In this document: one piece after another, positions 1 through 64,000 of the stretch
Position numbering within the stretch: the stretch's first letter is position 1
How the letters are laid out: the number at the start of each line of letters is the position of its first letter
From: Adlercreutzia hattorii
GTDB taxonomy: Bacteria; Actinomycetota; Coriobacteriia; Coriobacteriales; Eggerthellaceae
Direction of reading: 5' to 3'
NCBI RefSeq assembly: GCF_011405655.1
Contig: NZ_AP022829.1
Span: 2,527,001-2,591,000 of the forward strand
DNA: 64,000 bases
Notes under the pieces: model-generated
Seen by the model: the letters and a program-made list of their open reading frames with translations, nothing else
Databases searched by the model: none
What the model was told of the DNA's origin: nothing
Translations under genes and position numbers: made by a program

Positions 1-633
1 AGCCTCGTGGGCATCCTATACAACTGGCAGCTTCTGCGCTTCATCGGCGAGGACGGCGTGGCGGCCTACGGCGTCATCATGTACACCGTGATGATCTTCT
101 CGGCCGTGTTCATGGGCTACTCCGTGGGCACCTCCCCGCTCATGAGCTTCCAGTACGGCGCCCAGAACCATACTGAAATGCGCTCGCTTCTGTGGAAGAG
201 CCTCGGGATCATCGGCGTGGCGAGCATCGTCATGTTCCTGCTCGGCCAGTGGCTCGCCGCACCCCTATCGGCCATCTTCGTCAGCTACGACGCGGCCCTG
301 CTGGAGCTCACCGTGAGCGCCTACAAGCTGTACGCCCTGTGCTTTCTGTTCATGGGATTCGCCATGTACGCCTCGGCGTTCTTCACGGCGCTCAACAACG
401 GGCTCGTCTCGGCGCTCATCTCGTTCCTGCGCACGCTCGTGTTCCAAGTGGCGGCGGTCATCGTGCTGCCGATGCTGTTCGGCATCGACGGCATCTGGCT
501 CTCGGTCACGGTGGGCGACGGGCTCACCTGCCTGGTAGCCGCCACGTTCATGATCGCGCTTTCGGGCCGTTACGGCTACCGCAAAGGCGGCCTGAGCCCG
601 AAGGCGAAAGCGAAGGCAGAAAACGGGGACTAG
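1..633 (+). CDS. MATE family efflux transporter, C-terminal part
   Basis: The reading frame is open from the first base, so the gene begins outside the window and only about 210 C-terminal residues are seen. They contain several long hydrophobic segments separated by short polar loops and end in a lysine/alanine-rich tail. The pattern fits the second half of a MATE (multidrug and toxin extrusion) cation-coupled exporter of the inner membrane: FMGYSVGTSPLMSFQYGAQN is a typical start of the second six-helix bundle. The substrate cannot be inferred. It converges on the ABC permease gene, with a hairpin between them. Confidence 0.75.
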   Translation, partial: SLVGILYNWQLLRFIGEDGVAAYGVIMYTVMIFSAVFMGYSVGTSPLMSFQYGAQNHTEMRSLLWKSLGIIGVASIVMFLLGQWLAAPLSAIFVSYDAALLELTVSAYKLYALCFLFMGFAMYASAFFTALNNGLVSALISFLRTLVFQVAAVIVLPMLFGIDGIWLSVTVGDGLTCLVAATFMIALSGRYGYRKGGLSPKAKAKAENGD

Positions 634-655
634 GCCACGTTTTCTACATCGTAGT

Positions 656-704
656 CAACTTATCTGCATCATTTCGGCACCCCTTGATGCAGAAACCAAG
701 TTTA
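656..704. terminator. Hairpin between convergent genes, likely bidirectional terminator
   Basis: Perfect 9 bp arms TCTGCATCA (663-671) and TGATGCAGA (685-693), with an outer AACTT/AAGTT pairing that extends the stem. It lies between the ends of the MATE gene and the ABC permease gene. There is no long T run, so termination is inferred from position and structure. Confidence 0.5.
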
Positions 705-764
705 CTCGGGCGGGTGGGGGACGCAGCGCACCCTCACCCGCCTTGCTTGATGTCGCAGCACCTC

Positions 765-3700
765 CTACACGGCGTCGGCGTGCAGGGCCTCTACCACGTT
801 GTCGGCGCGGCAGCGGTGCATGCCGTAGGCCACCGACGCACCCACGGCGACCACGGTCATGGCGGCGGCCAGGGCCACGTAGCTCCAGGGCAGCGTGAAG
901 GGCAGCCCCGTCATCGATCCGGAGATCACCTGCCACAGCAGGAAGGACACGAAAAGCGACAGCAGCACGCCGGGCACGAGGCCGCGGACGCACCAGGCGA
1001 CGCATTCCTCGGCCACCATAGCGCGGAACTGCCGGTTCGAGAGTCCCACCGACTTCATGACGGCGAACTCGCGGCGGCGCAGGATGAGGCTGTTGGTCAC
1101 CGTGTTGAACACGTTGGCCATGGCGATGAGCGCCAGAATCACCGCGAACAGCAGGCAGAACACGTTCACCACCGTGGCGATCATCTGGTTGGAGTCGCGC
1201 TGTTCGATGTAGTCGTTGAAGGAGTAGAACGCCAGCCCGTAGGGACTCTTGTCGTGGAAGTACGCGCTGCCGGCCGTCGCCAGCTCCTCGGCGAGCGCGC
1301 CGTGGTCGCCATCGGCGGAGTCGAAGTAGCCGTAGAAGATGGGGGCGTCATTGCCGAAACTCTGGTAAGCCGCCACAGACTCGGGCACGATGAGCTGCAG
1401 ACCCTCTCCGCGGGCGCTGGCGATAGCAGGCGCCTCCTCGGCCAGGGCGACAACCTCAACGGAGACCGTCTGCACCTCCGCCTCCTCGAGAGGGAACCAT
1501 TCGACCCCGTCGTCATCGCCTTCAAGGTAGGGTTGGAAGGCGAAGGCCTCAGAATTGCCCTCTCCGGACGTTGCGCCGACGCCGATGCCCGCCGCCGGCT
1601 CGCCGTGATAGGTCGCCGCCGTAAGGGCCTCCAACGTGCCCGGCTCGCGCAGCACGTTGAGCAGCTGGTAGACGCTGCCGTTGTTGCCGTAGCCTTGGGC
1701 CAAAGCGATGGCCCGCAGGTGAGCCGGATCGCGGAAGTCGGCGGGGTCAAGCCCCAAGCTCTTCGCGTAGTCGTCGAAGGCGGCGTCGTCGAGGTAGGCT
1801 ACCGACCCCACGGTGCCGACGCGGCCGTCGGCCATCTTGCCGCCCATGCCGTTCTCCTGATCGACGAGGGCCTCCCCTGCCATGGCCTCGGGCAGCATAG
1901 CGTACAGCCCCGTCCCCATTTTCCAACCCACAGGCTCGGCGCCGGCCACCTGGGAGAGATCGTGGAAGGCGCCGGCAAACACCTCGGCCTGGCGGGCGAA
2001 CAGCTCGTTGTTCGCGGCCGCTACCGCCTCGGGCGTCATGGGAGCGGCGGGCTGGGTCGCAGCGCTGTCGGCACCCGTCGCGCCATCGTTGCCGGCTTGC
2101 ACGTCCCCGTCGGCCGTCCCTTCGCCCTGCGGCGTCTCCACATCCAGTTGGGCCATGACGCCCACCTCGCCGGCCAGCTCGCCGCCGCCGGTCACCACGT
2201 CGGTCAGGGTGCCGAGGAACACGCTCAGCGAGCCGGCAGTCATAAGCAGCACGATGGCGAGCGCCAGCGACACCGAGGCTGCCCGGCCCTTCCCCGTGCC
2301 GCGCTTGCGGCTGATGCGCGCCAGCATGCCGCCGACGCCGAGCACGCGCCCGGCCGCCCCACGCGCCTTCCACAGCGACGAGGGCGCCGTGCACTTCGCG
2401 GCCCGAGCCGCCCCGCGCCGGGAAACGCGGCTGCCACTGGCGGCCCGCAGCGAGTCGATAATGTTCGTGCGACTCGCCCGCTTCGCCGGAATCCACACGG
2501 ACACGAGCACGGTGACGAAGGTGAGCACCGAGGCCACCAGCAGCACCCAGCCGTTCACGGCCACGCGGAAGGGAACTTCCACCGATCCGGCCAGCTGGGC
2601 GAGCGCCGGCCCCAAGGCGGCGAAGGTGACGGCGCACCCGGCCAAACCGATGAGAAGCCCGCAGGGGATGCCGATGACGGCCACGATGGCCCCTTCCAGC
2701 ACCACGGCGCGGCGCAGTTGCCGGCGCGACGCGCCCACCGAGGACAGAAGCCCGAACTGCTTGATGCGCTCGGCTACCGAGATGTTGAAGGCGTTGAAGA
2801 TGAGCGACACGCAGGCCACCACGATGACCGCCGCCAGCACCACGACCAGGCCGTAGAACGTCGTCCAAATGGAGGAGTCGCTGGAAACGCCCATGTAGCG
2901 CAGCATGGCCGTGTGCAGCACCACGTGCTCGTCGGGGAACAGCGCCTCTGCGGCCTCTTCCACCTGCTGGGTGTTGGTCACGTCGTTCAGCGTGAGGAAC
3001 ACGTCGGTAAAGGCGTCGGGCGCAGCGGCCCCGGCGGTCACGCCCACCATGCCCGCAGCGGTGGAAAGGGCGTAACCCGGACGGTCGTAGAAGCCCACGA
3101 CGGTGTAGGTGCGCTCCTCGGTGTTCGTGACCTCCTCGTTGAAGATGCCGCCGTCGATGTCCGCCTCCAGCACGCCCATGGAGGAGTTGAGCGGCGCGCC
3201 GTCGGTGATCTCGCTCTCGTGGGCCTCCCCTTGCACGCCCCACGAAGCGCTCATGGTGCCGGCGGACATGGAGCCCTCCTCGCCCGGGGCGAGCCGTGCC
3301 ACCCGCTGGCCCACGTTGAAGGTGACCGTATCGCCGAGGCTCACGCCGCCGTAATCGTTCCAGGTGGCGAAGAGCATGATCTCGCGGTCGCTCTCGGGCA
3401 GGCGCCCCTCGCTGGGCTCGATGCCGCAGATGTCGCCCACGTCGCCCTCGATGGAGCGGATGGCCAGGTAGGTTCCCTGGGTATCCTGCTGGTCGGCGGT
3501 CAGCTCGGCGAAGCCGATATCGCGCATGATCGCCGTGCCGAAAACCTGCGGATCGGCTTGGGCGCCGGTGATCCTCTCGTCGAGCACTGAGCTGTCGTCG
3601 GCTTCCACGCAGGCCATCCACGTACCGGCCAGGGCTGCTTCATTGCGATAGAGGAAGTCGTTCAGCGATGCATAGGTGGTGAGCACCGCCGTAAGCAAAG

Positions 3701-3791
3701 CCGCGGCCAAGGCCACGCCGGCGATGGTCACCAGCGTGCGTACCTTGTTGGCGCGCAGGCTCTTTACGGTGAAGTTCGTCGTGGCGTTCAT
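765..3791 (-). CDS. Large FtsX-type ABC transporter permease
   Basis: A 1008-residue integral membrane protein. An N-terminal membrane segment (about residues 13-40) is followed by a large extracytoplasmic region, a first FtsX-like three-helix block around residues 300-440, a second large soluble region, and a second FtsX block near residues 860-1000. Both FtsX blocks carry the typical SVG(A/L)S..Q.R turn (LLSSVGASRRQLRR and MKSVGLSNRQFRA). This doubled layout is known from MacB/LolE-like and BceB-like exporters that extract peptides or lipids rather than import solutes. Its start overlaps the stop of the ATPase gene as ATGA, so the two are translationally coupled. The adjacent two-component system suggests envelope-stress or antimicrobial-peptide control. 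The substrate is unknown. Confidence 0.85.
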   Translation of the reverse strand: MNATTNFTVKSLRANKVRTLVTIAGVALAAALLTAVLTTYASLNDFLYRNEAALAGTWMACVEADDSSVLDERITGAQADPQVFGTAIMRDIGFAELTADQQDTQGTYLAIRSIEGDVGDICGIEPSEGRLPESDREIMLFATWNDYGGVSLGDTVTFNVGQRVARLAPGEEGSMSAGTMSASWGVQGEAHESEITDGAPLNSSMGVLEADIDGGIFNEEVTNTEERTYTVVGFYDRPGYALSTAAGMVGVTAGAAAPDAFTDVFLTLNDVTNTQQVEEAAEALFPDEHVVLHTAMLRYMGVSSDSSIWTTFYGLVVVLAAVIVVACVSLIFNAFNISVAERIKQFGLLSSVGASRRQLRRAVVLEGAIVAVIGIPCGLLIGLAGCAVTFAALGPALAQLAGSVEVPFRVAVNGWVLLVASVLTFVTVLVSVWIPAKRASRTNIIDSLRAASGSRVSRRGAARAAKCTAPSSLWKARGAAGRVLGVGGMLARISRKRGTGKGRAASVSLALAIVLLMTAGSLSVFLGTLTDVVTGGGELAGEVGVMAQLDVETPQGEGTADGDVQAGNDGATGADSAATQPAAPMTPEAVAAANNELFARQAEVFAGAFHDLSQVAGAEPVGWKMGTGLYAMLPEAMAGEALVDQENGMGGKMADGRVGTVGSVAYLDDAAFDDYAKSLGLDPADFRDPAHLRAIALAQGYGNNGSVYQLLNVLREPGTLEALTAATYHGEPAAGIGVGATSGEGNSEAFAFQPYLEGDDDGVEWFPLEEAEVQTVSVEVVALAEEAPAIASARGEGLQLIVPESVAAYQSFGNDAPIFYGYFDSADGDHGALAEELATAGSAYFHDKSPYGLAFYSFNDYIEQRDSNQMIATVVNVFCLLFAVILALIAMANVFNTVTNSLILRRREFAVMKSVGLSNRQFRAMVAEECVAWCVRGLVPGVLLSLFVSFLLWQVISGSMTGLPFTLPWSYVALAAAMTVVAVGASVAYGMHRCRADNVVEALHADAV

Positions 3792-4471
3792 CGGCGGATC
3801 CTCTCGTCGCGCACGATGCGGCCGTCCTCCACGGCGATGATGCGGTCGGCGGCCAGCGCGATCTCCTCGTCGTGGGTGATGACGATCATGGTCTGGCCGA
3901 ACTCGCGGTTGGAATCGCGCAGAAGCTGCATGATCTCGCAGCTGTTGCGGGTGTCCAGGTTGCCCGTGGGCTCGTCGGCCAACACCACCGCCGGCGCGTT
4001 CATGAGGGCGCGACCGATGGCCACGCGCTGCTGCTGGCCGCCGGAGAGCTGGCTGGGCAGATGCCCCTCGCGGCCGGCGAGCCCCAACCTTTGCACGAGG
4101 CCCTGCAAGCGGCCCGCGTTCACGGTGCGGCCGTCCAGCGCCACGGGCAGCGTCATGTTCTCCACCACGTTCAGCACCGGCACGAGGTTGTAGAACTGGT
4201 ACACCAGCCCCACTTCGCGGCGCCGGAACACCGCCAGCTCCTCATCCGAGCGCGCGTACACGTCGGCGCCGTTCAGCAGCACGTGGCCCGAGGTAGGTCG
4301 GTCCACGCCGCCGATGAGGTGCAAGAGCGTCGACTTGCCCGAGCCCGACGAGCCCACGATGGCCACGAACTCGCCCTCTTCCACGCTGAAGGACACGTCG
4401 TCTAAGGCGCGGGTGGCCGCCTCGCCCTCTCCGTAGATCTTCGTCAAGTGGCTGACCGTCAAAATGTCCAT
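3788..4471 (-). CDS. ABC transporter ATP-binding protein (MacB/LolD type)
   Basis: A 227-residue ATPase partner of the FtsX permease. Walker A is GSSGSGKSTLLH, the signature is LSGGQQQRVAIGRAL, Walker B is VVLADEPTGNLD, and a switch histidine lies in VITHDEE. The start at MDILTVSHL is chosen because AGGAG/AAAGG lies just upstream; a longer frame to 4531 would lack a ribosome site and begin with a non-family leader. The 3' end overlaps the permease start by 4 nt. Confidence 0.92.
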   Translation of the reverse strand: MDILTVSHLTKIYGEGEAATRALDDVSFSVEEGEFVAIVGSSGSGKSTLLHLIGGVDRPTSGHVLLNGADVYARSDEELAVFRRREVGLVYQFYNLVPVLNVVENMTLPVALDGRTVNAGRLQGLVQRLGLAGREGHLPSQLSGGQQQRVAIGRALMNAPAVVLADEPTGNLDTRNSCEIMQLLRDSNREFGQTMIVITHDEEIALAADRIIAVEDGRIVRDERIRR

Positions 4472-4572
4472 GCCAGATGCCTTTCTTCTCCTGGTTTCCC
4501 AATCTACGGAACAAGTATGGCGACCGCTCATTGCCGCCCCCTAACGCGCCCATTACGATGCTGTAATTAAAA

Positions 4573-4633
4573 GGCTTAATGCTCGAAATTTGGAACACTA
4601 ACGGGCCTAATGTCCCAAATTTCGAGCATTAGC
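4573..4633. repeat. Long imperfect hairpin upstream of the ABC operon
   Basis: Twenty-base arms at 4578-4597 and 4611-4630 match with one mismatch (core AATGCTCGAAATTTGG against CCAAATTTCGAGCATT), with a 13 nt loop. It lies between the kinase stop (4645) and the ABC ATPase start (4471), so it could be a terminator for the kinase transcript or a regulatory site for the ABC genes. No T run follows it. Confidence 0.6.
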
Positions 4634-4644
4634 AGGCGCGCCAC

Positions 4645-5829
4645 CTACACCACGAGTTTCGGGAAGGCGATTTCGAAACGGGCGCCGCCGTCGGGGTTGT
4701 TGGAGGCGCGCAGGGTGCCGCCCTGGGCCGAGACGAGGGCCTGCGCCAGGGAAAGCCCGATGCCGAACCCGGCGGGCTGACGAGCGTCGTTGCCGTCGTC
4801 GTCAGCCCAGGGGCGACCAAGGTCGCCCCCTACGGGATCGGCCTGCATCCTGTCGGTCGGATCGGTATTTTCCGAACGGAACGGTTTTGATCGAATTCCC
4901 TCAGCCGGATCGAAGCCTTCTGAAGGGGGCGACTTTAGTCGCCCCTCGGGCGCAAGCTCGGGAGATGCCGGGACGGGCCCCCTTCCCCGGTAGAAGCGCT
5001 CGAAGATGTGGGGCAGGTCCTCTGGGGCGATGCCGGGGCCGGTGTCAGAAACGGCAATAGTGGTGGCCAGGGCATCCTCACGCACGACCACGGTCACCGT
5101 GCCCCCGGGAGGGGTGTGCTCCATGCAGTTCTTCGCGATGTTCTCCACGGCCTCAGCGGTCCAGGGGGCATCGCCCTGGAAGGTGGCGGTCTCGTCCAAT
5201 TCCAGTACGAGATTTACATCGCGCAGATCCATGGCCGTGGCCAAAGGCGCCACGGCCCGCCGCGCCACCTCGGCGGCCCGCACTTCGCGCCGCTCCACGT
5301 GCATGGCCCCGGCGTCCACCTTCGCGATCTTCAGCAGCGTGGTCACGAGCCACGAGACGCGCTCGATCATCGACTCCAGCTCGCGCACGGCCCGCTTGCG
5401 CTCCCGCGCGTCGTCGGCGCGTTCCACCACGGGCAGCATGAGCGTGATGGCCGTGAGCGGCGTGCGAATCTGGTGGGACACATCGGCCAGGGAATCGGCC
5501 AGGGCGTTACGCTCGCGGGCCAGTTGATCGCGGGTGCGCGAAAGGCGCGACACCATCTTCGACAGCTCGTTGGCGAGCACGGCCACATCACCCTCGCGGC
5601 AGTTCGAAAAGTCCACCGTGCGGCCCGAATGCAGCACCTCGTCGATCTCCTCGGCAAGTCGGCGAATCTGGCGATGGCGGTACAGCGACACCACGAGGAA
5701 CACCGCCAGCAGCACCGCGCCCGTGCCGGCGACCCACGGCTTCACCTCGCTCGGCGCCGCCCACGCGAGCACAGCCACGAGCGCCGCCATAACCGCGCAC
5801 TGGCGCAAGAGCGTCGATGCCGAGCCCAC
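4645..5829 (-). CDS. Sensor histidine kinase with a repeat-derived insertion
   Basis: A 394-residue membrane kinase. Two N-terminal hydrophobic segments (about residues 10-26 and 34-50) with almost no extracytoplasmic loop resemble intramembrane-sensing kinases. HAMP-like linker, then H box DVSHQIRTPLTAI, N box EAVENIAKNCMEHT, G1 DTGPGIA, F box FERFYRG and G2 GFGIGLSLA. Between F and G2 (about residues 285-353) is a long low-complexity stretch where relatives usually have roughly 10-15 residues; its DNA contains two copies of an intergenic palindrome seen elsewhere in the window. The start is GTG at 5829, 8 nt after AGGGGGCG. It follows the response regulator gene and presumably phosphorylates its product to control the ABC genes. 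Whether the enlarged ATP lid still works is unknown. Confidence 0.85.
   Translation of the reverse strand: MGSASTLLRQCAVMAALVAVLAWAAPSEVKPWVAGTGAVLLAVFLVVSLYRHRQIRRLAEEIDEVLHSGRTVDFSNCREGDVAVLANELSKMVSRLSRTRDQLARERNALADSLADVSHQIRTPLTAITLMLPVVERADDARERKRAVRELESMIERVSWLVTTLLKIAKVDAGAMHVERREVRAAEVARRAVAPLATAMDLRDVNLVLELDETATFQGDAPWTAEAVENIAKNCMEHTPPGGTVTVVVREDALATTIAVSDTGPGIAPEDLPHIFERFYRGRGPVPASPELAPEGRLKSPPSEGFDPAEGIRSKPFRSENTDPTDRMQADPVGGDLGRPWADDDGNDARQPAGFGIGLSLAQALVSAQGGTLRASNNPDGGARFEIAFPKLVV
4810..4945. repeat. Inverted pair of palindromic repeats inside a coding sequence
   Basis: Two 20 bp palindromes, GGGGCGACCAAGGTCGCCCC (4810-4829, flanked by CCTACGGG) and GGGGCGACTTTAGTCGCCCC (4926-4945). 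They face opposite ways about 115 bp apart and both lie in frame within the kinase gene. The same unit occurs at 15716-15797 and, diverged, at 42205-42355. This is the arrangement of a BIME/REP pair. Confidence 0.8.
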
Positions 5830-5928
5830 GCTACTCGCCCCCTCGTGCCGTGGCGGCGCACTCCATCGGCCACACGACGCACCCCATCGACCGCACGGCC
5901 TTCGGCCACCGAACTCGCGCCATCGCCC

Positions 5929-6600
5929 CTACTCCCCCACTTTGTAGCCGAGGCCGCGCACGGTGACGATGAGCTCAGGCTCGGCGGGATCGGTCTCCAC
6001 CTTCTCGCGCAGGCGCTTCACATAGACGTTCAGCGCGTTGTCCGACACGTACTCCCCGGCGCTGTCCCAAATAGCGTCGCGCAGGTTCTCGCGGGTGACA
6101 AGCTTGCCCTTGTGCTGCAAGAAGTACAGCAGCAGCCGGTACTCCAGCGCCGAGAGGAACACCTCGCGGCCGTCCTTGGTCACGGCCGCCGAGGCCACGT
6201 CGAGCCGCACGTCGCCGACGGTGAGCACGTTGGAGGCCGGGGCTGTGCGCCGCAGGGCCCCGCGGATGCGCGAGATGAGCTCCCGGGCGCGGAAGGGCTT
6301 GGCGATGTAGTCGACGGCCCCCATATCGAGCCCCGCCACCGTGGAGTACTCGTCGTCGGAGGCGGTGAGGAAGATGACGGGCATCTCGGGCGCCGTCTCC
6401 CGCGCGGCCGCGCACACAGCGAACCCGTTGCCCTGGGCCAGCGTCACATCAAGCAGCGCAATGTCGAAGTCGTCAGCCGCCAGCGCCGCACACGCTCCGT
6501 CCTGGGTCGCGCATGACCGCACGGCAAAGCCCTCCCCTTCCAAAAGGTCGGTCAGCGCCAGCACGATGGCATGATCGTCCTCAACCAGCAGAACCCGCAT
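5929..6600 (-). CDS. OmpR-family response regulator
   Basis: 223 residues with a receiver domain (MRVLLVEDDHA start, phosphoacceptor in DIALLDVTLAQGNG, TA(S)DDE and YIAKPF motifs) followed by a winged-helix DNA-binding domain that ends RGLGYKVGE. The start at 6600 is preceded by GGAAAGGGG. It is the first gene of the regulator, kinase, ATPase, permease series, a layout typical of systems that detect and expel envelope-active compounds. It likely controls the downstream ABC genes. Confidence 0.92.
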   Translation of the reverse strand: MRVLLVEDDHAIVLALTDLLEGEGFAVRSCATQDGACAALAADDFDIALLDVTLAQGNGFAVCAAARETAPEMPVIFLTASDDEYSTVAGLDMGAVDYIAKPFRARELISRIRGALRRTAPASNVLTVGDVRLDVASAAVTKDGREVFLSALEYRLLLYFLQHKGKLVTRENLRDAIWDSAGEYVSDNALNVYVKRLREKVETDPAEPELIVTVRGLGYKVGE

Positions 6601-6690
6601 GATGCCCCTTTCCACGCGCACGTCGCCGCAGTCAGCACCTGAGCCACTGCGCCCGATGCCCTTTCTCGTTCGCCACCATGATAGCGTCCT

Positions 6691-6718
6691 ATTATGGGAA
6701 ACCGCGCCCGAACGGCAA
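6691..6718 (-). promoter_or_regulatory. Possible sigma-70 promoter of the response regulator
   Basis: On the minus strand TTGCCG is followed after 16 nt by CATAAT, ending about 90 nt before the regulator start. The match is partial. The rest of 6601-6852 shows no gene. Confidence 0.35.
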
Positions 6719-6852
6719 GAAAGCAAGTCTCCTTACGAATTCGTAATCAGCTGCAATGGAGACCTCAGCACCTGTGCTATCGAAGCCTACGCCATCTCAT
6801 CAGAACGCTCGCTATTCCCCTCTTCAGAAAAGGCACACCCGATAAGGATGCC

Positions 6853-7015
6853 ATTTTTTCGAGTTGTTAGAGTTGTCAGCATTAAAAGCAAGACCATTCC
6901 GCCCCTGGCTGCTCTCGGTTTTTGCCCCATCACGCAAAACCCCAGGTCGTCAAAAGCCTAAACCGGCAGCGCACGACCGCTGCTTCGCGCAAAACTCTAA
7001 CAACTCAAAATTTTC
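6853..7015. repeat. MITE-like element, copy A
   Basis: A 163 bp intergenic element bounded by inverted ends. The left end reads TTTTTTCGAGTTGTTAGAGT; the right end is its near-complement AACTCTAACAACTCAAAATT. The interior has no open reading frame worth calling. The same ends bound elements at 18554-18709 and 27557-27710, all of similar length. It lies just past the coaBC stop. Confidence 0.65.
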
Positions 7016-7034
7016 GTCCAAAACGGCGCTGCCT

Positions 7035-8423
7035 CTATTCCAGATGCGCAGCTACCACTTCCACGAGGCGCTCGGCTACGGCGCGTTTGCTCATGAGGGG
7101 CAGAAGCACGTCGTCGCCTTCCGTGACGAGCCACACCTCGTTGTTGTCGGTGCCGAAGGCGAGGCCGTCGCCCACCTGGTTGGCCACGATCATGTCGGCG
7201 TTCTTCTTCTGGAGCTTGGCGTGGGCGTTCATGAGCACGTCGTTGGTCTCGGCGGCGAAGCCCACCACGTACTGGTCGGGGCGCTTGCCCGCGGCCAAAG
7301 TAGCCAAGATGTCGGGGTTCTCCGTGAGAGGCACATTGGCAAGCGCCGCATCGTCACGGCCCTTCTTCAGCTTGCGATCGGCCGGATTCGCCGGACGCAG
7401 ATCGGCCACAGCGGCGGCGAAAATGGCGGCATCGGCGGCCGGGAACACGGATGCGGCAGCGGCCAGCATATCGCGGGCCGTCTTCACGGGCACCACTTCC
7501 ACGCCGGTGGGCGCGGCAAGGGCCACCGGCCCCGACACGAGCACCACCCGCGCGCCGGCGGCCGCGGCGGCCTCGGCGATGGCGTAACCCATCTTGCCCG
7601 AGGAATAGTTGGAGATGTAGCGCACCGAATCGATGGGCTCCACCGTGGGGCCCGCCGTCACGAGCACCGTGCGGCCAGCAAGCGCGCCCGCGGGCATGGT
7701 GGCCGCGCCGTCGGCCACGGCGCCGGGCTGCGGGGCGTCGGTAGGAATGGGAGCAGAAGCGGATTCGGCGCAGCGCTCGGGATGACGCGAAGAGGCAGCG
7801 CTGATCTGCTCCATCACGGCTGCGAACGGCACTTCGCCGTGCTGCTCGCAGGCCTCGCTCAGAGCGTCCAGCCCCACGCGCTCGGCCAGAAGTCCCAGCG
7901 TCTCGCGCACGATGACAGCGGGATCGGCCAAACGACCGCGACCCACATCGCCGCAGGCCAGATAGCCCGCGCCCCCTTCGATGAAGCGCACGCCCCGGCG
8001 GCGCAGCGTGGCCATGTTCTCCTGGGTGGCCGCCGCCTCATACATATGCACGTTGGCCGCCGGCGCGATGGCCAGCGTCGCCGTGGTCGCCAGGGCCGTC
8101 GTGGAAAGCAAGTCGTCGGCTATGCCGCAGGCCACCTTCGCCATTACGTTGGCCGTGCACGGCGCGATAAGGAACACGTCGCATTCCTGAGCGAGCGAAA
8201 TATGGTGAATGGGATCTGACGGATCGTCGAACAGCCCCACCGCCACCTTCTCGTGGGTGAGCGCCCGGAACGTCACCGGGTCGATGAAGTGCGTACCGTG
8301 CTCGGTCATGACCACCTTCACGCGCACGCCCGCCTTCTGCAGCCCGCGCACGACCTCCCCGGCCTTGTAAGCCGCAATGCACCCGGTCACTCCCACCAAT
8401 ACGCAAGGCCGCTCCACGCTCAT
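7035..8423 (-). CDS. coaBC: CoaBC: phosphopantothenoylcysteine decarboxylase / phosphopantothenate-cysteine ligase
   Basis: 462 residues catalysing two consecutive steps of coenzyme A synthesis: CTP-dependent joining of cysteine to 4'-phosphopantothenate, then FMN-dependent decarboxylation. The N-terminal flavoprotein half begins VLVGVTGCIAAYKA and carries APCTANVMAK. The C-terminal ligase half starts near GRTVLVTAGPTVEPIDSVRY and contains ISNYSSGKMG. Between them is a low-complexity linker of about 45 residues, longer than usual. The start at 8423 follows GGAG; the longer frame has no ribosome site. Confidence 0.95.
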   Translation of the reverse strand: MSVERPCVLVGVTGCIAAYKAGEVVRGLQKAGVRVKVVMTEHGTHFIDPVTFRALTHEKVAVGLFDDPSDPIHHISLAQECDVFLIAPCTANVMAKVACGIADDLLSTTALATTATLAIAPAANVHMYEAAATQENMATLRRRGVRFIEGGAGYLACGDVGRGRLADPAVIVRETLGLLAERVGLDALSEACEQHGEVPFAAVMEQISAASSRHPERCAESASAPIPTDAPQPGAVADGAATMPAGALAGRTVLVTAGPTVEPIDSVRYISNYSSGKMGYAIAEAAAAAGARVVLVSGPVALAAPTGVEVVPVKTARDMLAAAASVFPAADAAIFAAAVADLRPANPADRKLKKGRDDAALANVPLTENPDILATLAAGKRPDQYVVGFAAETNDVLMNAHAKLQKKNADMIVANQVGDGLAFGTDNNEVWLVTEGDDVLLPLMSKRAVAERLVEVVAAHLE

Positions 8424-8448
8424 CGCCTGCTCCTTCCACGAAGTTTTC

Positions 8449-8463
8449 CGCCTATTATAGGCG
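8449..8463 (-). promoter_or_regulatory. -10 element and palindrome upstream of coaBC
   Basis: The 15 nt palindrome CGCCTATTATAGGCG contains a TATAAT hexamer on the minus strand (8454-8459), about 30 nt before the coaBC start. The overlap of -10 and palindrome suggests a promoter, possibly with an operator. Confidence 0.45.
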
Positions 8464-8496
8464 AACCAACTGGCTAATTCGAATCGCACGCAGCCA

Positions 8497-8688
8497 GCGA
8501 AGGAGAACGCCTTCTCGGCGACCTCTTATCGCCCTGCGGAGAATGCGGCCGTTAAGAAGCAGATTCTACTTCAGCAGCAACGATGTCGGGATGGTACCGA
8601 CCCATGCGCGTCATCTTCTCTGCTTCTTTTGCCGCATTCGCAGCAGGATCAAGCGATAAGCGGGCGACGAGAGGGCGTTCTCCTTCGC
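8497..8688. repeat. 192 bp foldback element (long imperfect palindrome)
   Basis: The outer 15 bp match perfectly as an inverted repeat (GCGAAGGAGAACGCC at 8497-8511, its complement at 8674-8688). Pairing continues with a few mismatches over about 36 bp, and the interior also pairs (GAATGCGGC ... GCCGCATTC; AAGAAGCAGA ... TCTGCTTCTT). The whole segment could fold into one long hairpin. It fills the gap between coaBC and serA. No protein is apparent. Confidence 0.75.
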
Positions 8689-8707
8689 CACCCGCATTAC
8701 CGAGTTT

Positions 8708-9625
8708 CTACATATTCACGCAGTGGATCTTCTCGCCGCGCTCCAGGTAGGCCATGATTTCCTCCACGGCCATCTTGGCGCAGTTGTCCTCGGCCTCGGC
8801 GGTCGAGGCGCCCAGATGCGGGATGACGATGGCGCGCTCCATCTTCACGACGGCCGGGTTGGCGAAGTCGGTCACGTATGCCGCCACCTTGCCCGATGCC
8901 AGGGCCTCGGCCATAGCGGCGTCGTCGACCAGCACGTCGCGGGAGAAGTTCAGGAACACGACGCCGTCCTTCATCTGAGCGATGGCGTCGGCGTTGATCA
9001 TACCCTTGGTGGCGGGCAGCGCCGGCACGTGGATGGTGATGAAGTCGCTCTCCTTGAGCACCTTCGGCAGGTCGGCGAACTCCACTGTCGGGGAAATCTG
9101 CTCGTGCACGGTGATCTCGTCCATGGCCGGATCGTAGCCGATGACCTTCATGCCCAGCGCCTCGGCGGACTGCGCCACCAGTTTGCCGATGGCACCCAGG
9201 CCAATGACGCCCAACGTCTTGCCAAGGATCTCGCCGCCGGCGAACTGCTTCTTGGCCTTCTCGGCGGCCTTACCCACGTTCTCGTCGTCGGCGTTGTCGC
9301 GCACCCACGCCACGCCGCCGATGATGTCGCGGCTCGCCAGCAGCATGCCGGCGAGCACAAGCTCCTTCACCGCATTGGCGTTGGCGCCCGGCGTGTTGAA
9401 CACGGCGATGCCGGCCTCGGCGAATTTATCCAGCGGGATGTTGTTCACGCCAGCGCCGGCGCGGGCCACGGCCTTCAGGTTCGCGGGCACTTCCATCTCG
9501 TGCATGTCGGCGGAGCGCACGAGGATGGCGTCGGCCTCGTCGATGTTCTCGATGACCTCGTAGTTGTCGGTGAGCAGGGCCAGGCCCTCAGGAGAGATGT
9601 TGTTCAGGCAGTAGATCTTGTACAC
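8708..9625 (-). CDS. serA: D-3-phosphoglycerate dehydrogenase, short form
   Basis: 305 residues of the D-2-hydroxyacid dehydrogenase family. The NAD-binding loop is LGVIGLGAIGKLVAQ, the substrate-binding arginine lies in VARAGAGVNNIP, and the catalytic histidine in IPHLGASTAEAEDN. The last motif is characteristic of SerA, which oxidises 3-phosphoglycerate in the first step of serine synthesis. The chain ends soon after the catalytic domain and lacks the C-terminal ACT domain through which many SerA enzymes sense serine. The start is GTG at 9625, preceded by GAAAGGAG. A 16 bp perfect palindrome lies upstream. Confidence 0.85.
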   Translation of the reverse strand: MYKIYCLNNISPEGLALLTDNYEVIENIDEADAILVRSADMHEMEVPANLKAVARAGAGVNNIPLDKFAEAGIAVFNTPGANANAVKELVLAGMLLASRDIIGGVAWVRDNADDENVGKAAEKAKKQFAGGEILGKTLGVIGLGAIGKLVAQSAEALGMKVIGYDPAMDEITVHEQISPTVEFADLPKVLKESDFITIHVPALPATKGMINADAIAQMKDGVVFLNFSRDVLVDDAAMAEALASGKVAAYVTDFANPAVVKMERAIVIPHLGASTAEAEDNCAKMAVEEIMAYLERGEKIHCVNM

Positions 9626-9665
9626 GAAAAGCTCCTTTCAGTAGGCATCCCCAGCATACCGCGAA

Positions 9666-9681
9666 CTTTAGCGCGCTAAAG
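9666..9681. promoter_or_regulatory. Perfect 16 bp palindrome upstream of serA
   Basis: CTTTAGCGCGCTAAAG is a perfect palindrome 40 nt before the serA start and between it and the tetR-type stop. Position and symmetry suit a dimeric regulator operator; the binding protein is unknown. Confidence 0.45.
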
Positions 9682-9744
9682 CAACAGTTGCGCTGGCGGA
9701 GAAAAAGCGGTTTCGTGCGGCGCGCAAGGACGGCGCGCCCTCCC

Positions 9745-10383
9745 CTACGCGTTGGCGTGGTGCACGTAGTCGCAAATGCGCACGGTAAGCGAGCGCTCCG
9801 CCGCCGCAAACGCCTCGGCGCGGTTGCAGCCCTCCTCGACGCGCTGTTCGGCCTCGCGGATGTAGTGCAGCGTCGTCGTGAGCACCATGCCCACCACGGC
9901 CACCGCCTCGAACGCCGCATCGATATCGCCGCGAATGCTGCCCTCGCGCTGTCCGCGCTCAATCTGCCCGCGCAGCACCGCCAGCAGGCGCTCCTCCAAA
10001 GCGCGCATCGGCTCGGACCATTCGCGCCCGCGCCGCCACAACTCCGACACGAGGATGCGCCCGAATCCGGCGTTGCGGAAAATAGTCGCGGCGAAAGAAT
10101 CCATCATGGCCGTAAGGGCTTCCACGGCCGAAGGGGCCTTGCCGGCGATAGCCACAAAGTCGTCGACGATCTCGCCAATGCCCTCCACGAGGATGCAGGT
10201 GGCGATATCGGCCTTGCTGGAGAAGTGGTAGTAGGCCACGCCCTTCGAAACGCCCGCCACCTCCACGATGCGCTCCACCGTCGTGTCGGCGTAGCCGCGT
10301 TCGGAAATGACCTCGATCGCCGCATCCAGCAATTGGCGCCGGGTGGCGTCCGCCTTGCTCGTTCTCCCCTTCTGCTGGGCCAT
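9745..10383 (-). CDS. TetR/AcrR family transcriptional regulator
   Basis: 212 residues. The N-terminal helix-turn-helix reads RRQLLDAAIEVISERGY ... TTVERIVEVAGVSKGVAYYHF, the classic TetR pattern; the rest is a helical ligand-binding domain. The start at MAQQKGRTSKADATRR is chosen because it is the usual distance before the HTH, and the upstream extension is arginine-rich read-through. The target and ligand are unknown. Confidence 0.9.
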   Translation of the reverse strand: MAQQKGRTSKADATRRQLLDAAIEVISERGYADTTVERIVEVAGVSKGVAYYHFSSKADIATCILVEGIGEIVDDFVAIAGKAPSAVEALTAMMDSFAATIFRNAGFGRILVSELWRRGREWSEPMRALEERLLAVLRGQIERGQREGSIRGDIDAAFEAVAVVGMVLTTTLHYIREAEQRVEEGCNRAEAFAAAERSLTVRICDYVHHANA

Positions 10384-10470
10384 GCCCCACCTTCCCGCCC
10401 GCGCAACCGACAATGTCGCGTGCAAAACGCCTCGACCGGCTCCGCGCCGTCGGGCAACCACTCATTTTGG

Positions 10471-10532
10471 TCATCGCAGCGCAGTTGCGGCCATTAATCT
10501 CTCATCAACGAGGAGAGACGCTGCTGCGATGA
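10471..10532. promoter_or_regulatory. Hairpin in the 353 bp gap upstream of the TetR gene
   Basis: Perfect 10 bp arms TCATCGCAGC (10471-10480) and GCTGCGATGA (10523-10532) enclose a second stem TCTCTC/GAGAGA. It lies in the gap 10384-10736 between divergent genes. It may be a leader structure or operator; the role is unassigned. Confidence 0.4.
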
Positions 10533-10600
10533 TAATACCGGGCTCCCGCAAGACCGCGCGCCCCGGCGAAAGACTCACCAAATCCCTTGAATTCCTGACT

Positions 10601-10619
10601 TATTTACTTAGTGTAAATA
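10601..10619. promoter_or_regulatory. Candidate operator palindrome
   Basis: TATTTAC and GTAAATA arms with a 5 nt spacer, AT-rich in a GC-rich setting, between the divergent TetR gene and the pRiA4b-type gene. TetR regulators often bind such sites near their own gene, but no direct evidence is visible. Confidence 0.35.
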
Positions 10620-10671
10620 GACACCTTATCCCTGCTTGAAGCTACTTTTTCGGCCAATTTCAACCATTTGA

Positions 10672-10700
10672 TTTCCCTTAGGGAAAACTCCTGTTACAAT
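10672..10700 (+). promoter_or_regulatory. Palindrome and -10 hexamer for the downstream small gene
   Basis: TTTCCCTTAGGGAAA (10672-10686) is symmetric around its centre and is followed by TACAAT (10695-10700), a good -10. No strong -35 is seen, so an activator or repressor at the palindrome is plausible. This placement argues for a translation start after about 10707. Confidence 0.4.
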
Positions 10701-10736
10701 GCCCCCGTCATGAGGAGGACGAGAAAGGCTCGAGTC

Positions 10737-11177
10737 GTGACCGCCAAGATCATCGAATTTCCCGGCCAATGGTGGCGCGCGCCCGAAGCGACCCCGTGCG
10801 AGGGGGTCTTTTCGAATGCTGCGCTCACCCTCGTTATCGAGCCGGCGGACGACTCCTCCCCGCAGTGCAGCGCCTTCATGAGCGCCGATGAGACCCTTGC
10901 CGACCTGCATCGGCTCATCATCCAGCACTTCGGGTGGGACGACGCCCACAACTACTTCTTCAGCCAGGGCTGCGACCGCTACGAGGATCCGTTGCTGTTC
11001 GCCACCCAAGATCGCGTCTCGGCCCGCTGCCGCCGCATCTACTGCGCCGCCGACGTGCCGCTGAGCCGCGTGTTCAGCCGTCCGGAGGCGCCGCTCTATT
11101 ATACCTACGCGCTGCCGAATGGCCGCGAACTGAAAATCGTCCTCGACGACACCGTCGCCTTGAAGCTATTCGGCTGA
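10737..11177 (+). CDS. Plasmid pRiA4b ORF-3-like domain protein
   Basis: 146 residues. The segment LADLHRLIIQHFGWDDAHNY matches the conserved core of the pRiA4b ORF-3/MM3350-like family, a small domain found in many bacteria and archaea, sometimes as passenger of mobile elements; its biochemical role is not established. GTG at 10737 is chosen as start: GAGAAAGG lies 8 nt upstream and the likely -10 is at 10695. ATG at 10710 would leave almost no leader. Its 3' end overlaps the convergent gene by 12 nt. Confidence 0.6.
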   Translation: MTAKIIEFPGQWWRAPEATPCEGVFSNAALTLVIEPADDSSPQCSAFMSADETLADLHRLIIQHFGWDDAHNYFFSQGCDRYEDPLLFATQDRVSARCRRIYCAADVPLSRVFSRPEAPLYYTYALPNGRELKIVLDDTVALKLFG

Positions 11178-12011
11178 ACCGCCCCGCAGCGTCTCGTCGC
11201 GCAGCGGCTCCGACGTTCCCGTGCGCTTAAACGCGTGCTTTCCGGCCAGCAGCGGCGGAGCCTTCCGCACCCAAATGGAACCGAGGCGCAAGCCCAGCAG
11301 GCGGGCGCGCGACCGAATGGCCTCGGAGTACGCCTCCACGATCGGCTTTGTCTGCGCCACGTCATCCACGTAAAGAAGCAGCCGGTAGCGCTTCTCCCCC
11401 TGTCGCTTGCCATCCCGAACCGCCGTCTCGCCGGTTGGCCCCGCGGCGAACATCTCCCGCACCGAGGCACCGCGAACCTTCTCGAGAAGGGCCCAGGCCA
11501 GCTCGGTGTCTTCGAAAACGAGGAACACGGCTCGCTTCACGACGTCCAGGGCCCGCGCCTCGTCCTGGTACTTGAGCCCGTCACGGTTGCCGGGAACGCG
11601 GGCGCTCTCCCCTTCCTCCCACAACTCAGGGAACAGCCGCCGCTGTCGCATATCCCATTTCGCAGGGAAGAAGCGCAGCTCGTTGACGGCGAAACCCTCT
11701 TGCTCCAGATTCATAAGCAGCACCGACTGCCAAGCGTCCACCTCGGTGCGGGCCATGGCGTCGTCCAAGTACATGCCGAAGACCCACCAGTCCTTGTGGC
11801 GGTCGGGCCCTTTACGAGGGCGCTCGTCCTTGGCGATGTAGATGCCGTTGGTGTGCATGAGAACGAACCGCCCCACATCCGGACGCAAACGCCACGTGCG
11901 CTCCACAGCCGCCCGGAAGCGGTCCTTGTTCCGCGAGCGCTTGAGCGCGGCCGCGGCCTCGGGCCCCCAGCTGGCGATGGTTCGGTCCAGTTCAGTGCCT
12001 AGGCTCTGCAC
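11166..12011 (-). CDS. Conserved hypothetical protein, possibly DUF721/DciA-like at its N terminus
   Basis: 281 residues, no membrane segment or signal peptide. GTG start at 12011 after AGGGGGCG. The region around DVGRFVLMHTN ... LMNLEQEGFAVNELRFFPAKW loosely recalls the DUF721 (DciA-like) pattern, but the similarity is weak and unverified. The C-terminal half is basic and rich in charged helices. It starts 10 nt after the stop of the SanA-like gene, so the two are cotranscribed. Function unknown. Confidence 0.65.
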   Translation of the reverse strand: MQSLGTELDRTIASWGPEAAAALKRSRNKDRFRAAVERTWRLRPDVGRFVLMHTNGIYIAKDERPRKGPDRHKDWWVFGMYLDDAMARTEVDAWQSVLLMNLEQEGFAVNELRFFPAKWDMRQRRLFPELWEEGESARVPGNRDGLKYQDEARALDVVKRAVFLVFEDTELAWALLEKVRGASVREMFAAGPTGETAVRDGKRQGEKRYRLLLYVDDVAQTKPIVEAYSEAIRSRARLLGLRLGSIWVRKAPPLLAGKHAFKRTGTSEPLRDETLRGGSAE

Positions 12012-12021
12012 AAGCGCCCCC

Positions 12022-12717
12022 TCATGTCAGGTCCCCGGAATCGTCCAGCGACACCTTCTCGCCGCCCGTGCTCACCGGCACCTGAAAAAGCGCCGCGTAG
12101 AAGTCCTTCGTGCGGGCGAGCACCTCGCGGATGCTGTAGGCCCGCTGGTTGTCGTAGGCCCCCTTGTCGCAGGGCACGCCCCACGCCTGCATGCCCAGGC
12201 AATCGGCGGCGAACATGGCCCGGTACAGATGGTAGGCCTGGGTGGCCACGACGATGCGCTCGGCCCCGAACACGTGCCGTGCCCGCCACATCGACTCGTA
12301 GGTGGTGTTGCCCGCGTGGTCCACGTAAACATCCTCGCTCGGCACGCCCAATTCCACACAGTACGCCTTCATGGCGTCGGACTCGTTGTAATGGGAGGTG
12401 CGGTTGTCGCCGCTGACGATGATAGCCCGGGCCGCACCGGCCTTGTACAAATCGCAGGCCACCTCCAGCCGATCGGCCAGGATGTCGCTCGGCGTACCAT
12501 CGGCGTACACGCTGGCCCCGAGCACCACCACGGCATCGGCAGGATCGCCGGCCAGCGCCGATGCGGCCCCTTCCACCGTGACCACCCGATCGCGCGTCGT
12601 GGCCACGGTGACCACGTTGGCCACGCCCACGACGAGCACCGCCAGCGCGCAGGCGACCAGCAGCACTCGGACGCACCAGCGCCACCAGGGCGCAGAACGG
12701 GCGTTGTCGCGGGCCAC
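12022..12717 (-). CDS. SanA/YdcF-like DUF218 membrane protein
   Basis: 231 residues: a short basic N terminus, one membrane anchor (about residues 15-37), then a DUF218 domain outside the membrane. Typical motifs are DAVVVLGASVYADGTPSDIL, RAIIVSGDN and VATQAYHLYRAMFAA. In Escherichia coli the relative SanA affects vancomycin exclusion at high temperature; the chemical activity of the family is not settled. A start at MARDNARSAP fits the membrane-anchor topology. First gene of a two-gene unit. Confidence 0.82.
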   Translation of the reverse strand: MARDNARSAPWWRWCVRVLLVACALAVLVVGVANVVTVATTRDRVVTVEGAASALAGDPADAVVVLGASVYADGTPSDILADRLEVACDLYKAGAARAIIVSGDNRTSHYNESDAMKAYCVELGVPSEDVYVDHAGNTTYESMWRARHVFGAERIVVATQAYHLYRAMFAADCLGMQAWGVPCDKGAYDNQRAYSIREVLARTKDFYAALFQVPVSTGGEKVSLDDSGDLT

Positions 12718-12812
12718 AGGTCGCCTCCTTCATTGGGTCTGAAAAGCGGGGATACACTATAGCAAATTTGAACTTGTCCAGTGGTGCGGGAAGTCATCCC
12801 TGATAAAGTTGG

Positions 12813-12841
12813 TATACTACACAAGTTGAGAAACCGTTTCT
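12813..12841 (+). promoter_or_regulatory. -10 hexamer and palindrome upstream of the hybrid kinase
   Basis: TATACT (12813-12818) is followed by AGAAAC-C-GTTTCT (12829-12841), a short palindrome at the expected transcription start, about 50 nt before the hybrid kinase start. No clear -35 is seen. Confidence 0.35.
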
Positions 12842-12889
12842 TCGTTGTTACGGCAACGACACGTTGAGCAACTCCAAAGGACGCGCGCC

Positions 12890-15640
12890 ATGTACCATTG
12901 CCCGGTGACTTTCTATCTCGTGGGCCTGCCCGACGAGATCGCACGCATTATCGAAGATGCGCAGCCGCAGCCAAGCTTCACGCACCATTTCACGCGCAGC
13001 GACGAGCCCGAAGAGGCGCTCACCGCCCAGGCCAGCGCTATTTTCGCCGACGCGACGGGCCACGATGCCGCCGCTTGGGCCCGCGCCTTCGCCGCTCACC
13101 GCCAAGCCACCACAACCGTCGCCCTCATCGTCACCCACGATCAGGTAGCCGCCGTCGAACCCTATTTCAACGACATTGCCGACCTGTGGATCGCGCCTTT
13201 GAGCGCCGCCGAGGCAGCCTGGCGCTTCAGCCACTGGCAGCGCGCCTGCAAGCGCTACGCCGACTCCTGGGAGACAGGCCAGTATCTGGAAGCCACCATC
13301 AATTCCATTCCGTCGCTTGTGTGGTACAAGTCCGAGGACGGTATCCACCACAAGGTAAACGACGCCTTCTGCGCCACGGTGAACAAGACCAAAGAGCAGG
13401 TGCAGGGCCGAGGACACGCCTACATTTGGGACGTGGAGGCCGACGATCCGGCCTGCATCGAATCGGAGCGCCAGGTCATGGCCGCCAAGGCCACTATCGT
13501 TTCGGAAGAGACCGTGCAGACCAGCGATGGCACGCGCCTGCTGACCACCTACAAGTCGCCTCTCTACAACATCGACGGCTCGGTCATGGGCACGGTCGGC
13601 GTGGGCATCGACGTCACCCAGGAGCGCGCCTACGAGGACGCGATCATCGAGAAGAACCGCACCATGGAGACCATTTTCACCACCATGGAATGCGGCGTCA
13701 TCACCCATTCGCTCGACGGCACGCGCCTGCTCGGTATCAACCAGGCCGCCCTGGACATCTTAGGCTACGAGTCCGCAGAAGACCTGATGGCCGCCGGGTT
13801 CGACATGGTGGCCCCCTCGGTCGTCGAGGAGGACGCCGCGAAGGTGCGCGATTCCATCGCCACCCTGAAGAACGTCGGCGACTCGGTGAGCACCGAGTAC
13901 CGCGTGCGCCACGACAATGGGGACATCGTGCACGTCATGGGCAACGTGAAGCTCATCGAGAGCGACGGCGAGCTGCTCTTGCAGCGCTACCTGCTCGATT
14001 ACACGGACAAGAAGAAGGAGGAAGTGCGCAAGGAGCGCCGCCAGCGCGATCTCATCCAAGCGCTTTCCGAGGACTATCTGCTCGTGTGCTCCTTCAGCCT
14101 GGACACCAAAGCAGGCGAGGCCCTGCGCGTCAGCGGCGAGCGCCTTCGCAAGCTGGACGAGCTGTTCGCCGGCGAACTCAATCTCGACGGGTGTCTTGGC
14201 GGGTACATCGACGAGGCCGTCGTGGACGAGGACAAGGCCATGCTGAGAGAAGCGCTTTCGGCGGAAAGCCTCATCGCGCGCCTGGCCGAGGGGAGTCGCA
14301 TCCACGTGAACTACCGCATCAACCATGGCGACGCCACAGAATACTGCCAAGCCACCGTCGTGCGCGGCGGCGATTGGCCCCAGGCCCACAACGTGGTACT
14401 GGGTCTGCGCAGCGTCGATGTGCAGACGCGCGAGGAGATGAAGAAGAAGGCCCTGTTGGAAGAGGCGCTGACCCAGGCCAACAAGGCCAACGCCGCCAAG
14501 AGCGCCTTCCTCTCGAACATGTCCCACGACATCCGCACGCCCATGAACGCCATCGTGGGCTTCACCACTCTGGCCGCCAGCCGCCTCGACCAGCCGGAGA
14601 AAGTGGAGGAGTACCTGAACAAGATCAAGTCCTCCAGCACGCATCTCTTGAGCCTCATCAACGACATTCTGGACATGAGCCATATCGAGAGCGGCAAGGT
14701 CTCGCTGGACGAGCAGCCCTACAACCTCGTTGATCTTCTGGACGATCTCTACAGCATCATCCAGGCCGAGACGAGCGCGCGGCAACTGTACTTCTCCATC
14801 AATACCGAGAGCGTCCGCCACACCGAGGTGCGCTGCGACAAGCTGCGCATCAACCAGATTCTCTTGAACCTGCTGGGCAACGCTCTGAAGTTCACGAATC
14901 CCGGCGGCTTCATCAAGGTGACGCTGGACGAGCTGCCCGGCGCGCCGGTCGGCTACGGGCGCTACCGCTTCACCGTGTCGGACACGGGCATTGGCATGAG
15001 CCCGGAGTTCGTCGAGCACATCTTCGACCCCTTCGAGCGCGAGCGCACCTCCACCATCAGCGGCATCCAGGGCACGGGGCTCGGCATGGCCATCACGAAG
15101 AACCTCGTGGACATGATGCACGGCACTATTTCCGTGAAGAGCACCCAGGGCAAGGGCACCTCATTCACCGTTGAGCTGACCTTGCAGCTGGCGTGCGAGG
15201 GCGCGACCGCAGCGGCCCAAGAGGCCAAGACCCAGCACGTCGACCCGAGCCATCGGCTGCGCCACAGCCGCATCCTGCTCGTGGACGACAACGACCTCAA
15301 CCGCGAGATCGCCATCACCCTTCTGGAGGACGAGGGCTTCACCGTGGAATACGCCGTGAACGGCTGCGAGGCGGTGGAGAAGATCATGGACGCGCCATCG
15401 GGGCACTACCAGCTGGTGCTCATGGACGTGCAGATGCCGGTCATGAACGGCTACGAGGCCACCAAGGCCATCCGTCGCCTGAACGATCCGACCCGCGCGC
15501 AGGTGCCCATCCTCGCCATGACCGCGGACGCCTTTGAGGAGGATCGCCAGAAGGCCCTGCGCAGCGGCATGAACGGCCACCTCACCAAGCCCGTCGAAAT
15601 CGACAAGCTCTTCGAAGCTTTAGACGAGGTGCTCAGTTAG
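12890..15640 (+). CDS. Hybrid sensor histidine kinase / response regulator
   Basis: 916 residues without obvious membrane segments, so probably cytoplasmic. An N-terminal domain of about 120 residues resembles a pseudo-receiver. It is followed by a PAS domain (SIPSLVWYKSEDGIHHKVN), a second PAS (TTMECGVITHSLDG), a further sensor region, a HisKA domain (SNMSHDIRTPMNAIVGFT, histidine near residue 544), an HATPase (DTGIGMSPEF; GTGLGMAITKNLVDMM) and a C-terminal receiver (LVLMDVQMPVMNG, aspartate near residue 845; lysine in HLTKPVE). It lacks a DNA-binding output, so phosphate must pass onward or act through the receiver. The start at 12890 is chosen for the AAAGGA site. No cognate regulator is adjacent. 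Confidence 0.9.
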   Translation: MYHCPVTFYLVGLPDEIARIIEDAQPQPSFTHHFTRSDEPEEALTAQASAIFADATGHDAAAWARAFAAHRQATTTVALIVTHDQVAAVEPYFNDIADLWIAPLSAAEAAWRFSHWQRACKRYADSWETGQYLEATINSIPSLVWYKSEDGIHHKVNDAFCATVNKTKEQVQGRGHAYIWDVEADDPACIESERQVMAAKATIVSEETVQTSDGTRLLTTYKSPLYNIDGSVMGTVGVGIDVTQERAYEDAIIEKNRTMETIFTTMECGVITHSLDGTRLLGINQAALDILGYESAEDLMAAGFDMVAPSVVEEDAAKVRDSIATLKNVGDSVSTEYRVRHDNGDIVHVMGNVKLIESDGELLLQRYLLDYTDKKKEEVRKERRQRDLIQALSEDYLLVCSFSLDTKAGEALRVSGERLRKLDELFAGELNLDGCLGGYIDEAVVDEDKAMLREALSAESLIARLAEGSRIHVNYRINHGDATEYCQATVVRGGDWPQAHNVVLGLRSVDVQTREEMKKKALLEEALTQANKANAAKSAFLSNMSHDIRTPMNAIVGFTTLAASRLDQPEKVEEYLNKIKSSSTHLLSLINDILDMSHIESGKVSLDEQPYNLVDLLDDLYSIIQAETSARQLYFSINTESVRHTEVRCDKLRINQILLNLLGNALKFTNPGGFIKVTLDELPGAPVGYGRYRFTVSDTGIGMSPEFVEHIFDPFERERTSTISGIQGTGLGMAITKNLVDMMHGTISVKSTQGKGTSFTVELTLQLACEGATAAAQEAKTQHVDPSHRLRHSRILLVDDNDLNREIAITLLEDEGFTVEYAVNGCEAVEKIMDAPSGHYQLVLMDVQMPVMNGYEATKAIRRLNDPTRAQVPILAMTADAFEEDRQKALRSGMNGHLTKPVEIDKLFEALDEVLS

Positions 15641-15715
15641 CAGCGCCCGCTGCGGGAGGGCGGATCCACTCGCAGACCTCTGGGCGCCCTGCGGAGATGC
15701 GCATCCTCTTCCGTA

Positions 15716-15797
15716 AGGGCTGACCTTGGTCAGCCCTCGCGAGCAGATTATGGACGCACGACAAAAAGAGGGGCGACCAAGGTCGCCCCCTACGGAT
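15716..15797. repeat. Inverted pair of REP-like palindromes between convergent genes
   Basis: AGGGCTGACCTTGGTCAGCCCT (15716-15737) and GGGGCGACCAAGGTCGCCCC (15770-15789, followed by CCTACGG). The two units face each other with CCGTA(A/G)GG flanks on their outer sides. This is the same family as the insertion in the sensor kinase gene. Between the hybrid kinase and leuS it may also terminate both transcripts. Confidence 0.75.
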
Positions 15798-15818
15798 TCT
15801 GCTTGCAAAGAACCTCAG

Positions 15819-18392
15819 TTACACCGCGACGATGTTCACTAAACGGCCGGGAACGTAGACTTCCTTCTTCACCGTTTTACCCTCAAGCGCCGCGGCCACG
15901 GCCTCGCGGGCGGCGGCGAGCACCTCGGGCTCCGGGGCGTCGGCGGCCACGGTCACGCGGCCCTTGATCTTGCCGCAGATCTGCACGGCCAGCTCCACCT
16001 CGTCGGCGCGGGCCTGGTCGGGGTCGTATTCCGGCCACGGCTGGTCGTAGACGAAGCCCTCGCGGCCCAGCGCCTCGCGCCACAGCTCGTCGGCCAAATG
16101 GGGTGTGAACGGCGCCACGAGCTTCACGAGCACCTCGGCCACTTCCGCATCGAGCGCGCGGTGGTCCTCGCAAGCGGCGCGGTCATCGGGGCTGAACGCG
16201 CGCAGGTACTCGCCGGCGGCGTTCGACAGCTCCATGATGGCGGCGATGGCGGTGTTGAAGTTGTTGCGCTCGATGTCGGCCGACACCTTCTCCACCACGC
16301 GATGGCGCTCGCGGACGAGCTTCTTCGCCGCAGCGACCGCGGCCTCGTCGGCCGGCTTCTGAGCGAACAGCGTTTCGTCGCCGGCCTTGCCGCACAAGTC
16401 GTGCACCTGGCGCCACAGACGGTTCAGGAACTTGTACATGCCCGGCAGGCCATCCTCGTTCCACAGCTTCTCCTTCTCAGGCGGCCCCAAAAACAGGATG
16501 TAGGCGCGCACGGCGTCGGCGCCGTATTCGGCGATCATCTCCTCGGGCGAGACCACGTTGCCCTTCGACTTGCTCATCACATCGCCGTGGGCGTCGAGCA
16601 CCATGCCCTGGCACAAAAGGTTCGTGAAGGGCTCGTCGAAGTCGAGCAGGCCGCAGTCGCGCAGCACCTTCGTGAAGAAGCGGCTGTAGAGCAGGTGCAG
16701 GATGGCGTGCTCGATGCCGCCGATGTACTGATCGACGGGCATCCAGGCGTTGGTCTTTTCCGGATTGAAGGGGGCGTGCACGTTGTGCGGGTCGGTGTAG
16801 CGCATGTAGTACCAGCTGGAGCACGTGAAGGTGTCCATGGTGTCGGTCTCGCGCTTGGCCGGGCCGCCGCAAACCGGGCAGGTGGTGTTCACGAACCCGG
16901 CATGGGTGGCCAGCGTCTCGCCGGCGGCCAGATCGATGTCCTCGGGCAGGCGCACGGGCAGATCTTCCTCGGGCACGGGCACCACGCCGCACTTCTCGCA
17001 GTGGATGGCGGGGATGGGGTTGCCCCAATAGCGCTGGCGGGAGATGAGCCAGTCGCGCAGGCGGAACTCCACGGTGCGCTTGCCTCGGCCCATTTCTTCC
17101 AGCGCGGCCACGATGGCCGCTTCGCCCTCGGAGTGCTTGCCGCCGCGCATGCCCGTGTAGGGACCGGATTGCACGAGGATGCCCTCGGCGGCATAGGCCT
17201 CCGGCCAGTCGACTGTGGTCACTTCACGGCCCGGCTCGTCTTTGAGCTGCGGGTACAGCGGATCGTCCTCGGGCAGGATGATGGGGATGATGGGCAGATC
17301 GTACTTGCGGGCGAACTCGAAATCGCGCTGGTCGCCGCAGGGCACGGCCATGACGGCGCCGGTGCCGTAGTCGGCCACGATGTAGTCGCCCACCCACACG
17401 GGCACCTTCTCGCCGTTGATGGGGTTCACCACGTAGCGGCCCGTGAACGCGCCGTGCTTCTCGTGGTCGCCCTGAGCGCGCTGGACGGCCGTCACTTTCT
17501 TGGCCGCCTCCACCAACTCCATGACCGGCGCCTCATATTCGGTGCCTTCCACGAGGCCGTGCAGCAGCTTGCTTTCCGGCGCCAGCAGGAAGAAGCTGCA
17601 GCCGAACAACGTGTCGGCGCGCGTGGTGAACACGGTGATGATGTCGTCTTCCGTGGGATTCTCCGGCGCGTTGCCGTCGCGGTCGCACAGGATGAAGTCC
17701 ACGTTGGCGCCCTCGGAGCGGCCGATCCAGTTGGCCTGCTGCTGCTTCACGCGCTCGGGCCAGCCTTCCAGCTGATCGAGGTCGTCCAGCAGCTCCTGGG
17801 CGTAGTCGGTGATCTTGTAGTACCACTGGGTGAGGTCGCGCTTCTCCACCTCGGAGTCGCATCGCCAGCAGCGGCCCTCGATGACCTGCTCGTTGGCGAG
17901 CACGGTGCCGCAGCTCGGACACCAGTTCACCGGCGAGTTGCGACGCTCCACGAGACCGCGCTCCCAGAACTTCAGGAAGATCCACTGGCCCCAGCGGTAG
18001 TACTCCGGATCGCACGCCACCACTTTGCGATCCCAGTCGTAGGAAAAGCCCATGCGGGAGAAGCTCTTCTTCTGGGTCTCGATGTTCTCGTAGGTCCAGA
18101 TGGCCGGATGGCTGTGGTGCTTGATGGCGGCGTTCTCCGCGGGCAGACCGAAGGCGTCCCAGCCCATGGGATGCAGCACGTCGAAGCCCTGCATCTTGGA
18201 GTAGCGGGCCACCACGTCGCCATAGGTGTAGTTGCTCGCATGCCCCATGTGCATGTCGCCAGAGGGGTATGGGAACATCTCTAGGACGTACTTCTTGGGC
18301 TTATCGGAATTCTCCGGCACCGTGTACAGCCCGGCCTCTTCCCAGGCCAACTGCAAACGGGGCTCGATCTCATGGGGATTGTAAGCTTTCAT
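15819..18392 (-). CDS. leuS: Leucyl-tRNA synthetase
   Basis: 857 residues, the usual bacterial length. The class I HIGH motif appears as [18 protein letters not shown] and KMSKS as [16 protein letters not shown] zinc-type segment ([15 protein letters not shown] ... CWRCDSEV) and the CP1 editing domain lie between them, and the tRNA-binding C terminus is complete. It charges tRNA-Leu. No T-box leader was recognised upstream. Confidence 0.97.
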
Positions 18393-18457
18393 GGCACTCC
18401 CTCGAAAACGTGGCTTTCGACCGCGCGCATTCCCCGCGGCCGCGAGTTGATTTCCCC

Positions 18458-18463
18458 ATTATA
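18458..18463 (-). promoter_or_regulatory. leuS: -10 hexamer of leuS
   Basis: A TATAAT hexamer on the minus strand about 65 nt before the leuS start. The -35 region is poor. Apart from repeat copy B, the gap 18393-18753 holds no recognised gene. Confidence 0.4.
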
Positions 18464-18553
18464 GCCATGATGCGCTCTTGGAAAAGGGGCACCAGCGCCC
18501 GACCGCGCCCCTCACGGGATAGACGGACGAGCCAGAAAACCTATCACCCGATT

Positions 18554-18709
18554 TCGGGCGTTTTTTTCGACTTGTTAGACATGCCCGATGCGCGCTACGA
18601 TCCTTTCGAAGGCGACCGCTAACGAATCGCGATAACTTGCGGCGAAAACACGCCGGCGCTCTCGCTGACTATTGCAGCGGACATCTAACAAGTCGGAAAA
18701 TCCGCCCGA
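18554..18709. repeat. MITE-like element, copy B
   Basis: 156 bp with inverted ends: TCGGGCG then TTTTTTTCGACTTGTTAGA on the left, and TCTAACAAGTCGGAAAA then TCCGCCCGA on the right. Its ends are shared with copies A and C; pairing extends further out than in the others through the CGGGCG blocks. The interior shares only short words with copy C. Confidence 0.65.
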
Positions 18710-18753
18710 CGACAACCTGCAGATCTTCTGGAACCACACCGCTATGTCAAAAG

Positions 18754-18987
18754 TTAGCGCACCCGGCGCAGAGAAGCGCCGCAGTTCCAGCAGGTCTCCC
18801 GGGAACCGTCGTTGTCGGCAGCGCACACGGCACAGGTGCGCCGCCCCAGCGGCACCTCCTCTGGCGTTGCGCCGGGCAGGGGCACGTCGGCCTCCTCATC
18901 GGCCAAGCGCGCCATGGCGGCGCGGATGCCCTGTACGCCCGTGATGTGCGCCACTTCCAGCGCATCTTTCCTATGATTTGCCGTCAT
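18754..18987 (-). CDS. Small zinc-ribbon protein
   Basis: 77 residues. The C terminus carries two CxxC pairs (CAVCAADNDG..ETCWNCGASL), a zinc-ribbon or rubredoxin-like knuckle. The N-terminal part is a short helical segment (MTANHRKDALEVAHITGVQG). ATG at 18987 is chosen because the longer frame runs into the divergent engB leader. It is transcribed away from engB. Function unknown. Confidence 0.6.
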   Translation of the reverse strand: MTANHRKDALEVAHITGVQGIRAAMARLADEEADVPLPGATPEEVPLGRRTCAVCAADNDGSRETCWNCGASLRRVR

Positions 18988-19070
18988 TTCCGCGCCCCTT
19001 CGCCCTTCGACCGTCCAATTCAAGTACCATGATAGCGAAATACCGCGATCCCCTCCGCGAAGGAGCACCC

Positions 19071-19655
19071 ATGAACTTCCACAACGCATCGTTTAAAGCC
19101 GCTTACGGCACCTCGGAGCAGCTGCCAGCATCCACAGGTCCCGAGGTTTCCTTCGCGGGGCGCTCGAACGTGGGCAAATCGTCGCTACTCAACAAGCTCA
19201 TGTACCGCAAGGGCCTGGCGAAGGTGTCGTCCACGCCGGGCAAGACGGCCACCATCAACTTCTACGATGTGGACGGCCACGATCTCGTGGATCTGCCCGG
19301 CTACGGATACGCGAAAGTGTCCAAAGCAGAAAAGGGCCGGTGGAGCGAGCTCATCGAGGGCTACTACAATCAAGATCGCGACTTCGCACTCGTGGTGTCG
19401 CTCATCGACATCCGCCACGAACCCTCGGCGCTCGACCGCAACATGGTTCAGTTTCTCATGGACGCCGAGCTTCCCTTCGCCATCGCGCTGACCAAAGCGG
19501 ATAAGCTGTCGAAGCAGCAGCAGATGAAGCAGCGCGCCGCCATCAAGAAGGCGCTCAAGCTGCCGGGGGGCGTGCCCATGGTGGTGACGTCGTCGGAGAA
19601 GGGCGACGGCATCGACGAGCTGCGCGCCCTCATCAACCGCGCCATCGAGAGATAA
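19071..19655 (+). CDS. engB: Ribosome biogenesis GTPase EngB/YsxC
   Basis: 194 residues of the TRAFAC GTPase class. G1 GRSNVGKSSLLN, G2 threonine in STPGKTATIN, G3 DLPGYGYAK, G4 TKADKL. The protein is known to help assemble the large ribosomal subunit. ATG at 19071 is chosen because AAGGAG lies 7 nt upstream and the preceding frame is not conserved in type. Confidence 0.95.
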   Translation: MNFHNASFKAAYGTSEQLPASTGPEVSFAGRSNVGKSSLLNKLMYRKGLAKVSSTPGKTATINFYDVDGHDLVDLPGYGYAKVSKAEKGRWSELIEGYYNQDRDFALVVSLIDIRHEPSALDRNMVQFLMDAELPFAIALTKADKLSKQQQMKQRAAIKKALKLPGGVPMVVTSSEKGDGIDELRALINRAIER

Positions 19656-19728
19656 GGGCCGCACGCCCCGAAGTTAACGCTGCGTAGTAAGCCCGCGCAA
19701 GGAGAAGAAGCTCGACTCGCAATAAAAC

Positions 19729-19837
19729 GTGGCGGGATTTCCTGATTTCCACGCTCATGCATGCTCAACGAGGTGGAAATCGGGAAATCGCGGCGATGCC
19801 GAGGACGCTGCCAATGGAAATCGGAAAATCGCGCCAC
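19729..19837. repeat. Three-unit inverted/direct repeat element
   Basis: A 24 bp unit (GTGGCG.GATTTCC.GATTTCC type) occurs once on the plus strand (19729-19752) and twice inverted (about 19772-19795 and 19815-19837). The outer two make a terminal inverted repeat of about 23 bp with four mismatches. It fills most of the 304 bp gap between engB and the transporter gene; no coding sequence is seen. Confidence 0.65.
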
Positions 19838-19854
19838 AAACGAAACTCCTCTCC

Positions 19855-19891
19855 CAAAAAGGAGAGCGCCCCAGTGGAGGATCGGGGCGCT
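19855..19891 (-). terminator. Rho-independent terminator of the TDT transporter gene
   Basis: On the minus strand AGCGCCCC and GGGGCGCT form a stem with an 11-12 nt loop, followed by CTCCTTTTT, about 70 nt after the transporter stop. Confidence 0.75.
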
Positions 19892-19959
19892 GAGGAGAGG
19901 AGGGGCCGTCGTCGGCCAGAGCAGAACGTCGGGCCGACGAGGCAATAGGTGTTCAAACG

Positions 19960-20949
19960 TTATTCGGTGACCTCGACGGTGAGAGCCGCAGGAACCTCGG
20001 GACGCGCCTTCGGGGCCTTGGCAGCCTTCGGCGTGCCGAAGAAGAACTTCATGAAGTGCACGAAGACGTAGGCGACCATCACGGCGGCGAATAGCGTCTC
20101 CACGGCGATGAGGGCCTCGATCGCCGGAAGCGCCGGGATGGAGTAGCCGGCAGCGTAGAGAGCCTGCACGCCCTTGCCGAGCGCCATCGCGGAGATGACG
20201 AAGGGGAAGGTCATGGCTGCGTAGCTCGGATAGAACTGCAGGGCGAGGAACTTCGGCACCCGGGTGACGACGCCGACGAGCATCAGCTGGCCGAGGCCCA
20301 TGAGCACGGCCACGAACACCGGGTTCGGATCAGGCATAACCGACAGATAGCCCACCAGCGACAGACCCATAGGAGCAGCATAGATGCAGAACAGGGGACG
20401 AGCGCCTTCGGGGATCTCATGCTTGATGTAGCGCATCGTCACCACGGCGAGCAGCACGAGGTAGCAAGCAAAACCGAACCAGAAAATGCCCTGGCCGAAG
20501 GCCTCGGCGCCGAAGACGGGAGACGTCACGGCCGCCACGATGATGCCCACGTAGCAAATGAAGTACGTGGGGAAGACCTCAGTGAGCTTGAAGCGGCGGA
20601 TATAGTACAGGGTGAACCACGCCATCAGCACGAAATGACCCGCCACGGCCGCGCACCACAGCCCGAAGGCCGGCACGATAGCCGCGGGAGCAAGGTAGCC
20701 AGCCAGCTGCATCAGCGTCATGAAGAACGTGGCGGAAACACTTGCGAAGACGGAGTTCTTCATATCCTCGCGAAGCATGGAGGGGAACATGATCAGCTTG
20801 GCGATGAGCATAGCCACCAGGAAGAGAGACAACGCCCCGCAAGCAATGTGGGCGATCTCGGCATAGGGTTGAAGCAGGTTGCCCAAAGCAGCCAGGCCCA
20901 GGGCCACACCCGCTGTGGGGATGGGTACTTTCTTGATAATGTCGCGCAT
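19960..20949 (-). CDS. TDT family (TehA/SLAC1-type) transporter
   Basis: 329 residues with about ten hydrophobic segments and a lysine/alanine-rich cytoplasmic tail. The helix pattern and segments such as PIPTAGVALGLAALGNLL and AWFTLYYIRRFKLTEVFPTYFICYVG match the tellurite-resistance/dicarboxylate transporter family, which includes C4-dicarboxylate carriers and anion channels. The substrate cannot be read from sequence. The start at MRDIIKKVP follows AAAGGTG. Divergent from a LysR gene, which probably controls it. Confidence 0.82.
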   Translation of the reverse strand: MRDIIKKVPIPTAGVALGLAALGNLLQPYAEIAHIACGALSLFLVAMLIAKLIMFPSMLREDMKNSVFASVSATFFMTLMQLAGYLAPAAIVPAFGLWCAAVAGHFVLMAWFTLYYIRRFKLTEVFPTYFICYVGIIVAAVTSPVFGAEAFGQGIFWFGFACYLVLLAVVTMRYIKHEIPEGARPLFCIYAAPMGLSLVGYLSVMPDPNPVFVAVLMGLGQLMLVGVVTRVPKFLALQFYPSYAAMTFPFVISAMALGKGVQALYAAGYSIPALPAIEALIAVETLFAAVMVAYVFVHFMKFFFGTPKAAKAPKARPEVPAALTVEVTE

Positions 20950-21159
20950 AGAGCACCTTTCGTCGGGGCCTTTGGGGCCGGAAATGTCTCGACCACGAAT
21001 CACCGGAAGTAACGCAGTGACCCGCAGGAGTGAAGTGGCTTTATTATGCGCGGTTTCTTACCAAAAGAAAACTTATATATCATTATGTGCCCATTAGCAA
21101 AGTTTATTGATATGCTACCGAGGCCCTCGAGGAACAACCGCATCGCAGAAGGAGGCGCT
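20950..21159. promoter_or_regulatory. Shared control region between the transporter and LysR genes
   Basis: 210 bp between divergent starts, with an AT-rich island (about 21055-21115) in a GC-rich genome. Within it ATATCA (about 21076) and TGATAT (about 21109) are inverted. LysR regulators typically bind such regions and act on the divergent gene. The exact site is inferred, not shown. Confidence 0.4.
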
Positions 21160-22041
21160 ATGCAGGATTTTCGCGTAAAGACCTTCCTCACCGTGTGCCG
21201 TACTCTGAACTACACCCGAGCCGCCGAGGAGCTGGCGCTCACCCAGCCGGCCGTCTCCCAGCACATCACGTATCTGGAACGCGAGTACGGTGCGAAGCTG
21301 TTCACCTACCATCGCAAAAAACTGGAGCTGACGCCGGCGGGACGTGTTTTGCGCGACGGGCTGGCCACCATGGCCCACGACGATTTGCTGCTGCATGAGC
21401 GCATCGGGGAGGTGGCCCATGGCGCCACGGTCAAGCTGCGCATCGGCATGACGCTGACCGCCGGCGAGTACGTGGTGGCCCGGCCCCTCGCCCGCTGCCT
21501 GGCTGCTCGGCCCGACATCCAGGTCACCGTGCGCTCGGGAGGAACGCAGCGTTTGCTGGAGCTCCTCGATGCCGGGACCATCGATTGTGCCTTCGTGGAA
21601 GGGCTCTTCGACAAGGCCCGCTACGCCTCGCGACCCTTCTCGTCCGAGCGTTTGGTGCCCATTTGCGCGGCCGAGCATCGCTTCCCGCGTACGCCGCGCA
21701 CCCTGGAAGACCTCTTGGGCGAACGGCTCATTCTGCGCGAGGAGGGCAGCGGCAGCCGCAACGTGCTTGTCCACGCGCTCGCTCAGCGCAATCTCTCGCC
21801 CGCTTCCTTCGCCGACCATTTCGTCGTGGAAAGCCTCGATATCATCAAGATATTCGTACAGGCCGACCTGGGCATCTCCTTCGTTTACGAGGCCGCCGTG
21901 CAGCGGGAGGTGCAAGAGGGCACGCTGCGCGTTATCCCCCTTTCCGATGCGGGTATCTTCCACGACATCAGCTTCATTTACCTGCGCGACAGCATCTACG
22001 AGCAGGATATGGAAGATCTTTTCGAAGCGCTCAAAGTATAG
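21160..22041 (+). CDS. LysR family transcriptional regulator
   Basis: 293 residues. The N-terminal winged HTH (FLTVCRTLNYTRAAEELALTQPAVSQHITYLEREYGAKLF) is canonical LysR; the remainder is a periplasmic-binding-like effector domain. The start at MQDFRVKTF follows GAAGGAGG. The divergent TDT transporter is the likely target. A bidirectional terminator follows. Confidence 0.93.
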   Translation: MQDFRVKTFLTVCRTLNYTRAAEELALTQPAVSQHITYLEREYGAKLFTYHRKKLELTPAGRVLRDGLATMAHDDLLLHERIGEVAHGATVKLRIGMTLTAGEYVVARPLARCLAARPDIQVTVRSGGTQRLLELLDAGTIDCAFVEGLFDKARYASRPFSSERLVPICAAEHRFPRTPRTLEDLLGERLILREEGSGSRNVLVHALAQRNLSPASFADHFVVESLDIIKIFVQADLGISFVYEAAVQREVQEGTLRVIPLSDAGIFHDISFIYLRDSIYEQDMEDLFEALKV

Positions 22042-22059
22042 CTTCCATCCCACCCCCAC

Positions 22060-22095
22060 AAAAAAGGCGCTCCGCGTTGTCGCGAAGCGCCTTTC
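22060..22095. terminator. Bidirectional terminator between the LysR gene and guaB
   Basis: The stem AAGGCGCTTCGCG/CGCGGAGCGCCTT with a 4 nt loop is followed on the minus strand by a T6 run, making it a good guaB terminator. On the plus strand it has a shorter T tract. Confidence 0.85.
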
Positions 22096-22142
22096 GGCAA
22101 TCCCAGAGTTTGGCGATGCGCCTGCGCGCCGCCAAGCGAGTC

Positions 22143-23660
22143 CTAGCGGGTGTTGCTCGCGTAGGGAGCCTTGTCCTTCAGCAACACGTCGTGGGCGCCG
22201 CCCTCTACGATGGAGGTGGCGGACACCAGCGTGAGCTTCGCCTTGTCCTGGAACTCGGGGATGGTGAGCGCGCCGCAGTTGCACATGGTGCTCTTCAGCT
22301 TCAGCAGGGTGATGGCCATGTTGTCCTTCAGGCTACCGGCGTAGGGCACGTACGAATCGACGCCCTCCTCGAAGGACAGCGACTTCTTGCCGCCCAAATC
22401 GTAGCGGCCCCAATTTCGGGCGCGGGCACTCCCCTCGCCCCAGTACTCCTTCATGTAGGTGCCGTTCACCATGACCTTGGCCGAAGGGCTCTCGTCGAAG
22501 CGGGCGAAGTAGCGGCCCAGCATGACAAAGTCGGCGCCCATGGCCAACGCGAGCGAGATGTGGTGGTCGTAGACGATGCCGCCGTCGGAGCAGATGGGCA
22601 CGTAGACGCCGGTCTCGCGGAAGTACTCGTCGCGGGCCTTCGCCACTTCAATGGTCGCGGTGGCCTGACCGCGACCGATGCCCTTGGTCTCGCGGGTGAT
22701 GCAGATGGAGCCGCCACCGATGCCGATCTTCACGAAGTCGGCGCCCGCATCGGCGAGGAAGCGGAAGCCCTCGGCGTCCACCACGTTGCCCGCGCCGATC
22801 TTCACATCGTTGCCGTAGTGCTCGCGCACCCACTCGATGGTCATCTTCTGCCAGTCAGAATAGCCCTCGGAGCTATCGATGCACAGCACGTCGGCGCCGG
22901 CCTCGACAAGCGCCGGCACGCGCTCGGCGTAGTCGCGGGAGTTGATGCCCGCGCCCACCATGTAGCGCTTGTGGGCGTCCAAAAGCTCGTCGGGATTGGA
23001 CTTGTGGGAGTCGTAGTCCTTGCGGAATACGAGCGCCACCAGATGGTCGTCGGCATCCACGATGGGCAGCGAGTTCAACTTGTGATCCCAGATGATATCG
23101 TTGGCGGCCTTCAGAGAGGTGCCATCCGGAGCCACCACGAGCTTCTCGCGCGGCGTCATGAAGTCGGCCACCTTCTCGTCCATGGACATGCGGGAGAGGC
23201 GGTAGTCGCGCTCGGTCACGATGCCGAGCAGCTTGCCGTGGGCGCTTCCGTCGTCGGTGACAGGCATCGTGGAGTGGCCGTACTGCTCCTTCAAAGCCAC
23301 TACCTGCTCGAGCGTCATGTCGGGGGAAAGGTTTGCGTCAGAGGTGACGAAGCCGGCCTTGTAGTCCTTCACGCGGGCCACCATAGCGGCCTCGTCTTCG
23401 ATGGATTGGTTGCCGTAGATGAACGACAGACCGCCCTCGGTGGCGAGCGCCACGGCCATCTTGTCGTCGGACACGGCAGCCATAATGGCGGAAACCATCG
23501 GCACGGAAAGCGAGAGCGGGCACTCCTCCTCGCCCTTGCGGTACTTCACCAACGGGGTCTTCAGGCTGACGCGCGCCGGAATGCAATCGGCCGGCGTATG
23601 GCCCGGAACCAGCAGGTACTCGTTGAATGTGCGGGACGGTTCATCGAAATAGTAGGCCAC
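22143..23660 (-). CDS. guaB: IMP dehydrogenase
   Basis: 505 residues. It oxidises IMP to XMP with NAD, the committed step to guanine nucleotides. The catalytic loop is [13 protein letters not shown] with the nucleophilic cysteine. The flap, the [12 protein letters not shown] phosphate-binding region and a CBS-domain pair (about residues 100-220) are present. The start is GTG at 23660, with GAAGGAG upstream. It belongs to the less common GuaB branch with long insertions (for example [19 protein letters not shown] in place of the usual MGSLGAM flap start). Confidence 0.93.
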
Positions 23661-23732
23661 GGCTGCGCTCCTTCTTCCACTCGGTGCCCTAACGGGGACG
23701 GGCGGCCGTCGGTGCCACGACGACCAAGTGTT

Positions 23733-24089
23733 TCAACCCATGCTCCCCGCAATGAGTAATTGACTTATTATAGGCCGAGACGGGACCCGGTGCCAGACCC
23801 GCCGCAGACCCGCGCCATTTTTTCGGCAGCGGTCGGCCGCGACGAGCGCGAGCACCGAAAAAGGGAAGGAGCCCCGAGAGGCTCCTTCTTGTCGCATTTG
23901 GCGTTTCCACGCCTGCTTGGCGCGGGCTCGGCTGTACTTCGCCGAACCATGGGCGCCGTGCCCGCAGGCGAACCCGTTGTAGCGCGGCTTGCTCGCCAGC
24001 GTCGCTTCCTCGGCCGACTGTCGCCACACGACGTTGCCCTTCGGCTTTACCGGCTGCACCGGGTGCGCCTTCTTGCGCTTCTTCGACAT
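23733..24089 (-). CDS. Small basic hypothetical protein; frame runs through a terminator
   Basis: 118 residues. The first 60 or so (MSKKRKKAHPVQPVKPKG ... NGFACGHGAHG) are basic and begin after an excellent site, AAGGAGGTGAGGA. The frame then continues across a hairpin that looks like its own terminator (23870-23893), and the remaining C terminus has no family character. The original protein may have ended near the hairpin and lost its stop. Function unknown. Confidence 0.5.
   Translation of the reverse strand: MSKKRKKAHPVQPVKPKGNVVWRQSAEEATLASKPRYNGFACGHGAHGSAKYSRARAKQAWKRQMRQEGASRGSFPFSVLALVAADRCRKNGAGLRRVWHRVPSRPIISQLLIAGSMG
23767..23772 (-). promoter_or_regulatory. guaB: -10 hexamer of guaB
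   Basis: TATAAT on the minus strand about 105 nt before the guaB start; the -35 is weak. Confidence 0.4.
23858..23893 (-). terminator. Terminator-like hairpin inside the small basic ORF
   Basis: On the minus strand AAGGAGCC-tctcgg-GGCTCCTT is followed by CCCTTTTTC, a good intrinsic terminator. It lies within the open frame of the small basic protein rather than after it. Confidence 0.65.
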
Positions 24090-24234
24090 TCCTCTCACCT
24101 CCTTCACGCTATGACTTTCTCAGCGAAGGCATTCTAGCAGAATCTGGCCGGTCAGAGCCATTCCGCGCTCGACTGTTTGCGAGCTGGGAGGGGAGCTAAG
24201 CGTCTGAAGCCGCCGCAATCCGCTGGGTGCAACC

Positions 24235-25044
24235 TCAGTTGCCGCCGAGCGCCTCCTCGATGATGGCGTTCACGGCGACCGGGTTGTCGGCGTTGGGGTT
24301 ATGGGCGGCGCCCTCTATCCAGCGAATGGGCAAGCCGGTGCGCGCTGACCACAGCTCGTTGTACTTGCGAATGAACCCGGTGCGGTCCAGCTCGCCCACG
24401 ATGAGCACAAGCGCAGCCGTGGGCTCGGCGTACTCGTCGCTTCTCACCACGTCGGCCAGCATGGCGAAGCCGTGGGCGGAAAGCCGGCAGTACTCGTCCT
24501 TCTCGTAGCCGGCCAGGATCGAGCTCATGATGGCGCGGCCCTCGGGAGTCGCGGCGTTGCCCTCGGCGCTCGTGCGCTTCAACGTGCCCCATGGGTACAG
24601 GCGAAACATCCGCGTCACGAAGGGCAGGCAGGCCAGCTCCCAGCTTTTGTAGTAGCCGCGGCCGAGAGGTGCGGAATCCACCGACACGATGCCGCGGGAG
24701 CGCCCGGGGAACAGCCCGTCGAACACCTGGGCCACATAGCCGCCCATGGACTGCCCCACGAGCAGGGGCGCCTGCACCCCTTCCGCATCCATAATGACGC
24801 CGAGCCACCGGGCCAGATCTTCCAGCGAGAAGTCCAGCGGAAACGGGCGCGACGCCCCATGGGCCGGCGCGTCCCACACCAGGCAGTTTGCGCGACCCTC
24901 GAAATACGCGATCTGCGGCGCGAACAGACGACGATCCGCCGTAAGCCCCGGCAGGAACACCACCCACGGCCGCGCCGCATCCGAACCCTCGCTCACCTCG
25001 TAGACGATGGTTCCCCGCCCTGTATCATAGCGCTTCTCGATCAT
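24235..25044 (-). CDS. Alpha/beta hydrolase
   Basis: 269 residues. The nucleophile elbow LLVGQSMGGYVAQ (GxSxG), the oxyanion segment VVFLPGLTADRR, an acid in LVLIVGELDRTG and the late histidine in EGAAHNPNADNP make a complete catalytic set. The overall form resembles esterase/C-C hydrolase types; the substrate is unknown. ATG at 25044 is preceded by AGGAAG; the longer frame is a GC-rich, arginine/alanine-rich read-through over tandem repeats. Confidence 0.88.
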   Translation of the reverse strand: MIEKRYDTGRGTIVYEVSEGSDAARPWVVFLPGLTADRRLFAPQIAYFEGRANCLVWDAPAHGASRPFPLDFSLEDLARWLGVIMDAEGVQAPLLVGQSMGGYVAQVFDGLFPGRSRGIVSVDSAPLGRGYYKSWELACLPFVTRMFRLYPWGTLKRTSAEGNAATPEGRAIMSSILAGYEKDEYCRLSAHGFAMLADVVRSDEYAEPTAALVLIVGELDRTGFIRKYNELWSARTGLPIRWIEGAAHNPNADNPVAVNAIIEEALGGN

Positions 25045-25101
25045 GCCGCTTCCTCTCTGCGCCCTTGCCGTCCCGGACACCTTGCGCGCCCTTGCCGTAG
25101 C

Positions 25102-25172
25102 CGCCCGTCCTGCCCGACCTTGCCGCGCCCGACCGCTCCGGTCGCCCGTCCTGCCCGACCTTGCCGCGCCCG
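25102..25172. repeat. GC-rich direct repeat, 30 bp units with 41 bp period
   Basis: The 30 bp unit starting CGCCCGTCCTGCCCGACC occurs at 25102-25131 and 25143-25172 without mismatch. It lies upstream of the hydrolase; related fragments nearby (CGCCCTTGCCG) suggest slippage of a simple GC-rich sequence. Confidence 0.7.
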
Positions 25173-25252
25173 CGATGCCTTCCCCGTCCGTCACGTCCAT
25201 TCGATTCGCGCCCATTCTACCGCAGCGGGCCGCCGCGCCCTTCCCTCCCCAT

Positions 25253-25285
25253 GAAAAAGCGACCGCCCCGAAGGACGGCCGCTTC
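25253..25285 (-). terminator. Terminator of the rubrerythrin gene
   Basis: On the minus strand GCGGCCGTCC-ttcg-GGGCGGTCGC is followed by TTTTTCAT, directly after the rubrerythrin stop. Confidence 0.8.
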
Positions 25286-25311
25286 CATGATGCAGGGTTT
25301 CCGCTGTTGAA

Positions 25312-25920
25312 TTAGAACTTGCGGAACTTGTCGGCCGGGGTGAAGCAGATGGGGCACTTCTCGAAGTCGTCGCCCTTGTGGATGTAACCGCAGATGGGGC
25401 ACAGGTAGTAGGCCTCATCGGTGGGGGCGTCGATGTTGTTGTAGGCGTCCATGTACAGCTCAGCGTGCACGGCCTCGGCCAGCTTGGCACGGGTGAACAC
25501 GAACTCGGCCTTCTTGTTGCCCTCCTCCTGAGCGACCTTGATGAAGCTCGGGTACATGTCGGAGGTCTCGTAGATCTCGCCCAGGGCACCGGCGATGAGG
25601 TTCAGGTCGGTGGCGATGCCCTCGGCCTCGGGAGCGGCGGGGCGCTCGTAGCCCGGCTCGATCTCGGCGATCACGCCGGCCTCAAGGCCGATGTGGATCT
25701 GCTCGGCGGCGCTGGTGGCCTCGAACAGGCGGGCGATCTGGTCGAAGCCCTGCTCCTTAGCGGCGGCGGCGCAGGCGGCGTACTTGGCGGATGCGCCGGT
25801 CTCGCCACACACGGCGGCCTTCAGGTTCTCGAGGGTGGTGCCCACCTCGGTGATGGACTCGGGGACCACGTTGAAGTTGCTGGAGTTCTCAGCAGTGGGG
25901 ATAACGTCACGCAGATTCAT
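25312..25920 (-). CDS. rbr: Rubrerythrin
   Basis: 202 residues. The N-terminal four-helix ferritin-like domain carries the diiron ligands (ETGASAKYAACAAAA, SAAEQIHI, ALGEIYET, KLAEAVHAELY). The C terminus is a rubredoxin-like FeS4 site with CPICG and CPIC pairs. In anaerobes rubrerythrin reduces hydrogen peroxide with electrons from NADH or rubredoxin. The start at MNLRDVIPT follows GAAAGGAAG. A long upstream frame joined to it is an unrelated antisense of the aminopeptidase. Confidence 0.95.
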   Translation of the reverse strand: MNLRDVIPTAENSSNFNVVPESITEVGTTLENLKAAVCGETGASAKYAACAAAAKEQGFDQIARLFEATSAAEQIHIGLEAGVIAEIEPGYERPAAPEAEGIATDLNLIAGALGEIYETSDMYPSFIKVAQEEGNKKAEFVFTRAKLAEAVHAELYMDAYNNIDAPTDEAYYLCPICGYIHKGDDFEKCPICFTPADKFRKF

Positions 25921-25969
25921 GGAATCTTCCTTTCTTAAGCATCGACGACATCGTCTCAATGTCTGGGCC

Positions 25970-25975
25970 ATTATA
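25970..25975 (-). promoter_or_regulatory. rbr: -10 hexamer of the rubrerythrin gene
   Basis: A perfect TATAAT on the minus strand 50 nt upstream of the start. No good -35 at 17 nt, so an activator may be needed. Confidence 0.5.
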
Positions 25976-26085
25976 GTACGGAGCTCCCGCTTCGCGCATC
26001 GAGAAAACAGGATGTAACAATTTCCGAACTTTTCCCCATAGATTGGTTCATACTGTGTTCGATCACACAAGAGAAAGGAAGTTTC

Positions 26086-27510
26086 GTGGAACGCGAAGTG
26101 GCTTGGAAGAAGTACGACGAGGCAGCATCGGCCGAGGTTGAGGCGCTGGCTGCTGACTACATCAACTTCATCTCCGACAACAAGACCGAGCGCGAGTGTG
26201 CTGCGGCCGCCATTGCCGCGGCCGAGGACGCCGGCTACGATTCGCTGGCCGATTGCATCACCACCGGCACGCCCGTGGGTCCTGGCAGCAAGCTGTGGGC
26301 CTGTGCCCAGGGCAAGGCGGTCATCCTCGTGCACGTGGGGGCCGCGCCGATCTCCGAGGGCATGAACATCTTGGGAGCGCACATCGACTCGCCGCGCCTC
26401 GACATCAAGCAGAACCCACTGTACGAGGCCAACGACTTCGCGCTTTTGGACACTCACTATTACGGAGGCATCAAGAACTACCAGTGGACGGCGCTGCCCT
26501 TGGCGCTGCACGGCGTGGTGGCGACCACCGACGGCGAGGTGATAGAGGTGAACATCGGCGACGACCCGGCCGACCCGGTGTTCTGCGTGACCGACCTGCT
26601 GCCGCATTTGGGCTCCCAGCAGATGGACAAGAAGGGCGCAAAGGTCGTGGAAGGCGAGGACTTGGACGTGCTCGTGGGCAACCGCCCGCTCTTGAGCACC
26701 GCCGATTCCTCTGACTCCGCCGATGCGACCGAAGCCCCCAAGGATCCTGTGAAGGCTCGGGTGCTGGCCATTCTGGCCGACAAGTACGGCATCGCCGAGG
26801 AGGACTTCCTCTCCGCCGAGCTGGAAGCGGTGCCGGCCGGCCGCGCCCGCGACCTCGGGTTCGACCGCTCCATGGTCATCGGCTACGGCCAGGATGATCG
26901 CGTCTGCGCCTACACCTCGCTCGTGGCCCAACTGGCCTTGGGCGACGACGTGCCCGCCCGCACCGCCGTCTGCGTGCTCGTGGACAAAGAGGAGATCGGC
27001 AGCGTGGGCGCCTCGGGCATGGCCTCGATGTTCTTCGAGAACACCATCGCCGAGATCATGGCGCTTGCCGGCGAGAGCAGCCCACTTCGCCTGCGCCGCG
27101 CCCTCACCCGCTCGCGCATGCTGTCCTCGGACGTGTCCGCCGGCTTCGACCCGGCCTACGCAAGCGTCTTCGAGGCGAAGAACTCCGCCTACCTGGGGCG
27201 CGGCCTCGTGTTCAACAAGTACACCGGCTCCCGTGGCAAGAGCGGATCGAACGACGCCTCGGCCGAGTACGTCGCGCTGGTGCGCCGCATCATGGACGAC
27301 GCGGGCGTAAGTTTCCAAACCGCGGAGCTGGGACGGGTGGATGCCGGCGGCGGCGGAACCATCGCCTACATCCCCGCGAAATACGGCATGGACGTCATCG
27401 ACTCCGGCGTGCCCGTGCTTTCGATGCACTCCCCCTGGGAAGTCACCAGCAAAGCCGACATCTACGAAGCCCGCCGCGGCTACGAAGCCTTCCTGCGCGC
27501 GGAGGGCTAG
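26086..27510 (+). CDS. M18 family metallo-aminopeptidase
   Basis: 474 residues with GTG start after AAAGGAAG. M18 metal ligands are visible: GAHIDSPRLDIK (first histidine and aspartate), DKEEIGSVGASG (catalytic and binding glutamates), ASVFEAKNSAYLGRG and MHSPWEVTSKADIY (terminal histidine). The family removes N-terminal residues from peptides in the cytoplasm and assembles as a dodecamer. Divergent from the rubrerythrin gene. Confidence 0.92.
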   Translation: MEREVAWKKYDEAASAEVEALAADYINFISDNKTERECAAAAIAAAEDAGYDSLADCITTGTPVGPGSKLWACAQGKAVILVHVGAAPISEGMNILGAHIDSPRLDIKQNPLYEANDFALLDTHYYGGIKNYQWTALPLALHGVVATTDGEVIEVNIGDDPADPVFCVTDLLPHLGSQQMDKKGAKVVEGEDLDVLVGNRPLLSTADSSDSADATEAPKDPVKARVLAILADKYGIAEEDFLSAELEAVPAGRARDLGFDRSMVIGYGQDDRVCAYTSLVAQLALGDDVPARTAVCVLVDKEEIGSVGASGMASMFFENTIAEIMALAGESSPLRLRRALTRSRMLSSDVSAGFDPAYASVFEAKNSAYLGRGLVFNKYTGSRGKSGSNDASAEYVALVRRIMDDAGVSFQTAELGRVDAGGGGTIAYIPAKYGMDVIDSGVPVLSMHSPWEVTSKADIYEARRGYEAFLRAEG

Positions 27511-27556
27511 CGGGGAAGCCGGATCCCCCGCGACAATCGGCGGCCATTTGCAGAGC

Positions 27557-27710
27557 GGTTTTTTCGAGTTGTTAGAGTTCGGGACGAGCGCTCGAAAGAA
27601 TCGGCTGCAGAGGATCGTACAGCGACCTGGGATTTCGCCGTCGCTTTCCCTGGATCAAGCGGCAAGGGGTCCTTTCCTGCCTCCCATAACTCTAACAAGT
27701 CGAAATTCTT
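27557..27710. repeat. MITE-like element, copy C
   Basis: 154 bp with left end GGTTTTTTCGAGTTGTTAGA and right end AACTCTAACAAGTCGAAATT, as in copies A and B. It sits between the convergent aminopeptidase and carbamate kinase genes. No coding sequence inside. Confidence 0.65.
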
Positions 27711-27713
27711 GCA

Positions 27714-27749
27714 TAAAAAGGGGCGGCTCCTTATCCCGGAGCCGCCCCT
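27714..27749 (-). terminator. Terminator of the carbamate kinase gene
   Basis: On the minus strand GGGGCGGCTCC-gggataa-GGAGCCGCCCC is followed by TTTTTATG. A strong 11 bp stem about 20 nt after the stop. Confidence 0.9.
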
Positions 27750-27767
27750 TGGCTTGTAGATCGTTGC

Positions 27768-28724
27768 CTAGTTGGCGGTGATGACCGTGCCCGTCTCGCC
27801 GCGCAGGCCGGCGGCCGCGCACTCGAGCGAGGTGATGAGGGCGCGGCCCTCGGGGTAGGCCTCGACGTACTCGATGCAGGCCTCCACCTTCGGGAGCATG
27901 GAGCCGGGGGCGAACTGGCCCTCGGCGATGTACTCCTCGGCCTGGGCCACGTCCATCTCGTCGATGGTCTGCTGCTCGGGCGTGTTGAAGTTGACGCACA
28001 CCTTCTCCACGGCGGTGAGGATCACGAGCATGTCGGCGCCGAGCTCGGCGGCCATGAGCGCGCTGGAGCGGTCCTTGTCGATGACCGCGGGGGTGCCCAC
28101 GTAGCCGTCCCCGGTCTCGAAGACCGGCACCCCGCCGCCGCCGGTGGACACGACGATGTAGCCGTCCTCCACCAGATCGCGCACGGCGTCGAACTCCACG
28201 ATGCGCTTGGGGATCGGGGAGGCGACCACCTGGCGCCAGCCGCGGCCGGCGTCCTCCTTCACGGTGATGCCCATCTCCGCCGCCTTGGCCTTGGCGGTCT
28301 CCTCGTCCATGAACGCGCCCACGGGCTTGGTGGGGTTCTGGAACGCCGGGTCGTCCTCGTCGACGACGGTCTCGGTGACGATGCAGGCCGTCGAGCGCAT
28401 GATGCCGCGGCGCTTCAGCTCGTTCAGGATGGCCTGGGACAGCTGGTAGCCGATGTAGCCCTGGGACATGGCGCCGGCCTCGGGGAAGGGCATGTCCGGG
28501 GTCTTGTCGTCGTTGGCCGCCGCGTAGGCGAAGGCGTTGTTGATCATGCCGACCTGGGGGCCGTTGCCGTGGGAGACGACGACGTTGGTGCCCTCCTCGA
28601 TCATGTCCACGATGTGCTTGGCGGTGTTCCGCACGAGCGTAAGCTGCTCCTGCGGGGTGTTGCCCAGGGCGTTGCCGCCCAGGGCGATGACGACGGTCTT
28701 GCCGTTGCCCTTTTCGTATGGCAT
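27768..28724 (-). CDS. arcC: Carbamate kinase
   Basis: 318 residues, full length. It transfers phosphate from carbamoyl phosphate to ADP and so harvests ATP at the end of agmatine or arginine catabolism. Motifs: VIALGGNAL near the start, [24 protein letters not shown] and VIDKDRSSALMA. ATG at 28724 follows AAGGAG. With ptcA, aguA and the antiporter nearby, it probably serves the agmatine route (the role of aguC). Its leader carries a conserved-loop hairpin, and a truncated copy of its 5' end lies at 42338-42658. Confidence 0.95.
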   Translation of the reverse strand: MPYEKGNGKTVVIALGGNALGNTPQEQLTLVRNTAKHIVDMIEEGTNVVVSHGNGPQVGMINNAFAYAAANDDKTPDMPFPEAGAMSQGYIGYQLSQAILNELKRRGIMRSTACIVTETVVDEDDPAFQNPTKPVGAFMDEETAKAKAAEMGITVKEDAGRGWRQVVASPIPKRIVEFDAVRDLVEDGYIVVSTGGGGVPVFETGDGYVGTPAVIDKDRSSALMAAELGADMLVILTAVEKVCVNFNTPEQQTIDEMDVAQAEEYIAEGQFAPGSMLPKVEACIEYVEAYPEGRALITSLECAAAGLRGETGTVITAN

Positions 28725-28757
28725 AGAATTCTCCTTACCTGTTGGCCTCATCATGAG

Positions 28758-28800
28758 AAGTACGCAGGATGGCTCGGCACAAAAGCCATTCTGCGTACTT
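28758..28800 (-). promoter_or_regulatory. Leader hairpin of the carbamate kinase gene with GCACAA loop
   Basis: Seventeen-base arms (28758-28774 and 28784-28800) pair with a single mismatch around the loop CGGCACAAA (plus strand), 34 nt before the start codon. Similar hairpins with the same loop hexamer precede ptcA and the truncated carbamate kinase copy. No T run follows, so it is unlikely to be a simple terminator. Confidence 0.5.
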
Positions 28801-28925
28801 ACTTTATTGAGCGCCACGTAGGCGCAAAAGATAAGATTGGGTTTATTTTTACCGCAACTACCCCTAATCCGCCCTAAACCAGCGGCCCTGGAAGTCATTC
28901 TCCAATCGCGGGTTAACCTCACTTG

Positions 28926-28952
28926 GAGGGAGGCGGTTTCAGTCGCCCTTCT
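28926..28952. repeat. Diverged REP-like palindrome
   Basis: GGGAGGCGGTTTCAGTCGCCCTT resembles the GGCGGCTTCAGTCGCCC units at 42205-42300. It lies in the gap between the carbamate kinase leader and the arcA remnant. Confidence 0.45.
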
Positions 28953-28988
28953 AGTCAAAGCAACCACGCCGGCATCGGCTCAGTAAGA

Positions 28989-30002
28989 TTAGAGGGCCTC
29001 TCGGATGATGGGCATCGACATACAGCGGGCGCCTCCACGGCCGCGCGACAGCTCCGCTCCCTCGAAGGTGCGCACTTCGATACCTGCCTTATCGAGCAAA
29101 TCGAGGGTTATTTTGTTGCGATCGTAGCAGACCACCAATCCTGGAGCCAACGTGAGCACGTTCCCGCCGAGATTCCACATCTCCCAAAAGCCCTGGATCT
29201 CATCTCCGTTGCCTACGGGAATAAGCCGTACCGAGGACTCACCAAGCGCATCGGCGAGCACCTTGCTCCAGTCGGAGCCGACGGGCTGCGTCCTGACGCA
29301 ATCGGAAGCGGGGGTCAGCTTGTACACGTTCACATTGCCGCTCAGGAAGGGGTTGAACAGGAACGCGTCCCGATCGACCATGGTCAACATTCCATCGAGT
29401 AGAAATCCTGCGTGGGGTTGTCGCGATACTCGTCTGCGGCGCGATGGATGTATTTCATGAGCAAGGGCTCGCGCTGGCGGTAGGGCTTGCCCATGTGGGA
29501 CAAAATGACGTCATCGGCGATGTTGATGCTGCTATCGCGCGTGAAATAGCTGTTGGGCAGCGGGTTGACGAGAAAAAGATCATCGAGGTACGTAACAGCC
29601 CCCCAGCGAATCCCCTCCATCGAATTCGCTCTTGAGAACACCGGTGTAAACACGCTCCACGAACTCATCGAGAGGAAGCCCATTGTAGTATTCCGCCAAC
29701 CGATCGCGCAGCCCGATAGAGGGAATCGCAGAACGATCGAGGAACTCCTCGACAAATGCCGATCTCTCGCTCTCGTTTTTCATAGCCTGAGCGAACATAT
29801 CCTCTTGGTAGAGGATTTCGACGCCATTTTCTCTGAGAATACCCGCGAACGTATCGTGCTCGGCCTGCGCTTTCTCCAGAAGAGGCGTGTCCTCGAAGAG
29901 CATCTCCTGCAGATGAAAGGGATGCACTCGCTTAAGCTCATTGCCCGGACGATGAAGCATGACTTTCTTCAAAGGACCGATTTCCGAATTAACCTGGACC
30001 AT
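28989..30002 (-). pseudogene. arcA: Arginine deiminase, decayed
   Basis: Three out-of-phase segments reconstruct an arginine deiminase. The N-terminal part (from MVQVNSEIGPLKKVMLHRPGNE, start near 30002) loses frame at a run of six C (29599-29604). The middle (LDDLFLVNPLPNSYFTRD ... RDNPTQDFYSME) ends at a junction near 29388, where the C-terminal part (MLTMVDRDAFLFNP ... GRGGARCMSMPIIRE) resumes in another frame. The junction lacks roughly 50 residues that normally carry the IEGGD glutamate and the HLDT histidine, although the catalytic cysteine survives. Loss of catalytic residues makes this a true pseudogene rather than a sequencing slip. Codon use is AT-richer than in neighbours. Confidence 0.9.
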
Positions 30003-30042
30003 GGTGTCCCCTATCTCAAAAAAACAATTCTCAAGGACGGCA

Positions 30043-30089
30043 AAATTCACTCTAGACCTTGGGACAGTACCAAGGTCTAGAGTGAATTT
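30043..30089. repeat. Perfect 20 bp inverted repeat
   Basis: Arms 30043-30062 and 30070-30089 (AAATTCACTCTAGACCTTGG and its exact complement) with a 7 nt loop, flanked on both sides by similar words (ATTCTC ... AGGACGGCAA). It lies at the 5' end of the arcA remnant. It may be a scar or end of a mobile element, or a young hairpin duplication. Confidence 0.7.
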
Positions 30090-30163
30090 CAGCAGATTCT
30101 CCTTTTGCAGGACGGCAAGGAGATCGGCCTCTATCTACCGGCAAATAGCTGAGAGAAAAAGAT

Positions 30164-30445
30164 ATGTCCGAGAACGCGAGGCAAGACCGCAAGGCCCGTA
30201 AAATGAAAATGCCCACCTCATTCGCTATTTTGGGCATCCTGCTTCTTGTCATGGCCATCCTCACGATAGTCGTGGCCGCAGCAGGAGGTGAGGGCGTGCG
30301 CGAGGCCCTACCCCTTCCAGAAATCGCGGGTGAGATCTTGGCGGGTGGAGTGGTGGGCGTTTCTCGTGCCGCGATATTCGGCCCGTTAAACGTCCGACAC
30401 GTCAATATTCCGCGCGCGATCAGTATCCAAGCATTCATTCACTGA
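30164..30445 (+). pseudogene. N-terminal remnant of a YfcC-family transporter
   Basis: 93 residues. A basic start (MSENARQDRKARKMKMPTSF) leads into one membrane helix (AILGILLLVMAILTIVVAAAG), as in YfcC-type amino-acid antiporters of about 450-500 residues. After about 65 residues the similarity stops. Members often lie beside arcA and exchange arginine for ornithine, so this is probably the lost partner of the decayed arcA. A terminator follows. Confidence 0.6.
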
Positions 30446-30512
30446 AATCTACCACTTAACTCGGCCCTGATCTGCTATCGGAATTTGCGGACGCTCCATA
30501 GGAAACGTAGCA

Positions 30513-30557
30513 AGCGGAGATGATCAGAGGAGAACCTCAGAATCATCTCCGCTTTTT
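30513..30557 (+). terminator. Rho-independent terminator
   Basis: Stem AGCGGAGATGAT/ATCATCTCCGCT with an inner GAGG/CCTC stem, followed by TTTTTG. It would end plus-strand transcription of the antiporter remnant. Confidence 0.85.
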
Positions 30558-30625
30558 GAAAGACTCTTGTGACTGCAAACTTTAGGAATTATATGAAGTA
30601 CTGAGGGATCAAGTGCTGCATAGCT

Positions 30626-32296
30626 TTAGTCAACAATCACGTTTTCGGTAGTATAAGATGCCTGCGCATACCGCTGGGCATTGGTGAACTGCGAAGTTGC
30701 AAGGCCATACAAGATCGCAGCCTGCTCCTTATCGCCCTTTGCCCCAGCGCAATCGGCCATGGTCGTATAATTGCATCCCGTGTGCACTGCCTCGGCGGCC
30801 TTGTTGTAGCACTCCAACGCGTCGGCATCTTCGGTATCGCTCTTGTACAATTCGGCGCCAGCGTTTCTCACTGCAATACGGGCATCGGTTTCCGCGCTCT
30901 TATTGGTGGCCTGCATGCCCTCTCCAAGAGTGAGCTTGTAGTAGTTGGCCGTACCGAACGGGACATCGGAGCGGAATTTCTCATCATGGCCCCTCAAGAC
31001 GAACATCTCAAGATCGGTCGCGTCGAAAATCGTCCTGAAGATGGTCTTGAACTCCAGATCATCTCCTTCTGGGGAATGGAACTGATAGAAGCCGCCGAAA
31101 TCCCAATTCTCCTCGCTCCATTTGCCCTCGTCATAGTAGCGAATGCTTCCGAGTGCATCCGCGATGGTGCGCGGGGTAACAGAGCCCTTGTTGTCCAGCA
31201 GGATCCTCTCTACCGTGCTAGCCCTGGGCACGCTGTCCGGATACGCCTCGTACGAATCGTTCATCCACGACTCGTCCAGGAAATGATTTGCCGTAATAAG
31301 GTAATCCTCCTCGCCATGATCGCCGGCCTTACGGACTACATAGGCAGTGTCTTTTTGCTCTACAACATAAGCATTCCCGTTATTATCAGAAATGTTAATG
31401 TTGCCGGTATGGATCCACTCAGTTTCCGTAAGCATTTTGACCGCTTCATCTGCTGTAGCGCACTTTGTAGCTGTATACCAGTAAGCGAACAGGGTATCGA
31501 GGAACGTGCCTTCCCTATCAATCACCTCGGCACCCTCGCTCGGTGCCGCGTGGGGCCCTCCGGCATAGGTAATAATGAGGCCTTCAGAGTTCATGAATGC
31601 ATTGCCCTGCATTCCGCCAGATGCCATAACCGCATAGCCATCATCCGGATAAGAAATCATATCCGAGAACATTGCAGCAGGCGTTGCGCTGATTGCATCA
31701 AGATTGGCGCCTCCAAGATGACGGCCGTCCAGGGTCATGTTTCCCCAAGCCGATACGGTCATGCACGTTTTTGAGCGCTCCGGATCATAATGCATCATCA
31801 AATCGTAGTTAAGGACAGAGGAACCCATAATTGCAACAATCGCATCTTCCTTTGAGATTCCTGCCCCATCAGCCACCCCTGACAAGAAGTCAAACACAGA
31901 TGGCTCATCCGCTTCGTAGTGCTTCAGGATCTTACCCATGGCTTCGTTATATGCGGCATCGTCTGCCTCCGTATAAATCATGGCCATTACAGATGCCCAG
32001 TTATTCTCTAACTGCACTTTCTGCTGTAATCCGTACTGCCTTCCCATATCAAACCAGGAGCCGTTTACATAGACAACTTCCTGTGTGTTCCCTGCGTTGA
32101 CAGTTGCATCGAACACCCCATCAAACTCTTCGGCGCCAGAAGCTACCGCTACATCCGTCGATGCATTGTCCGGCGTTCCGCTAGGCGCATTGTCCGATGC
32201 TCCGCCTGTCGCGCTCTCTGCGGAACAGCCCACAAATGCCAGCAGACTTAAACATAAGCTGGCGCAAAACAATACGCGAGCTACTTTTCTTCCCAT
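30626..32296 (-). CDS. C45-type (acyltransferase/amidase) lipoprotein
   Basis: 556 residues. The signal peptide ends in a lipobox (LLAFVGC), so the protein is a lipid-anchored surface or periplasmic protein. The catalytic domain resembles the C45 family of self-processing Ntn hydrolases: SKTCMTVSAWG, with the likely nucleophile cysteine, is followed by GRHLGGANLD and later ITANHFLDESW. Known members cleave or form amide bonds (penicillin acyl side chains, acyl-peptides). The C terminus adds a helical, TPR-like tail. GC content is clearly lower than in the agu genes around it, suggesting transfer. It lies downstream of aguA on the same strand, but a functional link is not evident. Confidence 0.78.
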   Translation of the reverse strand: MGRKVARVLFCASLCLSLLAFVGCSAESATGGASDNAPSGTPDNASTDVAVASGAEEFDGVFDATVNAGNTQEVVYVNGSWFDMGRQYGLQQKVQLENNWASVMAMIYTEADDAAYNEAMGKILKHYEADEPSVFDFLSGVADGAGISKEDAIVAIMGSSVLNYDLMMHYDPERSKTCMTVSAWGNMTLDGRHLGGANLDAISATPAAMFSDMISYPDDGYAVMASGGMQGNAFMNSEGLIITYAGGPHAAPSEGAEVIDREGTFLDTLFAYWYTATKCATADEAVKMLTETEWIHTGNINISDNNGNAYVVEQKDTAYVVRKAGDHGEEDYLITANHFLDESWMNDSYEAYPDSVPRASTVERILLDNKGSVTPRTIADALGSIRYYDEGKWSEENWDFGGFYQFHSPEGDDLEFKTIFRTIFDATDLEMFVLRGHDEKFRSDVPFGTANYYKLTLGEGMQATNKSAETDARIAVRNAGAELYKSDTEDADALECYNKAAEAVHTGCNYTTMADCAGAKGDKEQAAILYGLATSQFTNAQRYAQASYTTENVIVD

Positions 32297-32422
32297 AATC
32301 TAACCCTTTCTTTTCTCTCCAAAAGCCCTATCTTGCCGGCAACTTGATGGCTGGCGCAAAATGCCCTACTTTGCCGACCCTGGGGCGTCAGAGGACTTTG
32401 AAGCCTCATATGGGCGACGCGC

Positions 32423-33628
32423 TTAGGCCTTAGGCTCCTGTTGGGTGATGCAGTGGATGTTGCCGCCGCCGAAGACCACCTGGTCGGACTGGACGCCCAC
32501 GCACTTGTAGACGCCCTCGCCCCACACCTCGTCGTAGATCTGCTGCAGCGTGTCCACGGCCAGCGGATCGTTCTCGTCGCCGTACTGGGGCACGATGACG
32601 CCGCCGTTGGTCACCAGGTAGTTCATGTAGGAGGCGATGAGCGGCTCGTCAGCCACGCGCGGCTCGGCGTTCTCGTCCATGTCGATGGTGTCGCAGGAGG
32701 CCTGGTCCATGTACAGGGGCTTCGCCGGCATGGGCAGCTTGTACACCTTCAGCGCACGGCCCTTCGCGTCGGTGGCGTTGCTCAAGGTCTCGTAGGCCTC
32801 ATGGCACTGGCGGTAGAAGGGGTAGTCCTCATCGTCGGTCCATATGCAGACCATCACGCCCGGGGCGATGAAGGTGGCCACGTCGTCGATATGGCCGTTG
32901 GTCTCCTCAGGGTCGATGCCCTCCTTGACCCAGATGACCTTCTCCACGCCCAGATAGGCCTTCAGGTGCTCGTCCATGTAGGCGCGCAGCTCCTCGCTCC
33001 AGGGCTCGAAGCGCTTGGCGTAGACGGGCCAGATGGTGTCCTCCTCGACCTCCTCGGCGAGCACGGCCGAGGCGGTGCGGCCCGGGGAGAGCAGGCACTG
33101 CTCGGTGACCACGAGGGTGCCCTCGCCGTCCACCGTGATGGAGCCGCCCTCCAGGATCATGTCATCGGGACGGTAGCGGCGGCAGTGTGACAGCTCGGCC
33201 ATCTTGCAGGCGATCTGGTCGTCGGCCTTCCACGGGAAGTACAGGCCGTCGATGAAGCCGCCGTAGGCGTTGAAGTGCCAGTCGCAGGCGCGCTTGTCGC
33301 CCTTGCCGTCGATGACGTAGGTGGCGCCGGTGTCGCGGAACCAGGCGTCATCGGTGGTCATTTCGATGACGGTCACGTTCTCGTCGTCCTCGAAAACGGC
33401 CTTGCAGTTGGCGTAGTCGTCCTCGTTGGCGCACATGACGACCGGCGTGAACTCGGCGATGGCTCGGGCGATGGCGGCGTACTGCTTCTGGGCCGGCTTG
33501 GCGCCGTGGGCCCAGGTGTCGGTGCGGTGGGGCCAGCCTATCCACACGCGATCCTGCGGAGCGAACTCGGCGGGCATGAAGAAGCCGTCGGCGGCGGGGG
33601 TGGAGTCGGACTCGTAGATGGTTTTCAT
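32423..33628 (-). CDS. aguA: Agmatine deiminase
   Basis: 401 residues of the guanidino-group-modifying superfamily. It hydrolyses agmatine to N-carbamoylputrescine and ammonia. Visible motifs are GFFMPAEFAPQDRVWIGWPHR, VVMCANEDDYANC, DDAWFRDTGATYVID, HIDDVATF with the general-base histidine, and the nucleophilic cysteine in GGGNIHCITQQ. ATG at 33628 follows AAAGGAATT. Third gene of the ptcA-antiporter-aguA operon. Confidence 0.95.
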   Translation of the reverse strand: MKTIYESDSTPAADGFFMPAEFAPQDRVWIGWPHRTDTWAHGAKPAQKQYAAIARAIAEFTPVVMCANEDDYANCKAVFEDDENVTVIEMTTDDAWFRDTGATYVIDGKGDKRACDWHFNAYGGFIDGLYFPWKADDQIACKMAELSHCRRYRPDDMILEGGSITVDGEGTLVVTEQCLLSPGRTASAVLAEEVEEDTIWPVYAKRFEPWSEELRAYMDEHLKAYLGVEKVIWVKEGIDPEETNGHIDDVATFIAPGVMVCIWTDDEDYPFYRQCHEAYETLSNATDAKGRALKVYKLPMPAKPLYMDQASCDTIDMDENAEPRVADEPLIASYMNYLVTNGGVIVPQYGDENDPLAVDTLQQIYDEVWGEGVYKCVGVQSDQVVFGGGNIHCITQQEPKA

Positions 33629-33668
33629 GAGGGAATTCCTTTCAAGAGGGGGGTACGAGTACAGCAAT

Positions 33669-35186
33669 CTACAAAATCTTCTCGCTCTTGCCGTCGTCGG
33701 CGGCAAGAATCTGCTCGACTTGGGCCGGATCAACGGGCTCGAGCGAATCGGGCTCGCCTGCGGCCTCTTCAGCCAAACGCTCGGCGGCCATCGCGGGAGT
33801 GAGGCCCTTGAACTCCTCCTTGCGGCCGCGGGCGCTCACAATGCGCACCACCTCGCCCAAAAGGAGGAAGATGATGAAGATGGCGATCATCGGCACCTTG
33901 TCCGCCACTTCCTCGGCCGAGAACGGCACGAGCGTGGCCACGATGGCCAGTACCAGCTCGATGACCGGGATGGCCAGAATAACCTTCATGGCTGTGCCCT
34001 GGAAGGGGAAGCGGTACACGCGGGGACGGTTCGCATCGACCTTGCGCAGCTTGATGAAGGCCGGGAACATGGGGATGTAGGTGAGCAGTAGGAACACCAC
34101 GGAGGTGGCGAACAGCGTCCAGAACAGCCCGTTGGAGATGGCCTCGTTGGGGATGAGCTGGATGAGCAGGACGGCGGTGGCCACCACGCCGTTCACAATG
34201 GCGGCGCCGGTGGGCATGCCGGTCTTCGGGTTCTCATGGGCGAACACGCGCGGCATGTTCTGGTTTTTCGCCGCATAGTCGGCCACGAAGTTCACGCCGA
34301 AGGACCAGCTGGCCATATTCGCGAACAGGGTGATGAGGAACACCACGGCGATGATGATGAAGATGGGGGAAGCCTCGCCCACCATGGTCATCACGGCCAC
34401 GAGCATGCCGAAGTCGGGGTCGATCTGATCGGCCGGGATGGCAGCACCGATGCCGAAGCCGCAGAACAGGTAGATGGCGCCAATGGCCAGGCCGCCCAGG
34501 ATAATGGCCTTGGGGATGTCGCGAGCCGGGTTCTGCATGTCCTTGGCGAAGGTGCAGATCACCTCGAAACCTGTGAAGTTGAAGATGATGATGGACAGGT
34601 AGCCGAGCGCAGCGGTGTTGGTCAAGTCGGGCAGGAACGTCTCGGGGGCCATGGATCCGGCGAATCCGTTGGCGCAGGCGTACCAGATGCCGAGCACGCC
34701 CACGGACACGGCCACGAGCACCTTCAAAACGGCGCCGCCGTTCAAAATCCACTCGGAATCGGACACCTTCGAGAAGCTCATGAACACGACGATCCACACG
34801 AAGGCAATCTCGATGGCCAGGGTCAGCGGCAGGTTCGCCTCGATGTCGGCCCCGAACACCATACCTAAGATGGGCGGGAACAGCGTGGCCAAGCTGGCGA
34901 TCCACAACGGGAAGTTGATCCAATAGTACCAGCTAATGCGGGCGCCCCACTTGTCGCCGAGGGCGTCGCGCACCCAGTCGTAGATACCTCCCTCGGAGTC
35001 GTAGGCGGTGCCGAGCTCGGCCGCCACCATGCCGTAGGGCAAAAGGAAGGTGATGATGAGGAAGATCCACCAGAAGAACTGCTGGTTGCCGATGGCGGCA
35101 GCCGGTGCCGCCGCCTCGCACACGAACACCACGCAGATCACCGACAGGATAACGGATACGAAGGAGAATTTCTTCTTACCGCTCAT
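33669..35186 (-). CDS. aguD: APC-family agmatine:putrescine antiporter
   Basis: 505 residues with about 12 membrane segments and a charged C-terminal tail. The amino acid/polyamine/organocation (APC) pattern is clear (FWWIFLIITFLLPYGMVAAELGTAY; FTGFEVICTFAKDMQNPARDIPKA). Its place between ptcA and aguA suggests exchange of external agmatine for internal putrescine, which is inferred from context. A hairpin separates it from ptcA. Confidence 0.85.
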   Translation of the reverse strand: MSGKKKFSFVSVILSVICVVFVCEAAAPAAAIGNQQFFWWIFLIITFLLPYGMVAAELGTAYDSEGGIYDWVRDALGDKWGARISWYYWINFPLWIASLATLFPPILGMVFGADIEANLPLTLAIEIAFVWIVVFMSFSKVSDSEWILNGGAVLKVLVAVSVGVLGIWYACANGFAGSMAPETFLPDLTNTAALGYLSIIIFNFTGFEVICTFAKDMQNPARDIPKAIILGGLAIGAIYLFCGFGIGAAIPADQIDPDFGMLVAVMTMVGEASPIFIIIAVVFLITLFANMASWSFGVNFVADYAAKNQNMPRVFAHENPKTGMPTGAAIVNGVVATAVLLIQLIPNEAISNGLFWTLFATSVVFLLLTYIPMFPAFIKLRKVDANRPRVYRFPFQGTAMKVILAIPVIELVLAIVATLVPFSAEEVADKVPMIAIFIIFLLLGEVVRIVSARGRKEEFKGLTPAMAAERLAEEAAGEPDSLEPVDPAQVEQILAADDGKSEKIL

Positions 35187-35206
35187 AGGGTAACTCCTTA
35201 ATGGGA

Positions 35207-35240
35207 AAGAGCGATCGGGAAAGTTGCGCCTTCCCCGATC
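35207..35240 (-). promoter_or_regulatory. Hairpin between ptcA and the antiporter gene
   Basis: GCGATCGGGGAA and TTTCCCGATCGC form a 12 bp stem with one mismatch and an 8 nt loop, followed on the minus strand by TCTTTCCC. In the middle of an operon it may partly attenuate transcription or protect the upstream messenger, favouring high ptcA expression. Confidence 0.55.
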
Positions 35241-35249
35241 GCGAATGGT

Positions 35250-36320
35250 TTACAGACCCTGCTTGCCGAGCTTCGCCATGCACTCGTCGATGGTGGCGCG
35301 GTAGTTGGTCGCCTTCTCCGGGTTCGGCTCGCTCTGGGGGCACAGAGTGGCGAGGATGGCGCGGATGGAGTGCTTGCGGTTCTCGGCCTCGTCCCAGCAC
35401 AGGGAGCGCTCCGGGTCATCCATCACCTCGTCCACGACCTCCTCGCCGCGGTTGGCCGGCAGGCAGTGCATGAACTTGGAGTCGGGGCCGGCCACGTTCA
35501 TCAGGTCCCAGGTCACCTGGTACTTGGGATAGAACACGTCCATGTAGCTGGTGCTGGAGACTTCCTCGTCGTAGAGGCCGTACCACACGTCGGTGTACAC
35601 GAAGTCGGCGCCCTCGATGCAGGAGATGTCGTCGGAGACGGTAATGGTGCCGCCGGAGATCTTGCAGTTCTCCTCGCCGATGGCCATGAGCTCCTTACCG
35701 AACACAGCGCGCTCCTCATCGGTGCCTATGAGCAGGGCGCCGTCGGGGATCTGATGGCCCTTGGGCCCGAACTGCACGAAGTCCATGCCCATCTTCGAGC
35801 AGATGAACATGAGCGATACGCAGGTCTGGGTGGCATCGCCGATGAAGGCGAACTTGCAGTCCTCGATCTTCTTGCCCTCGGGCAAATTCTCGATCATGGT
35901 CATGAGGTCTCCGAGCTCCTGGGTGGGGTGGTTGTACTCGCTCATGCCGTTGATCACGGGGGCCGCGGAGTACTTCGCCAGGGCCACCACGTCCTTGTGG
36001 CGGTCGACGCGGGCCATGAGGATGTCGACGAGGCTTCCCATGACGCGGCCGGAGTCCTCGATGGACTCGTGGCCGCCCAGCTGGATGGAGCCGGGGCCGA
36101 AGAACTGCGCGTGGCCGCCCAGGTCGGTCATGGCCGTCTCGAAGGAGATGCGCGTGCGGGTGGACACCTGCTGGAAGATCATGCCCAGCGTCTTGTGCTT
36201 CAGCAAGAGCGGGTACTCGCCGCCCTCCTTGATGAGCCCCTTCATGGCGATGGCGAGGTCCACCATGCCGAGCAGCTCCTCCTTGGTGAAGTCGTTGGTG
36301 TCGATGTAGTCCTTGACCAT
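35250..36320 (-). CDS. ptcA: Putrescine carbamoyltransferase
   Basis: 356 residues. It phosphorolyses N-carbamoylputrescine to putrescine and carbamoyl phosphate. The carbamoyl-phosphate loop is [20 protein letters not shown], with [13 protein letters not shown] and [17 protein letters not shown] further on. The segments [33 protein letters not shown] and VFYPKYQV are those of known putrescine carbamoyltransferases such as the Enterococcus enzyme rather than ornithine carbamoyltransferases, which fits aguA downstream. First gene of the operon; ATG preceded by AAAGGAGG. Confidence 0.93.
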
Positions 36321-36344
36321 GGAAATCCTCCTTTAGGATCTCGT

Positions 36345-36372
36345 TCGCGACCTCTGCACAAGATGATCGCGA
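36345..36372 (-). promoter_or_regulatory. Leader hairpin of ptcA with GCACAA loop
   Basis: Eight-base arms TCGCGACC (36345-36352) and GATCGCGA (36365-36372), with one wobble on the transcript, enclose the loop TCTGCACAAGAT. It lies 25 nt before the ptcA start. The loop hexamer is the one seen in the carbamate kinase leaders. Confidence 0.4.
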
Positions 36373-36430
36373 TGCGGTTTCATGCGGAGGACCCTTCATG
36401 CCGGCGCTATTCGGGCCGGATTCCCGTTCG

Positions 36431-36454
36431 CGGCCTCTTCTCGACTCGAGGCCG
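36431..36454. promoter_or_regulatory. Short inverted repeat in the ptcA/LuxR control region
   Basis: CGGCCTC (36431-36437) and GAGGCCG (36448-36454) with a 10 nt spacer. The 412 bp region 36321-36732 between the divergent ptcA and luxR-type genes contains no gene; the part near 36520-36650 is AT-rich and probably holds the promoters. Confidence 0.35.
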
Positions 36455-36732
36455 TCTCCGGAATTGTTGAGCGTCTTCCGCATCTCTCGAGGCTCAGCAT
36501 GGAACGCGCTAGAAGTTTTGAGAAGAAATAATCAAGATTATTTCCAGATGGTAAAAGCTCACCGTGCGTCTAATCCCAAATAATCCCGCTACTTAGACCT
36601 ATTGAACTGGCTTCTATGCTAGAAAAGATCCATCGCCTCTTTTGCTGATCTTTCAAGTTGAGGCACGACCTAAACCGCTCTAGACCGTCGCGGCTCATCA
36701 TCGGGCCCTATGCGTCACCGAGGAGGCTCGCT

Positions 36733-37701
36733 TTGGAGACAGCGTTCTACTTCTACACCATCGTCGTGATGCTCGTGTGCGTGGCGTCGGGTTCCGTATC
36801 GCTCTCGGCCTATTTCGTTTCCCGGCGCCACTCGTTTCTCTACGCTGCGGCCATGCTGCTGTTCTACTTCCTCGACCTCGCGCTTATCTTTCAATACGAG
36901 TACCTGGGCCAGAACGTCGAGTATTCCATCAACCAGTTCTATACCATCGACCATCCGCAGCTGAAGATACTGCTCGCCTTGGGCACTCTCGAGCCCATGT
37001 GGCTCATACTGTGCGATTTCGTGAACGAGCGCCGCCGCGTTTTGCGCCTCGCCCCAGCCTTGGCCTTCATAGCGGCAAGCGAAATCGTCGTGCTGTGCCT
37101 GCCCGTGGACGAGTTTCGCCAATGGCTCTTCTACACGCTGCGCCAGGCGTTTCTCCTGTGGTGCTTGGCTTTCGGGGTCTATCGCTACAGCACGGCCCGC
37201 AACGAAGTGGAGAAGGCCCGCTTGCGCCGTCAGGAGCCGCTGTTCCTCGTCACTTTAGTTCTGTGCCTGTGCATTCTCATCGAGGATGTCGTCATGATCC
37301 TCGTCTTCGATTCCAGCTTCTTCGCGAACGCCGATATGCTGCCCCTATATATCAGCGAGCGGAACTTCTCTGAGAACATCCTGCTTCTGGCCCTGTCCTT
37401 TTTCACCCTGCGCGCCGCTGCCGACACCCTGCGCCTGCGCTTCAAGGAGCCGCCGAGTGCCGATGCGCCCGACACCCAGGAATACGTCGACGAGCTGCTT
37501 CCCGCCTTCTGCGAGCGCTATCACCTGACCGCGCGCGAGCGCGTCATCTTGGAAGAAGTGCTGCAAGGCAAGGACAATCAGAACATCGCTAGCTCGCTGC
37601 AGCTGGCCCTCGGCACCGTGAAGGCCCACGTGCACAACATCCTGAAGAAAACCGGCACCACTACCCGCCAAGAGCTCGCCCAGCTGTTCTGGAAGGGATA
37701 G
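36733..37701 (+). CDS. LuxR-type regulator with membrane sensor domain
   Basis: 322 residues. About seven hydrophobic segments (residues 1-240) are followed by a C-terminal LuxR/GerE HTH (LTARERVILEEVLQGKDNQNIASSLQLALGTVKAHVHNILKKTG). TTG at 36733 is chosen as start since AGGAGG lies 6 nt upstream and the extended frame has none. Membrane LuxR regulators of this type are common in Eggerthellaceae beside the genes they control. Divergent ptcA is a candidate target. Confidence 0.85.
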   Translation: METAFYFYTIVVMLVCVASGSVSLSAYFVSRRHSFLYAAAMLLFYFLDLALIFQYEYLGQNVEYSINQFYTIDHPQLKILLALGTLEPMWLILCDFVNERRRVLRLAPALAFIAASEIVVLCLPVDEFRQWLFYTLRQAFLLWCLAFGVYRYSTARNEVEKARLRRQEPLFLVTLVLCLCILIEDVVMILVFDSSFFANADMLPLYISERNFSENILLLALSFFTLRAAADTLRLRFKEPPSADAPDTQEYVDELLPAFCERYHLTARERVILEEVLQGKDNQNIASSLQLALGTVKAHVHNILKKTGTTTRQELAQLFWKG

Positions 37702-37789
37702 AGGATAGTAGGCGGACGCGAAACAGCGGCTGGCGCCGTGGGAGGTGCAGGTGTCGGAAGACCGCAGCCGCCCTTATTCCCGCAGCGCC

Positions 37790-38701
37790 CTAGAATCGAG
37801 CCCTTTTGCGGCGCCCTAACTCTTCTTTGAGCATTTGCGCAAGTCCGTCCCGGCCGCTCACGCCAAGCTTGGAGTAAACATTCGATATATGGGTTTTCAC
37901 CGTGTTGACGGAAATGTACTCCTGCTCGGCGATCTCCTTGTTCGATGCACCCTTCTCGAGCAGCGACAGCAGCACCTCTTCACGCTTGGTCAGCCCGTAT
38001 TCGCGGGCGATCCAGGGCACAAGGGATTCTGCCAGCTGCTCGTTGCGCATCCGCCGATGATGGGCGAGGAAGACGTAGGCGGCCACGGTGAAGCAGAGCG
38101 CCATAACCTCGACGGGCACCTCGCGAGGAGAAGCAAAGCCCCCGCCGCTCTCCTGCCCGAAACTCACATACGTTGCCGCTTCTCCCAGGGCATACACGAG
38201 CACGAGCAGAAGCGAGAAAACCCATCGCCAGCGGTTCATGCATCGAAATTCCGCCACCAAGCAGCAGATACCGTACCCTATCACCCACAATGCCAGCAGC
38301 CTGGTAAAGAGGAACCCGCGCCACGACGCAACCGATTCGACTGATGAAGCGCCGCTCGCCCAGGCCACCATTATGCAAACCGCCCAAAAAAATCCTTCGA
38401 CAGGAGAAAAGCTGCGCGAGAGCAAACTGCCCAGCACAAGCCGGTACAAGAGGATTATAGCCATGTTGAATGTGGTGTAGAGCATGGGGTAGGCGTTTCG
38501 CGCGTCTTCGAATTGCAGCACGAATTCTGGAACAAGCTCGTACATGAACAATAAAACGATATCTATCGTGTACGCGAAGAAGATGAGCGCCGTGAAGATA
38601 TATCCCGGTTTGCGTTCGACGTAGTACAGGCTCCCATAGGCGGCGATGGCCAACGCATAGGCGATGCAGCTTGCCACATTGTAGAGAAAAGCGAGGGACA
38701 C
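37790..38701 (-). CDS. LuxR-type regulator with membrane sensor domain
   Basis: 303 residues, same architecture as the preceding LuxR: seven or so membrane segments then HTH (LTKREEVLLSLLEKGASNKEIAEQEYISVNTVKTHISNVYSKLG). GTG at 38701 follows GAAGGAGG at proper distance. It diverges from the Tat lipoprotein amidohydrolase gene, its likely target, and converges on the other luxR-type gene. Confidence 0.88.
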   Translation of the reverse strand: MSLAFLYNVASCIAYALAIAAYGSLYYVERKPGYIFTALIFFAYTIDIVLLFMYELVPEFVLQFEDARNAYPMLYTTFNMAIILLYRLVLGSLLSRSFSPVEGFFWAVCIMVAWASGASSVESVASWRGFLFTRLLALWVIGYGICCLVAEFRCMNRWRWVFSLLLVLVYALGEAATYVSFGQESGGGFASPREVPVEVMALCFTVAAYVFLAHHRRMRNEQLAESLVPWIAREYGLTKREEVLLSLLEKGASNKEIAEQEYISVNTVKTHISNVYSKLGVSGRDGLAQMLKEELGRRKRARF

Positions 38702-38940
38702 GACTCCTCCTTCATCGGATAGCAAACATTATAGACGGTTTGGCTGCCAAGGCTACCGACTTGCCTGACACTCGATTCAGCTTCTTCGTTATCCCAGTTC
38801 AGAAGAGGGGAGGACAAAAATCATCCCCTAAATAATCTAAAAGCCCTCCCTGATTTCCTTAACAAGAGATTTCCCCGCTCTTAAAGTTAGGTCATCGCAG
38901 CACCGAGAAGAGAGCGCTGCGACCGAACTAAGGAGGGTTT

Positions 38941-40746
38941 ATGAGCATGTCCCGTCTCGATCAGCTTCTCAGCCGCCGCCATTTCGTCATTGGATCAAGT
39001 GCGCTTGCGGCCGCCACGCTTTCGGGCGGTCTTTGGGGATGCGCATCAGATGAGCCGCTCGGATCAACCGGCCCATCTGATTCCCCCGAAGAGAACGCCG
39101 CCGATCTCGTGCTGTACAACGGCCATGTGCAGACGATGGTGTCGGAAAGCGAGGTTGCCTCGGCCATAGCCATCGCGGGCAACAAAATCGTCTATGTGGG
39201 CGATGATTCAGGCATCGACGCTTTCGTAGGAGACACCACCCAAGTCATCGACCTCGATGGCAAGTTCGTCTCCCCCGGCTTCATTGACGGCCACATCCAC
39301 GCCCCTGGCAACTGGTTCACCAAACTCTACCAAATCGATCTAACGGGACTTAGCACCAATGAGGAATACCTCGAGGCAATCCGCTCCTTCGTAGAAGCCC
39401 ATCCCGACGAAGAAGGCTACATCGGATCGCCCTTCATGCTCAATGCCTACCAGCTTCCCGACGGCTCGAATCCCGGGCCCTCGAAAGAGGATCTAGATGC
39501 CATCTGCCCCGATAAGCCCATTCTCATCCATGACGTCTCCTACCACGCCGCTTGGGTCAATTCCAAGGCCTTCGAAATGGCTGGCGTAACCGCCGACACC
39601 CCCGACCCAGAAGGCGGCCTGTTCTATCGCAACGAAAAGGGCGAGCCTTCGGGATGCGTCAGCGATGCCGCCAAGGGAATAGTATTCGCCATCATGCCCG
39701 ACACCATGACCAACGATAATCTGGAAAAGGCCCTGTACAAATTCATGGAGGAAGCAAACTCCTATGGCATAACCGGCATTACAAATATCACCCAAGGCGG
39801 TCTTGATATTATCGATATGTACCACAAGGTGGAGCGCGAGGGCAATTTGACCCTGCGCATGCGCGTCGTCCCCACTATGAAAGAAGGTCGCACCTATGAC
39901 GAAGTGCTTTCCACCATCAAGTCCTACAACGACTCCGCCACAGACATGATTTCTTCGAATACCGTGAAGATTTTCTACGACGGAGTGACCGAAAGAGGCA
40001 CCGCCGTCTTCCTGGAACCCTACCTGGAATCAACGGGACTCGGTGATCATTGGTGCGGCGAACCCATCTGGTCTCAGGAAGACTTTACCCGTCTTGTACA
40101 CGACTTTGATGCAGAAGGCGTTCAGGTGCACGTGCACGCCATGGGCGACGGCGCCGTTCACGGCACCCTTGATGCCTTCGAGGAGGCTCGGGCGACCAAT
40201 GGGGAGCGCGACGCGCGGCACACGATCACCCACGTATGCGCCATCACCGATGAGGATATCCAGCGCATGGCCGATTTGGATGTAGTGGCGAATCTCCAAT
40301 TCCTGATGATGTACCACGATGATCTCATGGACCTGGAGCGCGCCTATGTCGGCGACGAGCGCGCCATGGCGATGTACCGAACAAAGCACATGGCCGAGGC
40401 AGGCATCTGCATCAGCGGCTCCTCAGACGCCCCCGTCATTCCATTTGTCCCGCTCGATGCGATCGAGGCCGGCGTTACCCGTAACTCGCCCTATCCCGAG
40501 GAAGAGGACACCGACATGACCCGCTGGCCCGAACAGGGGCTCACAGCCTACCAGCTGCTCGAGGCCTACACCAAGAACGACGCCTACCAGAACTTCATGG
40601 ACGATATTATCGGCACCATTGAAGTGGGCAAATTCGCCGATCTCGTCGTGCTGGACGCCAATATCCTGGAAGTGGATCCAAAGGAGATCTCCTCGGCGAA
40701 GGTCGTCTACACCATCTCCGACGGCCGCATCGTCTACGAGGGGTAG
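38941..40746 (+). CDS. Tat-exported lipoprotein amidohydrolase (YtcJ-like)
   Basis: 601 residues. The N terminus has a twin-arginine motif (SRRHFVIG) and then a lipobox-like GLWGC, so the folded enzyme is probably exported by Tat and lipid-anchored outside. The body is an amidohydrolase-3 domain: metal motif GFIDGHIHAPG, HVHAMGDGAVHGTLDAF, HVCAITDED and SGSSDAPV. Family members hydrolyse amides or related bonds; the substrate is unknown. RBS AAGGAGG. Divergent from a membrane LuxR gene. A long GC hairpin follows. Confidence 0.85.
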   Translation: MSMSRLDQLLSRRHFVIGSSALAAATLSGGLWGCASDEPLGSTGPSDSPEENAADLVLYNGHVQTMVSESEVASAIAIAGNKIVYVGDDSGIDAFVGDTTQVIDLDGKFVSPGFIDGHIHAPGNWFTKLYQIDLTGLSTNEEYLEAIRSFVEAHPDEEGYIGSPFMLNAYQLPDGSNPGPSKEDLDAICPDKPILIHDVSYHAAWVNSKAFEMAGVTADTPDPEGGLFYRNEKGEPSGCVSDAAKGIVFAIMPDTMTNDNLEKALYKFMEEANSYGITGITNITQGGLDIIDMYHKVEREGNLTLRMRVVPTMKEGRTYDEVLSTIKSYNDSATDMISSNTVKIFYDGVTERGTAVFLEPYLESTGLGDHWCGEPIWSQEDFTRLVHDFDAEGVQVHVHAMGDGAVHGTLDAFEEARATNGERDARHTITHVCAITDEDIQRMADLDVVANLQFLMMYHDDLMDLERAYVGDERAMAMYRTKHMAEAGICISGSSDAPVIPFVPLDAIEAGVTRNSPYPEEEDTDMTRWPEQGLTAYQLLEAYTKNDAYQNFMDDIIGTIEVGKFADLVVLDANILEVDPKEISSAKVVYTISDGRIVYEG

Positions 40747-40800
40747 GATCGAGCTAGAAGACGCCAGCTATACGGAACGGCGCGCAAACCCTTGAACACA

Positions 40801-40845
40801 GGCCCCGCGGCTCTGCGGTCATTAGTCCCGCAGAGCCGCGGGGCC
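40801..40845. terminator. Perfect 18 bp GC hairpin after the amidohydrolase gene
   Basis: GGCCCCGCGGCTCTGCGG (40801-40818) and its exact complement (40828-40845) with a 9 nt loop. No T run follows, so it may stabilise the 3' end or mark a boundary with the accessory segment rather than act as a canonical terminator. Confidence 0.6.
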
Positions 40846-40951
40846 CGACCTATGCGCCCATGCAGCCCTTGCCGGCACTGCGGCAACACGCAAACACGCT
40901 GTATCCCGAAAAGGCGTTTCAGCCTCCTGGACTCACCCTTCCTACCCCAGG

Positions 40952-42151
40952 ATGGATGAGAAGCCCGAAGAGCACCTCGCTTTCCAGCTTGCGCCGCTCT
41001 ATGCCAGCCTCCAGCAAGCCTTCGAGGCCATATTCGAACGCGCTCGTAGCCAGCGAGTCATCTTCGTCATTGACGAATTCCCCTATTTGGCAAAGGCCGA
41101 CCCGAGCGTCTCTTCAATCCTGCAAGCTCTCATCGATCGCGCCTCTGCAGATTCGAAGCTGCTTCTCTTGCTGTGCGGGTCTTCGTTGTCGTTCATGAAA
41201 GAGCAGGTACTTGGAGAGAAGAGCCCTTTGTACGGGCGGAGAACAGCCCAGATAGAGCTTAAGCCCTTTGATTTTTTCACAGCCATGGAGCTCTTCCCCC
41301 AACGCAACCCCATCGAGACAGCCGAAATATACGGCATGGTGGGCGGCGTACCCCTTTATCTTATGCAATTTCAGAATGGTGGAACATTACGCGAGCTCAC
41401 CGAGGCAGCGCTGCTCGACCCGAACTCAATCCTCTACGAGGAACCGAGCATCTTGCTCATGCAAGAGGTGTCGAAGGCATCGCGATACAACGCGGTCATC
41501 GACGCCATCGCAAATGGACGAACCCAGAGCGGGGAGATAGCAACCGCAATTGGCTCCACCACAGCGGAAACCTCGTACTACCTCAAAGAGCTTGAGCGCA
41601 TTGGCCTGGTTACCCGCGAGCAGCCCCTTGGGGGAAAGGGCAAGAGGCCGATCTACAGACTCAGCGACAATCTCTTCCGTTTCTGGTTTCGCTTCATCGC
41701 ACCGCATACTTCCTCGATCCAACGTGGGATGCCAGGACGTGCTTGGCGCTCTATCGAAAAGGCACTTTCCGAATACATGGGACCGGTTTTCGAAGATATC
41801 TGCAACCAGTGGCTTTGGCGCCAGATGGCAAGAGACGAGTCGGCCATAGAATTCGATGACCTTGGACGCTGGTGGGGCAATGATCCGCAACGTAAGCAGG
41901 AAGCCGAAATTGACATCGTCGGCATAGAGGGCACACACGTGGTGCTCGCCGGAGAATGTAAGTGGCGAAACGAGGACTTTCCCGCCTCGGCCCTGGAGAA
42001 GCTTCGCCATCGCACGAACCTTATTGGCAATGCGGACGAGGCGCAGCTTTACGCGTTTTCGAAAACCGGATTCTCGCAAGCATGCCGAGCAGAGGCGAAT
42101 AGATCGGGGAATGTGCGGCTCGTCTCCTTCAGCGACATGGTCAACGCTTGA
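40952..42151 (+). pseudogene. DUF234-type AAA ATPase lacking its Walker A region
   Basis: 399 residues. Walker B is present (RVIFVIDEFPYLAK), then a sensor (LLLLCGSSLSFMKEQVLG), a winged helix (SGEIATAIGSTTAETSYYLKELERIGLV), and a C-terminal DUF234/nuclease-like domain (AEIDIVGIEGTHVVLAGECKW). Family members normally start with about 90 residues bearing GRRRVGKT; that part is absent and the upstream 200 bp shows no match. It is therefore a 5'-truncated gene, although still open. GC is lower than the surroundings. Confidence 0.72.
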
Positions 42152-42204
42152 ACCGAACGGCCCGCTCGACAGGACCACACGGAGGGGCCATTGTGAGGGC
42201 CCGT

Positions 42205-42355
42205 CGTAGGGGGGCGGCTTCAGCCGCCCTGCGGACGCGTGGGCCGAGAGCGGGAGGGCTGAAGGCCTCCCGTAGGGGGCGGCTTCAGTCGCCCTGCAGA
42301 AGGAGGACGCCCATCGTAGGGAACAAGAAGGGAGGGCCTAAAGCCCTCCCCTACC
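42205..42355. repeat. Cluster of four REP-like palindromes
   Basis: Units GGGCGGCTTCAGCCGCCC (42212-42229), GGGAGGGCTGAAGGCCTCCC (about 42253-42272), GGGCGGCTTCAGTCGCCC (about 42278-42295) and GGGAGGGCCTAAAGCCCTCCC (42330-42350). Several are preceded by CGTAGGG. They belong with the palindromes at 4810-4945 and 15716-15797 and adjoin the carbamate-kinase fragment. Confidence 0.75.
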
Positions 42356-42658
42356 AGGAAGTGGACTCCCCGCCTGCGCTTGTGATGTACCGCCCTGGGA
42401 CATGGCGCCGGCCTCGGGGAAGGGCATGTCCGGGGTCTTGTCGTCGTTGGCCGCCGCGTAGGCGAACGCGTTGTTGATCATGCCGACCTGGGGGCCGTTG
42501 CCGTGGGAGACGACGACGTTGGTGCCGTCCTGGATCATGTCCACGATGTGCTTGGCGGTGTTCCGCACGAGCGTAAGCTGCTCCTGCGGGGTGTTGCCGA
42601 GGGCGTTGCCGCCCAGGGCGATGACAGCGGTCTTGCCGTTGCCCTTTTCGTATGGCAC
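42338..42658 (-). pseudogene. arcC: Truncated copy of the carbamate kinase gene
   Basis: Positions 42392-42658 match the 5' 268 bp of the intact gene (28724 downwards) with about seven differences (near 97 % identity). The copy encodes the first 89 residues up to PEAGAMSQG, then runs into unrelated residues and a stop. The start codon has become GTG but a good AAGGAG site remains, so a short product is possible. The upstream sequence is unrelated to the intact leader apart from a hairpin with the same loop. Confidence 0.9.
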
Positions 42659-42703
42659 AAGCGTTCTCCTTCTCTCCTTCTCTTTTGGGAATTCAACCTG
42701 AAA

Positions 42704-42741
42704 CGCCAAGGACAGCCTGGCACAATGGGCCGTCCTTGGCG
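42704..42741 (-). promoter_or_regulatory. Leader hairpin of the carbamate kinase fragment with GCACAA loop
   Basis: Fourteen-base arms CGCCAAGGACAGCC (42704-42717) and GGCCGTCCTTGGCG (42728-42741); on the minus-strand RNA the only mismatch becomes a G-U pair. The loop is TGGCACAATG. Stem bases differ entirely from those of the intact gene's leader hairpin while the loop word is shared. Confidence 0.5.
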
Positions 42742-42833
42742 CTCACTCTAATGTGACTCGAGAAATTGAAAAGTCAGAACTCGGTTTATTTTCTTTCTGC
42801 CCTCTGTCTAATCCAAAGTAAACCACTCAGCTT

Positions 42834-43655
42834 CTATGCCGCGTCCTCCTCGGGCCACGGGCTGGCGTACACGGCGTAGCTCGCGTACTGAGGAGCACCC
42901 ACGGCGTAGATGTCGTAGTCGGCGGCCTGACCGGGCTGAGTGTCCACGATCTTGAAGTAGCCGCCCTCGATCTTGCCGTTGCCGTCAAGCAGCACCACGT
43001 CGACGCGCGACTGCGTGGCGCCATCCAGCGACTCGGACGCCGTCACCGTGCCTGTGAACTCCTTGGCGCCGAACTGGGTGTCAGCCGCTCCCCCGTCCTG
43101 CACAACGTACACGTCGGCCAGCTTCTGGTCCGTGGCCTCCCACGAGCCCTCAGGCGTCGTAATGGAGAACTCGACGGTCGCCGGCTTCACCACCTCGGTC
43201 GAGTTTGCCGAGGAATCAGCGGTCGATCCCGCCACGTAGGAATAATAGTAAGTGGAATCGGGCAACACACCCGGAGTTTCGATCGTCTCGTCGAAGATGA
43301 CGTTGCCGCTATCGTCCTTGCCCACGACCTCGATGACTGGATCGATGGCCTCTACGGTTTTGTTGGGGTTCTGCACCTTCACGGCGAAGTCCACCATGCC
43401 GTTGTCGGCAGCGAACCAGCCGGAATCGACGATTTGCAACTCGGCGGGGTTCGCGGCCTCCTGCTCGGCCGTGGCGGCATCGGCCTGCTCGTCCACGGCG
43501 GCTTGTCCCGCTGCTGGGCCCTGGTTCTCTTCGGTCTGCACCACCGCTTGTTCGGAGCCAGTCGGGGCCGCCTGGTCGTTTTGGGCTGCGCATCCCGCGA
43601 GGCTCACCGCGAACAAGCCGGAGAGCGCCACCCAACCCACATGCTTCAGTTTCAT
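42834..43655 (-). CDS. Lipoprotein of unknown function
   Basis: 273 residues. A signal peptide ends in lipobox SLAGC, then an acidic alanine/glutamine-rich linker of about 60 residues, then one or two Ig-like beta domains (VDFAVKVQNPNKTVEAIDPVIEVVG; ... FDETIETPGVLPDSTYYYSY), similar in style to FxLYD/DUF5067 extracellular domains. Probably anchored on the outer face of the membrane. The start at MKLKHVGWV is preferred to MVITMK because the purine-rich AGGGA site would abut the earlier ATG. Confidence 0.75.
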   Translation of the reverse strand: MKLKHVGWVALSGLFAVSLAGCAAQNDQAAPTGSEQAVVQTEENQGPAAGQAAVDEQADAATAEQEAANPAELQIVDSGWFAADNGMVDFAVKVQNPNKTVEAIDPVIEVVGKDDSGNVIFDETIETPGVLPDSTYYYSYVAGSTADSSANSTEVVKPATVEFSITTPEGSWEATDQKLADVYVVQDGGAADTQFGAKEFTGTVTASESLDGATQSRVDVVLLDGNGKIEGGYFKIVDTQPGQAADYDIYAVGAPQYASYAVYASPWPEEDAA

Positions 43656-43982
43656 TGTTATCACCATTCCCTGGAAGGTTCTTGTGCAAAGTTTGCTTTC
43701 GCGCCGAAGCGCTTCGCACGCTCAGACACTCCGCCGCAACGCGTCCGCCCGGCCTTGCTGTCTCTTGAGCCTGCAGGTAAATGATTACCCCATCCGTGTA
43801 CAAATTAAGGGCGCAAGAAGCCTTCGTAGTCCCTGCGCCACTGCTTTGTTTCAGTTGAAATCCCCATGTCAACGGCAAGAAATCAAGAGAAGGAAGGTCA
43901 TGGTTCACAGGGTGTCAACCAAAGTATCCTCCCCTCAAACGCCTCGTGTCAGTTCCATGGCGAAACAGGAGATTCGGCCCAG

Positions 43983-44027
43983 AAAACACGAAGGCCCGCG
44001 GGAGGGGGATCCGCGGGCTTCGTGTTG
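43983..44027. terminator. Strong hairpin in a 980 bp gene-free region
   Basis: AACACGAAGGCCCGCGG and CCGCGGGCTTCGTGTT pair with one bulged G. The region 43656-44635 contains no convincing protein gene; this hairpin, the hairpin series at 44403-44507 and the terminator at 44543-44571 are its only recognisable content. Confidence 0.55.
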
Positions 44028-44402
44028 TGGCGACAGCAAGACGAGGAGAAGCTTCGCCACCCAGTAAAACAAGAAGAGAGGAGGTGTTGCAGGGCTTCGT
44101 TCCCTCGGCCCTGCTGACAAAAGTTATAATAAGCTAACTGATCCACTAGCACAAGTGAGTTAACCTAGGTTTACACTTTCTCCACAACTCTCGCGCACCC
44201 AGCCCGCGCCTTCGTCGGTATCAAGCAGCCCAGTCGCCCCGCCCCTGTTTGACGGAACCGTGCACGCTTATTTACGCGATGGTAACTGCAGCACCAAAGG
44301 GCTCCCCCAAAAGCCGTCCCTCCCCTATACTGCAAACCAGCGAAACGGAAAAGAGCTGATAAGTCTTCTCCTTTCCCCTTTACTTTCCTTCTTCTCTCTT
44401 TT

Positions 44403-44507
44403 GGAAGCGGGTACCCCTCAACAAGCCCGCTTCCCGAGAACGAGATTTCCCCGATCCGTTCTCGAACCCCTGCAATGAGGCGGCTCCCCAAGCCGCCTCT
44501 TCTTTTT
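44403..44507 (+). ncRNA. Possible structured RNA ending in a terminator
   Basis: Three hairpins in a row on the plus strand: GGAAGCGGG/CCCGCTTCC, CGAGAACG/CGTTCTCG, and GAGGCGGCT/AGCCGCCTC, the last followed by TTCTTTTT (an intrinsic terminator). There is no plus-strand gene just upstream, which suggests a small RNA or a 3' end of one. A TATACT hexamer near 44325 could be its -10. It matches no RNA family I can recognise. Confidence 0.4.
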
Positions 44508-44542
44508 GGCACGCAAAGCCTCTCCCGAATTCATGCGCGTGA

Positions 44543-44571
44543 GAAAAGGGGTGCCCAGATGACACCCCTTT
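44543..44571 (-). terminator. Terminator of the ilvE-yerC operon
   Basis: On the minus strand AAAGGGGTG-tcatctggg-CACCCCTTT is followed by TCTC; placed about 65 nt after the yerC stop. Confidence 0.75.
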
Positions 44572-44635
44572 CGCTATCGTCGCCGAACGGCGCGCGTCGG
44601 ATCACCCTTACCGAGCGCCCGTCTCCGCACAGCCG

Positions 44636-44926
44636 CTACGGGCGCGCATCCAGAATTTTGAGCGCTTGCTCGTAGCCGCCGGCGCCGTAGCTGAGGCACT
44701 TGGAAACCCGGGCGATGGTCGTGGCCGAGGCGCCCGTTTCCGCCTCGATGGCCGCGTAGGACTTCCCTGCCGCCAAAAGACGCGCCACGCCCAACCGCTG
44801 GGACGTCTCACGAATCTCTCGCACGGTGAACAGGTCTTCCAAAAGAGCGAAAATAGCATCGGGATCGTCGAGGGCGGCCAGAACGCTCAGCAGGTCGTCC
44901 ACATCGGGGGTGCGAATCTCAGCCAT
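44636..44926 (-). CDS. YerC/YecD-type TrpR-related regulator
   Basis: 96 residues. TrpR-like helical fold with the HTH at GVARLLAAGKSYAAIEAETGASATTIARVSKCL, including the conserved SATTIARVSKCL turn of the YerC family. Family members are small DNA-binding proteins; the target is unknown. Its ATG overlaps the ilvE stop as TAATG, so it is translationally coupled to branched-chain amino acid aminotransferase. Confidence 0.9.
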   Translation of the reverse strand: MAEIRTPDVDDLLSVLAALDDPDAIFALLEDLFTVREIRETSQRLGVARLLAAGKSYAAIEAETGASATTIARVSKCLSYGAGGYEQALKILDARP

Positions 44927-45849
44927 TAGACCTCCGTGAGCCAGTCAGCGTATTCGTCGATACGCCCGTAGACCAGGTCGAAGAACCGATCCTGCAGCGC
45001 GCGCGTGGTTTCGCCGGGCTTGCCGATGACGCGACCGTCCACGGAACCCACGGGCGTCAGCTCGGCGGCCGAGCCGGTCATGAACACCTCATCGGCGATG
45101 TACAGGTCGCTGCGGGTGAGGCTTTCCTCCACAGCAGGGATCTCCAGGTCGTCGGCCAGACACAGCACCGTGTCGCGGGTGATGCCCTCGAGAAGTCCAT
45201 CGGAGAGCGGCGGAGTGGAAAGCACGCCGTTGCGCACGATGAACAGGTTCTCGCCCGTGCCCTCGCAGACAAGCCCCGCCTCGTTCAACATGATGGCCTC
45301 GGCATAGCCGTGGGCCTTCGCCTCCATCTTCGCGAGGATGGAGTTCATGTAAGAGGCCGTGGCCTTCACCGCCGGCGGAATGGCGTTGTTCGAGCGCTGA
45401 CGCCACGAGGAGATGCCCACGGCCACGCCGTTTTCCAGCGCGTCGGCGCCCAGGTAGGCGTCCCAGGGCCACACGGCGATGACGACGTCCACGGGCGCCC
45501 CGGTCGGGTCTACCCCCATGACGCCGTAGCCGCGGTATACCAATGGGCGGATATAGCAGGCCGGAAGCCTGTTGGCACGGATGACCTCCAACGTGGCGTC
45601 CATCAGCTCGTCGACGCTGTAGGGCAACTCGATCTGGGCAATCTTGCAGCTGCGATGCAGCCGTTCCATATGGTCGCGCAGGCGGAACACGTAGGATTTG
45701 TCCTCGTCGGGCACCTTGTAGCAGCGAATGCCCTCGAACACGCCGGAGCCGTAGTGCAGCGAATGCGACAGCACATGGGTCGTCGCCTCCGCCCACGGCA
45801 CCAGCTCGCCGTTCTTCCAGATGTAATCGACCTCGGTGATGTCGGACAA
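44926..45849 (-). CDS. ilvE: Branched-chain amino acid aminotransferase
   Basis: A PLP-dependent fold-type IV enzyme that interconverts leucine, isoleucine and valine with their keto acids. Motifs: SLHYGSGVFEGIRCY, the PLP lysine in AVKATASYMNSILAKMEAK, LNEAGLVCEGTGENLF and ITRDTVLCLADDLEIP. ATG at 45858 abuts GAAAGGG with no spacer, whereas TTG at 45849 has about 9 nt, so TTG is preferred (307 residues); the ATG form would be 310. Confidence 0.93.
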   Translation of the reverse strand: MSDITEVDYIWKNGELVPWAEATTHVLSHSLHYGSGVFEGIRCYKVPDEDKSYVFRLRDHMERLHRSCKIAQIELPYSVDELMDATLEVIRANRLPACYIRPLVYRGYGVMGVDPTGAPVDVVIAVWPWDAYLGADALENGVAVGISSWRQRSNNAIPPAVKATASYMNSILAKMEAKAHGYAEAIMLNEAGLVCEGTGENLFIVRNGVLSTPPLSDGLLEGITRDTVLCLADDLEIPAVEESLTRSDLYIADEVFMTGSAAELTPVGSVDGRVIGKPGETTRALQDRFFDLVYGRIDEYADWLTEV

Positions 45850-46008
45850 TGGAACCATCCCTTTCTCAGACTAGAAAAGCCCTCGTCGCGTGCGCAACGC
45901 GAGCAAGGGCCATTGTACTCCAACACGCTAAAGCGAAAGAGCAGTTCCACGAAGGCGGCAAAACCAGAGTCGTCCCCTCAGGGCCAAAGCGAGTTCGAAG
46001 CCGCAGCA

Positions 46009-46096
46009 TGCCACTTTTACGTCGGAATAATTGGCATCCGTGCCACTTTTACGTCGGAATAATTGGTATCCGTGCCACTTTTCAGATGGAATATTG
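46009..46096. repeat. Tandem 32 bp repeats resembling an IS21-family end
   Basis: TGCCACTTTTACGTCGGAAT plus 12 further bases occurs twice head-to-tail (46009-46040, 46041-46072; one difference), and a third diverged unit begins at 46073. IS21-family elements carry multiple repeats of a sequence like this at their ends, starting with TG. No transposase gene is present, so it is likely an orphan end. It forms the upstream region of the DUF4143 ATPase gene. Confidence 0.6.
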
Positions 46097-46158
46097 CTCT
46101 GAAACATATTATCATGGCATTCGAACCGATGACTGGCGTTGGCAGAAAGGAGCTTGCC

Positions 46159-47484
46159 GTGGAGCGATTCGCCATAAAAGACCTCATTGCCTGGAAGAAC
46201 TCCCCTCGCCGACGACCGCTGCTCGTGCAGGGAGCACGACAGGTGGGCAAGACGTGGCTCATCAGGGAGTTCGGGCAGACCCACTTCGCCGCAGTGGCTT
46301 ACGTGAACTTCCTCGAAGATGAGGCCATGGCGCGTCAGTTCGAAGGTGAGTTAGCTCCGGCGAGGCTGCTCGACGCCGTCACCTTGTACACCGGCGTTAA
46401 CGCCAAAGACCCGAACACTCTCGTAGTGTTCGACGAGATTCAAGAATGCCCTCGGGCCCTTACCTCCCTCAAATCGTTCGCCGAGCGCAGCCCTGAAACC
46501 GCCCTCGTCGCTGCCGGGTCGCTTTTGGGCGTCGCCCTTCACCGGGGCGTCTCCTTCCCTGTCGGGAAAGTCGACCACCTGCTCATCTACCCCTTGTCCT
46601 TTGACGAATTTCTCCTCGCAACCGGCAACAATCTCATGCTGGATACCCTGCGACGAGGAGATCTCGCGTTGGCCGATTCCCTTTCGGAGCGTTACATAGA
46701 GCAGCTGCGCAATTACTACTTCGTCGGCGGCATGCCAGAAGTGGTTCAAACGTTTTTGGATACGGGCAGCTTCAGCGAAACGCGAAAGCAGCAGAATCGG
46801 CTGCTCTTCGACTACGAGCACGACTTTTCCAAATACGCCGACGCTGCCCTCGCCGAGAAAATACGGCTCGTGTGGAACTCGGCTCCCGGACAGCTCGCCC
46901 GCGAGAACAAGAAGTTCGTCTACTCAGCTGTGCGCACGGGCGCCCGCGCACGCGGCTACGAAGAGGCCATCCAGTGGCTCGTGGACGCAGGACTGCTTCT
47001 GCGCGTCAACCGCATCACGAAGCCGGGACTGCCCCTCTCCGCCTACGAGGATCGAGACGCTTTCAAGATATACCTGCTCGACGTGGGACTCCTCGGCGCG
47101 GCAAGCCGTCTCGATGCCTCGGTTCTCGTTGACGGCCATGAGCTGTTTTCCGAGTTCAAGGGGGCCCTCACGGAAAACTACGTGTGCCAGGAGCTCGTTG
47201 CCACAGGCAAGGTGGTTCCTTACTACTGGTCGGCCGAGAACTCCTCCGGCGAGGTCGATTTCGTGTACGATTACGGCCGCTCCATCGTGGCCGTCGAGGC
47301 GAAGGCCACCACGAACCTGAAGGCGAAGAGCCTTCGCTTGTTCGTGGAGCGTAACCACCTCGGCCGGGGCCTGCGCCTGTCGCTGTCGCCCTTCAAAGAG
47401 CAGGACTGGGTAGTGAACCTGCCCCTATACGCAGCAGGGCTGCTGCCCGAGTGGTTCGCACAGATGCGGAAGGGTGCGATCTAG
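46159..47484 (+). CDS. AAA ATPase with DUF4143 domain
   Basis: 441 residues. Walker A is QGARQVGKTWLIREFG, Walker B is LVVFDEIQECPRAL, the sensor region is VAAGSLLGVALH. The C terminus is a DUF4143 domain with a nuclease-like core (SAENSSGEVDFVYDYGRSIVAVEAKA). Such proteins are common accessory genes of unsettled function. GTG at 46159 follows AAAGGAG; the in-frame ATG at 46117 has no ribosome site. Confidence 0.88.
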   Translation: MERFAIKDLIAWKNSPRRRPLLVQGARQVGKTWLIREFGQTHFAAVAYVNFLEDEAMARQFEGELAPARLLDAVTLYTGVNAKDPNTLVVFDEIQECPRALTSLKSFAERSPETALVAAGSLLGVALHRGVSFPVGKVDHLLIYPLSFDEFLLATGNNLMLDTLRRGDLALADSLSERYIEQLRNYYFVGGMPEVVQTFLDTGSFSETRKQQNRLLFDYEHDFSKYADAALAEKIRLVWNSAPGQLARENKKFVYSAVRTGARARGYEEAIQWLVDAGLLLRVNRITKPGLPLSAYEDRDAFKIYLLDVGLLGAASRLDASVLVDGHELFSEFKGALTENYVCQELVATGKVVPYYWSAENSSGEVDFVYDYGRSIVAVEAKATTNLKAKSLRLFVERNHLGRGLRLSLSPFKEQDWVVNLPLYAAGLLPEWFAQMRKGAI

Positions 47485-47521
47485 AATCAATCCGCACACC
47501 TATACAGGCTCTCGCAATAAG

Positions 47522-47554
47522 GGGAAGGCGGGCCCCAATCGAGTCCGCCTTCCC
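47522..47554. terminator. Hairpin after the DUF4143 ATPase gene
   Basis: GGGAAGGCGG (47522-47531) and CCGCCTTCCC (47545-47554), perfect 10 bp stem, no T run on either strand. Confidence 0.5.
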
Positions 47555-47587
47555 AACGTCAGTACTTTCACAAAGTGAGAAACTTGC

Positions 47588-47800
47588 TTAGGCTTGCTGT
47601 GCGCTGAGCGATTCCAACGCGTCATCGATCATGGCCTCGGCTCGGGCCAGATAATCCATCGATCCATCGAAATTGTGAGCCGCTGTACGTCCTTGTCCAT
47701 CAGAGCCCGCAAGCGGATTCGTGGTAAGGTTCTTATTGGCAAACGTAGTGATGAACGATTGCGCGCCCCACTCGATGAAAGAGGGCGCCGGCGATGCCAT
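47588..47800 (-). pseudogene. Short orphan C-terminal fragment
   Basis: 70 residues (FIEWGAQSFITTFANKN ... NPLAGSDGQGRTAAHNFDG ...) without a ribosome site. An in-frame stop lies just upstream, at about 47822. It reads like the end of a longer soluble protein that I cannot identify. Its place beside the collapsed two-component gene suggests part of the same deletion-scarred segment. Confidence 0.35.
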
Positions 47801-47845
47801 AAAGAGCGCTTTGCCGTTTTATTGCGAAAGTATTGCGGGGTGCCC

Positions 47846-48625
47846 TCACGCCTCGAAGGAGTATCCCACGCCCCAGACGGTCTTCAGGTAGGCGGGCTTG
47901 GCGGGGTTCTCTTCTATCTTCTCGCGAATTTTCCGCACGTAGACGGCGATGGAGATGGCGCCGTCCAGGTACTCCTCGCCCCATAGCTCCTCGATGAGCT
48001 CGTCTTTGCCCATGACGGCGCCGGGATGGCTCGCGCGGAACACGCTGCCGACGCCCACTTCGCTCTGCACGGTGGCGCGGCCGCCGAGCAGTTCGGCCAT
48101 CTCCTTCACGAGCGCAAGTCCCAAGCCGCTGCCGCCGTAGCGCCGCGAGATGGACGAGTCCGCCTGACGGAAGCGTTCGAAAATGGTGGCGAGCTCGTCC
48201 TCGGGAATGCCAATACCGGTGTCGGCCACCTCGATGAGCAGGCCATCGCGGGCGGCCGTGAGCGCCACGGTCAGGCGCAACGGTCGCCTCCACCGCATTC
48301 TCCACGTCGAGCACATCGAGGGGAGAATTTCAACCCGATAGCGGTCGGCCTCGAGGCTCGCCGCGTCCAGGGTGTCCATCTGGCGCCCCTGCCGTCGGAG
48401 CGCTCCGTTCACCGCCACGGCCACCGCCACGATGACCGCCGCAAGCGCCCCGAACAGGCTGACGTTGGCCATCGTGCGCTCGCGGGCCTCCGCCTCGTAC
48501 ACCTCCATGGGGATGGAAAGGCTCACCGCGCCGGCCAGATCGCCTAGCGCATAGCCCTCGCGGGGGAAGCCGGTCTCGTCCGGTTCGCCGCCCTCGCTGC
48601 CGCGGGCCTTATGCGCCCACGTCAT
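47846..48625 (-). pseudogene. Collapsed two-component system: kinase remnant fused to an OmpR DNA-binding domain
   Basis: 259 residues made of pieces. Residues 1-75 are the end of a DUF3365-type sensor domain and a membrane helix (PREGYALGDLAGAVSLSIPM ...). The phosphoacceptor domain is missing. Residues about 120-195 are a kinase ATPase domain (LLIEVADTGIGIPEDEL; FERFRQADSSISRRYGGSGLGLAL). At SVFRASHPGAVMGKDEL it switches directly into an OmpR-type winged helix (ELWGEEYLDGAISIAVYVRKIREKI ... TVWGVGYSFEA), with no receiver. The frame stays open across both joins. Most likely successive in-frame deletions; a functional chimera cannot be excluded. Confidence 0.72.
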
Positions 48626-48732
48626 GTTCAGCTTTCAGGATACCGCAAAAACGGGCGGGGAAAATATTGTCCTTTTATTGCGGGAGGGTGCAACGCGGCA
48701 GCTGTGGGCAACCCGCCCGCCCTCTGTTCCGC

Positions 48733-48738
48733 TATACT
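48733..48738 (+). promoter_or_regulatory. -10 hexamer of the DUF3990 pair
   Basis: TATACT about 45 nt before the DUF3990 start; no clear -35. Confidence 0.35.
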
Positions 48739-48780
48739 ATCGGTACGAGCTGCACGGTCATTCGTCACAAAGGAGGCCCC

Positions 48781-49413
48781 ATGCTTCTCTATCATGGCTC
48801 ACGCCACGGTATTGACGGCCCCATTGCGCCTCTTAGCCGGGATCGATGTGATTTCGGACGGGGTTTCTACCTGGGCACCGAACCCCTGCAGCCGCTCACC
48901 CTTATCTGCGACTTCCCCGATGCGCGCTTTTACACCGTGGAACTTGATCTCGACGGCCTCGATGTGCGCGAGCTTTCCGCTGACGCAACCTGGGCCCTCG
49001 TCGTCGCCTATCATCGCGGCAAGATGGAGCAGGCCCGCGGCACCACCCTCTATGCAGAGACAGCCGCCGCGCTTGAGGGTGCAGATGTTGCCATTGGGCC
49101 CATTGCCAACGACCGCATGTTCGTCGTCCTCGACCGCTTCTTCAACGGGGACATCACTGATGTCGCCCTTATAAAAAGTCTTTCCGCGCTGCAGCTGGGC
49201 AACCAAGTAGTGGCGCTCACCCAAGCCGCATGCGATGCCGTTCGCATCGTGGATGAACGTAGCCTCAGCGAGGACGAGCGGACCGAGCTGATTGCCACGA
49301 GCGAGGCGAACCGGGCCGAGGGAGTGGCTTTGGCTGAGCGCATCTGTCGCGAGCACCGCCGCGAGGGACACTTCTTCGACGAGATACTGGAAGCCGGTGT
49401 TCCCCTTGGCTGA
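48781..49413 (+). CDS. DUF3990 domain protein
   Basis: 210 residues. The N terminus MLLYHGSRHGIDGPIAPLSR .. CDFGRGFYLGTEPLQP is the DUF3990 signature, a fold recalling ADP-ribosyltransferases (HGS ... FG.GFY). The start is at AAAGGAGG plus 7 nt. The following gene overlaps its 3' end by a few nucleotides (TTGGCTGA), as in toxin-antitoxin and other tightly coupled pairs. The activity of DUF3990 is not established; an ART-like toxin or modifier is a hypothesis. Confidence 0.75.
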   Translation: MLLYHGSRHGIDGPIAPLSRDRCDFGRGFYLGTEPLQPLTLICDFPDARFYTVELDLDGLDVRELSADATWALVVAYHRGKMEQARGTTLYAETAAALEGADVAIGPIANDRMFVVLDRFFNGDITDVALIKSLSALQLGNQVVALTQAACDAVRIVDERSLSEDERTELIATSEANRAEGVALAERICREHRREGHFFDEILEAGVPLG

Positions 49414-49828
49414 CCTGCGATTAGACCAACGACAACTGTGCGACATCCAGGGACGTCTCTTCGAACTGGCCCGCGCGCGCGGCTACGATTGCCCCACCTT
49501 CATCGAGGCCTTCATGAACAGCGACGTGGCGCGACGTATGGATGGGGTCTTCGACTTCCTGCAGTGGGCCGGGGAGGAATACCTGTTGGAAGAGCTTGAC
49601 GACGAAGTGGGCGGCCTGCCCCGTGCCGGAGCTTCCTGGGGCCGGGAACCCATGTACTGGACCGGCTACCTGTACCGTTTGTGGCACTATCTCACCGGCG
49701 AGACGAGTCGCGCCATCTACGCCACCGCCGATGCCGACACCATGGGCGGCGCCTACCTCGGCATGCACGTGCTCGATCCCGAACTGGCCATCGAGAACCT
49801 GAAAGAGCTGGCGGCGCAGCGCCCGTAA
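49406..49828 (+). CDS. Partner protein of the DUF3990 gene
   Basis: 140 residues. TTG at 49406 overlaps the DUF3990 stop. All-alpha, acidic in the middle (FDFLQWAGEEYLLEELDDEVGG), with an aromatic segment MYWTGYLYRLWHYLTGETSR and a C-terminal helix. No signal peptide or membrane segment. The tight coupling suggests it acts with the DUF3990 protein, perhaps as its antitoxin or regulator, which is inference only. Confidence 0.65.
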   Translation: MADLRLDQRQLCDIQGRLFELARARGYDCPTFIEAFMNSDVARRMDGVFDFLQWAGEEYLLEELDDEVGGLPRAGASWGREPMYWTGYLYRLWHYLTGETSRAIYATADADTMGGAYLGMHVLDPELAIENLKELAAQRP

Positions 49829-49880
49829 CGGCTTTGAGAGAGTCCGTCATGCCGGCTTCCGACGAACGCCGACGTTAGCC

Positions 49881-51110
49881 TTACCCCGCATCAGCATTGT
49901 TGCGCCTCCACTTCCACAGCCGTCGACAGGCCCAACGAGCGAGAAGCGAACCCATCGCACAAACGAGGGCCGCGAGCAACCAGGCGCCTTCATAGCCAAG
50001 GGCGCTTTGAGCCTCCCCCACCGCACCTTGGATGCCCGACATTGTGCCCACCGAGACAAACGGTCCGATAGAAGCAGCAATTTGGACGGCCATCGTCATT
50101 ATGGTGACGCCCAGGGAGTGCTGGTTCAGCGCCAGGCACCGCAGCCCTGTAGTCTGGAAATTGGCGCACACCGTGCCGCAGCCGACAAACACCACCAACA
50201 TCCCCGCCAGCAGTGTGATCTCGCTTGCCATCCAGGCGGCTACGGCCATCAGCACCGATCCAGCAGCCGCCACGGCCAAGCCTCGAGAAAGCAAGGGGGC
50301 GGGACCTCGGCGGTCGAGACGGCGACCGCCGGCAAGCGACGCGACAGCATAGGCCACCACGAGCGGGCCCAGGCACAGCCCCGAGAGGGCCGGGCCGAGG
50401 TGGGCGCATTCTTCCAGATACAGCGGGCCCATGACGTTAAGGGAAAAGTAAATGCTCATGGTGAGCACCACGAGCAGGGCCGCGGCGACAAAACCGCGGT
50501 TGAGCAGCACCCCGCGAAGAGAGACGAAGTTCCCTTGGACGTCGCCGCGTCTCGAGGGCCTGACGGCGACAAGGCCCCACAGACCTATAAGCGCCGAAGC
50601 CACCAGGGGAACCACGAACACGCTATGCCAGCCAAAGGCGCCGACGAGGGCACCGGTGGCCACAGGCGCCACGGCGGGGCCCAAGGCGATCATGCCGTTG
50701 CCCACGGCGAGATAGGTGCCCAATTTCTCCGATGCCACCGTTTCCAATATGGCGTTCATCATAAGGGGGATGAAAATGCCCGTGCCCACAGCCTGCACGA
50801 GCCGCGACGCAAACAGCACCGCAAAGGTAGGGGCCACCAGACCGCCCATCGACCCGAGTGCGTTGCACGCCAGAGCGACGAACAGTAACGTCCGCGGGCC
50901 GAGCCGTCGATACAGGGCCGCCATGGCCGCCACAACGAACACCGTGACCACCATGAACCCCGTCACAAGCCACTGCGCCGTCATGGCATCCACGGAAAAC
51001 TCGCCCATGATGGCAACAAGCGCCATGTTCACCAGGTTCTCGTTAAAGCCGGCGATAAAACCGCCCGCAAAAAATCCTATGAGACGACCCGCGGCATTCC
51101 GCGCACTCAT
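49881..51110 (-). CDS. MFS transporter
   Basis: 409 residues with 12 hydrophobic segments. The loop after helix 2 (ALYRRLGPRTLLFVALA) has the shape of MFS motif A, and VQAVGTGIFIPLMMNAIL fits drug:proton antiporter motif C placement. Substrate unknown. ATG at 51110 lies 16 nt after the preceding NCS2 permease stop, so the genes are probably cotranscribed and this one may export or import a related compound. Confidence 0.85.
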   Translation of the reverse strand: MSARNAAGRLIGFFAGGFIAGFNENLVNMALVAIMGEFSVDAMTAQWLVTGFMVVTVFVVAAMAALYRRLGPRTLLFVALACNALGSMGGLVAPTFAVLFASRLVQAVGTGIFIPLMMNAILETVASEKLGTYLAVGNGMIALGPAVAPVATGALVGAFGWHSVFVVPLVASALIGLWGLVAVRPSRRGDVQGNFVSLRGVLLNRGFVAAALLVVLTMSIYFSLNVMGPLYLEECAHLGPALSGLCLGPLVVAYAVASLAGGRRLDRRGPAPLLSRGLAVAAAGSVLMAVAAWMASEITLLAGMLVVFVGCGTVCANFQTTGLRCLALNQHSLGVTIMTMAVQIAASIGPFVSVGTMSGIQGAVGEAQSALGYEGAWLLAALVCAMGSLLARWACRRLWKWRRNNADAG

Positions 51111-51126
51111 GAAAGAACCAACCGCC

Positions 51127-52473
51127 TCACGCCTGCCCCTTCTCGTTCGATCCGTTCTCGGCCCGCTCGAAATCGCGGGCCAGATCATCATAGCTTTCCC
51201 GCGGTACAGGGGGAACCTTTTCGGCCCCCGCATCGGCGGAACGGCCCGGTAGCACGAGGTTCAGCACAATGCCCAGCAGCGCCGCCACGGCCAGCCCCGG
51301 CACGGAGTACTCACCGACGGGAATGCTCACGCCCATCGACTGCATGCCGATAGCCGCGATGGCCGGACCGCCGAAAATGATGAGGTTCCGGGAATCGGTC
51401 ATGTCGACGGCGTGCTCCACAAGCATCTTCAGGGCATTGCAGGCAATCAGCCCGAATATCACGATGGACACCCCGCCGATAACCGGATCGGGAATAGTGC
51501 CCACCAGCGCCCCCAGCTTGGGACAGAATCCGCCAACGATGAATGCCGTGGCGGCAGCATACCAGAACACTTGGGTCGAATAGACGCGCGTCACGTTGAG
51601 CACGCCGATGTTCTCAGCGAAGGTCGTCGCCGGAGGTGCCCCCAGAAGGCCGGCGACAGTGGTGGCCAGGCCGTCCCCCAAAAGCGAGCGCCACAGAATG
51701 GGATTGTAATTCCTGTGGGTCATCTCGCCGATGACAAACAGATGCCCGATATGCTCGATCACCACGATAATCGCGATAGGGCTCACCAGCACAATGGCCG
51801 TCACATCGACGACGGGCAACGTGAACTCGGGCAGGCCGATCCAAGCCGCCTCAGCCACAGGGGTGAAGTCCACCATACCGAAAGCACATGAAAGGCCATA
51901 GGCCACTGCGGCCCCGACCAACACGGGGATGGTATTCAGCACCCGCTTCCCGAAGCACGTGCACAGCACGACCACGAAGAAGGCCACCCCCGCCACAACG
52001 AGCGTCTGCCACAGCGTCTCGCCCTCGGGCACGGTGAGCGCCTCCGAAACCGCCGTGGTAGCCAGGCCGCAGCCAATAACGAAGATGATCTCGGCCATGA
52101 CCACCGTGGGAATGAGCCGATCGATCCAGCGCGTCCCCGTCTTGCGCACCACCAGAGCGCACACGACGAATACCAGACCGGCCCCCACAATGGCCGAGCC
52201 GACCCCGGCCGCCCCCGCCGTAGCGCTCGCAATAACCACTGGCCCCACGAAACTGAAGGAAGGTCCCAGGTAGCTCGGAATTTTCCCCTTCGTTGCCACG
52301 AGGTACAACGCCGTTCCGATACCCGAGCACATCACAGATACCGACGGCGAAAATCCCATGAGCATGGGCACGAGCACCGTTGCTCCGAACATTGAGAGGA
52401 AATGCTGTAGCCCCAGAGGCAGCGCCTGGTACCAGGGAAGCCTTTCCTCGACATCTACCACTCTCTTGCCCAT
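51127..52473 (-). CDS. NCS2 family nucleobase permease (uracil/xanthine type)
   Basis: 448 residues, 14 hydrophobic segments. NCS2 features: QHFLSMFGATVLVPMLMG near the start, and the helix 8-10 core with VVIEHIGHLFVIGEMT and GDGLATTVAGLLGAPPATTFAENIGVLNVTRV. Members import uracil, xanthine or urate with protons. ATG at 52473 is preferred (AAGGGG 8 nt upstream). About 96 nt after the second NCS2 gene. Confidence 0.9.
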   Translation of the reverse strand: MGKRVVDVEERLPWYQALPLGLQHFLSMFGATVLVPMLMGFSPSVSVMCSGIGTALYLVATKGKIPSYLGPSFSFVGPVVIASATAGAAGVGSAIVGAGLVFVVCALVVRKTGTRWIDRLIPTVVMAEIIFVIGCGLATTAVSEALTVPEGETLWQTLVVAGVAFFVVVLCTCFGKRVLNTIPVLVGAAVAYGLSCAFGMVDFTPVAEAAWIGLPEFTLPVVDVTAIVLVSPIAIIVVIEHIGHLFVIGEMTHRNYNPILWRSLLGDGLATTVAGLLGAPPATTFAENIGVLNVTRVYSTQVFWYAAATAFIVGGFCPKLGALVGTIPDPVIGGVSIVIFGLIACNALKMLVEHAVDMTDSRNLIIFGGPAIAAIGMQSMGVSIPVGEYSVPGLAVAALLGIVLNLVLPGRSADAGAEKVPPVPRESYDDLARDFERAENGSNEKGQA

Positions 52474-52569
52474 GATGGACACCCCTTGTCAACGGCGCGG
52501 TGCCGAGCGAGCGCACAACTCTCTCGGCACCGCGACCCCTTGCTTGAACGGATGGGAAACCACAGCGCC

Positions 52570-53901
52570 TTAGGGCTCGACCAGCTCGTCGTAGACCTGG
52601 ACCTTACCAGCGCCCTCGGCCGCCGTCGTCGCCGTCACCGGCTTCTCGCCCTGAGACTCCTTGGGCAAGACGAGGTTCAGGATCACAGCCAGCACCGCAG
52701 CCAGCAGCAGGCCGGGAACATTGAAGGAACCCAGGGGGATGGACACGCCGGTGGTCATCATGCCGATGCCCACGATGAGCGAGGCGGCAGCGATCATGAG
52801 ATTGCGATTCTCATTGAAATCCACTTTGGCATCCACAAGCAGCGACAGACCGTTGCCGGAGATGAGTCCGAACAGCAGGAACGACACGCCGCCCAGCACG
52901 CAGTTGGGAATGGAGTAGAACAGCATGGCCAGCTTCGGGCAAAAACCGCCGATGATCATGGCGAAAGCGGCCGTCCACCAGAAGATACGGGTGGAATAGC
53001 ACTTCGACAGACCCATAACGCCGATGTTCTCGGCGATGGAGGTCAAAGCCGGGCCGCCCAGGAAGCCGGAAGCCACCGTGCCAAGGCCGTTGCCGAGCAG
53101 CGAAGAGGAGAGGTACTTGTTGCAGTCCTCGCCGGAAAGATTGGTCACCGTCATCAGGTGGCCGATATGCTCGACTACGAGCACCAACGCAATGGGAGCG
53201 ATAACGAGCAGGGCATTCACGCTAAACGTGGGCAGCGTCACTTCGGGAAGGCCGATCCAAGCTGCCTCGTTGATAGCGGTAAAGTCCACCATACCCAGGG
53301 GAATGGCCACGATATAACCCACCACGATGCCGATGAGCACGGGCACCATCTTAAGGAAGCCGCGACCCCAGGAAGATGCCACCACGGCCGAGAGGAACGT
53401 GATGAATCCGACAATGCAGCCCATCGTGTCGAAGGTCTCCGACGCACCGCCGTCGAACATCACGGAGTTGACCGCCGTGGCCGACAGACCCACGCCGATG
53501 ACCACGATGATGCAGCCGGTCACTACCGGCGGCAGCACCTTGTCAATCCAGCCGGTGCCGGTAAGCTTCACAATGCCCGCCACCACGCAGAGCGCCACAC
53601 CGACGGCCACAATACCGCAGAGCGCGCCCGAAATGCCATCGACGGCCGTCACCACGGCCATGGGCGTGATGAAGCTGAACGACACGCCGAAGTAGCTCGG
53701 CACCTTGTTGCGCGTGCAAATAAGATAGATGATGGTGCCAAGACCGGTGCAGAACACCGCCAGCGCCGGATTGAGTCCCATGATCATGGCGGGCACAATA
53801 GCGCCGCCGCCCACGAAGGCCATCAGGTGCTGCAACGAGTACACAATGGCCTTCCCCATGGGGACCTTATCCCCAATGGCGTAACCTCCGTCTTGTCTCA
53901 T
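52570..53901 (-). CDS. NCS2 family nucleobase permease, second copy
   Basis: 443 residues with the same NCS2 motifs as its neighbour (QHLMAFVGGGAIVPAMIMG; VVEHIGHLMTVTNLSGED; GNGLGTVASGFLGGPALTSIAENIGVMGLSKC). The glutamate and GG(P/A) positions differ slightly between the two, which suggests different substrates. ATG at 53901 follows AAAGGAGG. First of a three-gene transport unit (NCS2, NCS2, MFS). Confidence 0.9.
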   Translation of the reverse strand: MRQDGGYAIGDKVPMGKAIVYSLQHLMAFVGGGAIVPAMIMGLNPALAVFCTGLGTIIYLICTRNKVPSYFGVSFSFITPMAVVTAVDGISGALCGIVAVGVALCVVAGIVKLTGTGWIDKVLPPVVTGCIIVVIGVGLSATAVNSVMFDGGASETFDTMGCIVGFITFLSAVVASSWGRGFLKMVPVLIGIVVGYIVAIPLGMVDFTAINEAAWIGLPEVTLPTFSVNALLVIAPIALVLVVEHIGHLMTVTNLSGEDCNKYLSSSLLGNGLGTVASGFLGGPALTSIAENIGVMGLSKCYSTRIFWWTAAFAMIIGGFCPKLAMLFYSIPNCVLGGVSFLLFGLISGNGLSLLVDAKVDFNENRNLMIAAASLIVGIGMMTTGVSIPLGSFNVPGLLLAAVLAVILNLVLPKESQGEKPVTATTAAEGAGKVQVYDELVEP

Positions 53902-54029
53902 AACGAAACCTCCTTTTCTTTCCCGCCGTGCTTTCCTGCACGGCGCTTCAACCATTTGACGGACCCGAATGCCAACGATGGCGCCGGCGCGGGTCGATTC
54001 ACGGACGCCCCGGCAAAGACACCGAGCCC

Positions 54030-54953
54030 CTAAAGAGACAGCGCCTTCTCGGGGCACACCGCCACGCAGGCACCGCAGGCGGTGCAAGCGTTCTGGGGCT
54101 CATGCTTCCTATTCGCCACCGGATCTACCGCTTCGGGACACACAGCCGTGCACCGGTCGCAGGTCATGCCCTTCACGCGCAGGCAACGATGACGATTAAG
54201 CTGCGGATAGACGCCCTCTTTGTCGACAGGGACGGCATTGGCCAGTTCCCAGCGGGCAAGATCGAACGAGCGGTCCTTTGCCTTCTCATCTTTCACCAGA
54301 TCGCGAAGCACCTTGGCATCCAGGGCGAAGAAGGCACCGGCCGCCTCCAGAAGCCCGCGGTAGAACCGCTCGTCCACCAAGCGCGCCGCCAGAGCGGAGA
54401 ACTCCGGGTACCAATTCAGGATATGGTGCTTGAGGAACGCCTGGGAAAGCAGGAGATTCTCACGCAGGGCCGTCATATCGGACGCGGCGCGCGCCTCAAC
54501 GGCACGATCGGCCAGCGTCGCCATGAACTCGCACATAAAGGCCAGATGATCCTCGGGAAGATCGATGCCTTCCGCCAGCTTGAGCGCCTGTTTCTTGTAG
54601 ATGTTGTACACCTTGCCCCGCGCTGTGCCCATGTAATGCTGCGTTGCGTCCACAAAGGCGCTTTCGTAGGGCAAAGCGTAACGGCCGGCTTCATCGCGCA
54701 TACCCAGAAACGCCGCCGTGAAATCGCGTCCCAAGAAGGCGCGCGTGCCCGTGTGGCGCTTCTCCAGATAACGCTCCATGACGTGCATGCCGTGATCGAA
54801 CGCAGCGTCCTCGCTCTTCAGGGAGCCGATCCGGGCCGCTGCAAGCGCCTCAATGTCATCCTGGGAGAGCGGCGCCCTGAAAAGACGGCCGAAAAGGCGG
54901 TACAACTTCGCACGGTTCGCCTGCACTAGGGAGAACTCGTCGGGGGTCATCAT
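54030..54953 (-). CDS. TorD-type molybdoenzyme chaperone fused to a ferredoxin
   Basis: 307 residues. Residues 1-210 are an all-helical TorD/DmsD-like chaperone (RAKLYRLFGRLFRAPLSQDD; PYESAFVDATQHYMGTA; EDHLAFMCEFMATL), which in the family assists cofactor loading of molybdoenzymes. After a linker, the last 60 residues contain two 4Fe-4S motifs (MTCDRCTAVCPEAV and CTACGACVAVCPEKAL). Plain TorD proteins are about 200 residues, so the ferredoxin is an addition. Last gene of the Dms operon, 63 nt after dmsC. Confidence 0.88.
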   Translation of the reverse strand: MMTPDEFSLVQANRAKLYRLFGRLFRAPLSQDDIEALAAARIGSLKSEDAAFDHGMHVMERYLEKRHTGTRAFLGRDFTAAFLGMRDEAGRYALPYESAFVDATQHYMGTARGKVYNIYKKQALKLAEGIDLPEDHLAFMCEFMATLADRAVEARAASDMTALRENLLLSQAFLKHHILNWYPEFSALAARLVDERFYRGLLEAAGAFFALDAKVLRDLVKDEKAKDRSFDLARWELANAVPVDKEGVYPQLNRHRCLRVKGMTCDRCTAVCPEAVDPVANRKHEPQNACTACGACVAVCPEKALSL

Positions 54954-55016
54954 GGTTTCCCCACCTTTCTTTGACAGGGCGGGCGCGATCCTTGCGGACA
55001 GGCCCGCCGAAAATAG

Positions 55017-55877
55017 CTAGCAGTTGAGAATGGCGCTGCGATTTGCTTGGGCGTCCTCGAAAAAGAAGAGGAATCCCGCACCGACGATCCACATGAGCAT
55101 GCGCAGGCTGAGACCCCCCGCCATGGCGGCAACGAAACCGACGGCCGCCACCGCGACGAAAGCCATCGAAGGCAGAGGAGCGAGCAGGATCGCCGCGCAG
55201 GCCAGAGGCACCACCAGGCCGCAGACCACGATGCCGACCCAGAACAGCGTCGGGTTCTTCTTCGCCGTCTGCATCCCCAAATGCCCCAGGTACGCGGCCA
55301 CCGTCACTGCCGAGAAGACAGCGCAGACGGCCAGCAGCAGCTTCACGGGCAACTCCATAGCCCAGACGCCCCCCGTCGCCACCGACACCACCGCGTAGAG
55401 AAACCCGCCGGCCACAAGCGCCGTGCCCGTATAGGCCAAAGGCAGCTTCTTCGTATTCCAGGTGGGCTTTGATGAGATGAGGTAGCCATGGCCCGTTACA
55501 AAGGCCAGCACGACGCCGGCCAGCGCGCCAGCCATGCCGAGCACGAGGCGCACCAGCTCGTTGTCGAACCACAGGCACGCAGCGCCATAGGCCACCATGA
55601 GCGCCGATACCACACCGAGCATGATCAGCTCCACGGAAATGCCCGAGAAGGACAGCAGATGGGTCACAGCCGCAAAAGCGTGACGCGGCGTGGCCAGATG
55701 CATCATGGAGCAGACGGCGCCCACCACAACGAGCACCAACGAGATGCCCGTCGCCCAGAGCGTGACCGTCGTCGACTCGCCGAGAGCGCCGGCCACGCCC
55801 GCGAAAGCGAAGCAGCATCCGCCGCACCCCGCGAGCATTGAGAACAGAACGAGGGGCCACTGAATTTTCGGTGCCAT
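55017..55877 (-). CDS. DmsC-type membrane anchor subunit
   Basis: 286 residues with eight or nine hydrophobic segments. Matches the DmsC anchor family by length and by HLATPRHAFAAVTHLLSFSGISVELIM and TGHGYLISSKPTWNT. It anchors the DmsAB-like pair and takes electrons from menaquinol. Begins immediately after the dmsB stop. Confidence 0.85.
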   Translation of the reverse strand: MAPKIQWPLVLFSMLAGCGGCCFAFAGVAGALGESTTVTLWATGISLVLVVVGAVCSMMHLATPRHAFAAVTHLLSFSGISVELIMLGVVSALMVAYGAACLWFDNELVRLVLGMAGALAGVVLAFVTGHGYLISSKPTWNTKKLPLAYTGTALVAGGFLYAVVSVATGGVWAMELPVKLLLAVCAVFSAVTVAAYLGHLGMQTAKKNPTLFWVGIVVCGLVVPLACAAILLAPLPSMAFVAVAAVGFVAAMAGGLSLRMLMWIVGAGFLFFFEDAQANRSAILNC

Positions 55878-56468
55878 TTACACCAGCTCCTTCCAATGAG
55901 CCGTCGAAGGCGAGAGGATATAGCGGGTCAGGGGCTCTTCGCCTTCGGGAGCGCCCAGCGTGTGAATGCACGCGTCGTCGTACTTGGCCAGTTCCCGGGA
56001 AACAGCCGAATCCGGGTCGTCCAGATCGCCGTAGAACCGGGCGCCGCCGGGGCAATTGTGCACGCAGGCCGGATCGGCCTTGCCATCGGCGGTCAGATGC
56101 TGGCACAGCGTGCACTTGCGGGCCACGCCGTCCTCCTCGCTGAAGCTGCGCACACCGTAGGGACAAGCGTACAGGCAGTACTGGCAGCCGATGCACTTCG
56201 CCTCGTTCACCAGCACAATGCCCGATTCGCTGTCGCGATAAGAAGCGCCCGTGGGGCACACCTCCACGCAGCGCGCATGGGTGCACTGCTGGCACTGCAC
56301 GGGCAGGTTGTAACGCTCGATGTTCGGGTAGGTGCCCGTAGGTCCTACCTGCATGACACGGTTGTAGAAGGTGCCCAAGGGCAGGTGATTCTCGAATTTG
56401 CAGCTCACGATGCAGCTGTCGCAACCGGTGCACCGGTCGATGTTGATGACAAGGCACTTCCTAGGCAT
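55878..56468 (-). CDS. DmsB-type 4Fe-4S electron-transfer subunit
   Basis: 196 residues. Four cysteine clusters are present: CTGCDSCIVSC, CQQCTHARCVEVCPTGA, CIGCQYCLYACPYG and CTLCQHL...CVHNCP, as in DmsB/PhsB-type proteins with four 4Fe-4S centres. It passes electrons between the anchor and the molybdenum subunit. Its start overlaps the dmsA stop by 8 nt. Confidence 0.93.
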   Translation of the reverse strand: MPRKCLVINIDRCTGCDSCIVSCKFENHLPLGTFYNRVMQVGPTGTYPNIERYNLPVQCQQCTHARCVEVCPTGASYRDSESGIVLVNEAKCIGCQYCLYACPYGVRSFSEEDGVARKCTLCQHLTADGKADPACVHNCPGGARFYGDLDDPDSAVSRELAKYDDACIHTLGAPEGEEPLTRYILSPSTAHWKELV

Positions 56469-59319
56469 GGCAGGCCCCTTCCTCGGTACGGGACTCGAAG
56501 GTGCGGCTGGGCATGAGGGGCTGGAACTGCTCCGGCTCGGTCCACAGGCCCTCGGGAGCCTCGGCTTTCCTCACGTTGACGCGGTAACCGCGCCAGGAAG
56601 CGGAGGCGAAGTTGTCGTTGACCACATCATCGCGGGCCATGAGGTTCACGTTGCACTGGCGCCAGCCGCCGCTCATGGTCTTGGTGGAATGGTCGTAGCT
56701 TTCGGGGAAGTAGAAACGCTCCATCATCACCACGCCGGGACGCACGCCCTCGGTGAGGTAGGCGCGGCCGCGCGTGGCACCGCGACGGCTCGACAGCTCC
56801 ACCCAATCGCCGTGGGCCACACCGAGGGCCGCGGCATCGCGGGGGTTGATGCGCATATCGGGGACGGGAATGAGCTCGCGGCTGTAGGGAGCGGTGCGCA
56901 GCGTCGTGTGGTGGTAGTGGGCCACGCGCCCCGTCGTGAGGTAGAAGGGGAAATCCGGATCGTCCTGGAGCATGTTCTCACTCTGCTCCTTGTAGGTGCA
57001 CACGGCATCGTACTCCGGCCACGTGCCGTCGGCGGCCACCTGGGTGTAGGGGAAGTGATAGGGAAAACCGGTGCGGCCGTTCAGCACCGCCATGGTCACA
57101 TAGGGCTCGCATTTGCGAGACAGCGTGGCGAATCCGGCAGGCAGCCCATCGTCCACGATATCCAAGTGCTGATAGAACTGGTACAGCTCGTCAATAGGCA
57201 CCGTGAGCGTGTGATCCTCGGAGTGCTTCACGGCCTCGGGCCAGCTTTCCACGCCGAACATCTCGGCCCAAGCCGGATAGATGTCCTCCTTGGTGCGATA
57301 GGTACCGTTGAATTGGAAGTCGCGGCAGAGCACCGCATCATCGCCGCCGAGCTTTTCGCACAAGCTGTCGACGATACGCGTCACGCAGATGAACGGATCC
57401 TCCGTTTCGCCCATATGCACGATTTGCTTGCGCATGAAAGTCTGGTTGAACTGGGTGGTCGTCTCGGTGGCGTGCTCGAATTCCAACCACTCCTGCATGG
57501 GCAGGAACAGGTCGGCGTCCTCAATGGTAGTGGAAGTCATGTGGGGCTGCTGGTGCACGCAGAAGTCGATGTTGGCGTAAGCCTCGTTCCACTGCTCGCC
57601 ATTGCTCATGACGCAATACTTGTTGCCAGACTGCTCCCAACGCACCGAGATCTTGTAGGGCTCGCCGGTCAGCAACGCCTCGCGCACCGGCGCCAAGGCG
57701 TTCAGCTGCCACTGGTGCACGGCCTTGTGCTCCAGCGATCCCAAGCGAGCCAGCTGGTAGTCCACAAAAGCCTGCTGCTTGGCCTTGCCATCGACACCCT
57801 TCGCATTCCAGCGCTCCACAGCTGCTTGGGAACGGCGAAGGTTCTCGCCCTCGGTCAGGCCCACCGTCCAACCGATGCCGAAGGTCTCCTGATAGGGACG
57901 GTTGCACCAGAAGTGGGTGGGACGCGCGGTGTGGCGCGATTCGGGCTTCTGCTCGGTGAGCACCACGCCCGGCTTGTTCACCTTGCCGCACAGCATGTCC
58001 AGGGCCATAGTACCGAAGATGAAGTTCGAGGACAGCTCGCTCATATCGGCGAACTGGCCAGTGCCGATACCCGAGAGCGTGGTGGCGTACAGCTTGATCG
58101 CACGCTCGATAGTGTCGGCATCGACCCAGGTGAGCTCAGCGGTTTTCTCCAAGGTGAAGTCCTCGCAGGCCTCCCACTGGATTTGGCCGGCGCTCTTGCA
58201 CAGACGCCCGTTCACCTCGGCTTCGCAGAATACCACCGGGTCGACCGGAGAGTCCTCCGGGGCGGTGTAGGGGAAGGGCTGCACGCTGTTGGTGCGAGCA
58301 TCGAAGCACACGTAGGCCGGCGTGTCGTACACGTCGTTGGGGTCGGCCGAGGGGTTCACGTAGTCGGGCCACACCTCTTCGGCCTTCAAAGGCAGGCGCG
58401 TGTCAGGATCCACGAGGAAGGGGTAGTTGGTCCAGTACTTGCAGAACTGCTCATCGTAGAGCTTGTTCGCGATAATGTAGTTGAACCAGCCCAAAAGCAT
58501 GGCGATATCGCCCATGGGACGAATGGGCAACCAGATGTCGGCCTTGGCCGCCTCTTCGGTATAGTAGGGGTCGATAACAATGGTCTTTATGCCGCGCTCT
58601 CGCATTTCGGCGTTGGCGCGAGCGGCATAGGCTGCGCCGGAAGCGCTCGTTTGGGCGCCCCACAGCACCACGCACTCCATGGCCGGCTGCCAGGCGTTCC
58701 ACATCTCGCGGGCGTTGTTGCCCTCGTGGCGGTTGTTGGAGCCACCGCGCATCCACTGGCCCGCGCAGTCGGCGGGCAGATAGCACTGGCAGCCACCGCC
58801 GGAAATGCACACCGGAGCGCCAATGGCATCTTGGGTGACGCGCTGGAACACGTTACCGTAGGTGCCGCCACCGCCAGCGCCCACCATGATGGAATAGGGG
58901 CCGTACTTCCTCGTAGCCAAGGCCATTTGCTCGCCCACGATATCGTAGGCCTCATCCCACGACACGACTTCCCAGTCGTTGCCGCCGCGGGATCCTACGC
59001 GCCTCATGGGATGCAGTACATGGCGCGGACTGTACACCAGATGCTGCTGGTTGAGGGCCTTGGTGCACAGGCAGCCCTGGGTCAGGGTGCCGTCGTAGTC
59101 GCCCTCGATCTTCACCACCACGCCGTCTTCGGTGTACACCCACAAAGGACAGCAGTTGTAGCAGCCATGGCAGCAGCTGTGATGGCGCTCGCGCAGCGGG
59201 GCCGAGCGGGCAAACTGCTCGTCAGCCTCCACGAGAGAGGCGTCCGAGGCCCAGTCGATGCCCTGCACCTTCTGCGCCATGTGGGCGAGCTTTCCGTAGC
59301 TCGACTTCCGTGCCGCCAT
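56461..59319 (-). CDS. Molybdopterin-dependent oxidoreductase, DmsA-like catalytic subunit, no Tat signal
   Basis: 952 residues of the DMSO reductase superfamily. The N-terminal iron-sulfur motif is unusual (HHSCCHGCYNCCPLW near residues 46-58, last ligand in QGCLCTKALNQ). The bis-MGD regions follow (LVYSPRHVLHPMRRVGSRGG; VVLWGAQTSASG; TIVIDPYYTEEAAKADIWLPIRP; C-terminal YLTTGRVAHYHHTT). No twin-arginine signal is visible, so it may be cytoplasmic, unlike classical DmsA. The substrate is unknown; related Eggerthellaceae enzymes reduce sulfoxides or dehydroxylate catechols. Its ATG overlaps the stop of the preceding gene (TAATG). Confidence 0.9.
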   Translation of the reverse strand: MAARKSSYGKLAHMAQKVQGIDWASDASLVEADEQFARSAPLRERHHSCCHGCYNCCPLWVYTEDGVVVKIEGDYDGTLTQGCLCTKALNQQHLVYSPRHVLHPMRRVGSRGGNDWEVVSWDEAYDIVGEQMALATRKYGPYSIMVGAGGGGTYGNVFQRVTQDAIGAPVCISGGGCQCYLPADCAGQWMRGGSNNRHEGNNAREMWNAWQPAMECVVLWGAQTSASGAAYAARANAEMRERGIKTIVIDPYYTEEAAKADIWLPIRPMGDIAMLLGWFNYIIANKLYDEQFCKYWTNYPFLVDPDTRLPLKAEEVWPDYVNPSADPNDVYDTPAYVCFDARTNSVQPFPYTAPEDSPVDPVVFCEAEVNGRLCKSAGQIQWEACEDFTLEKTAELTWVDADTIERAIKLYATTLSGIGTGQFADMSELSSNFIFGTMALDMLCGKVNKPGVVLTEQKPESRHTARPTHFWCNRPYQETFGIGWTVGLTEGENLRRSQAAVERWNAKGVDGKAKQQAFVDYQLARLGSLEHKAVHQWQLNALAPVREALLTGEPYKISVRWEQSGNKYCVMSNGEQWNEAYANIDFCVHQQPHMTSTTIEDADLFLPMQEWLEFEHATETTTQFNQTFMRKQIVHMGETEDPFICVTRIVDSLCEKLGGDDAVLCRDFQFNGTYRTKEDIYPAWAEMFGVESWPEAVKHSEDHTLTVPIDELYQFYQHLDIVDDGLPAGFATLSRKCEPYVTMAVLNGRTGFPYHFPYTQVAADGTWPEYDAVCTYKEQSENMLQDDPDFPFYLTTGRVAHYHHTTLRTAPYSRELIPVPDMRINPRDAAALGVAHGDWVELSSRRGATRGRAYLTEGVRPGVVMMERFYFPESYDHSTKTMSGGWRQCNVNLMARDDVVNDNFASASWRGYRVNVRKAEAPEGLWTEPEQFQPLMPSRTFESRTEEGACHA

Positions 59320-59999
59320 TACTTGCTCCTTTCGTTTGAGGTCGCGAAGCTCGCTCCGGCCGGGGTGGTACTCCAGGCCTCGTCCCACACCAAGCCGCCG
59401 GCCTTCTCCAGGTGCGCCACCAACGCGCTGGGGTACAGAGGCAGCCCGGACTTCCCGTTAAGCGAGGGCAGGGAGAGCTGCTTGCCGAGCAGCGCCTCTA
59501 TTTCCGCAAAGGTTTTGGGCTCGCTGGCCGCACGCAGAATGGCACGGTAGGCGTCGTTGCGCTCCGGCGTGCGGGCGAACAGCTCTTCCAAGCGCACCTC
59601 AGGACGATGGGCTTGGGCAACCTGGACCCCGGCCGACGTCGTCTCCAGAGCGCAGAACTGCACGAGCTCGTCTGCTGCGTCCTCATCCAGAGAGGCCAGA
59701 CGAGCCGGATCCACGGGGTTGCCATCCCGATCCAAATCGATGCGCGCAAGGCCGCCGGCCTCGACGAGCATGAAGGCGATAGCGGCTTGGCTCTGATCGA
59801 CATACTTGAATTCCGGATAACTTGCGATTTCGTCCTCCACCTCTGCCAGAAGCCGGCGCTGGCGGCAGAAGTCCAGGACTTTGCCCATAATCTCCGTGAA
59901 GGCGCCGCGGCGATGCAACGCCTTCTCGACGCGCGCCACGGCGGCCCCGTCGGGCTGGTCCCCAGGGGCGGCGGTGCTCGGGCAAATCGAGTCTGCCAT
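59319..59999 (-). CDS. First operon gene: double winged-helix-like protein
   Basis: 226 residues, soluble. Two similar halves: residues about 25-90 (FTEIMGKVLDFCRQRRLLAEVEDEI ... LVEAGGL ... DRDG) and about 140-215 (AYRAILRAASEPKTFAEIEALL ... LEKAGGLVW .. TTPAG). Each looks like a winged helix ending in an AGGL turn. It is translationally coupled to the dmsA-like gene. I know no function; an accessory or regulatory protein dedicated to the enzyme is plausible. The start at 59999 follows GGAGAG. Confidence 0.7.
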   Translation of the reverse strand: MADSICPSTAAPGDQPDGAAVARVEKALHRRGAFTEIMGKVLDFCRQRRLLAEVEDEIASYPEFKYVDQSQAAIAFMLVEAGGLARIDLDRDGNPVDPARLASLDEDAADELVQFCALETTSAGVQVAQAHRPEVRLEELFARTPERNDAYRAILRAASEPKTFAEIEALLGKQLSLPSLNGKSGLPLYPSALVAHLEKAGGLVWDEAWSTTPAGASFATSNERSK

Positions 60000-60081
60000 G
60001 ATGCGTCTCTCCTTCCTTGTTGAGTTTCCCGCACATAATTGATGGCCCGAGCCTACCAGCGCGGCCAAGGGGGGAACCATC

Positions 60082-60136
60082 GTTGAAGTGGTTGATTTTG
60101 AGCGCAACGGCCCATCCATCAAAACGTTGATTTTTA
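60082..60136. promoter_or_regulatory. Cluster of GTTGA words and a palindrome in the divergent promoter region
   Basis: GTTGATTTT occurs at 60091-60099 and 60126-60134, with an extra GTTGA at 60082, and ATCAA-aacg-TTGAT forms a palindrome at 60118-60131. This lies between the divergent Dms operon and LuxR gene (233 bp) and is a good candidate for the LuxR or another regulator's binding site. Confidence 0.4.
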
Positions 60137-60178
60137 AGAAATGCCAGTTCAAGGCTTTGTAATTCGAAAGCTAAATTG

Positions 60179-60207
60179 TTGCGGCCCAAAATAGCGCTTT
60201 CTATAAT
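60179..60207 (+). promoter_or_regulatory. Promoter of the LuxR gene at 60234
   Basis: TTGCGG and TATAAT with a 17 nt spacer; the start codon follows 27 nt later with AAAGGGG between. Confidence 0.5.
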
Positions 60208-60233
60208 GGGACGAGCGAAGCGAAAGGGGAATC

Positions 60234-61673
60234 ATGTCGGATGAATCGAGATCACTGTTCTTCATGCGAACATTCGGCTTCGCCCTTTTCTGGATATGGC
60301 TCTTTTTGGTGGCCGTATCGCCCTCTCCGCTGTTCGGAGCGCTTAAAGGATTGGGGAGCCTCCCCTTCGAGGTATGGGAAGTGGGTGCGCGCCTCTTACT
60401 TCTCTCGCTCTCCCTTGCGGCCACCCGCCTACTCACCACCAGCCGAGGACGCTGGGTCTACCCCGTCTGCTGCCTTGTCGGCGGCCCCGTCGCCGCCCTC
60501 GCCCTTTCCTCTGCCGCCACCCCAGAGGCCGTGACCTTGGCGGCCTTCATCACGGCCGTCGTCGATGTGGCCATGCTCATTATGTGGCTCTGCTATTTCG
60601 GCTATGCGAAAATCGGCGATATCGCCTTCATGCTTGCCTGCTCCTACGCCCTGGGCTCGATACTGTACCTGGCCGTCGTTGCTGCGGGCGAGACGGCGAT
60701 GCTCGTCGCCGCCATCACAAGTCCTATCTTGTCGGGAGCGCTGTTCGCCTATTTCGTGAAGAACCCTCCGTCCCTCGCTTCCGAAGGGCTGTTTCAAGCC
60801 TCCCCCGCCGCAGACCGCCGCCCGAAGCTACCGGCGGCCCTCAGGCGGCTGGCCATCGGTCTTACCCTGTACGCCTTCGTGTTCGCTCTCTTCTCGAGCC
60901 GTACCGCCGTCTCCGAATATACGTTCTCCAGCGGACCGCTCGTACAAGCCCTCGCCAGCATCGTGCTTGCCGCTGTCGTCATCGCGGCCATACGCCTCAG
61001 CGATGTGAGCATCGGCCTTTACGCGCTCTACCGCAGCGTGCCGTTGGTATTCGGCGGGGGCGCCGCCCTCTTCCTCGTATTGCCCGCCGGACTCTCCCTG
61101 TGCGCGGGCTTCTTCATCATGTTCGGCTATCTTCTCTTCGAGGCGCTTTCCTTCAACGATTTCTGCAATGCCACCAAAACCAACGACGGCTCGCTCTTGC
61201 GCTCGATGCTCATCGTGCGCATCGCCGGCTCCCTCGGCATTTTCCTCGGCTGGGTGCTGGGCGCTCCTCTCAGCGCCGCGCTGGATCCCGATCAATCGAG
61301 CCGTCTGATAATCGCTCTGTGCTTTGTTGTCGTCATCGTTGCCGCGTCGCTCGTCTTCACGGATAAGGCCATGGGGAAGCTCGGCACCATCGCCGGCATG
61401 CGAGCCCGTCAGGAGGCCGCCGAGGCGCGTCTCGACAAGACGCGGTTTATTCCGCTGTTCGCCACCGAGCACGACCTCTCGAAACGCGAAGCCGAGGTGC
61501 TAGAGTACCTGCTGCAAGGCCGCACCATGCAGTACACTGCCGAGAAACTGTTCATCGCCGAGTCCACCGCCCGCTCCCACGTTCACAAGATATACCAGAA
61601 AACCGAGACCCGGGGTCGCATGGAGCTTATCGACCGCTTCGAGCAGTTCTGCTCCGAACATCCGAAAGCTTAA
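60234..61673 (+). CDS. LuxR regulator with 12-segment membrane domain
   Basis: 479 residues. About twelve hydrophobic segments (residues 10-385) resemble a transporter-like sensor, then a LuxR HTH (LSKREAEVLEYLLQGRTMQYTAEKLFIAESTARSHVHKIYQKT). The start is at a clear AAAGGGG site. Such proteins are abundant in Eggerthellaceae next to molybdoenzyme operons and in some cases control them. Divergent from the Dms operon and convergent with another LuxR gene. Confidence 0.9.
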   Translation: MSDESRSLFFMRTFGFALFWIWLFLVAVSPSPLFGALKGLGSLPFEVWEVGARLLLLSLSLAATRLLTTSRGRWVYPVCCLVGGPVAALALSSAATPEAVTLAAFITAVVDVAMLIMWLCYFGYAKIGDIAFMLACSYALGSILYLAVVAAGETAMLVAAITSPILSGALFAYFVKNPPSLASEGLFQASPAADRRPKLPAALRRLAIGLTLYAFVFALFSSRTAVSEYTFSSGPLVQALASIVLAAVVIAAIRLSDVSIGLYALYRSVPLVFGGGAALFLVLPAGLSLCAGFFIMFGYLLFEALSFNDFCNATKTNDGSLLRSMLIVRIAGSLGIFLGWVLGAPLSAALDPDQSSRLIIALCFVVVIVAASLVFTDKAMGKLGTIAGMRARQEAAEARLDKTRFIPLFATEHDLSKREAEVLEYLLQGRTMQYTAEKLFIAESTARSHVHKIYQKTETRGRMELIDRFEQFCSEHPKA

Positions 61674-61685
61674 CCGGGCGAGGGG

Positions 61686-63248
61686 CTACGTATCGACACC
61701 TTCCATCCAGCATTCGTCGAAGGCATCCATCAGTTCCATGCGGGAGTGTACGCCGCACTTCCGGTAGATGCTGTGCACATGGGCCCGCACCGTGGACTCG
61801 GCGATGAACAGCTTCTCTGCGGCGAAGCTCGTCGTGCGCCCCGCGAGCAGATAGGACGCCACCTCGGCTTCGCGCCGGGAAAGCCCCTGCTGCTCGGCGA
61901 AGGCGGCGAAGGCCTCCTCGCGGGTGGGACCCTCCAAAGCACCCTCGGATAGGGCCCGATCGTCGGCAACGGCGGCGAAGGAGGTCATATCACGCTCGGT
62001 GAACACCAGCGAGACGGAAACCAGAGCCGCGAACAGCCCGAGGGCCACCAAGCTCGACACGCTTTCCGCCGCACCCGCCAAGGAGGCCGCGGCAAACGCC
62101 GCCAGCCAGCCCAAGAACATTCCCAGCGTAATGGCCAGCCGGGCCGCCGCCATCACGCGCAGGAGCGACGCGTCGTTGGCCTTCACGATATTGCAGCAGT
62201 CGTTGAGGACCAGCAGCTCGAAGAGCACGTAGCCCAAGGCAACGCAGAAACCGCCCACCTCGTCGGGAAGGGGCGAGACGGCCATCAGCAAGAACCCAGC
62301 CCCGATAAGCGGGGCAACGGCCCGATAGAGCTTGTAGGGTCGATCGGGCTGACGGTCGAACTTGAAGAAGGCCGCGCAGATAACCCCCAGCACAATCATG
62401 GCCGCCGGCTCCACCGTGAAGGCCCCGATCACTCCCTCCCCACTGAACAGGGCGATGCCGCACGAGAGGGAGAAGGAGAACGAGTACAGGGCAAGGGCCA
62501 CGCCTATGCGCACTTTCTGGCGCACGGGACTCTCCGCGCCGCCCGCTGCCCCATGGCGAGAGGCCGCAACGGCAGCGGCCGGCAGCACGCCCCCGCCCGT
62601 CTCTCGAGCACCGTCACCCGAAACCGGCTCCTCGACAAACAGCTCCTCTCCCGTCCGCGCTTTCATAAGACGCTGGGAGAGCACGAAGGCCGTTCCCGAT
62701 AGCGCGGGGAACAGCACCGAGGCGGCCGCCATGGCGTTGAAGCCCAATGCCGCCGTTAGAAGGAAGAGCACCGAGCCGATAGCATAGGATCCCACGAGCA
62801 GAACGAAGGTCTCGCCCACCTTCATGTACCCGAAAAAGCAGAGCCACAGCAGGAACATGCACACTTCGCCGATGGCGGCCGCCACCGCCGAGGCCGAAGC
62901 CGCCTCGGCGCCTCCGAGGCCGAGGGCAAGCGGAGCCGCCGCCGCACTTGCCGCAACCCCGAGCACGAGCAGCCCGCGCTGCCCGGCAACGGAGGCCAGC
63001 CGCCGCGAAGCGATGAGCACGACCACAAGCACCAGCGCCCGTACCGACAGCTCGACCATCTCGAACGGCGCATTCGCAAAGCAGAGCGGCGCCCCGATAA
63101 GCGGAGAGGGGGTCACCCCCGCCAGAAAGAGCCACGCCCAATAGAACCCGAACCCCAAAAAGCGCACGGGAAAGAGGCTCTCCGCCACCTGGCCCGCTGG
63201 GCCGCCCACGCGCCCCTCATTTGATGCATCTTTTCCCTCTCCAACCAT
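61686..63248 (-). CDS. LuxR regulator with 12-segment membrane domain, second copy
   Basis: 520 residues, same architecture as the preceding LuxR: WAWLFLAGVTPSPLIGAPL parallels WIWLFLVAVSPSPLFGALK, and the C-terminal HTH is LSRREAEVASYLLAGRTTSFAAEKLFIAESTVRAHVHSIYRKCG. An extra 40-residue polar insert lies in the middle cytoplasmic loop. The start at MVGEGKDAS has AAGAGGG upstream. Divergent from the NapG-type gene, its probable target. Confidence 0.9.
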   Translation of the reverse strand: MVGEGKDASNEGRVGGPAGQVAESLFPVRFLGFGFYWAWLFLAGVTPSPLIGAPLCFANAPFEMVELSVRALVLVVVLIASRRLASVAGQRGLLVLGVAASAAAAPLALGLGGAEAASASAVAAAIGEVCMFLLWLCFFGYMKVGETFVLLVGSYAIGSVLFLLTAALGFNAMAAASVLFPALSGTAFVLSQRLMKARTGEELFVEEPVSGDGARETGGGVLPAAAVAASRHGAAGGAESPVRQKVRIGVALALYSFSFSLSCGIALFSGEGVIGAFTVEPAAMIVLGVICAAFFKFDRQPDRPYKLYRAVAPLIGAGFLLMAVSPLPDEVGGFCVALGYVLFELLVLNDCCNIVKANDASLLRVMAAARLAITLGMFLGWLAAFAAASLAGAAESVSSLVALGLFAALVSVSLVFTERDMTSFAAVADDRALSEGALEGPTREEAFAAFAEQQGLSRREAEVASYLLAGRTTSFAAEKLFIAESTVRAHVHSIYRKCGVHSRMELMDAFDECWMEGVDT

Positions 63249-63371
63249 TATCCCTCTTTTCACCTGCGGAAACACAACCCCTAAGCGTTTTGGTGGAGGC
63301 CCGCTTATGGCAATTTACAGCGCTTCGGAGAATGTTCAGCGCAGATGCCAGCCCCTAACCTAGATGCCAAC

Positions 63372-63445
63372 GGGAGGCTCGGCTTTGACGAGTGGATGAG
63401 CCTCCCGGAAGTGTAGCAGATTCCCCGCGCCGATAAGGGCGCGGG
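63372..63445 (+). promoter_or_regulatory. Two hairpins in the leader of the NapG-type gene
   Basis: GGGAGGCTC/GAGCCTCCC (63372-63380 and 63398-63406) and CCCGCGCC-gataag-GGCGCGGG (63424-63445), both perfect. They lie between the divergent LuxR gene and the ferredoxin start and would be in its messenger leader. The role is unknown; no T run. Confidence 0.45.
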
Positions 63446-63468
63446 AAGAGACGAGGAGAGGGGAGAGC

Positions 63469-64000
63469 GTGAAGACGAGGGAGAAAACGAATTCCGCCGC
63501 GAGCCTCCAAGAGGACGGCGGGGCGACACGCCCCCAAAAGCCGGGCCTCAGCCGCCGGTCGCTCATCGGCGGCGCCGCGATGGCCGCAGGGCTTCTGGCC
63601 TTCGGGGGCGCCACGGCGGCCTTCGGCGGCGAGACCGATCGCCTGCGACCGCCAGGAGGCCAGGACGCCGACCGGTTCTGGGGCGCGTGCATCCGCTGCG
63701 ACCGTTGCCGGGCGGCCTGCCCGCTTGCCGCCATCGGCGTGGAGGGGCTCACCCCCGGCATTATCGGGGCGCGGCTGCCGATCATGGATTTTCGCGAGGG
63801 CTACTGCGACATGTGCGACGGCGCCTTCCGCTGCATCGCCGCCTGCCCCACCGGGGCGCTTACGGCCTTCGACCCCTACGTGGACAAGATCGGCATGGCC
63901 GTGGTAGACGAGGCCGAGTGCCAGCTGTACGGCATCTCGGGCACGTGCAACGCGCCCTGCATCGATGCCTGCGAGTGGGACGCCCTGTCCCTGGACGAGA
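63469..64000 (+). CDS. Tat-exported NapG/MauM-type ferredoxin, 5' part
   Basis: GTG start at 63469 after GAGGAGAGGGGAGAG; the frame is open to the window end (177 codons). Twin-arginine motif SRRSLIGG near residue 28 with a hydrophobic h-region, then a 4Fe-4S motif CIRCDRCRAACPLAAI, a second cluster CDMCDGAFRCIAACPTGAL, and a third beginning at CNAPCIDAC. This fits periplasmic NapG/MauM-like electron-transfer proteins, which hand quinol electrons to a partner reductase. Partner genes lie outside the window. Confidence 0.85.
   Translation, partial: MKTREKTNSAASLQEDGGATRPQKPGLSRRSLIGGAAMAAGLLAFGGATAAFGGETDRLRPPGGQDADRFWGACIRCDRCRAACPLAAIGVEGLTPGIIGARLPIMDFREGYCDMCDGAFRCIAACPTGALTAFDPYVDKIGMAVVDEAECQLYGISGTCNAPCIDACEWDALSLDE

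Follow-up and report, generated by a model that had tools for sequence, protein, structure and literature searches.

The question raised by this locus is how a sensor histidine kinase came to carry, in frame within its ATP lid, a pair of inverted palindromes whose relatives lie mostly outside genes. The kinase gene occupies 4645-5829 on the minus strand of the window, by which we mean the whole 64,000-nucleotide stretch of DNA that was analysed. It encodes 394 residues from a GTG start (ORF list, Pfam and AlphaFold), its frame is open throughout, and two N-terminal helices are predicted ahead of the Pfam matches to HisKA (9.5e-10) and HATPase_c (1.3e-21), the latter split in two stretches. Both domains are accompanied by H, N, G1, F and G2 boxes, and the protein accordingly belongs with the HisKA/HATPase_c kinases. 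In a 32-sequence alignment, most positions of the F box (HIFERFYR, 4987-5010, minus strand) are invariant or nearly so, and in the G2 box (GFGIGL, 4753-4770, minus strand) G356, G358 and L359 are invariant. Between them lies the linker that forms the ATP lid, 72 residues in length (residues 282-353; 4771-4986, minus strand). In an AlphaFold model built with 32 sequences (mean pLDDT 79, pTM 0.60), most other 10-residue blocks reached 70-98 and residues 286-353 fell below 50, so that the lid loop is predicted to be disordered.

Upstream of the kinase on the minus strand is an ORF at 5929-6726 which, from its sequence features, we presume to encode a response regulator. Downstream, on the same strand as the kinase, are ORFs for an ABC transporter ATPase (3788-4531, minus strand) and a large permease (765-3791, minus strand), both functions being named from sequence; an ABC ATPase gene also comes after the kinase in a congener (locus L004). 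At 4577-4631, in the gap from the kinase to the ABC ATPase ORF, lies a separate inverted repeat, A+T-rich and with 24-nt arms that are 92% complementary and 7 nt apart. This is possibly an operator or terminator, and its half-site pattern had no match in 275 loci other than a second record of the same locus (L001).

The linker contains two inverted, GTAG-tagged REP copies, both in frame. The first (4802-4837, minus strand) is sense to the kinase, keeps its GTAG intact and encodes PVGGDLGRPW, and the second (4918-4953, plus strand) is antisense to the kinase, has GTAG changed to GAAG and encodes EGRLKSPPS. Their inverted arms (4806-4831 and 4924-4949) are 26 nt long, 88% complementary and 92 nt apart. 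The first-pass annotation had described an inverted palindrome pair placed in frame in the lid of this kinase, and with the ORF open and the boxes intact that description stands; its estimate of roughly 55 added residues was somewhat high, as the REP-derived part (4808-4949, 142 bp with the spacer) accounts for ~47 codons of the 72-residue linker. The GTAG ends of the pair point inward, opposite to the usual pair in this genome.

A BLAST search of 4790-4960 against the genome (G000; a single contig of 2,908,404 bases) gave 57 matches, a count that includes the query itself and double hits of palindromes. The best short match was 33 nt long and 100% identical (E 2.5e-10), and exact matches of 33, 31 and 30 nt to the lid segment lie elsewhere in the genome. 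These genome-wide matches agree with the earlier proposal that an intergenic palindrome family has been turned into coding sequence here, and they are the independent evidence for the family, because the covariance model used for counting was trained on all four strong copies in the window, whose E-values are partly by construction. Within the window, the family pattern matched 15 times against 1.33 expected (each palindrome scored on both strands), and the largest count in 100 shuffles was 5. A typical pair lies at 15709-15797 (no strand assigned), with GTAG ends outward and 53 bp from start to start; the coding test described below assigns no gene to it, and its membership of the same family, claimed earlier for 15716-15797, holds (E ~3e-8). 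The cluster at 42205-42355 had also been counted as plainly the same family. We rejected this, since its match, at 42268-42302 on the plus strand, reaches only a marginal E of 0.089 and the cluster consists of diverged GTAG-tagged palindromes.

The REP consensus, CCGTAGGGGGCGACCTTGGTCGCCCCTC, was derived from 67 aligned copies of 70 collected, three being left out. In its stem, 5 of the 9 pairs vary at both positions and 99.8% of cells are paired, a covariation biased by the fact that the copies were first selected as palindromic. At E<=0.01, with the best 150 candidates scored per genome, the covariance model found at least 94 copies in this genome, 12 in its sister species G006, a single copy in each of G003, G004 and G007, and no copy in G001, G002, G005 and G008. 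At E<=1e-4, with stricter filters and the best 50 candidates scored per genome, G000 and G006 were the only genomes to match among 138 of the family. Most copies lie outside genes, 74 of the 94 being left unassigned to a gene by the coding test. Neighbouring copies within 150 bp of each other formed 31 pairs, 30 of them in opposite orientation. Among the 27 pairs other than those inside genes, 24 had GTAG outward, two inward and one was direct, and the close outward pairs measured 47-99 bp from start to start; in one of the outward pairs (1835848/1835896), the second copy falls within the end of a gene, L133. The four pairs inside genes were arranged differently (one outward and three inward, including that of the kinase; Fisher p 0.008 against the other pairs). 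GTAG was intact in 77 of 94 copies, namely 12 of the 20 in genes and 65 of the 74 elsewhere, and was thus lost more often in genes (8/20 versus 9/74, p 0.008). A short palindrome with GTAG at one end, paired stem changes, dispersal and pairing in opposite orientation together identify this as a GTAG-tagged REP family.

The first-pass annotation implied one odd gene, and a search for the palindrome inside genes found the repeat in frame in 15. We used a test of codon usage that had been trained on the fetched stretches and required a coding signal in the same frame to either side of a copy, and it placed 16 copies inside ORFs and four near ORF ends. One of these, near the end of a doubtful 119-residue ORF (L135, 2197891), was then dropped, and the sense copy of the kinase (2531802), inside the kinase ORF but under the threshold of the script, was added by hand. 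This left 20 of the 94 copies in frame in 15 genes, the kinase included. The weakest gene call that was kept is L138, with coding scores of 4.3 and 7.6, whose ORF has a protein-kinase domain. In 11 of the 15 genes the covariance model found a single copy. Two copies each are in frame in the histidine kinase, a U32 protein (L103) and RecQ (L136), and three in a protein without a Pfam match (L137). The genes with one copy encode a MetH-like protein (L100), a second U32 protein (L104), QueH (L107), two ABC-F proteins (L110 and L167), PrmC (L122), a NapH-like protein (L099), the Ser/Thr kinase L138, the tail of an Mfd-like helicase (L120, 'Mfd' being read from its DEAD, Helicase_C and TRCF domains), AzlC (L117) and the C-terminus of a ketopantoate-reductase-like protein (L133). 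By Pfam coordinates, the inserts fall between the pterin-binding and B12-binding matches of the MetH-like protein, between the N-domain and the methyltransferase of PrmC, and between the zinc-binding and RQC matches of RecQ. Those of the histidine kinase, QueH, L103 and L104 (in the last within the DUF3656 match) occupy a variable loop within a domain match.

The in-gene copies were also biased in reading frame. The consensus can be read in three sense frames: one is closed by the TAG of GTAG, one is rich in Arg and Trp, and one is rich in Gly and Pro and reads VGGDLGRPS. Twelve of the 20 in-gene copies share this last frame, encoding VGGDLGRPS or a close variant, while two lie in the other open sense frame (L120 and L136), one in the TAG frame (L133), and five are antisense in two registers (three and two). 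The preference is 12 versus 2 against the other open sense frame (p 0.013) and 12 of 19 open-frame copies against an expectation of 1/5 (p 5e-5), with the reservation that copies in genes with two or three of them are not independent; 19 copies were used because L133 sits in the frame normally closed by TAG. In L133 (1992-2040) the reductase-like C-terminus runs on for ~11 residues through the REP, where the TAG of GTAG is CAG. Read by eye, the codons gave no sign that purifying selection acts on the REP peptide.

Orthologues from the genus, aligned as a nine-genome set in which the species studied here is represented by one strain, place these inserts in stretches that vary without them. In all 13 genes compared (the 15 less L117 and L133), congeners differ from one another in the stretch that holds the REP peptide. 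Ten genes were measured with one row for each of 2 to 7 congeners, the G000 and G006 rows left out, and in nine a REP site was within 5 residues of an indel among the REP-poor congeners, as only 1-17% of residues are, although alignments of such variable linkers are rough. The tenth, L167, failed this measure with two fragment rows in its set, and among its full-length rows five REP-poor congeners show linker lengths of 28-48 residues. Three further genes agree by eye in having the REP in a variable stretch. The length variation among congeners amounts to just one residue in L110 (three congeners) and L099 (two congeners).

For the histidine kinase, the F-G2 linker of 72 residues compares with 18, 18, 26, 47, 48, 48 and 48 residues in seven congeners, and the insert is absent in 7 of the 7 congeners whose kinase was found, a comparison with close relatives that the first reading had proposed; in G006, a 79%-complete assembly, no kinase match was obtained at E<=1e-40. 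Across 37 readable rows of 39 loci (no row came from L012 or L156, L010 duplicates L006, and L155 seems to duplicate L009), the linkers span 6 to 72 residues, and the other relatives have lids of 6 to ~58 residues with intact boxes. The premise that this loop is normally short thus does not fit the genus, where linkers without a REP reach 48 residues from a minimum of 18, nor L166, a family relative with ~58. We likewise rejected the idea that a long lid is unique to this kinase, since relatives have long linkers without palindromes (44 residues in L162 and ~58 in L166, the latter with no REP-like hairpin). The linker of L166 (G028) has been lengthened by short tandem repeats, a further way in which linkers grow. 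Perfect hairpin arms reach 9 bp in the linker studied here and at most 6 bp in the other 36 rows, which include two or more duplicates. Because the linkers vary so much, the exact insertion boundaries cannot be read in the kinase.

The sister species G006 shares some of the insertions. It has rows for 11 of the 13 genes compared, and a same-site, in-frame insert in four: the ABC-F gene L110 (SVGGDLGRPSAAT), prmC, which has a complete sense-antisense REP pair, recQ, which keeps the antisense copy only, and queH, where the peptide is much changed and the proposed homology of the inserts rests on position and partial sequence. In the other seven no shared REP peptide is visible. The linker of its MetH-like protein (L207) is enlarged by tandem repeats instead. 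G006 also has an in-frame REP copy in what we take, from its sequence, to be a TsaB-RimI-TsaD-like fusion. Among the other congeners, the sole REP match of G004 is in frame in a presumed pyruvate:ferredoxin-oxidoreductase-like gene (VSVGGNLSRPSAG; L184, ~1996-2031), and prmC of G003 holds a decayed inverted pair, as judged by eye, while the single matches of G003 and G007 were not in a gene by the same coding test.

The prmC locus may also bear on the origin of the kinase insert. The sense copy in the kinase resembles the prmC insert, and the 80-nt spacer between the two kinase copies (4838-4917, minus strand) in part resembles DNA beside the prmC REP (L122, 1966-2002; 37 nt at 81%, E 0.001, BLAST among stretches of this genome). 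Within it, the 15-mer TTCGGAAAATACCGA (4862-4876, minus strand) is common only to the kinase spacer and the flank of the prmC insert in 275 loci, among which L001 duplicates the kinase locus and L186 that of prmC, and 'SEN' is present at the corresponding place in the PrmC row of G006. As a lead, we consider that prmC may have been the source from which the kinase insert, together with some flank, was copied. The spacer similarity suggests more generally that REP copying carried flanking DNA.

As to a copying enzyme, a search with PF01797 (Y1_Tnp) gave six matches in G000, whose translations read as copies of one gene that we take to be IS200-type. A PF01797-type RAYT of its own driving the REP family was thus rejected, as no REP-associated transposase (RAYT) was found in G000 with this model, which a too-diverged RAYT could escape. 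The same search gave one match in G008 and none in the 79%-complete assembly of G006. Since no such transposase was found, REP copying is something that we infer from the distribution of the copies. One of the IS200-type genes (1180037-1180393) lies between two outward-facing REPs ~840 bp apart (L116, 2015-2889; G000, 1179814-1180688), as if it had been inserted into the spacer of a REP pair.

Taken together, these observations are very probably explained by copies of a mobile-type REP, filtered against frameshift and core disruption, that persist as tolerated linker peptide. A GTAG-tagged REP family would have multiplied in this Adlercreutzia-type genome, most copies settling outside detectable genes and a minority landing inside them. 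The in-gene copies that survived would be those that kept the reading frame and fell in stretches already free in length, where they would be translated as nearly neutral spacer, and selection against worse peptides would have produced the bias towards the VGGDLGRPS frame. In the kinase, a REP pair with its 80-nt spacer would have joined an ATP-lid loop of variable length and left the catalytic boxes intact, and the insert is most likely tolerated rather than functional. That the insert might instead have been exapted, altering lid dynamics and tuning the kinase or phosphatase activity, a reading that goes back to the first-pass annotation, is suggested by its position in the ATP lid, by the ~4 chain residues or fewer between the linker-flanking matches in three alignments with solved structures (DivL, 8u4x and QseC), and by a palindromic insert that changed the substrate affinity of a Rickettsia guanylate kinase, according to the parts of that report consulted (PMC2229807). 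We consider this unlikely, because lids of 6 to ~58 residues accompany intact boxes in orthologues, unrelated proteins contain the same repeat, and the loop is predicted to be disordered.

About equally unlikely is an effect at the level of RNA, in which the REP hairpin in the kinase mRNA would slow ribosomes or alter mRNA stability and so change expression of the downstream transporter. A 156-nt segment of the transcript has a predicted folding energy of -77.5 kcal/mol, compared with an average of -56.7 for shuffles (z -5.4, with 0 of 200 shuffles as good), the two REPs are paired to each other in the predicted fold, and kinase and transporter share a strand. However, any inverted REP pair should fold likewise, 11 of the 15 genes have a single copy by the model, and the seven congener linkers have no hairpin arm above 6 bp. 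If the kinase had recently become a pseudogene, its disuse would make an insertion tolerable, and the sole point in favour of this is the presence of an insertion in a catalytic domain, but its frame is open, its boxes are intact and its core is conserved, and the same repeat occurs in prmC and the mfd-like helicase, which we judge unlikely to be dead; decay is thus very improbable. Strongly disfavoured, and the least credible of all, is an ancestral low-complexity linker whose palindromes arose by chance or convergence. The first-pass annotation had held that a linker of the same length without a palindrome, in orthologues from distant genera, would show the linker to be ancestral, and long lids do arise without palindromes (L162 and L166), but this particular segment is REP-derived, given its exact matches of up to 33 nt elsewhere in the genome and its 9-bp hairpin arm.

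Palindromic repeats inside genes are already known, and the GTAG REP family described here is a new instance of them. According to the parts consulted of the most closely related study (PMC3733652), REPs tagged with GTAG or CGTC occur within genes in several bacteria, in-gene dimers or groups encode 20-30 residues that were suggested to form flexible linkers or loops, DNA repair genes are stressed as carriers, and GTAG REPs often provide the stop codon of neighbouring ORFs. The present family resembles those in being a short palindrome with a GTAG end, dispersed, arranged in pairs of opposite orientation and mostly intergenic with some copies wholly in ORFs, and the emphasis on repair genes is matched by RecQ and the Mfd-like helicase among our 15 genes. 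In contrast, the main text of that study nowhere mentions Eggerthella, Cryptobacterium, Slackia, Coriobact- or Actinobacteria, and the orthologue-based placement in linkers and the one-frame bias found here are absent from its consulted parts. Rickettsia palindromic elements (RPE) are, in the parts consulted, described as in frame in unrelated ORFs, solvent-exposed and shared between sister species at matching sites of orthologous proteins (PMC3767692), and the Rickettsia guanylate kinase with a palindromic insert was active (PMC2229807). Our family is like them, as far as the consulted descriptions go, in that mobile-type palindromes (20 copies in 15 genes) stand in frame in unrelated proteins and inserts recur at the same site in sister-species orthologues. 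It differs in that RPE are 100-150 bp long and belong to Rickettsia and Wolbachia-type bacteria, whereas the repeat here is ~30 nt and GTAG-tagged; the REP thus appears to work like an RPE, yet its size keeps us from filing it as one. Inverted REP pairs with a short spacer also recall REPIN-RAYT systems as described in the consulted parts of two reports (PMC3116915, PMC8049555), but no RAYT was found here, for which reason the family is not filed as such, and three of the four in-gene pairs are arranged oppositely. Among the papers listed, none was relevant to palindromes or REPs in Adlercreutzia, Eggerthella or Coriobacteri-, which is no proof of absence in print, and single-frame bias, orthologue-based linker placement and Coriobacteria are absent from the consulted parts of PMC3733652, PMC3767692 and PMC2229807.

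A further possibility, which we put forward only tentatively, is that genes act as a refuge, in which the repeat would be safe to translate, copies in the VGGDLGRPS frame and in variable stretches would turn into plain protein spacer and outlive the intergenic family, coding fossils would stay in congeners that have lost the REP, and dead palindromes would in part feed linker growth in the genus. This is supported by the sole REP match of G004 being in frame, by the decayed pair in prmC of G003 and by the higher loss of GTAG in genes, and its odds are lowered by two of the three single matches in REP-poor congeners not being in genes.

With this family, an actinobacterium of gut-type habitat, as we presume from its genus, joins the bacteria in which palindromic repeats are known as translated insertions. 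The genus also provides a clean comparison set, in which a REP-rich species stands beside a REP-bearing sister and seven REP-poor congeners that have orthologous proteins. With such a set, the route from repeat to protein sequence, the dominance of one frame, and mobile-type DNA as a source of loop growth in enzymes such as sensor kinases all become testable.
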